This document shows positions 1-20,126 of a stretch of DNA of 20,126 nucleotides, piece after piece. Made by a program: the position numbers and the translations under genes. Each line of letters opens with the position of its first letter. Position 1 is the first letter of the stretch. The notes beneath the pieces were generated by a model. That model was given only the letters and a program-made list of their open reading frames with translations, did not search any database and was not told the origin of the DNA. Origin of the DNA: a virus; IMG/VR virus record IMGVR_UViG_3300030430_001497, positions 1-20,126 of that record; one strand, written 5' to 3'.

Positions 1-1595
1 ATATCAATAGCAGCGTCTGCAACAGATTGTCTCATAAGCATGAGAGGAAGAAGATTCATGGCATTTCCAAGAGTAGTCTCTAATAACTCTGGATCTATTC
101 CCTCTATTGCTGCTAGCTTAGATCTAACAGCATCAAAGTTCTTTAATTCTTGCACATAATTAAATCGTTGATCTGGAGGAAGTAACTGAAGTATTTCAGA
201 GAAATCTTTTAAAACTTTTCTGTCTTCTGTAGACAAATTAGTTCCAACGCCAAGAGTTCCTCTTTCAAGATAAAGATTTAGCTGTTCATCAGATAACGCC
301 CCTAGTTTGCTTCCAACGCTAACAGTCATTAATCCAAGAGTCTTTGCACCACTATCTCCAAGTGAAAGGAGTTTGTTAAGAGAGAGGGGTCCAAGGATAC
401 CTCCTCCTAATGCTCCAAGAAGCACCGCTACAGTATTGTCTTCTCCAAATAAGTTACCTGCAGTGGTGGCTCCTACGCTTGCTAAAGCCTCACTTGCTAC
501 AACTCCAACTACAGGAGCAGGAATAAAGTCTCTTCTTTCAGATTTAAGACCTGCTATTATTCTATTTTCTTGATCTATGAGATCTTTGTCAGATTGTTTT
601 TGTGTTTTTAGAAAACCAGCCTCTGCTTCAGAACGTCTCTTTCTTGCTTCACGAATCTTTCTATTGTTATCATATAATTTTTTAGAAGCACCCCTGAAAC
701 CTCCTAACCTTTCCATTTGAAGAGTGAGGGCAACTCTTTCTTCATAAAAAGGTCGCACGGGTCTTTCTAATTTAACGGCACGAAGAAAGGGCATTTTCTT
801 CTCATCAGAGATTGATCTGGTGGCGTTTACAATATCCTCATTCGTGGCATCTTTTAAATTAAAATCAGAACCTTTCTCTTTCTTTAAAAATTCTTCTGCA
901 GCGGATACTATTTCTTTTCTATTTCTTAACATAAGCTTGATAGAAGCAGCACTAAAACCAGCAACTTCAGGAATAAGTCTTATTCCCTGTTCTACAACAG
1001 AGGCTTCAGGGCGACCAAATCTAGTAAGTTCAAGAGCTTCCCTTTCCGTGACGACAGGTTTTCCAGCAAAGTAATCTATCATAGATTTCATAACTTTGCC
1101 TTCACTTGGTAAAAATCCCTCTTTACCTGTTGCATCATCATACATATCACCTAGTGTTTTAAAGTATGACATGATGTATCCGTTATCAGCTTTTCTGTAG
1201 CTTTCAAACTTTTTGTTATACTTATCAGCTTGTTTTTCATTATAAATACCAAACAAGACGTTACCAACACCTGCAGCGGTAGTAGCAAAAGAAGCAGCAG
1301 TACGGGCTAACCCTAAACCAATCTCATCTCCTGGTGTAGCTTCAATAGCTCTAGCAATCTCTTCAGAACGAGAGCGCAACTGTATGGGATCTGCAAATGA
1401 TACTTGAGGACTACCAGGAATATCTTTTTGCTGTTGTGCTGCAGTTCTTTGCAAAGCAGCAGCAACGTCACCAACGGCTTCTTTGTCTTCAAGTGTAGTG
1501 GTACGCTCTACAAATTCTAAAGGGTCAGTAACAAAAGCTCTGCGTTGTTTTTCACGTTCAAGATCCTCCTCATTGTATTTTAGTTCAATTGCCAT
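1..1595 (-). CDS. Large internal virion-type protein, 3' end outside window (at least 531 aa)
   Basis: An open frame with no stop runs from ATG 1595 to the window edge (531 codons plus two bases), so the C-terminus is missing. The start is set by the TAATG shared with the 735-aa gene, with GAGGG about 9 bases upstream. It opens MAIELKYNEEDLEREKQRRA, then has an Ala-rich stretch (LARTAASFATTAAGVGNVLFG near 100-120), a charged helical centre (RKIREARKRRSEAEAGFL near 310), and a hydrophobic Gly/Ala-rich stretch at about 355-410 (PVVGVVASEALASVGATTAG, then VAVLLGALGGGILGPLSL). The last could be one or two membrane helices. A large, late, partly hydrophobic protein at the end of the cluster fits an ejection protein that crosses the host envelope (T7 gp16 role). 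This is inference; no catalytic motif is seen in the visible part. Confidence 0.75.
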   Translation of the reverse strand, partial: MAIELKYNEEDLEREKQRRAFVTDPLEFVERTTTLEDKEAVGDVAAALQRTAAQQQKDIPGSPQVSFADPIQLRSRSEEIARAIEATPGDEIGLGLARTAASFATTAAGVGNVLFGIYNEKQADKYNKKFESYRKADNGYIMSYFKTLGDMYDDATGKEGFLPSEGKVMKSMIDYFAGKPVVTEREALELTRFGRPEASVVEQGIRLIPEVAGFSAASIKLMLRNRKEIVSAAEEFLKKEKGSDFNLKDATNEDIVNATRSISDEKKMPFLRAVKLERPVRPFYEERVALTLQMERLGGFRGASKKLYDNNRKIREARKRRSEAEAGFLKTQKQSDKDLIDQENRIIAGLKSERRDFIPAPVVGVVASEALASVGATTAGNLFGEDNTVAVLLGALGGGILGPLSLNKLLSLGDSGAKTLGLMTVSVGSKLGALSDEQLNLYLERGTLGVGTNLSTEDRKVLKDFSEILQLLPPDQRFNYVQELKNFDAVRSKLAAIEGIDPELLETTLGNAMNLLPLMLMRQSVADAAID

Positions 1596-3802
1596 TAGTT
1601 ATTCCCTCGAATTTTGTTAAACATTGCACCATAATTATAACCGCCTCCTCTTCCTGTTCTTTGTTGTGTAAAAATAGGAGAACCTGTTAATCCAGTAACA
1701 GGTTTTTCTTCAGGCTTCTCAAACGTAGAAACTTTTCCATCATCTTGATATATTAATTTGTATTTTGTGCCAGTATTAAGATCTAACCCAAAACCGCTGC
1801 CTCTTTGAAGTTCTTGTTTTGTCTTATTTAAATTTTCTTTGCTAACTCCACCTTTAACCTCATTGAACCATCTATTAGCAGCACTTTGATTTAATAAAAT
1901 GTTTCTAGTTTCATTTCCTTGAACTTCACGGGCTATCTCTAGTCGATCATTCTCTTGAACATTATTTCCATACCAATCTCTCAGTAAAGGCACTGTAGCT
2001 TTAGGATACTTACGACCAAGAACTCTTGCTGCTTGAGCACCGCTACTTACCTCTGAAAGAGGAAGCTCACCTTTTGATTTACTCTCTACTCGCTCACTGA
2101 CGAAGCGGTTATAAGTAACCTCATCTGGAGTTAAGGTGTTAATCATTTTTTGCACTCTTTGTGCAGCGTAGTATTTTCCTATATTATCAGTATCTTTTAA
2201 GTTAGCAAAAAGAGAAGCGTTTGCTATTTTATTGTCAACAATTCCAAGTAACGTATCAATTTTTCCATTTGCTTGGGAAAGTGTAATAAAATTGCCTGAT
2301 AGAGCAACCAACTGCCTTCTAATGTCTTCATCAGAAATTGTTTTACCGCTACCAGAGCCTTGAAAGGTTATTGCAAGTTGATACGCAAGACCCACTTTCA
2401 TAGCCTCTGCTTTTGCGGCAAGATCCCCTTTTTCAGCTCTTATGCCTTTAATTCTTTCATTTTCTTTAGCTAAATAATTTCTAGCTTTGTTAGTTAGTCT
2501 TGCAGTGTATCTATTTTCAGCAGAAGAAAATACTCCCATTGCTACATCAAGTAAATCTTTTGCTACCTGTGGAGCACCCTCTGCAAGAGCCGTAAATCTA
2601 ATGCTAATATCAGAACCCACTCCTAATTCAGTCTTGAGATTTCTAAAACCAATTAAGTTACGTCTAAGAGATATTGAATCTTGATACACCTTTTTAGCCT
2701 CTGCTATTTCTGCACCTATCTTTGATCCCTTTACTCCTTTTGCAAATCCTACTGTCATTGGAGGTACATTAACAAGCCCTCGATCTTCTCTTTCTTTGTA
2801 AGTTGCATTATGAGCAACATCTACAAATTTATTTATATCATTTACACGAACACCGCCTGTTGTTGTATTTATAAAATTACCTTTAATATACTGAGCACCA
2901 ACCTCAATCTGATCATCTCCTAACTGTTCTCTGTTCATTAACATACCACCCAAAGGTGAATTCATATGATTATATATTACGGGAGATTGTTTTCCTTCAT
3001 CTGGATTCCAAGCCCCTGCTTTTGATGTCATAGCTAATATTGCTGCAGCACGTTGATTAGGCCCTGCAAAGCCAGGATTAGCCCTTCTAAACCTTACAAG
3101 GGCTTTATCCATCTCAGAGGTCATATGTCGTTCTTCTCCTGTAATTGGATCTCTCGCTCCTACACTTCCCGCAGAAGGAGGTTCAGAGGGTGAAGTAACA
3201 TTTCCATTTTCTAAGAGTCCAAGTTGATTAGTCAGAAATTTATTAGACCTAACAATGCTACTAGGCACTGTATTAAACCCACCAACTAGTAAAGATGGTT
3301 GATACTCTCTTCCATTTAATTTTACTTTAAAAGCAGCTTTTGTTCTAGCATCAAGAGCACGAAGATCCCTTAAAAATTCTTCATAAGCAGGAGCATTTGC
3401 CTTTAATTTTTGAACGTTTTCGTCAATAGAAGTGAACCTATTTATAGCCATCCATGCATTATTGATGTCCTCTGACTCATCTCTGCCTCTAGCATAGGTT
3501 CCCGTTGTGTAATCGTCATCATTTTTGCGAAAATGATTAACAATGAATCCTACTTTTCCTGTCCTCTTTTTATCATTATAAATTATTCGGTCTTGCAAAG
3601 CTTTGTCAAATGTTTGTTTTTTCTCTCGCTCGCCTTCTTTTAGTTTTTCAGCAAATATTAGTCTTCTTTTTTGAGCTTCTTCTTCATACGTTCTCTGTTC
3701 TTCTAACGCTTCTTTTTTAGCTCTTTCAGTCCGTAATTCTTGCAGTGCTCCACGATGAGCTTCAGCCACTCCACCTAGAAAAGATAAAAAGGGACTAACC
3801 AT
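1595..3802 (-). CDS. Large internal virion / ejection-type protein, 735 aa
   Basis: Probable internal virion protein. The N-terminus (about 15-75) is a strongly charged helix (LRTERAKKEALEEQRTYEEE, then KLKEGEREKKQTFDKAL). The middle (about 230-350) has a mixed fold (MDKALVRFRRANPGFAGPNQ, YNHMNSPLGGMLMNREQLG), and the rest is mainly helical, with AEIAEAKKVYQDSISLRRNL and a long Ala/Lys/Glu stretch. The last 50 residues are disordered and end GRGGGYNYGAMFNKIRGNN. I looked for a lysozyme or transglycosylase motif and found none convincing. It opens in a TAATG shared with the gene before and closes in another shared with the gene after. By size, order and composition it matches the T7 gp15/gp16 place in a podoviral ejection cluster, but I cannot name a family. 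Confidence 0.7.
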   Translation of the reverse strand: MVSPFLSFLGGVAEAHRGALQELRTERAKKEALEEQRTYEEEAQKRRLIFAEKLKEGEREKKQTFDKALQDRIIYNDKKRTGKVGFIVNHFRKNDDDYTTGTYARGRDESEDINNAWMAINRFTSIDENVQKLKANAPAYEEFLRDLRALDARTKAAFKVKLNGREYQPSLLVGGFNTVPSSIVRSNKFLTNQLGLLENGNVTSPSEPPSAGSVGARDPITGEERHMTSEMDKALVRFRRANPGFAGPNQRAAAILAMTSKAGAWNPDEGKQSPVIYNHMNSPLGGMLMNREQLGDDQIEVGAQYIKGNFINTTTGGVRVNDINKFVDVAHNATYKEREDRGLVNVPPMTVGFAKGVKGSKIGAEIAEAKKVYQDSISLRRNLIGFRNLKTELGVGSDISIRFTALAEGAPQVAKDLLDVAMGVFSSAENRYTARLTNKARNYLAKENERIKGIRAEKGDLAAKAEAMKVGLAYQLAITFQGSGSGKTISDEDIRRQLVALSGNFITLSQANGKIDTLLGIVDNKIANASLFANLKDTDNIGKYYAAQRVQKMINTLTPDEVTYNRFVSERVESKSKGELPLSEVSSGAQAARVLGRKYPKATVPLLRDWYGNNVQENDRLEIAREVQGNETRNILLNQSAANRWFNEVKGGVSKENLNKTKQELQRGSGFGLDLNTGTKYKLIYQDDGKVSTFEKPEEKPVTGLTGSPIFTQQRTGRGGGYNYGAMFNKIRGNN

Positions 3803-4470
3803 TAGACAGACTCCTCTTCCATAGCCATGAAGCCCTTTTGTGGAGCTTCTTCAATATCTTCTTCTTGTTCTTCATCCATAAATCCAACTGCTTCAAGTAT
3901 TTCTTCTTTTGCTTCTTCTCCACCTTCTGTCTGTTCAGGTTCACTTAGTATGCGAATACCTTCTTGAACTCTTTCGTACACATCAGGTCTACGATCAGCC
4001 ATAATGCTAAGAACAGCCTCATCTGGAATTTGAGATTTCTTTCTTTGTTGTTCAGGATTTACAGCAAATACAGTAGCATCAATTCCATTTCGACCCGCCA
4101 TCCCTATTAGTTCAAAAGCTATGGGAACCTTGAGCATCTCAGCTAAATCAACAGACCACAAACCCTCTGTAAAACCTCCAAATGATATTGTGTTAGTAAT
4201 AGTTTCAATTGGAACGCCAGCATGCATAAGCCTCAAAAATCTTTCTTGTGCTTCTTCTGGCTGAAGTTTTTCAATCACAAAATCAACTGCCTCTTCAGGG
4301 ACTGTAAATTCAGGTGGACTCTCCCAAGCCCATTTACCAGGAGTATCTGTAAGAGAGTGTCCAGCGGGAGGTTCATTAAACTCTACAAGAGACTCAATGC
4401 TACCTAGATCTTCTTCAAGAGCTTGGTCCAACTTTGGATCACGATAATATGGATTTGGATTTATTGCCAT
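3802..4470 (-). CDS. Unknown acidic protein in ejection-gene block, 222 aa
   Basis: I do not recognise this protein. It starts MAINPNPYYRDPKLDQALEE and is acidic throughout. Residues 55-165 seem to be a compact helical domain (EEAVDFVIEKLQPEEAQERF, HAGVPIETITNTISFGGFTE, WSVDLAEMLKVPIAFELIG, DEAVLSIMADRRPDVYERVQ). The last 50 residues are an acidic Glu-rich tail (EEQEEDIEEAPQK) ending EEESV. There is no membrane segment or known catalytic motif. AAGGAAAA lies upstream of the ATG, and its stop is fused to the next start in TAATG, so it is probably coupled to the 735-aa gene and made in similar amounts. A chaperone or partner for the basic ejection proteins would fit but is speculative. Confidence 0.68.
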   Translation of the reverse strand: MAINPNPYYRDPKLDQALEEDLGSIESLVEFNEPPAGHSLTDTPGKWAWESPPEFTVPEEAVDFVIEKLQPEEAQERFLRLMHAGVPIETITNTISFGGFTEGLWSVDLAEMLKVPIAFELIGMAGRNGIDATVFAVNPEQQRKKSQIPDEAVLSIMADRRPDVYERVQEGIRILSEPEQTEGGEEAKEEILEAVGFMDEEQEEDIEEAPQKGFMAMEEESV

Positions 4471-4479
4471 TGGTTTTCC

Positions 4480-5124
4480 TTAAACTGTATCTTTACCTTT
4501 AAAATATGAAGTACCTACCTTTGCAATTTTACTTGAAGATGGGCTAATTCTTCCTGCACCTGTTGGAGTTGTAGCACTTGTTTGTGCAAACGCATCTGAA
4601 ATTATGTTTACTACATTTTGTCTTGTATCAACTGTCCCAGGTTGAAAAGCTTGTCTACCTGCATTTGTTCTTGCAATCATTGATCGCACAGAACCTGGAG
4701 CGAACTGTCTTGCAGGGGCTGATCCAGAAACTCCAATTCCTCTTCCTGCACCAAGAACCTGTGATCTCATCGCTCGTGCTTGTTGTTGTGATGAAGATGC
4801 TCGTTTTGCACCCAATGCTCTACTTGCACCTTCTTTTACTAAAAGTCCTGCACCTGACTTTATATCCTCTGGAGTCAAAAATCCAAAAGATAGATTAGAT
4901 ATTCCTTCTCGTAAAGTTTCTCCTGCTTGTTCCAATGAGAAAATGGGATCATAAACACCGCTTTCCTCTGCAGCAAAATCAAGTCCTGTATCCAAAGCAG
5001 CATCTGATGAAAAAATATCCCCAACAAAATCTGAAACACCAGTTACGGCAGAACCTACAAACTCACCTACGCCCTTTACAACGTCATTGATGATGCCCCC
5101 TAAAAAATAATTTTGTCTATTCAT
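4480..5124 (-). CDS. Unknown virion-associated protein with hydrophobic Gly-rich N-terminus, 214 aa
   Basis: I do not recognise this family. Residues 9-40 (GGIINDVVKGVGEFVGSAVT and on to GDIF) are hydrophobic with regularly spaced Gly, a glycine-zipper-like amphipathic helix able to insert in or lie on membranes. Then comes an acidic mixed part (45-95), and a basic, Ser/Ala/Gly/Gln-rich second half (ALGAKRASSSQQQARAMRSQ, APARQFAPGSVRSMIARTNA) that looks disordered. It lies between two larger ejection-type proteins, one base after the previous stop, and its own stop overlaps the AAGGAAAA site of the next gene. A small ejected protein acting at the host membrane is a reasonable inference, and no more than that. 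Confidence 0.68.
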   Translation of the reverse strand: MNRQNYFLGGIINDVVKGVGEFVGSAVTGVSDFVGDIFSSDAALDTGLDFAAEESGVYDPIFSLEQAGETLREGISNLSFGFLTPEDIKSGAGLLVKEGASRALGAKRASSSQQQARAMRSQVLGAGRGIGVSGSAPARQFAPGSVRSMIARTNAGRQAFQPGTVDTRQNVVNIISDAFAQTSATTPTGAGRISPSSSKIAKVGTSYFKGKDTV

Positions 5125-5125
5125 A

Positions 5126-7129
5126 TTAGCCTCTTAAAACTGTAAAGAATGTGTCATACACTGCGCCACCGATCTGAGAGTAAAAAGCATCTTTTGATGT
5201 ATCATCATAGATCTCTTTCTTAAATTCATTATCTTGTGCATATAGAGCTACCTGATGTGCTCTTTGTGCTTTGTTCTCAGATTGTTGTACAAGCCAACTA
5301 GCCTCATCTCTATATCTTTGCCATAGCTTATCCATAGCACTTTGTTGAATACCAAGAAGATTGAGAGCATTTAGCCTGTTCTCTTCATTCTGCCTATCAG
5401 TATTTGCAGTGTTTATTGCCCTACGCCATGAGACATTTGATTGAGCTATCTGCACTTCCATATTAGAATCAAACTTGTCACGAGAATCATTTAGCTTATC
5501 GTAGTATCTAATGGCAGCGTTCTTTTGATCTGCATTGAATTGCTCCATTGAAGCCATTCTGTTCTTGTTTGAGTTATCAACTTGAACCTCTAGCTCTGCA
5601 AAGAACTGATCTGTTTGCGCTTGTGACTTAGCGTTGAACTGTCTTGCTGCATTTTCTGCAGCGGAGTCTTTAAATATTTTTTGATATAAAAGTTGTAGAT
5701 CAATCTCCTTTAGCTTTTGTTTATTGCTAAGATTAGTAAGATCCATTGATAAAAAGTTTTTTGCATTATTAACTGCAGCGGTCATACGAGCATCGAGGTT
5801 CGCTCTGTCCATGGCTGCAAAAGTTGCTGCATTTTGCAAAGCAGCTTGTTGTCTGTTATTTAAATTTGTTAACTGTATTGCTGCATATTTATTAGCATCT
5901 TCTTTTGCTATCTGTATGCCAGACTCTAAAGCAGCTTGTGTGATAGCCGCTGCAGCCATTGAACTACGTCCAAGACCACGTTGAGCCATGATAGCTCCAA
6001 CATTACGAATAGCAGGAGCAGCCCATGCAGGAGGAGGTTTGCCCTCTTCAAAAGCAGTCATCAAAGCTTCCATCTGATACTTGATGGTAGCACGTTCATC
6101 AAGTTCACCTGTTTGAGCTTGTGCTACAGCTTCATCTGATATAGCACCTTGTATATCACCAATAACAGATTGAGAAGATAAAGTTCCTTTTGCTGCCTCA
6201 AACTCTGGAGTGCCTTCTTGAGCGTATGATGTGTAAGTTTGATAGTCAGGTTTTGTAGGTAAACCTACGTCAAGATCTTGAGCAGATGCTTCTTTATATT
6301 TTGCTTCAATTTTTTGTAAATTTTTAGGTGTAGTGAGAAGCTCTCCTGGTTCTATTTCTTGACCAGCAAACTGAACTGAAGTTCCTGGTGGTAAAGTGGG
6401 CTGTTCAACTTGACCTTGTAACCTATCAGAAAGCACCTCACCTTGGGTAGGATCTGCAGGTTGTTCAGGATCTGCAGGTTGTTCAGGATCTGCAGGTTGT
6501 GCAGGATCTGCAGGATCTGCAGGTTGTGCAGGATCTGCAGGTTGTGATGTTGGTTCAGACACGCCCTTTAACTCCTCTTGTAACTCTTTTTTTCTTTTTT
6601 CATATACTGAGTCAGCAATACCATAATCTTCAGACTCTCTATAGTCTAACTCTAAATCTCGTAGCTCTTGTTGTATTTTTTCTTTTGATCTGCCTTTAGC
6701 AGCAGGAGGGACTGTGTTTAAAGCTTCTTTTTTTATTGCTCCAGAAAAAATCGAATCTTTAAGCCGTGCTATTTCTTCAGGGTCAGCAACAGCATCATCA
6801 TATTCAGTGCTTAACTTGGTTCTAGGAGGATCTGCAGGTTGTGCAGGTTGTGCAGAAAAAAGCGGATTAATTGCATCAGAAAATTCTTGCATAACACCTG
6901 GAGGGGGAGGTTGAGATAATTCACCCCTGAGTTCCGTCAGTTTTTTTTGATCATCAGGCCCCAAACCACCGTCTTGTGCGTCCGACTCAAGTTGTCTTAT
7001 TTCATTTTGTATTTGCTGTGGTGTTAGACCTGACGGTTTACGAATCTTGTCATAAAGATTTTTTTCAGCTTGTGCTATTTCTTCAGGGGTAGCATTTCCT
7101 AAAAATTCTGGAGCAAACTTTACCATCAT
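5126..7129 (-). CDS. Internal virion / ejection-type protein, 667 aa
   Basis: Likely a structural or DNA-ejection protein. The N-terminal third is charged and helical, with two related segments of the form 'KIQQELRDLE' and 'QIQNEIRQLE'. Residues about 195-228 are a Pro/Ala/Asp/Gln linker of repeated QPADP units. The C-terminal half (about 360-667) is a long helix-forming region rich in Ala, Asn and Gln, with recurring motifs LTNLNNRQQAAL, DLTNLSNKQKL, RQFNAKSQAQTDQFF and MEQFNADQKN. I recall this Asn/Gln helical type from internal or tail-associated proteins of marine phages. No enzyme motif is seen. Two adjacent Met codons open the gene (7129 and 7126); the first forms ATGA with the upstream stop. 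One base separates its stop from the next ATG. Confidence 0.72.
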   Translation of the reverse strand: MMVKFAPEFLGNATPEEIAQAEKNLYDKIRKPSGLTPQQIQNEIRQLESDAQDGGLGPDDQKKLTELRGELSQPPPPGVMQEFSDAINPLFSAQPAQPADPPRTKLSTEYDDAVADPEEIARLKDSIFSGAIKKEALNTVPPAAKGRSKEKIQQELRDLELDYRESEDYGIADSVYEKRKKELQEELKGVSEPTSQPADPAQPADPADPAQPADPEQPADPEQPADPTQGEVLSDRLQGQVEQPTLPPGTSVQFAGQEIEPGELLTTPKNLQKIEAKYKEASAQDLDVGLPTKPDYQTYTSYAQEGTPEFEAAKGTLSSQSVIGDIQGAISDEAVAQAQTGELDERATIKYQMEALMTAFEEGKPPPAWAAPAIRNVGAIMAQRGLGRSSMAAAAITQAALESGIQIAKEDANKYAAIQLTNLNNRQQAALQNAATFAAMDRANLDARMTAAVNNAKNFLSMDLTNLSNKQKLKEIDLQLLYQKIFKDSAAENAARQFNAKSQAQTDQFFAELEVQVDNSNKNRMASMEQFNADQKNAAIRYYDKLNDSRDKFDSNMEVQIAQSNVSWRRAINTANTDRQNEENRLNALNLLGIQQSAMDKLWQRYRDEASWLVQQSENKAQRAHQVALYAQDNEFKKEIYDDTSKDAFYSQIGGAVYDTFFTVLRG
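6450..6545 (-). repeat. Tandem 18-nt repeat coding a QPADP linker
   Basis: Five and a half units of an 18-nt repeat (GGATCTGCAGGTTGTTCA on the plus strand, with one 9-nt half unit at 6504-6512 and a few T/G changes). Each full unit codes for the six residues QPADPE or QPADPA. A shorter relative occurs at 6828-6855 in the same gene. Unlike the fibre repeats, these copies are almost identical in DNA, so they look young or slippage-prone. Confidence 0.92.
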
Positions 7130-7308
7130 GCACCCCCTTGATTTTTAAACAAGTCGTCCATCAAGTCTTGCACTTCAAACTCTTCAATCTTTTTAGTTAA
7201 CACTTTCACTTTAGCCTCAAGCTTTGCAATTTCATCGTAAGCTAAATTTCTTTGCCTAATAAGAACCTCAATTAATTCCTCTCTCATATCCAAAATCTCA
7301 TTCTTCAT
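7126..7308 (-). CDS. Small coiled-coil protein, 60 aa
   Basis: A 60-residue, highly charged helical protein (ILDMREELIEVLIRQRNLAY, then DEIAKLEAKVKVLTKKIEEF), almost certainly a coiled coil, ending with DDLFKNQGGA. It overlaps the holin candidate by 11 nt at its start and the next gene by 4 nt (ATGA) at its end, which argues that it is a real, coupled gene. It has no signal peptide, lipobox or membrane segment, so it does not look like a spanin. Its neighbours suggest either a holin-regulating partner or a small virion protein. I cannot decide between them. Confidence 0.65.
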   Translation of the reverse strand: MKNEILDMREELIEVLIRQRNLAYDEIAKLEAKVKVLTKKIEEFEVQDLMDDLFKNQGGA

Positions 7309-7486
7309 CAGATTTTTTCCTATACTTTATCATCGCCCACAAACGAACCGCTAACAGAATAGAACCCCCCACAAGCATGAACAGTTGCAAACTACTTTCT
7401 AGCCATTGTAGCCAGATCGGAGTGGACACTACACTTGTAGCAAATGCAGCATCTAAACCATTCTTCACTTGTGAGGGGTCTTTCAT
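7298..7486 (-). CDS. Holin candidate, single-TM, 62 aa
   Basis: Probable lysis holin that permeabilises the inner membrane at the end of infection. The 62-aa protein has an amphipathic N-terminal stretch (residues 10-27), then one strong membrane segment (about 30-53, LESSLQLFMLVGGSILLAVR and on), then a short charged tail (KYRKKSDEE). Size and layout match small phage holins such as T7 gp17.5 (67 aa), and as in T7 the gene follows the tail fibre. It has AGGAAG upstream of its ATG and overlaps the next gene by 11 nt. No dedicated endolysin is beside it; the only wall hydrolase in the window is the SleB-domain protein at 17152-18495. A small membrane protein of another function cannot be excluded. 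Confidence 0.65.
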   Translation of the reverse strand: MKDPSQVKNGLDAAFATSVVSTPIWLQWLESSLQLFMLVGGSILLAVRLWAMIKYRKKSDEE

Positions 7487-7487
7487 T

Positions 7488-7706
7488 TTAGTCTTCCTGT
7501 TTTTCAGAGCTTTTCTCTAGCTCAGATATCAAAGAATTTGTAAAAGCGTTGAGGCTAACTTGAACTTGATCAAGTTGAAACTTCAAACTACCAGCTTTAC
7601 TTTGCAAATCTTTAATCTGTGCTATAAAATACTTATGCTGTTCAGTAAGATCAGCTTCATTGTATTCAGTGCCATTAATATTTACAACTTGTGCTTCTTC
7701 AGCCAT
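7488..7706 (-). CDS. Small phage protein, 72 aa, helical (DUF6447-like?)
   Basis: A 72-residue protein. Its opening VVNINGTEYNEADLTEQHK has the form 'short beta hairpin, then I/V-x-G-x-x-Y-x-x-x-D-L', followed by a long helix (YFIAQIKDLQSKAGSLKFQL and on) that looks like a coiled coil. This layout resembles the DUF6447 type of small phage protein, by memory only. There is no signal peptide or membrane segment. ATG 7706 has AGGAGAAATAAA upstream. The stop lies one base from the holin candidate's ATG, so the two should be translated together. Function unknown. Confidence 0.7.
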   Translation of the reverse strand: MAEEAQVVNINGTEYNEADLTEQHKYFIAQIKDLQSKAGSLKFQLDQVQVSLNAFTNSLISELEKSSEKQED

Positions 7707-7726
7707 TTTATTTCTCCTATTAGCTA

Positions 7727-7762
7727 ACAGTTACTAACTGTATGTAATAGATAGTGTATCTA
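7727..7762 (-). other. Two adjacent short inverted repeats in intergenic gap
   Basis: In the 70-nt gap between the 105-aa and 72-aa genes lie two perfect inverted repeats: TAGATA-CAC-TATCTA (7762-7748) and ACAGTTA-G-TAACTGT (7741-7727). Neither is followed by a run of T, so they are not clear intrinsic terminators. They could be an RNA processing site, a weak pause site or a protein-binding palindrome. Confidence 0.45.
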
Positions 7763-7776
7763 TAAAAATTTTCAAC

Positions 7777-8094
7777 TTACCAAGGAATACCAGAACCTTG
7801 TTTTGGAGTTGCTTTTTCTGCAATTTGACCAGCAACATTAGCCTCTATTGAGGTTACTTCATCAGAACCCAGAGCATCTTTTGCCCAACCTATTGCTTGT
7901 GTTTCTTTTATATCTGAATAAGAGGTAAAAGAAGACAAATCATCTGTTGGAATAACAATAGAACCATAGCATTGTCCTGTGTTTCCATCTGCATCTTTAT
8001 CTGCACAATTCCAATGTACAGTAAAAACTACGTTTGTTTTACCTCCATGACTTTTGTAAAAGTCAAGAGTATCTACTGTCCATGTCGCTGCCAT
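7777..8094 (-). CDS. Small phage protein of unknown role, 105 aa (DUF7936-like?)
   Basis: A 105-residue protein beginning MAATWTVDTLDFYKS and ending GSGIPW. It has a beta-rich first half (NVVFTVHWNCADKDADG, CYGSIVIP) and a helical second half (TQAIGWAKDALGSDEVTSIEANVAGQIAEK). The combination of a WTVxxLD opening, a central VxGWxKxxLG segment and a terminal GxPW is one I recall from small proteins next to tail fibres in marine podoviruses and myoviruses, possibly DUF7936. That family name is from memory and uncertain. The gene follows the fibre stop by 15 nt and has GGAG upstream of its ATG. Function is unknown. Position suggests a minor virion or fibre-assembly part. Confidence 0.72.
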   Translation of the reverse strand: MAATWTVDTLDFYKSHGGKTNVVFTVHWNCADKDADGNTGQCYGSIVIPTDDLSSFTSYSDIKETQAIGWAKDALGSDEVTSIEANVAGQIAEKATPKQGSGIPW

Positions 8095-8109
8095 TTTTTT
8101 TTCTCCTTA

Positions 8110-11100
8110 TTATTCACTTTTTTCTAGCTCAACAATTACCTTGCCATCATCATCTGTCCACTCTGTTGCAAGCATATGAGGATCTTTTCTTTCGCCTACT
8201 ACGAGCCAACTAATCGTATCTGTACATGAATTATCTTGTGCCTGAATTGTTAGTGTTGCTCCAGATACACTACCTTTAATAGCTATCCAACCAGTTTCAT
8301 TACTGGTAAAACATTGCACATCAGCACACAATGCTTCAAATGTTCCACTTGTCATGCCCGCCGCAGTGTCTATATTAACTGTCGCTGTGCCACCTGACAG
8401 GGTAACTTTTCCTCTATAAATTAAATCTGCTTGTGGACCTTCAATAAAAGAATGAACTAGGTGATGTGTATCTTTTTTGCTTTCAAGCGGGTGATCAATT
8501 TTGAAAGAGCCTGAACCTTTAGACAAAGAACCTGTGATGGCGACATTACCACCGGAAGAGATGGTCATTCTTTCCCCGCCATTCGTAAAAAACCGCATCT
8601 CATCGCCATTATGAGCGTACTCAACTTTACCAATTGCGCTATTTGCTGGATCTCCAAATGCTATTGTGCTATTGAAATTAGTAGCTGCTACGATTCCTAC
8701 TATACAAGTGCCACTAGCATTACGAACTCGTAACTGATGACCAGAAACAGACGCAGTTGTTCCAATTAACAATCTACCAGAAGAATCAAGACGCATTGCT
8801 TCTGTGTTATTAGTTCCAAAAAGCAATGGATTGTTTGATACATTTTTTAATGTGCTTCCACCGTTGGATGCTAAAAGTTGAACGGTATCTGTACTAACAG
8901 CCTGAAGCACACCAGTTCTACGACAGTCTATATCAACACTACTACTTGGAGATGAAGTTCCTGCACCTATTGAGCCAGCAAAAAATGCAGAGCCATCACT
9001 TGCAACAAAGTAATTAACTGCTCCTCCTGTAGAAAGACCATCAAAGTACCTATAATTGCCACCAGTGCTGGCTGTTGCTGATTGCGCTCTGACAAGCGTT
9101 CCAGTGTAGCTGCTATTATTTGCGAAAGACGTAATCCCCTCTTTATCTTCAGATGAATCTTGAAAAACTAATAATTTTTCAGGGTACACATTTACGGTAG
9201 AGCCTATTAGAACGTCACCATCACTTTGAATACGCATCTTTTCCGCAGCCGCTTCAGAGGATCCAGTTTTAAAAGCCAAAGATGTAGCATTTGAACTAGA
9301 TGAAAAATCACCCTCTGATACAGCTTCTATACCAGCGGCTACTAGTATAGCGTCTGTGCCTGTCCCTTCATCAGGAGCTTGAAAGTTAATCACTCCTAGT
9401 TTGTCATTAGCAGCTATATCTGTGTCCCCTGCCGCAAGAGTTAACGTTGGAAACTTGTCATCGGCTGTAGCAGCGTGTTTAAGTGTTAGTCCTGAATCTG
9501 CTACATGGGTAAGAGTTATTTCTTGATCGTTACCGAAAAGTATTTGTCCACCATCAGCTAAAAATAAATCACTAAACTCTAATGATGCAGTGCCTAACGT
9601 TGCCCCGTCAGCGGCATCAGGAACAAAGGATGTTTCTGCCGTGAATGTGTCTGTTCTTATACCAGAAGTGCCATTATCAATAGCACCAAATCCAGATGTA
9701 ATTGATCCTGTGTCTAAAGCTCCTGTAGACACAAGATTAGGCATGGCAGTTATCTCATCATCAAAGTATGCAGCTAAATCAGTAACGGCTACTTGAACCA
9801 TAGTGCCATTGTCATTAAGAACAACACGATCTGCATCAGCCACAGTAGTAGAGGTAGCAGAGGTATTGCCATCAACAATATTTAATTCAGCGGCAGTTGA
9901 TGATACGTTAGTGCCGCCAATGTCTAATGTAGTTACAGATATCTCTCCTGCAACCGTAACTAAACCATCTGCAACAGTTATTAAATCTGTATCATCTGTG
10001 TGACCTATAGTTGTGCCATTTATAAGAACATTATCAATATCAAGAGAGCCTCCAGATATTAAACCAGTAGTTGTTATAGCAGATGAACCTGTATTGATAG
10101 TGCCAAACCCAGACGTTATAGAACCAGAGTCTAATGCTCCAGTGCTGACAAGGTTAGGCATGGCTGTAATTTCATCATCGAAGTAAGCTGCAAGATCAGT
10201 TACTGCTACCTGCACCATGGTTCCATTATCATTTAAAACTACTCTATCAGCGTCTGCAACTGTAGTTGAAGTGGCAGAAGTGTTGCCGTCAATAATATTT
10301 AATTCTGCAGTTGTTACCGAAGCACCATCAAGTATTTCTAATTCTGTTTCTGTTATTGCAGCAGAACCTATAGTAAATCCTGTAGCAGTTATAGTACCAT
10401 TACAAGTTAGTCCCGTATCTGCAGTATGAGTTAGAGTTATATCATTATCAGCACCAAAGCCTAAAATCGCACCGTCTGAGTCTAACTTGAGATCATGGCT
10501 TACTGTAACCGCTGTTGATGCATTGAGGTCAATAGTAGCTTCCCCATCTATTCTTAAAACACCATCACCACTTTGCTGTATGAAACTAGCTGCATCACCG
10601 AAGGTTAATTTATTAGTAGAATTAAGAGTCAGTCCTGTGCCATCTGTATGTGTAAGAGTGGTGTCATTGTCTGCGCCAAATCCTAGAACTGCACTATCAG
10701 AATCTAATTTAAGATCGTTGCTAACTGTAACCGCTGTTGATGCATTAAGATCAATGGTGGCCTCTCCGTCTATGCGGAGGACTCCATTACTGCTTTGTTG
10801 AATAAAACTAGCAGTGTCACCAAACTGTATCTTTTCTGTAGAAGCCATGAGAATATCATCTGAAAACTCAAAGTAATCTTCATCTTCTTTCCAGGTAAGA
10901 ACACCATCACTGCTATTAGCATCAAATGTTACCGCTATATCTGTATCTGCACCCGTGCCAAACGTAATGCTATTGCTAAGAAGCTTTTCTATAGCACCTC
11001 CTTCACCGTCTGTTCCGTCATGCTGATGACCACCAGTTTCAAATGCAGCGTCTACTAAACCAAACTCAGTGGTAAAATCTGAAGCCTCAATAGTTTCGCC

Positions 11101-11142
11101 ATCTACAAAATAGCTAAGACCCTTTGTATAACCTGTACCCAT
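8110..11142 (-). CDS. Repeat-rich tail fibre protein, 1010 aa
   Basis: Likely the host-recognition fibre. The N-terminus (about 1-60) contains GGHQHDGTDGEGG, a His-containing motif common near the virion-binding end of fibres. Residues 100-250 hold two copies of a unit (FIQQSxxGVLRIDGEATIDL onward) spaced 74 residues apart. Residues 279-347 and 418-486 hold two copies of a 69-aa unit that match at 67 positions. The rest is a Ser/Thr/Gly/Asp-rich beta-solenoid-like shaft (SDLFLADGGQILFG, MRIQSDGDVLIG, MRLDSSGRLLIG). From about 876 a distinct end domain begins (SFKIDHPLESKKDTHHLVHS, then TAAGMTSGTFEAL, NETGWIAIKGSVSG, TDTISWLVVGERKDPHM), which I recall at the C-terminus of many marine phage fibres. 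It has an AGGAGG site upstream and starts in TAATG. Confidence 0.85.
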   Translation of the reverse strand: MGTGYTKGLSYFVDGETIEASDFTTEFGLVDAAFETGGHQHDGTDGEGGAIEKLLSNSITFGTGADTDIAVTFDANSSDGVLTWKEDEDYFEFSDDILMASTEKIQFGDTASFIQQSSNGVLRIDGEATIDLNASTAVTVSNDLKLDSDSAVLGFGADNDTTLTHTDGTGLTLNSTNKLTFGDAASFIQQSGDGVLRIDGEATIDLNASTAVTVSHDLKLDSDGAILGFGADNDITLTHTADTGLTCNGTITATGFTIGSAAITETELEILDGASVTTAELNIIDGNTSATSTTVADADRVVLNDNGTMVQVAVTDLAAYFDDEITAMPNLVSTGALDSGSITSGFGTINTGSSAITTTGLISGGSLDIDNVLINGTTIGHTDDTDLITVADGLVTVAGEISVTTLDIGGTNVSSTAAELNIVDGNTSATSTTVADADRVVLNDNGTMVQVAVTDLAAYFDDEITAMPNLVSTGALDTGSITSGFGAIDNGTSGIRTDTFTAETSFVPDAADGATLGTASLEFSDLFLADGGQILFGNDQEITLTHVADSGLTLKHAATADDKFPTLTLAAGDTDIAANDKLGVINFQAPDEGTGTDAILVAAGIEAVSEGDFSSSSNATSLAFKTGSSEAAAEKMRIQSDGDVLIGSTVNVYPEKLLVFQDSSEDKEGITSFANNSSYTGTLVRAQSATASTGGNYRYFDGLSTGGAVNYFVASDGSAFFAGSIGAGTSSPSSSVDIDCRRTGVLQAVSTDTVQLLASNGGSTLKNVSNNPLLFGTNNTEAMRLDSSGRLLIGTTASVSGHQLRVRNASGTCIVGIVAATNFNSTIAFGDPANSAIGKVEYAHNGDEMRFFTNGGERMTISSGGNVAITGSLSKGSGSFKIDHPLESKKDTHHLVHSFIEGPQADLIYRGKVTLSGGTATVNIDTAAGMTSGTFEALCADVQCFTSNETGWIAIKGSVSGATLTIQAQDNSCTDTISWLVVGERKDPHMLATEWTDDDGKVIVELEKSE
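9685..9891 (-). repeat. Fibre repeat B, copy 2
   Basis: Encodes fibre residues 418-486. In the 50 codons from the Glu of AELNI to the Pro of ITAMP, 29 codons differ from copy 1 and 28 of those changes are synonymous. Confidence 0.9.
10102..10308 (-). repeat. Fibre repeat B, copy 1
   Basis: Encodes fibre residues 279-347 (AELNIIDGNTSATS onward to SITSGFG). It matches copy 2 at 67 of 69 residues (differences I/V and S/T). Confidence 0.9.
10405..10590 (-). repeat. Fibre repeat A, copy 2
   Basis: Encodes fibre residues 185-246 (ASFIQQSGDGVLRIDG onward to TGLTC). It is the partner of 10627-10812, with changes such as SN to SH and SAVLGFG to GAILGFG. Confidence 0.85.
10627..10812 (-). repeat. Fibre repeat A, copy 1
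   Basis: Encodes fibre residues 111-172 (ASFIQQSSNGVLRIDG onward to TGLTL). It pairs with copy 2, 74 residues downstream. Protein match is high; the DNA differs mostly at third codon positions. Confidence 0.85.
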
Positions 11143-12665
11143 TACATTCTACCTCCTGGTGTAAATTCTAATCCAAATCCTTTCAGGGTATATGTTGGAT
11201 TAGTGCTTGTATCTGAAAACTTTAAGGCTACGGCAAAACCTGAACCCTCTACAGATTGTCTATATAAAGGTGTATACGCTGATGCATTATATGTCGATGA
11301 ACCGTATGTGCCTCCACCATAGAAAGCTGTACCTGCAGGATCTTTAAGATCATACACAGCAGGACTAGGTTGAAGAACATCTCCGTAGTCGTACTCAACA
11401 TTTAAATCTACATCTTTAACAGTACCTGTGCCTAAATAGTTTATAATAACTCTTTGCATATTTTTTCTTATGCCTACATCGCCCATAACATAGTCAACAG
11501 TTCTATATATGGCAGAAAAATTAGTGCTATCAAAAGTTCCACCACTTTCTTGTTTGTAAACAAATCCACCATCGTAATCACCATGTAAAACCGTTTCTAC
11601 ATCTGATATAAAACCTGATGCTGCTATACTTGGCTTGATACCTTTAATATCTGCATACTCCCAACCTATCTGTTGTGTTCGTGCATTTCTTTTTAATACG
11701 CCAATTAAACCTGTCATATTAGCTTCAGTGCCAGAGGTAGTTGGAAAATATATGCGATATTGACTTTTACTTTTTATAGTATGAGATGATAGATTAGAAA
11801 TTTGATTTGAAGTAAGAGCGTTTAGTCTAGGTTGAACTTGTTTTGAAATAGTTCCTAACTCAATATCATCAATACGCTCAGTACCCGCCACTGTGCGTAA
11901 TCCGTCAGGAGCAAGAAATACAAGATCACCGCCAATCTCCTGAACAGTGAAATGAGATATACAGCCTATGTTTCTGGTTATAGGCTGAACCTGAAAGTCT
12001 GCTGCGCTAGAGCCAACAAGTTTATATATTTCATTTTTACAAAATATAATTAGAGTTTCTCTAAAAGGTTTAAGGCTAACAACATCACTGCCAAATGCTA
12101 TCTCTCCTGCACCAGACGCTGCACTAAAATCGTTTTCATTAAATGGTGCGCTGAACTTTACAGTATGGGGTGAGTTTGACATGCCACCAAAAAACAAATG
12201 ACCTTTAAACTCTTGCACAACATCAGGGGCTGTAGGTTTAGTTCCTCCTGCAGAGGCTGTGATAGTTACGTAGCTAGAACCATCCCAAATAGCAGCATCA
12301 TTTACACCATCTGCCATCGCTAAGTTTTCAGTGCCATCAAAATCATACGTCACAAAAGAGTAACGTCCTGCGCTTGTTCTATTAGTAGCTATATTCGTCC
12401 AACCTGATCCACTAGAAAATTGAACGTTTGCCCCTCTTGCTGCAACTACAAATTGATTTTTATAAGTTGATATTCCTAATACAATACCGCTTCCTGAAAG
12501 CGCATTGCTATCAAACTTTTCAAACCCTAGTATCTTAGAATAGCCCCCTTGAACATCAGGCTCAAAGTTTTGCAACGTAATAGCCTCTCCTGGGTTCATG
12601 GCAAAGATACTTTGATCTAACACTAAACCACCTTCACAGTTTACGTTAAAAGCTTGGATTGGCAT
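11142..12665 (-). CDS. Tail nozzle (T7 gp12 / tail tubular protein B-like), 507 aa
   Basis: Probable nozzle of the short tail, attached below the adaptor. The N-terminus (NVNCEGGLVLD, then FAMNPGEAITLQNFEPD and GGYSKILGFEKFD) is a pattern typical of podoviral tail-tube B proteins. The middle is built of short beta strands in WD/beta-propeller style (GISTYKNQFVVAARG, NLAMADGVNDAAIWDG, HLFFGGMSNSPHTVKFSAP, DLVFLAPDGLRTVAG). The second half contains VETVLHGDYDGGFVYKQ and a final beta region ending TLKGFGLEFTPGGRM. No enzymatic motif is seen. It begins in the TAATG shared with the adaptor stop and ends in the TAATG that opens the fibre gene, so these three tail genes form a coupled unit. Confidence 0.8.
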   Translation of the reverse strand: MPIQAFNVNCEGGLVLDQSIFAMNPGEAITLQNFEPDVQGGYSKILGFEKFDSNALSGSGIVLGISTYKNQFVVAARGANVQFSSGSGWTNIATNRTSAGRYSFVTYDFDGTENLAMADGVNDAAIWDGSSYVTITASAGGTKPTAPDVVQEFKGHLFFGGMSNSPHTVKFSAPFNENDFSAASGAGEIAFGSDVVSLKPFRETLIIFCKNEIYKLVGSSAADFQVQPITRNIGCISHFTVQEIGGDLVFLAPDGLRTVAGTERIDDIELGTISKQVQPRLNALTSNQISNLSSHTIKSKSQYRIYFPTTSGTEANMTGLIGVLKRNARTQQIGWEYADIKGIKPSIAASGFISDVETVLHGDYDGGFVYKQESGGTFDSTNFSAIYRTVDYVMGDVGIRKNMQRVIINYLGTGTVKDVDLNVEYDYGDVLQPSPAVYDLKDPAGTAFYGGGTYGSSTYNASAYTPLYRQSVEGSGFAVALKFSDTSTNPTYTLKGFGLEFTPGGRM

Positions 12666-14011
12666 TAAACCGCTCTCATGTAATTTTTCTTTTGAATTAA
12701 TTCAGATCTCATTCGCCTTACACCAAGCTCATAATCTCTCATAGAAAATTGTGCAGCGTTATCATTACCTCTTAATTGATGTACAAAATACTTTACCCTA
12801 GCCACTATCACATCGTGAAATCTTTTTGGTATTACAGGTATATCGCTAAACGCTGAAAGAGGTTCTGGCTCAAAGAACACTCCTAGTTCAATAGAATAAA
12901 AATCATTATCAGGTGATGGACACAAAAGAAATGCATCAAAATTTGTAGTAGATATTTCTTCTGGCTTACCATAGCCGCTATCAGGTGCAGATAAAGCACG
13001 ATACGCCCTTTCTCTCTTTGACGTATAGTTACGGCTACCTCTGTAGTATTCGTCTTTATCTAAAAAGTATAGATACTCACCAGATATATCATTTGGAAAC
13101 ACCTCTATAAAATCTACATCTACATTTGCGGATGCTTCATTACTAAGAGTGATAAACGTCTGTTGTGTCGATGCAGTGAAAGTGGTTGTCTGTATCTTTC
13201 CTCCCCCTACGTTAGATATGGAAAAAGACTCCGATAGGTCAGAGTCTTTGTCAGAAGAAGAGCCAGCAAACACTCTTAGAGTTACAGAAGTTGCGCTGCT
13301 TGTGCCTGATGAAAAGCGGATTGTCACTCTATAAGTATCATTCACTACAGTGGGTATTGCTTGATCCACTGTGCCAGCATTTAGTCGTAGCACACCTGCA
13401 GCGTAAGACAAATTTCCGCTAGAGGCATTTGACAGTGCAGGAGTGCCAGAGGTGCTTGTTCCTGCAGGGTTAGTTGATCTTGAGTTCCAATAGTCTGATA
13501 GTGTAAAGGTTTTGTCGAATGATCCGTTTGTAATTAAGTTTCTACCCACAATAAATGCAGTGTCAAAGTCAATGTCTGTGCAGTCAAGAATATTGCCACT
13601 GGTAGCGGTTGCGCTAGAGGATGCACCAGTTAACGTTTCTGAACTTTGAAAGATTCCGTCTTCAACTTCAACTATAAGAAACAGGGGGCTAATTTTTCTC
13701 ACTATGCCGATTGCACCGCTAGTACCTCCTGTTATTCTTTCATTCATGGTAAACGCACCAGATACGGAAGATACTTTTATTTTAGTGGGAAACTTATATT
13801 CTGCTCTACCACCAAATAGATTGTACTTTACTAACTCGTAATTATAGGGCCATTGATTGTGTTCATTGTTGATGTCACGAATAGCTCTATTCACATCTTC
13901 TTTAACTGTAGTTTGAATACCACGAGTACCCGATAGTCCTGCTGCAGATTCTGCAATAGTAGTTTCGTTTAAATCAAGTAACACCGCATTTATTATTTCT
14001 GCGTAGTTCAT
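12665..14011 (-). CDS. Tail adaptor (T7 gp11-like) with inserted beta domains, 448 aa
   Basis: Probable head-to-tail adaptor that docks on the portal and carries the nozzle. The ends resemble podoviral tail tubular protein A: N-terminal helix (MNYAEIINAVLLDLNE), VNRAIRDINNEHNQWPYNYEL (40-60), and a C-terminal helical part (about 385-448) with PKRFHDVIVARVKYFVHQL and MRDYELGVRRMRSEL. The middle is unusual. Residues 83-140 form a small beta unit (ERITGGTSGAIG, then ETLTGASSSATA). Residues 158-305 start NLITNGSFDKT and end in VDVDFIEVF, the layout of a CBM4/9-like jelly roll with a YRVTIRFSS strand in between. The core alone would be near the usual ~200-aa size. It overlaps the oxygenase stop by 4 nt and shares TAATG with the nozzle gene. 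Confidence 0.75.
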   Translation of the reverse strand: MNYAEIINAVLLDLNETTIAESAAGLSGTRGIQTTVKEDVNRAIRDINNEHNQWPYNYELVKYNLFGGRAEYKFPTKIKVSSVSGAFTMNERITGGTSGAIGIVRKISPLFLIVEVEDGIFQSSETLTGASSSATATSGNILDCTDIDFDTAFIVGRNLITNGSFDKTFTLSDYWNSRSTNPAGTSTSGTPALSNASSGNLSYAAGVLRLNAGTVDQAIPTVVNDTYRVTIRFSSGTSSATSVTLRVFAGSSSDKDSDLSESFSISNVGGGKIQTTTFTASTQQTFITLSNEASANVDVDFIEVFPNDISGEYLYFLDKDEYYRGSRNYTSKRERAYRALSAPDSGYGKPEEISTTNFDAFLLCPSPDNDFYSIELGVFFEPEPLSAFSDIPVIPKRFHDVIVARVKYFVHQLRGNDNAAQFSMRDYELGVRRMRSELIQKKNYMRAV

Positions 14012-14652
14012 TTATTTTGACCCCAAAATTTGTGAAGATAATTCAACACTAAATCAGTTTTTACTTTGATAGCCTTGGCCTGTTCAGAGTTTAGCTTCTG
14101 CACAAAGTCACCCACTTCAAATATGTTTTTTAGTATGAATGAACTTTCATATGATATATGAGAAGACATCCAACCTACTACGTTTTGACGAGTTCCCTTT
14201 GTAACCTTTTGAACACCGTGAGGGTATATTATGGGAAAGATTACAGCCTCACCAGCCTGTAGCTTTTTGCCTATCTGTCCAATGGGAGTTTGTATAATAA
14301 ACTCGCCACCCTCGTAATCATCATGTAGATTTACGCTCCAGCCATAATCAAAGTAAACGTTGTTTGATTTAGGCAAAGCCCTAAAATTATCTACATGTAA
14401 ATCGTAATAGTCACCTTCTTTGTATTTATTGTAAAAATTCACTGATACTCTGTTAGGACAATACACACTGTCTATATAAAAAGTATCGTACAAAGCACTT
14501 GTTATTCGTTTCTTAACTGAGTCAGGAACTGCAAGGGATTCTGAATTTTGTTTGTTAGTTCCCGTTTTTGTTCCGTCTTGGTAAGTTTTATCTTTAGGAA
14601 GATTGTCTAAACAAAACTTAACATCATTATCATCTAATAATTTAAAAAACAT
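14008..14652 (-). CDS. 2OG-Fe(II) oxygenase, PKHD/PiuC-like, 214 aa
   Basis: A 2-oxoglutarate and Fe(II)-dependent dioxygenase. With ATG 14652 as residue 1, the iron ligands are His86 and Asp88 (in DLHVDNFRALP) and His145 (in IYPHGVQKV), and Arg155 (TKGTRQNVVGW) is placed to bind 2-oxoglutarate. The segments HVDNxRxLP, DDYEGGEF, KLQAGEAVIFP and VTKGTR are the order seen in the PKHD-type hydroxylases such as PiuC/YbiX. All key residues are present, so it should be active. The substrate is unknown; hydroxylation of a protein side chain is one option, and small molecules or nucleic acid are others. It is the first gene after the terminator, and its stop overlaps the tail-adaptor start (ATGA). 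Its place inside the structural operon suggests late expression and perhaps a virion or host target. Confidence 0.88.
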   Translation of the reverse strand: MFFKLLDDNDVKFCLDNLPKDKTYQDGTKTGTNKQNSESLAVPDSVKKRITSALYDTFYIDSVYCPNRVSVNFYNKYKEGDYYDLHVDNFRALPKSNNVYFDYGWSVNLHDDYEGGEFIIQTPIGQIGKKLQAGEAVIFPIIYPHGVQKVTKGTRQNVVGWMSSHISYESSFILKNIFEVGDFVQKLNSEQAKAIKVKTDLVLNYLHKFWGQNK

Positions 14653-14658
14653 CTGTAT

Positions 14659-14664
14659 CTCCTT
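14659..14664 (-). promoter_or_regulatory. Ribosome-binding site that sets the oxygenase start
   Basis: AAGGAG lies six bases upstream of ATG 14652. A longer reading from TTG at 14667 would put this Shine-Dalgarno inside the coding sequence, so ATG 14652 is the preferred start. Confidence 0.8.
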
Positions 14665-14680
14665 CAAATCAAATCACAGC

Positions 14681-14710
14681 AAAAAGAGTGGGGTTTTTAA
14701 GGAACCCCAC
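14681..14710 (-). terminator. Rho-independent terminator after capsid block
   Basis: On the minus strand, GTGGGGTT (14710-14703) and AACCCCAC (14695-14688) form a perfect 8-bp stem closed by a 7-nt loop, followed at once by TCTTTTT (14687-14681). This is a clear intrinsic terminator. It begins 16 nt after the stop of the small virion gene and ends 29 nt before the ATG of the oxygenase gene. No obvious promoter follows it, so the tail genes would depend on read-through. Confidence 0.9.
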
Positions 14711-14725
14711 AAAACCTTTAGTACA

Positions 14726-15205
14726 TTACGTACCCGATGAAGTAGTTGCCGCTTCAGTCAGTGGGTTGCGTGAGATATCAACCAAACAAACGTGAATACG
14801 GAAACGTGCAGCACTTTCACCAGACGATCCCCCATCAAGGATGAGAGCGTCAATCGTGTCAGCACTTGTTAGGATACGTGCGTTTGAACCTGAAGCACCA
14901 TTAGCTGCTTCAAGAAAGGGTGTAAATCCAGCAGCGAGTGCATCACCGTCAATAAAACAGTCTACATCACCGCCAGTAAACCCAACGTCCAAAGTAATCT
15001 GACCATTACCACGAGCTTCTAATACTTCTAAAGCCCCTGCAACAATCATGCTATCAGCGGGAACATCAACCAACTGGACAACATCACCACCTGTGCCACC
15101 ATCTGCAGTGTCATGGACCTGAGAGGTGATTACATATGGAGTGGGCATACGAGATGGATGACCTACGGTCCCTCCACCTGAAATAGTACGATCAATAGTC
15201 GCCAT
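14726..15205 (-). CDS. Small virion protein, possible capsid decoration protein, 159 aa
   Basis: Sixteen bases after the capsid stop and with a strong AGGAGG upstream, this gene is placed to be made in near-capsid amounts. The protein is rich in Gly, Ala, Asp and Thr with few Lys, and reads as alternating beta strands (VVQLVDVPADSMIVAG, then ITLDVGFTGGDVDCFIDG, then FRIHVCLVDIS), with no coiled coil or membrane segment. Position and composition fit a head decoration or minor capsid protein. I do not recognise a specific family, so this is an inference. The gene is followed directly by an intrinsic terminator, marking the end of the capsid transcription block. Confidence 0.72.
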   Translation of the reverse strand: MATIDRTISGGGTVGHPSRMPTPYVITSQVHDTADGGTGGDVVQLVDVPADSMIVAGALEVLEARGNGQITLDVGFTGGDVDCFIDGDALAAGFTPFLEAANGASGSNARILTSADTIDALILDGGSSGESAARFRIHVCLVDISRNPLTEAATTSSGT

Positions 15206-15221
15206 AATCTATGCCCTCCTA

Positions 15222-16196
15222 TTAGCTATAGTCAACGATGCCAAGGACAAGACTTTCGGGACGAAGAACCTTGCGACCAAAGACATGAAGACCACGTACA
15301 ACGTCAGCAAAGGAGTCTGGATCACGAATAGCTTCCGTCTTAGCAATCTGAGAAGCAGTTGCTGTGGAAGAAATGTGACCAGCGAGAACAACGTTCTCTC
15401 CTGAACCGACACCACTCACAGACACCATGTCCGTAGTTGTCGTAGCATCTGCAGATTGTCGCAGAGCATTTGACTTGTACAGAGTGAAGCCCATGATTTT
15501 TTGATTCGTTACAAGACCGTTACGAAGAGGAGATACATCATCGCCAGTTACTTGAACTTCAACGATTTTAGCACCCGCTTTGTAAAGGTTCTCATAAACA
15601 CGAGGCGGGGCTACAAACCAACGACCCTCTTCTGGCACATCTTGCTCATCAAGCTTTCGTGCCATAAGAGCCATGAGGTTTACAACGTCATCACCCGCAT
15701 CTGATCCTGCTACTGTTACAGGAGTGCCTGAAGTACCAAGATTGGAATCTGTTTCAACTGTGCCAGAAGCACCTTTGATTCCAGCATTATCAATCATGTT
15801 CTGCAGGACATTTTTATCAAAGTTACGCTTTAGAGAAAACGCACCAGAAGAAGTTGACAAAGCCTCAAAGTTTACATGAGATTGTCTTTCTTCTATGTCG
15901 TCCACTTTAAACGCAAACGCATTGGCCTGATCTACAGTCAATTGTATTTCATCATCTGCAAGGTCTTGCGGAGTTACCACAGAACCACGAGTGTAAGATG
16001 AAATGGTGATTGTTGGTTCTTTAATAATACGAACCGTGTCACCAAAGTTCTCAATTTCTCCCGCATAATCAGTATTTGTAATATCTTCAACTACTGATGC
16101 TCTACGAAAAAATTTAAGAACTTTTTGGCTATAGATTTCGGCCTGAAAATTACCCGAAGGTAGACTACCGTATCCGGCTGCAGTTCCTACTGCCAT
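15222..16196 (-). CDS. Major capsid protein, 324 aa
   Basis: The shell-forming protein of the head, expected to have the HK97 fold. Evidence is its place right after the scaffold gene, a size usual for podoviral capsid proteins, and a sequence layout typical of them: an N-terminal arm (IYSQKVLKFFRRASVVEDIT near residue 26), a GDTVRI strand (about 53-58), a helix-rich segment with VDDIEERQSH, and a C-terminal block with DPDSFADVVRGLHVFGRKV, the kind of late P-domain/A-domain strand seen before the end of many coats. The start ATG has GGAG upstream. The stop is followed at once by the AGGAGG of the next gene, so the pair should be co-translated at high level. No C-terminal frameshift extension like that of T7 gene 10 is evident. 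Confidence 0.88.
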   Translation of the reverse strand: MAVGTAAGYGSLPSGNFQAEIYSQKVLKFFRRASVVEDITNTDYAGEIENFGDTVRIIKEPTITISSYTRGSVVTPQDLADDEIQLTVDQANAFAFKVDDIEERQSHVNFEALSTSSGAFSLKRNFDKNVLQNMIDNAGIKGASGTVETDSNLGTSGTPVTVAGSDAGDDVVNLMALMARKLDEQDVPEEGRWFVAPPRVYENLYKAGAKIVEVQVTGDDVSPLRNGLVTNQKIMGFTLYKSNALRQSADATTTTDMVSVSGVGSGENVVLAGHISSTATASQIAKTEAIRDPDSFADVVRGLHVFGRKVLRPESLVLGIVDYS

Positions 16197-16208
16197 TTTT
16201 CAAGCTCC

Positions 16209-17054
16209 TTATCCATTAACGATACGTCCCTCTAATCGAGCTTGATCTAGTTCCTTTTCATATTTATCAAACTCGTTAGGTTTTAGGCGGCGTATCTCCG
16301 AAGTGGTCCACACCTTTTTGTTAGCATTAGCATTTGTTGCAATGTTTACAGAAGATGTTTTAGTAACAGCCTCTGCAGCCGCTGCATTGCCTTGCTTTCT
16401 AGGGCGACCACGTTTACTTTTGCCAATGTCGGCTTTGTACAAATCAAGAACTCGTGAAGCCCACTTAACGTCTGTGCTATTTTTTAGAATACCATCCGCT
16501 ATGCTAGGTGGCTGCAGTTTGATCCATTCTCTGAACTCATTAGATTTTTTGACTTCAGGAAAGTCATTGTGCAGGGCAAGCAATTCTTGGTAAGCACTTT
16601 TAGCCTTTAGTTTCTCCTCTTGCTGATTAAGACGAGTTACCTCTGCACGAAGCTCCTCAATCTCTTTTGCAGCACCACGAGTACTTAGGGCCTCAACTAC
16701 ATTATAAACATCAGGATAACTCTCTTTGAAAGATTCGATGTCATCTTCACTAATAGTAGGCTGAGAGTTTTGAGAAACTAAAGCGTCCTTTTCTTCTTTC
16801 CACTCATGCAGCTTGGCATCGTAATGTTTCTTGAGATCATCATAACGTTTTTTGTAGTCATGCTCTTCTGTCTTTACTTCAGTCTTTTCTTCCGCTTCAA
16901 CAGAAATGGTTTCATCTTGCATAAACGTTGTGTCTTCCTCTAGGGTAGCCTCTTCAGAAACTTCAGGAACATCGTCTTTGTAAACGTCCGCTCTGTACGC
17001 TCCTCTGTAGGGGCCTAGATTTTCTTGTTCTACTTCTTGTACTTGTTCTACCAT
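16209..17054 (-). CDS. Capsid scaffolding (head assembly) protein, 281 aa
   Basis: Probable scaffolding protein that directs capsid shell assembly and is absent from the mature head. It is the gene immediately before the major capsid gene (12 nt gap). Composition fits: an acidic Glu-rich N-terminus (1-65), a charged helical segment with HDYKKRYDDLKKHYD (65-79) then KLHEWKEEKD, a central coiled coil with ELRAEVTRLNQQEEKLK (134-150), and a basic C-terminal part. Residues 212-221 read KSKRGRPRK, a textbook AT-hook core (RGRP). The C-terminal helix (249-280, VWTTSEIRRLKPNEF onward) would be the expected capsid-binding end, as in other scaffolds. The start ATG at 17054 has an excellent AAGGAGG four bases upstream. 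Confidence 0.82.
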   Translation of the reverse strand: MVEQVQEVEQENLGPYRGAYRADVYKDDVPEVSEEATLEEDTTFMQDETISVEAEEKTEVKTEEHDYKKRYDDLKKHYDAKLHEWKEEKDALVSQNSQPTISEDDIESFKESYPDVYNVVEALSTRGAAKEIEELRAEVTRLNQQEEKLKAKSAYQELLALHNDFPEVKKSNEFREWIKLQPPSIADGILKNSTDVKWASRVLDLYKADIGKSKRGRPRKQGNAAAAEAVTKTSSVNIATNANANKKVWTTSEIRRLKPNEFDKYEKELDQARLEGRIVNG

Positions 17055-17065
17055 TTTTCCTCCTT

Positions 17066-17136
17066 GCGGGGCCGTGGGACGGGTAGCCGCTTATGTTGGT
17101 AGTATCTAACGCAGGGCCGTAAAACGGGTAGCTGCG
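17066..17136 (-). promoter_or_regulatory. Tandem GC-rich hairpins in leader of scaffold gene
   Basis: Two 25-nt direct repeats (17111-17135 and 17066-17090) lie 20 nt apart in the leader between the hydrolase and scaffold genes. As minus-strand RNA each folds the same way: an outer 4-bp stem, an asymmetric internal loop (CUAC opposite CC), an inner stem CCGU/ACGG and a 3-nt loop. The copies differ at five positions. Three are the whole terminal loop (UUU or CCC), and the other two are partners in the outer stem (A-U in one, G-C in the other). Thus every difference preserves the fold. Copy two abuts the AAGGAGG ribosome-binding site (17059-17065) of the scaffold gene. A regulatory or mRNA-processing role is inferred. 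The same DNA could instead encode a short peptide with a repeated YPxxGPA motif. Confidence 0.6.
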
Positions 17137-17151
17137 ATTTTTCAAAAAGAG

Positions 17152-18495
17152 TTATTGAAGAACTCTTTCTGGAAACTGCGTGATTTCTCTTTTATCCATC
17201 ACAGGCTGCACTTTGTCTAAACCAGAGCGCATACCTCTTGGAGGTTCTTTTAATAGTTCTCGACCCTCTGGAGGGGAGTTTATAGGTTTAGGTTTTTCTT
17301 TAGGTATGGGAATGGGTCGTTTAGGTAAACTAGAGTGAGTATCAAATAGTATGTCATGTAACCCAATTCTACCAACAAGTTGAAATCTTCCTGATTTTAA
17401 TCTGTCTTCAAAGAATTTTGCATCTTTCGGTTCTGTCTCATTTGGATTATAAAAAAAAGTAGCTCCCTCTGTAATATCTTCAAGAGTACCTGCTATCGCT
17501 TTGCTTGCTATATCCAAAGCAGTAGAATATCGTCTATCCGTATTTGCTCCTTTATAATTTTCATCTTGATATCCACTAAACTGCTTTCTCCCACCTTTTG
17601 TTTTATCAGATATTACATCTTTAAAACTTTCATACTTCTTAAAATCGGTTGTTTTATCTTTTAATCTATTTGATACTACGTTAGCTACTGATTGCATATT
17701 TCTATAGGTTTCTTTTTCATCTTCTCCTGATATGGCTTCAGCAATTAAAAGTCTGGCAAGCATTTCAACCTCACCACCATTTCTCATCCCAACCCGCTTA
17801 CCTAAAGCAGCTTGCATAGCAGCTTGTGGTTCTTGAGGTTGTTCTTTTTGTTTTTGTTCTTCTAACTTCTTTTCAGTTTCAGGTTTGCCACGATTATTAA
17901 TCTTTTCAAGTAATTCATATCCAATTTCTTCAGCAAGCAGTGGAGGTATATACAACTCTCTATTAGATGCTGCTATAGGAGTATCTCCTTGTACTTGTTG
18001 TTGGGGTTGAGTAATGGTGGCTAATTCAATCACTTGTCCTGTCCTCTCTTTTAAAGATTTAATATTAGGCTTCAGTATCCTATTAACAAAATCTCCGTAG
18101 CCAAAAAGTTTTAATGCGGCAGCGTTGACTATAAAAGATTTTTGCTCTGCATCCATTAACACATCATCTGCCACCCCAGAATTATCAGCACCTTCTTTTT
18201 GAATTGGCCCAGTAATTCCAACTGGCTCTGTAGGCTGATCTCCAAGTGCCATCAACTCACGAGTGATTGGAGACATTTCGTCAGTTTGAGGTATCTCTTT
18301 TTCCGGTTCACTAATCTCTTCAGAAGGCTCTGGCATTGGCTCTGGTTCAGGTAAATCAAAAGTTATTCCAAGGACTTTTGCAAACGCTTGAAGAGTAGTC
18401 GGTTCATTGTTTTCTATGAGACCTGCTACCATAGCTTTCTCTTCATCCTGTAGAGTTTCAAAGTTAGTCTCAAATTGTTGTTGTGTTATTTCCAT
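17152..18495 (-). CDS. SleB/CwlJ-type cell-wall hydrolase domain protein, 447 aa
   Basis: Likely a peptidoglycan-degrading enzyme. Residues about 243-390 match the pattern of the SleB/CwlJ hydrolase family (Hydrolase_2): LARLLIAEAISGE with the candidate catalytic Glu253, then VANVVSNRL (270-278), KQFSGY (304-309), ATFFYNP (345-351) and a closing VGRIGLHDILF. The first 235 residues are not catalytic: an acidic proline-rich stretch (49-70) and a Gln/Glu/Lys-rich linker (about 205-225), then RVGMRNGGEVEM directly before the enzyme domain. The tail is Pro/Lys rich. Start is ATG with an upstream AGGAAAA, 19 nt after the previous stop. No signal peptide is visible, so export would need a holin, or the protein may be carried in the virion to open the wall during entry. 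It lies with head genes, about 10 kb from the holin candidate, which suggests the virion option. Confidence 0.8.
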   Translation of the reverse strand: MEITQQQFETNFETLQDEEKAMVAGLIENNEPTTLQAFAKVLGITFDLPEPEPMPEPSEEISEPEKEIPQTDEMSPITRELMALGDQPTEPVGITGPIQKEGADNSGVADDVLMDAEQKSFIVNAAALKLFGYGDFVNRILKPNIKSLKERTGQVIELATITQPQQQVQGDTPIAASNRELYIPPLLAEEIGYELLEKINNRGKPETEKKLEEQKQKEQPQEPQAAMQAALGKRVGMRNGGEVEMLARLLIAEAISGEDEKETYRNMQSVANVVSNRLKDKTTDFKKYESFKDVISDKTKGGRKQFSGYQDENYKGANTDRRYSTALDIASKAIAGTLEDITEGATFFYNPNETEPKDAKFFEDRLKSGRFQLVGRIGLHDILFDTHSSLPKRPIPIPKEKPKPINSPPEGRELLKEPPRGMRSGLDKVQPVMDKREITQFPERVLQ

Positions 18496-18514
18496 TTAAG
18501 TTTTCCTGTTAACG

Positions 18515-20008
18515 TTATGTATCATCAGGATCATCCATGTTAGGATCTTCGTCTGGATCATAGTTCTCAGCACTTTCTATTTCATCTATGTCGTACATTG
18601 TTGCTCTATCGGCATCAGCATCAGATGGACCTGTTTGTGACGTATCAGGCCCCTCTGGACTTCCTGACATATAATCATAATTTAACGCATCACGATCTCT
18701 TGATAGCATATCATAAGGTTGAAAAGCTTCATCATCTACAGGAGGTCCAAACTTAGAAATATCCTCCATACGACTTTCAATCTCTGCTAGATCAAGTCCT
18801 GTCTCAGGACCAGTAGGAGCATTAGGATCGTCAAAAGTATCTAAGCCGGCTCCTGTCGCCCTTCTATTAAGGGCATCTGCAATTTGTTGTGCTACTGATA
18901 GATTTTCTGAATATCCCATCGTAGGAGTTCTGTCTAAATAGTCTTGTACTTGTTCCGCTGTTATGCCCTTACTTGCATCATAGTCAGGAATACTCTCAAA
19001 ATTAATTGTGTAAGTATAATTTCCATCTAAAGTAACTACTGCGCCATCAAATTTAGGATTAACCCCTGTCTCATCTATTACCATCTGAGTAATAGGATCA
19101 ATATTTGCTCTATTTGGATCCCAACTTGCATAAGAAACACCTCCAATTGGAGTAGACCAACCTGTTCCAATATTAGGATCAGCAGCCATTTGTAATCCCA
19201 TGAACTCTGATCGCACGTGTTGATCATAGCTCATGGGAACATTCCCTGGATCATAAAAGTCTGCAGCAAAGTCAGTGGTTAAATAATCTAAAGCCCTTGT
19301 TCCGTACCTACCTGCTAATCCAACAGGTGCTCCCAGCGCAGTAAGAGTTCCGCTAAAAAAGCCAGGAGTAGTAAGATTACCTTTCCGGTCTGTTACTTGG
19401 GTAGCAGCTAAACCAAACGGACTATTAACAGTTTCTATAGTAGGTCGTGTATCTCCAAACTCTAAAAAGTTACCAAAGTCTCGAATTGCTTGATTAAAAG
19501 TTTCGCTAATAGGTCTATTATATACATCTTTAGCAAAACCTTCGATAGAACCATAATCAAATGGATCGCCTATTATATCAGGATCAATCTTTCCATCAGG
19601 CCCCACTGCACCAAACTCATCAAGGTCAGCGATATCATCAAAAAAATCACCACCCTCCGCTGAACTAACAGTGCCAGTTCTCGTAAATCTTTGTGGACTT
19701 TCTGCAAAACTTGTGCCTTGAGTAAGTAAATTTTCTACATTTGAAAAAGACGCAGGATCTCCATAATCTACACTTTGAAGCGGTTCATCTACTGCAGAAT
19801 AACTTAATCCTGTAGAGGGTTGTGAGAGAGGCTGTTTTTTCTTTTTTGTTGGAAGACCAATATCAGGAACTTCAAGAGGATCAACGCCACCTTTAACGTC
19901 AATTACAGATTGCTCTATCTGTTGTACAGGAGTTTCAGTTCTTATTCTAGGAGCAACGGCTTGTGCTCCCGATAAAATTTCCTGTAATTTTTCTGTATTA
20001 GTTGCCAC
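18515..20008 (-). CDS. Unknown acidic phage protein, 497 aa
   Basis: I do not recognise this protein. The start must be GTG at 20008, because an in-frame TAG lies two codons upstream and no in-frame ATG lies near. It overlaps the 41-codon ORF by 11 nt. The N-terminal 100 residues look disordered (Gln, Pro and Thr rich, with a KKKK cluster near residue 56). The centre (about 190-360) has a more globular Gly/Tyr/Asp composition. The C-terminus is strongly acidic, ending in repeated Asp/Pro/Glu. There is no signal peptide or clear membrane segment. It sits just upstream of the hydrolase and capsid genes, where marine podoviruses often carry portal-adjacent virion or assembly proteins, so a virion role is inferred from position only. 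Confidence 0.7.
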   Translation of the reverse strand: MATNTEKLQEILSGAQAVAPRIRTETPVQQIEQSVIDVKGGVDPLEVPDIGLPTKKKKQPLSQPSTGLSYSAVDEPLQSVDYGDPASFSNVENLLTQGTSFAESPQRFTRTGTVSSAEGGDFFDDIADLDEFGAVGPDGKIDPDIIGDPFDYGSIEGFAKDVYNRPISETFNQAIRDFGNFLEFGDTRPTIETVNSPFGLAATQVTDRKGNLTTPGFFSGTLTALGAPVGLAGRYGTRALDYLTTDFAADFYDPGNVPMSYDQHVRSEFMGLQMAADPNIGTGWSTPIGGVSYASWDPNRANIDPITQMVIDETGVNPKFDGAVVTLDGNYTYTINFESIPDYDASKGITAEQVQDYLDRTPTMGYSENLSVAQQIADALNRRATGAGLDTFDDPNAPTGPETGLDLAEIESRMEDISKFGPPVDDEAFQPYDMLSRDRDALNYDYMSGSPEGPDTSQTGPSDADADRATMYDIDEIESAENYDPDEDPNMDDPDDT

Positions 20009-20123
20009 TATCTAAATAAACTTTCTGTTGTTCGTTTACTTCATCTTTAAGAGATAGAAGATAATCAACCAGTTGGAGCTTCCCCTGGAGTCTCCGCATC
20101 TCTAAGTCCAATTGTTCCTTCAT
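19998..20123 (-). CDS. Small ORF at right edge, 41 aa, possibly 5' partial
   Basis: This is a 41-codon reading frame starting with ATG at 20123 and ending with TAA at 19998. The peptide is rich in Leu, Lys, Glu and Gln (begins MKEQLDLEMRRLQG, ends KVYLDSGN) and looks like a short amphipathic helix or coiled coil. Its last 11 nt overlap the GTG start of the next gene (20008), so the two may be translationally coupled. The frame is still open at the window edge (one CTA codon before the ATG), so it could be the tail of a longer protein. However, the bases around the start read TAATG, the same stop-start fusion used at 12665, 11142, 3802 and 1595, which favours ATG 20123 as the true start. I do not recognise a family. 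Confidence 0.5.
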   Translation of the reverse strand: MKEQLDLEMRRLQGKLQLVDYLLSLKDEVNEQQKVYLDSGN

Positions 20124-20126
20124 TAG

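Follow-up and report, generated by a model that had tools for sequence, protein, structure and literature searches.

A structured RNA element with a conserved internal loop in the scaffold and capsid gene leaders of HMO-2011-type phages

The MS2 coat protein and T4 gp43 belong to autogenous translational operator systems, and the scaffolding protein of phage P22 represses its own synthesis. In T4 and RB69, self-repression by gp32 uses a structured operator, and such operators can diverge in sequence while their structure is kept (PMC535899). Other structured phage RNAs are the put RNA of HK022 (~70 nt, two stem-loops), which is located at early promoters and binds RNA polymerase, putL following PL (PMC9378689), and the conserved manA, wcaG and PhotoRC-II RNAs of marine phage genomes (PMC2864571).

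Here we describe an element of the capsid block of HMO-2011-type phages, which reportedly dominate in the ocean and are widespread there (PMC9038755). A term search of that paper gave no mention of the element, and we did not find its description in the open-licence papers searched. Like the autogenous operators of phages, it is a structured RNA beside the Shine-Dalgarno sequence of a single gene within a block for assembly or replication; it has the hallmark of an operator, a conserved structured RNA that adjoins a ribosome-binding site. It differs from them in that recognition apparently resides in an internal loop, in both strand orientations, in that two copies are present, and in that it recurs at the capsid gene. 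The 13 nt before the P22 scaffold gene contain no such element. With HK022 put it shares the two stem-loops and, in the capsid leaders of relatives, a position close behind a promoter; unlike put, the scaffold copies lack a promoter and adjoin the Shine-Dalgarno sequence, and the element is not found in early regions. It differs from manA, wcaG and PhotoRC-II in the genes at which it stands and has no Rfam match: Rfam 15 returned 0 matches at gathering score for the window (the whole stretch of 20,126 nucleotides analyzed) and seven isolate loci, and the sub-threshold matches were to unrelated eukaryotic or lncRNA families, an isrG sRNA and a tmRNA model, none of them credible. The asymmetric internal loop within a helix is reminiscent of the C-loop, a likeness that serves as a lead only. 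The longer strand of a C-loop likewise begins with C. C-loops are recurrent RNA 3D motifs formed by an asymmetric internal loop inside a helix (PMC8570644).

The window locus

The two hairpins occupy the gap between the cell-wall hydrolase gene and the scaffold-like gene, which in turn precedes the major capsid gene (Table 1). They correspond to two 25-nt repeats that are 80% identical and lie 45 nt apart from start to start. On the minus strand, both fold into a 4-bp stem, a CUAC/CC internal loop, a CCGU/ACGG stem and a 3-nt loop; the five positions at which they differ are those of the 3-nt loop and of one outer pair (A-U or G-C). Sequence comparison and folding thus confirmed the repeat pair, the five fold-preserving differences and the shared fold that an earlier note had described, and the contact it had noted between hairpin 2 and AAGGAGG is real, the hairpin ending directly at the Shine-Dalgarno sequence.

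Table 1. Coordinates of the features of the window locus.
Feature	Position	Strand	Description
Hairpin 1	17111..17135	minus	GCAG-CUAC-CCGU-UUU-ACGG-CC-CUGC; CUAC = 17128-17131, CC = 17115-17116
Hairpin 2	17066..17090	minus	GCGG-CUAC-CCGU-CCC-ACGG-CC-CCGC; CUAC = 17083-17086, CC = 17070-17071
Linker between hairpins 1 and 2	17091..17110	minus	GUUAGAUACUACCAACAUAA; single-stranded by prediction
Shine-Dalgarno sequence of the scaffold-like gene	17059..17065	minus	AAGGAGG; adjoins hairpin 2
Scaffold-like gene	16209..17054	minus	281 aa; start at 17054; PHROG 13678 (function unassigned there)
Major capsid protein gene	15222..16196	minus	PHROG 267 major head protein, E 3.7e-66
Cell-wall hydrolase gene	17152-18495		PF07486

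Two occurrences of the exact core pattern were found in the window, compared with 0.22 expected within 3 mismatches. The single-sequence folding energy of the window leader was not significant (z = 0.04), and the energies of the single hairpins were unremarkable (z = -1.0 and -1.7). The window sequence by itself proves little; it is the comparison with relatives that gives the proof. An intrinsic terminator, that is, a GC-rich hairpin followed by a U run, is not present, as AAGGAGGAAAA follows hairpin 2 and GUUAGAUA follows hairpin 1. Nor is there an RNase III site of ~20 bp of double helix, each simple window hairpin having 8-9 bp.

For the major capsid protein, relatives are annotated as P22-type coat protein. 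The 281-aa product may be the scaffold, a role suggested by the position of its gene ahead of the capsid gene and by its helical character: the AlphaFold2 model is mostly helical with a mean pLDDT of 73. It has no Pfam match and no significant PDB match, either by fold or by sequence. Its conserved basic helix KKRYDDLKRH was considered as evidence of an RNA binder and rejected as not specific, as the helix is recognisable also in phages without the RNA (RHph_TM3_14A and Slicky01). A 2OG-Fe(II) oxygenase gene (PF13640; window 14008-14667) lies within the structural gene block.

An RNA family in scaffold leaders

The window hairpins are members of a structured RNA family with a conserved asymmetric internal loop. 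The conserved part is the loop 5'-C[U/C/A]AC / 5'-C[C/A] between strongly covarying stems, and a C-G pair usually follows the CUAC strand in both loop orientations. Its carriers are tailed, mostly marine phages with alpha- and gammaproteobacterial hosts from several bacterial orders: HMO-2011-type podoviruses of SAR11, SAR116, Roseobacter and Rhizobium-type hosts carry it in the leader of the scaffold-like gene, and related elements are found in Vibrio and Aeromonas phages. A search with the core pattern yielded close relatives with the same tandem pair. In a second group (e.g. L059), the inner stems are wholly different (CUAC/GUAG, CCAC/GUGG) and the CUAC/CC loop is the same.

Eighty loci, 527 kb in total, were fetched solely by capsid protein similarity. 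A paired-stem descriptor matched the sense strand only (80 loci), with zero antisense or reversed matches. An unbiased census of the 527 kb of capsid loci revealed CUAC/CC, CUAC/CA and CCAC/CC as the three commonest 4x2 loops of the sense strand; none of them was among the top 4x2 loops of the antisense strand. Motif-blind MFE folding of 96 non-redundant leaders, a set that takes in loci found by motif, yielded 68 4x2 loops, 65 of which were of the family type, compared with 1 family-type loop in total in ten shuffled leader sets and 0 in the antisense strand. For the capsid-derived subset, in which no motif was used, the loop was obtained by MFE alone in 29 of the 54 leaders; the rest include several with mis-called starts or the composite form described below.

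A covariance model built from 28 hairpins (CM R1) gave 78 matches with E < 1 across 49 capsid-gene loci. Every one of them is in sense orientation and in the scaffold leader, usually two per leader. Leader matches with E of ~0.005 or better were obtained for HTVC103P, HTVC104P, HTVC033P, CHOED, CRP-738, CRP-2, CRP-13, CRP-345, MQM1, Aeromonas phage 1233, HMO-2011 and phiM6, some of the matched phages having supplied training sequences. The window hairpins, both of which are training sequences, scored 31.6 bits (hairpin 1; E 2.4e-8) and 29.9 bits (hairpin 2). CM R1 detected no element in P22, AGM10, phiSASD1, RHph_TM3_14A or Slicky01. The last two have homologues of the scaffold gene without the element, which is therefore not obligatory. 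Motif matches in loci without a scaffold gene look scattered. An isolated match antisense to HMO-2011 mazG (L198 38731-38765, E 0.007) is probably due to chance. HMO-2011-like capsid loci in MAGs labelled Flavobacteriales, Neomarinimicrobiota and Euryarchaeota (L340-L347) are probably misbinned phage contigs.

Covariation was assessed on 75 distinct hairpins picked only by the sequence anchors GC[TCA]ACC and GGC[CA]C, which fix both loop-adjacent pairs and one strand of a third pair. In this alignment, 89.6% of the pairs were standard compared with 65.0 +/- 1.1 after shuffling, double-change cells numbered 189 compared with 58, and the score was 0.633 compared with 0.191; controls in which the alignment was slid were 23-44% paired. 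The free pairs (outer second to fifth, inner third to fifth) were paired in 53-99% of the hairpins, compared with 33-78% after shuffling. The structure and its covariation are well supported. The earlier note had proposed that the capsid block has a structured cis-acting RNA, to be given up if the stems of homologous leaders showed no covariation or changes were biased to third codon positions; on testing, the RNA reading survived, and it is supported by the strong covariation and the conserved position at the scaffold Shine-Dalgarno sequence.

Most scaffold leaders contain two loop copies, arranged either as tandem hairpins or as one long hairpin with inverted loops. Two CM hairpins, 37-62 nt apart from start to start, are present in 32 leaders, and the last hairpin ends a median of 14 nt (IQR 11-17; 63 leaders) before the AUG, with the Shine-Dalgarno sequence directly 3' of it. 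In the window, L028 and L101 the upstream sequence diverges and similarity returns from hairpin 1 on, so the inherited unit consists of the hairpins and the scaffold gene. The composite form of HMO-2011, Roseobacter and Rhizobium-type phages has the arrangement P1-CUAC-P2-CC-P3-loop-P3'-CUAC-P2'-CC-P1', in which the loops are inverted. In 21 distinct composite leaders P2 is paired in 95-100%, including CUAUG/CAUAG and UUAUC/GAUAA versions; most single composite pairs are not clearly above shuffles because variation is limited there.

In the minus strand of the window, a strand-swapped loop could arise by pairing of the 3' half of hairpin 1 (ACGG-CC-CUGC, 17111-17120) with the 5' half of hairpin 2 (GCGG-CUAC-CCGU, 17079-17090). 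The tandem and composite forms might be isomers of each other or might lie close together in evolution. In the MFE structure, CUCUUU after the hydrolase stop (17146-17151) can pair with AAGGAG (17060-17065) and so enclose both hairpins; by eye, this pairing is not kept in L028 or L101.

Flipped copies in capsid leaders

The window has no long scaffold-capsid gap. Phages that have such a gap carry a flipped loop, CC first and CUAC second, in the arrangement P1-CC-P2-loop-P2'-CUAC-P1'. It was found in 18 of 36 scaffold-capsid gaps, compared with 0 in the antisense strand and 0-3 in shuffled sequences. Among 34 distinct anchored flipped copies, the outer stem (third to sixth pair) was paired at 0.74-0.91 compared with 0.39-0.49 after shuffling. 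A motif-only scan with one flipped version matched 33 sites in loci that contain scaffold or capsid genes; a promoter-like sequence lies upstream of 32 of these sites, and at 31 loci the stem was extended and lay 48-55 nt after the scaffold stop. Only 1 of the 87 matches outside the capsid block had a stem, and none had a promoter. Motif-only scans of viral contigs thus yielded genuine structures at the scaffold and capsid leaders only.

In 59 of 72 non-redundant capsid leaders (0.7 expected), a sigma-70 promoter with no more than one mismatch is located upstream of the element. This promoter reads TTGACA-N16-TATAAC in most cases and lies ~30-45 nt after the scaffold stop (L357, L340, L201 and others). 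Most HMO-2011-like phages have a predicted promoter of their own for the capsid gene, and the flipped copies lie ~145-280 nt ahead of that gene, where its mRNA is predicted to begin. Because other strong HMO-2011 promoters have no such loop, the loop goes with the capsid genes rather than with promoters; both its specific location and its two orientations are well supported. By inspection, phiM6 and RHph_N3_13 have two-loop composites in the leaders of both genes.

An apparent second large structure, whose outer loop resembles [C/A]NAC/CC and whose inner loop is CC/CAC, is seen 3' of the flipped hairpin in the scaffold-capsid gaps of L201, L205 and L213. In phage ctYwJ313 (L211 3315-3884), an HNH-type endonuclease gene is located between the scaffold and capsid genes, in the promoter gap.

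Possible function of the element

Because the stems are free, the loop is fixed and both orientations occur, the loop itself would be what is recognised, most simply by a protein. The recognised part would be the internal loop CUAC/CC (C[U/C/A]AC / C[C/A], followed by the usual C-G pair), and the stems that present it may have any sequence provided that they pair. We give an even chance to the reading that the element is a structured RNA operator of the capsid block, in which a protein sitting on both loops would keep the 30S ribosome off the adjacent scaffold Shine-Dalgarno sequence. The favoured ligand would be the scaffold or coat protein itself; under such autogenous control, scaffold would be synthesised only while free scaffold is scarce. 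T4/RB69 gp32 (PMC535899) and the P22 scaffolding protein, both self-repressing, offer precedents for such a mechanism. Protein binding, the identity of the protein, translation as the target and the direction of regulation are what we infer here. Specificity for the two capsid-block genes and the contact with the Shine-Dalgarno sequence argue for control of scaffold translation; compact leaders could alone account for the closeness of the hairpin to that sequence. Through the element, the phage probably controls the amount of its scaffold or capsid proteins.

In relatives that carry strand-swapped copies, these 5'-end sites of the capsid mRNA would be bound by the same protein. Direct ribosome block is impossible there because of the distance to the capsid gene, which speaks against the operator reading, as do the scaffold-gene homologues that lack the element. 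A more speculative extension, somewhat less likely than not, is that the strand-swappable loop serves as a common RNA address of both capsid-block mRNAs, which a capsid or scaffold protein would read in either topology, balancing scaffold against coat. If true, this loop would be the first defined capsid-assembly RNA operator in a tailed phage known to us. The balance of scaffold and coat in tailed phages is an old question that the element opens to testing, as it is carried by tractable phages, among them Sinorhizobium phage phiM6 with copies before both genes. The two topologies and the one- and two-loop architectures provide a natural series on loop reading independent of strand connectivity, and the element is so specific that scaffold and capsid genes can be recognised by it in sequence data alone.

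The position of the flipped hairpin directly 3' of a near-perfect promoter would also suit a put-like antitermination or processivity RNA, whose nascent hairpins bind RNA polymerase and resist pausing and termination through the capsid and tail genes; HK022 putL likewise follows PL, and put RNA too consists of two stem-loops (PMC9378689). We regard this as rather unlikely, given that the best-conserved copies are those of the scaffold leaders, where they lie against the Shine-Dalgarno sequence and sigma-70 promoters are not enriched (5/178 compared with ~2.4 expected), that strong HMO-2011 promoters elsewhere lack the element, and that the phages carrying it infect hosts of several bacterial orders. 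Alternatively, the hairpins might act at the 5' ends of the scaffold and capsid mRNAs, either protecting or generating them. Hairpins at the 5' terminus do protect bacterial mRNA, and the flipped hairpin would be nearly the first structure of the predicted capsid transcript. A CUAC/CC loop conserved in both orientations is unneeded for protection alone, however, and at ~8-10 bp the simple hairpins fall short of a typical RNase III site, which makes a stability or processing signal unlikely.

With the loop conserved among phages that infect alpha- and gammaproteobacteria, a conserved host factor is as good a fit as a phage one, and the element might be the operator of a host RNA-binding protein or a riboswitch-like small-molecule sensor that couples capsid synthesis to the state of the host. 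This is quite improbable: as a metabolite pocket the recognised part would be very small, the stems and terminal loops vary freely, and the element is found only before the two capsid-block genes. The alternative raised in the earlier note, that the repeat codes for a short peptide (YPFYGPA/YPSHGPA), draws on a 60-aa open frame through both window repeats and is almost certainly wrong. Hairpin spacing breaks the frame, being 45 nt in L041 as in the window, 46 nt in L028, L032, L091 and L101, all of them close relatives, and 37-62 nt family-wide, and the base changes compensate pairs; in L116 the frame would give YLFLQP.

The linkers of tandem hairpins, in the window (17091-17110) and in relatives, are often rich in ACC or AACC, e.g. 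AACCUACC or AACCCAACC. By eye, complementarity of the linker to the window start codon (CUACCA / UGGUAG) is seen in the nearest relatives only.
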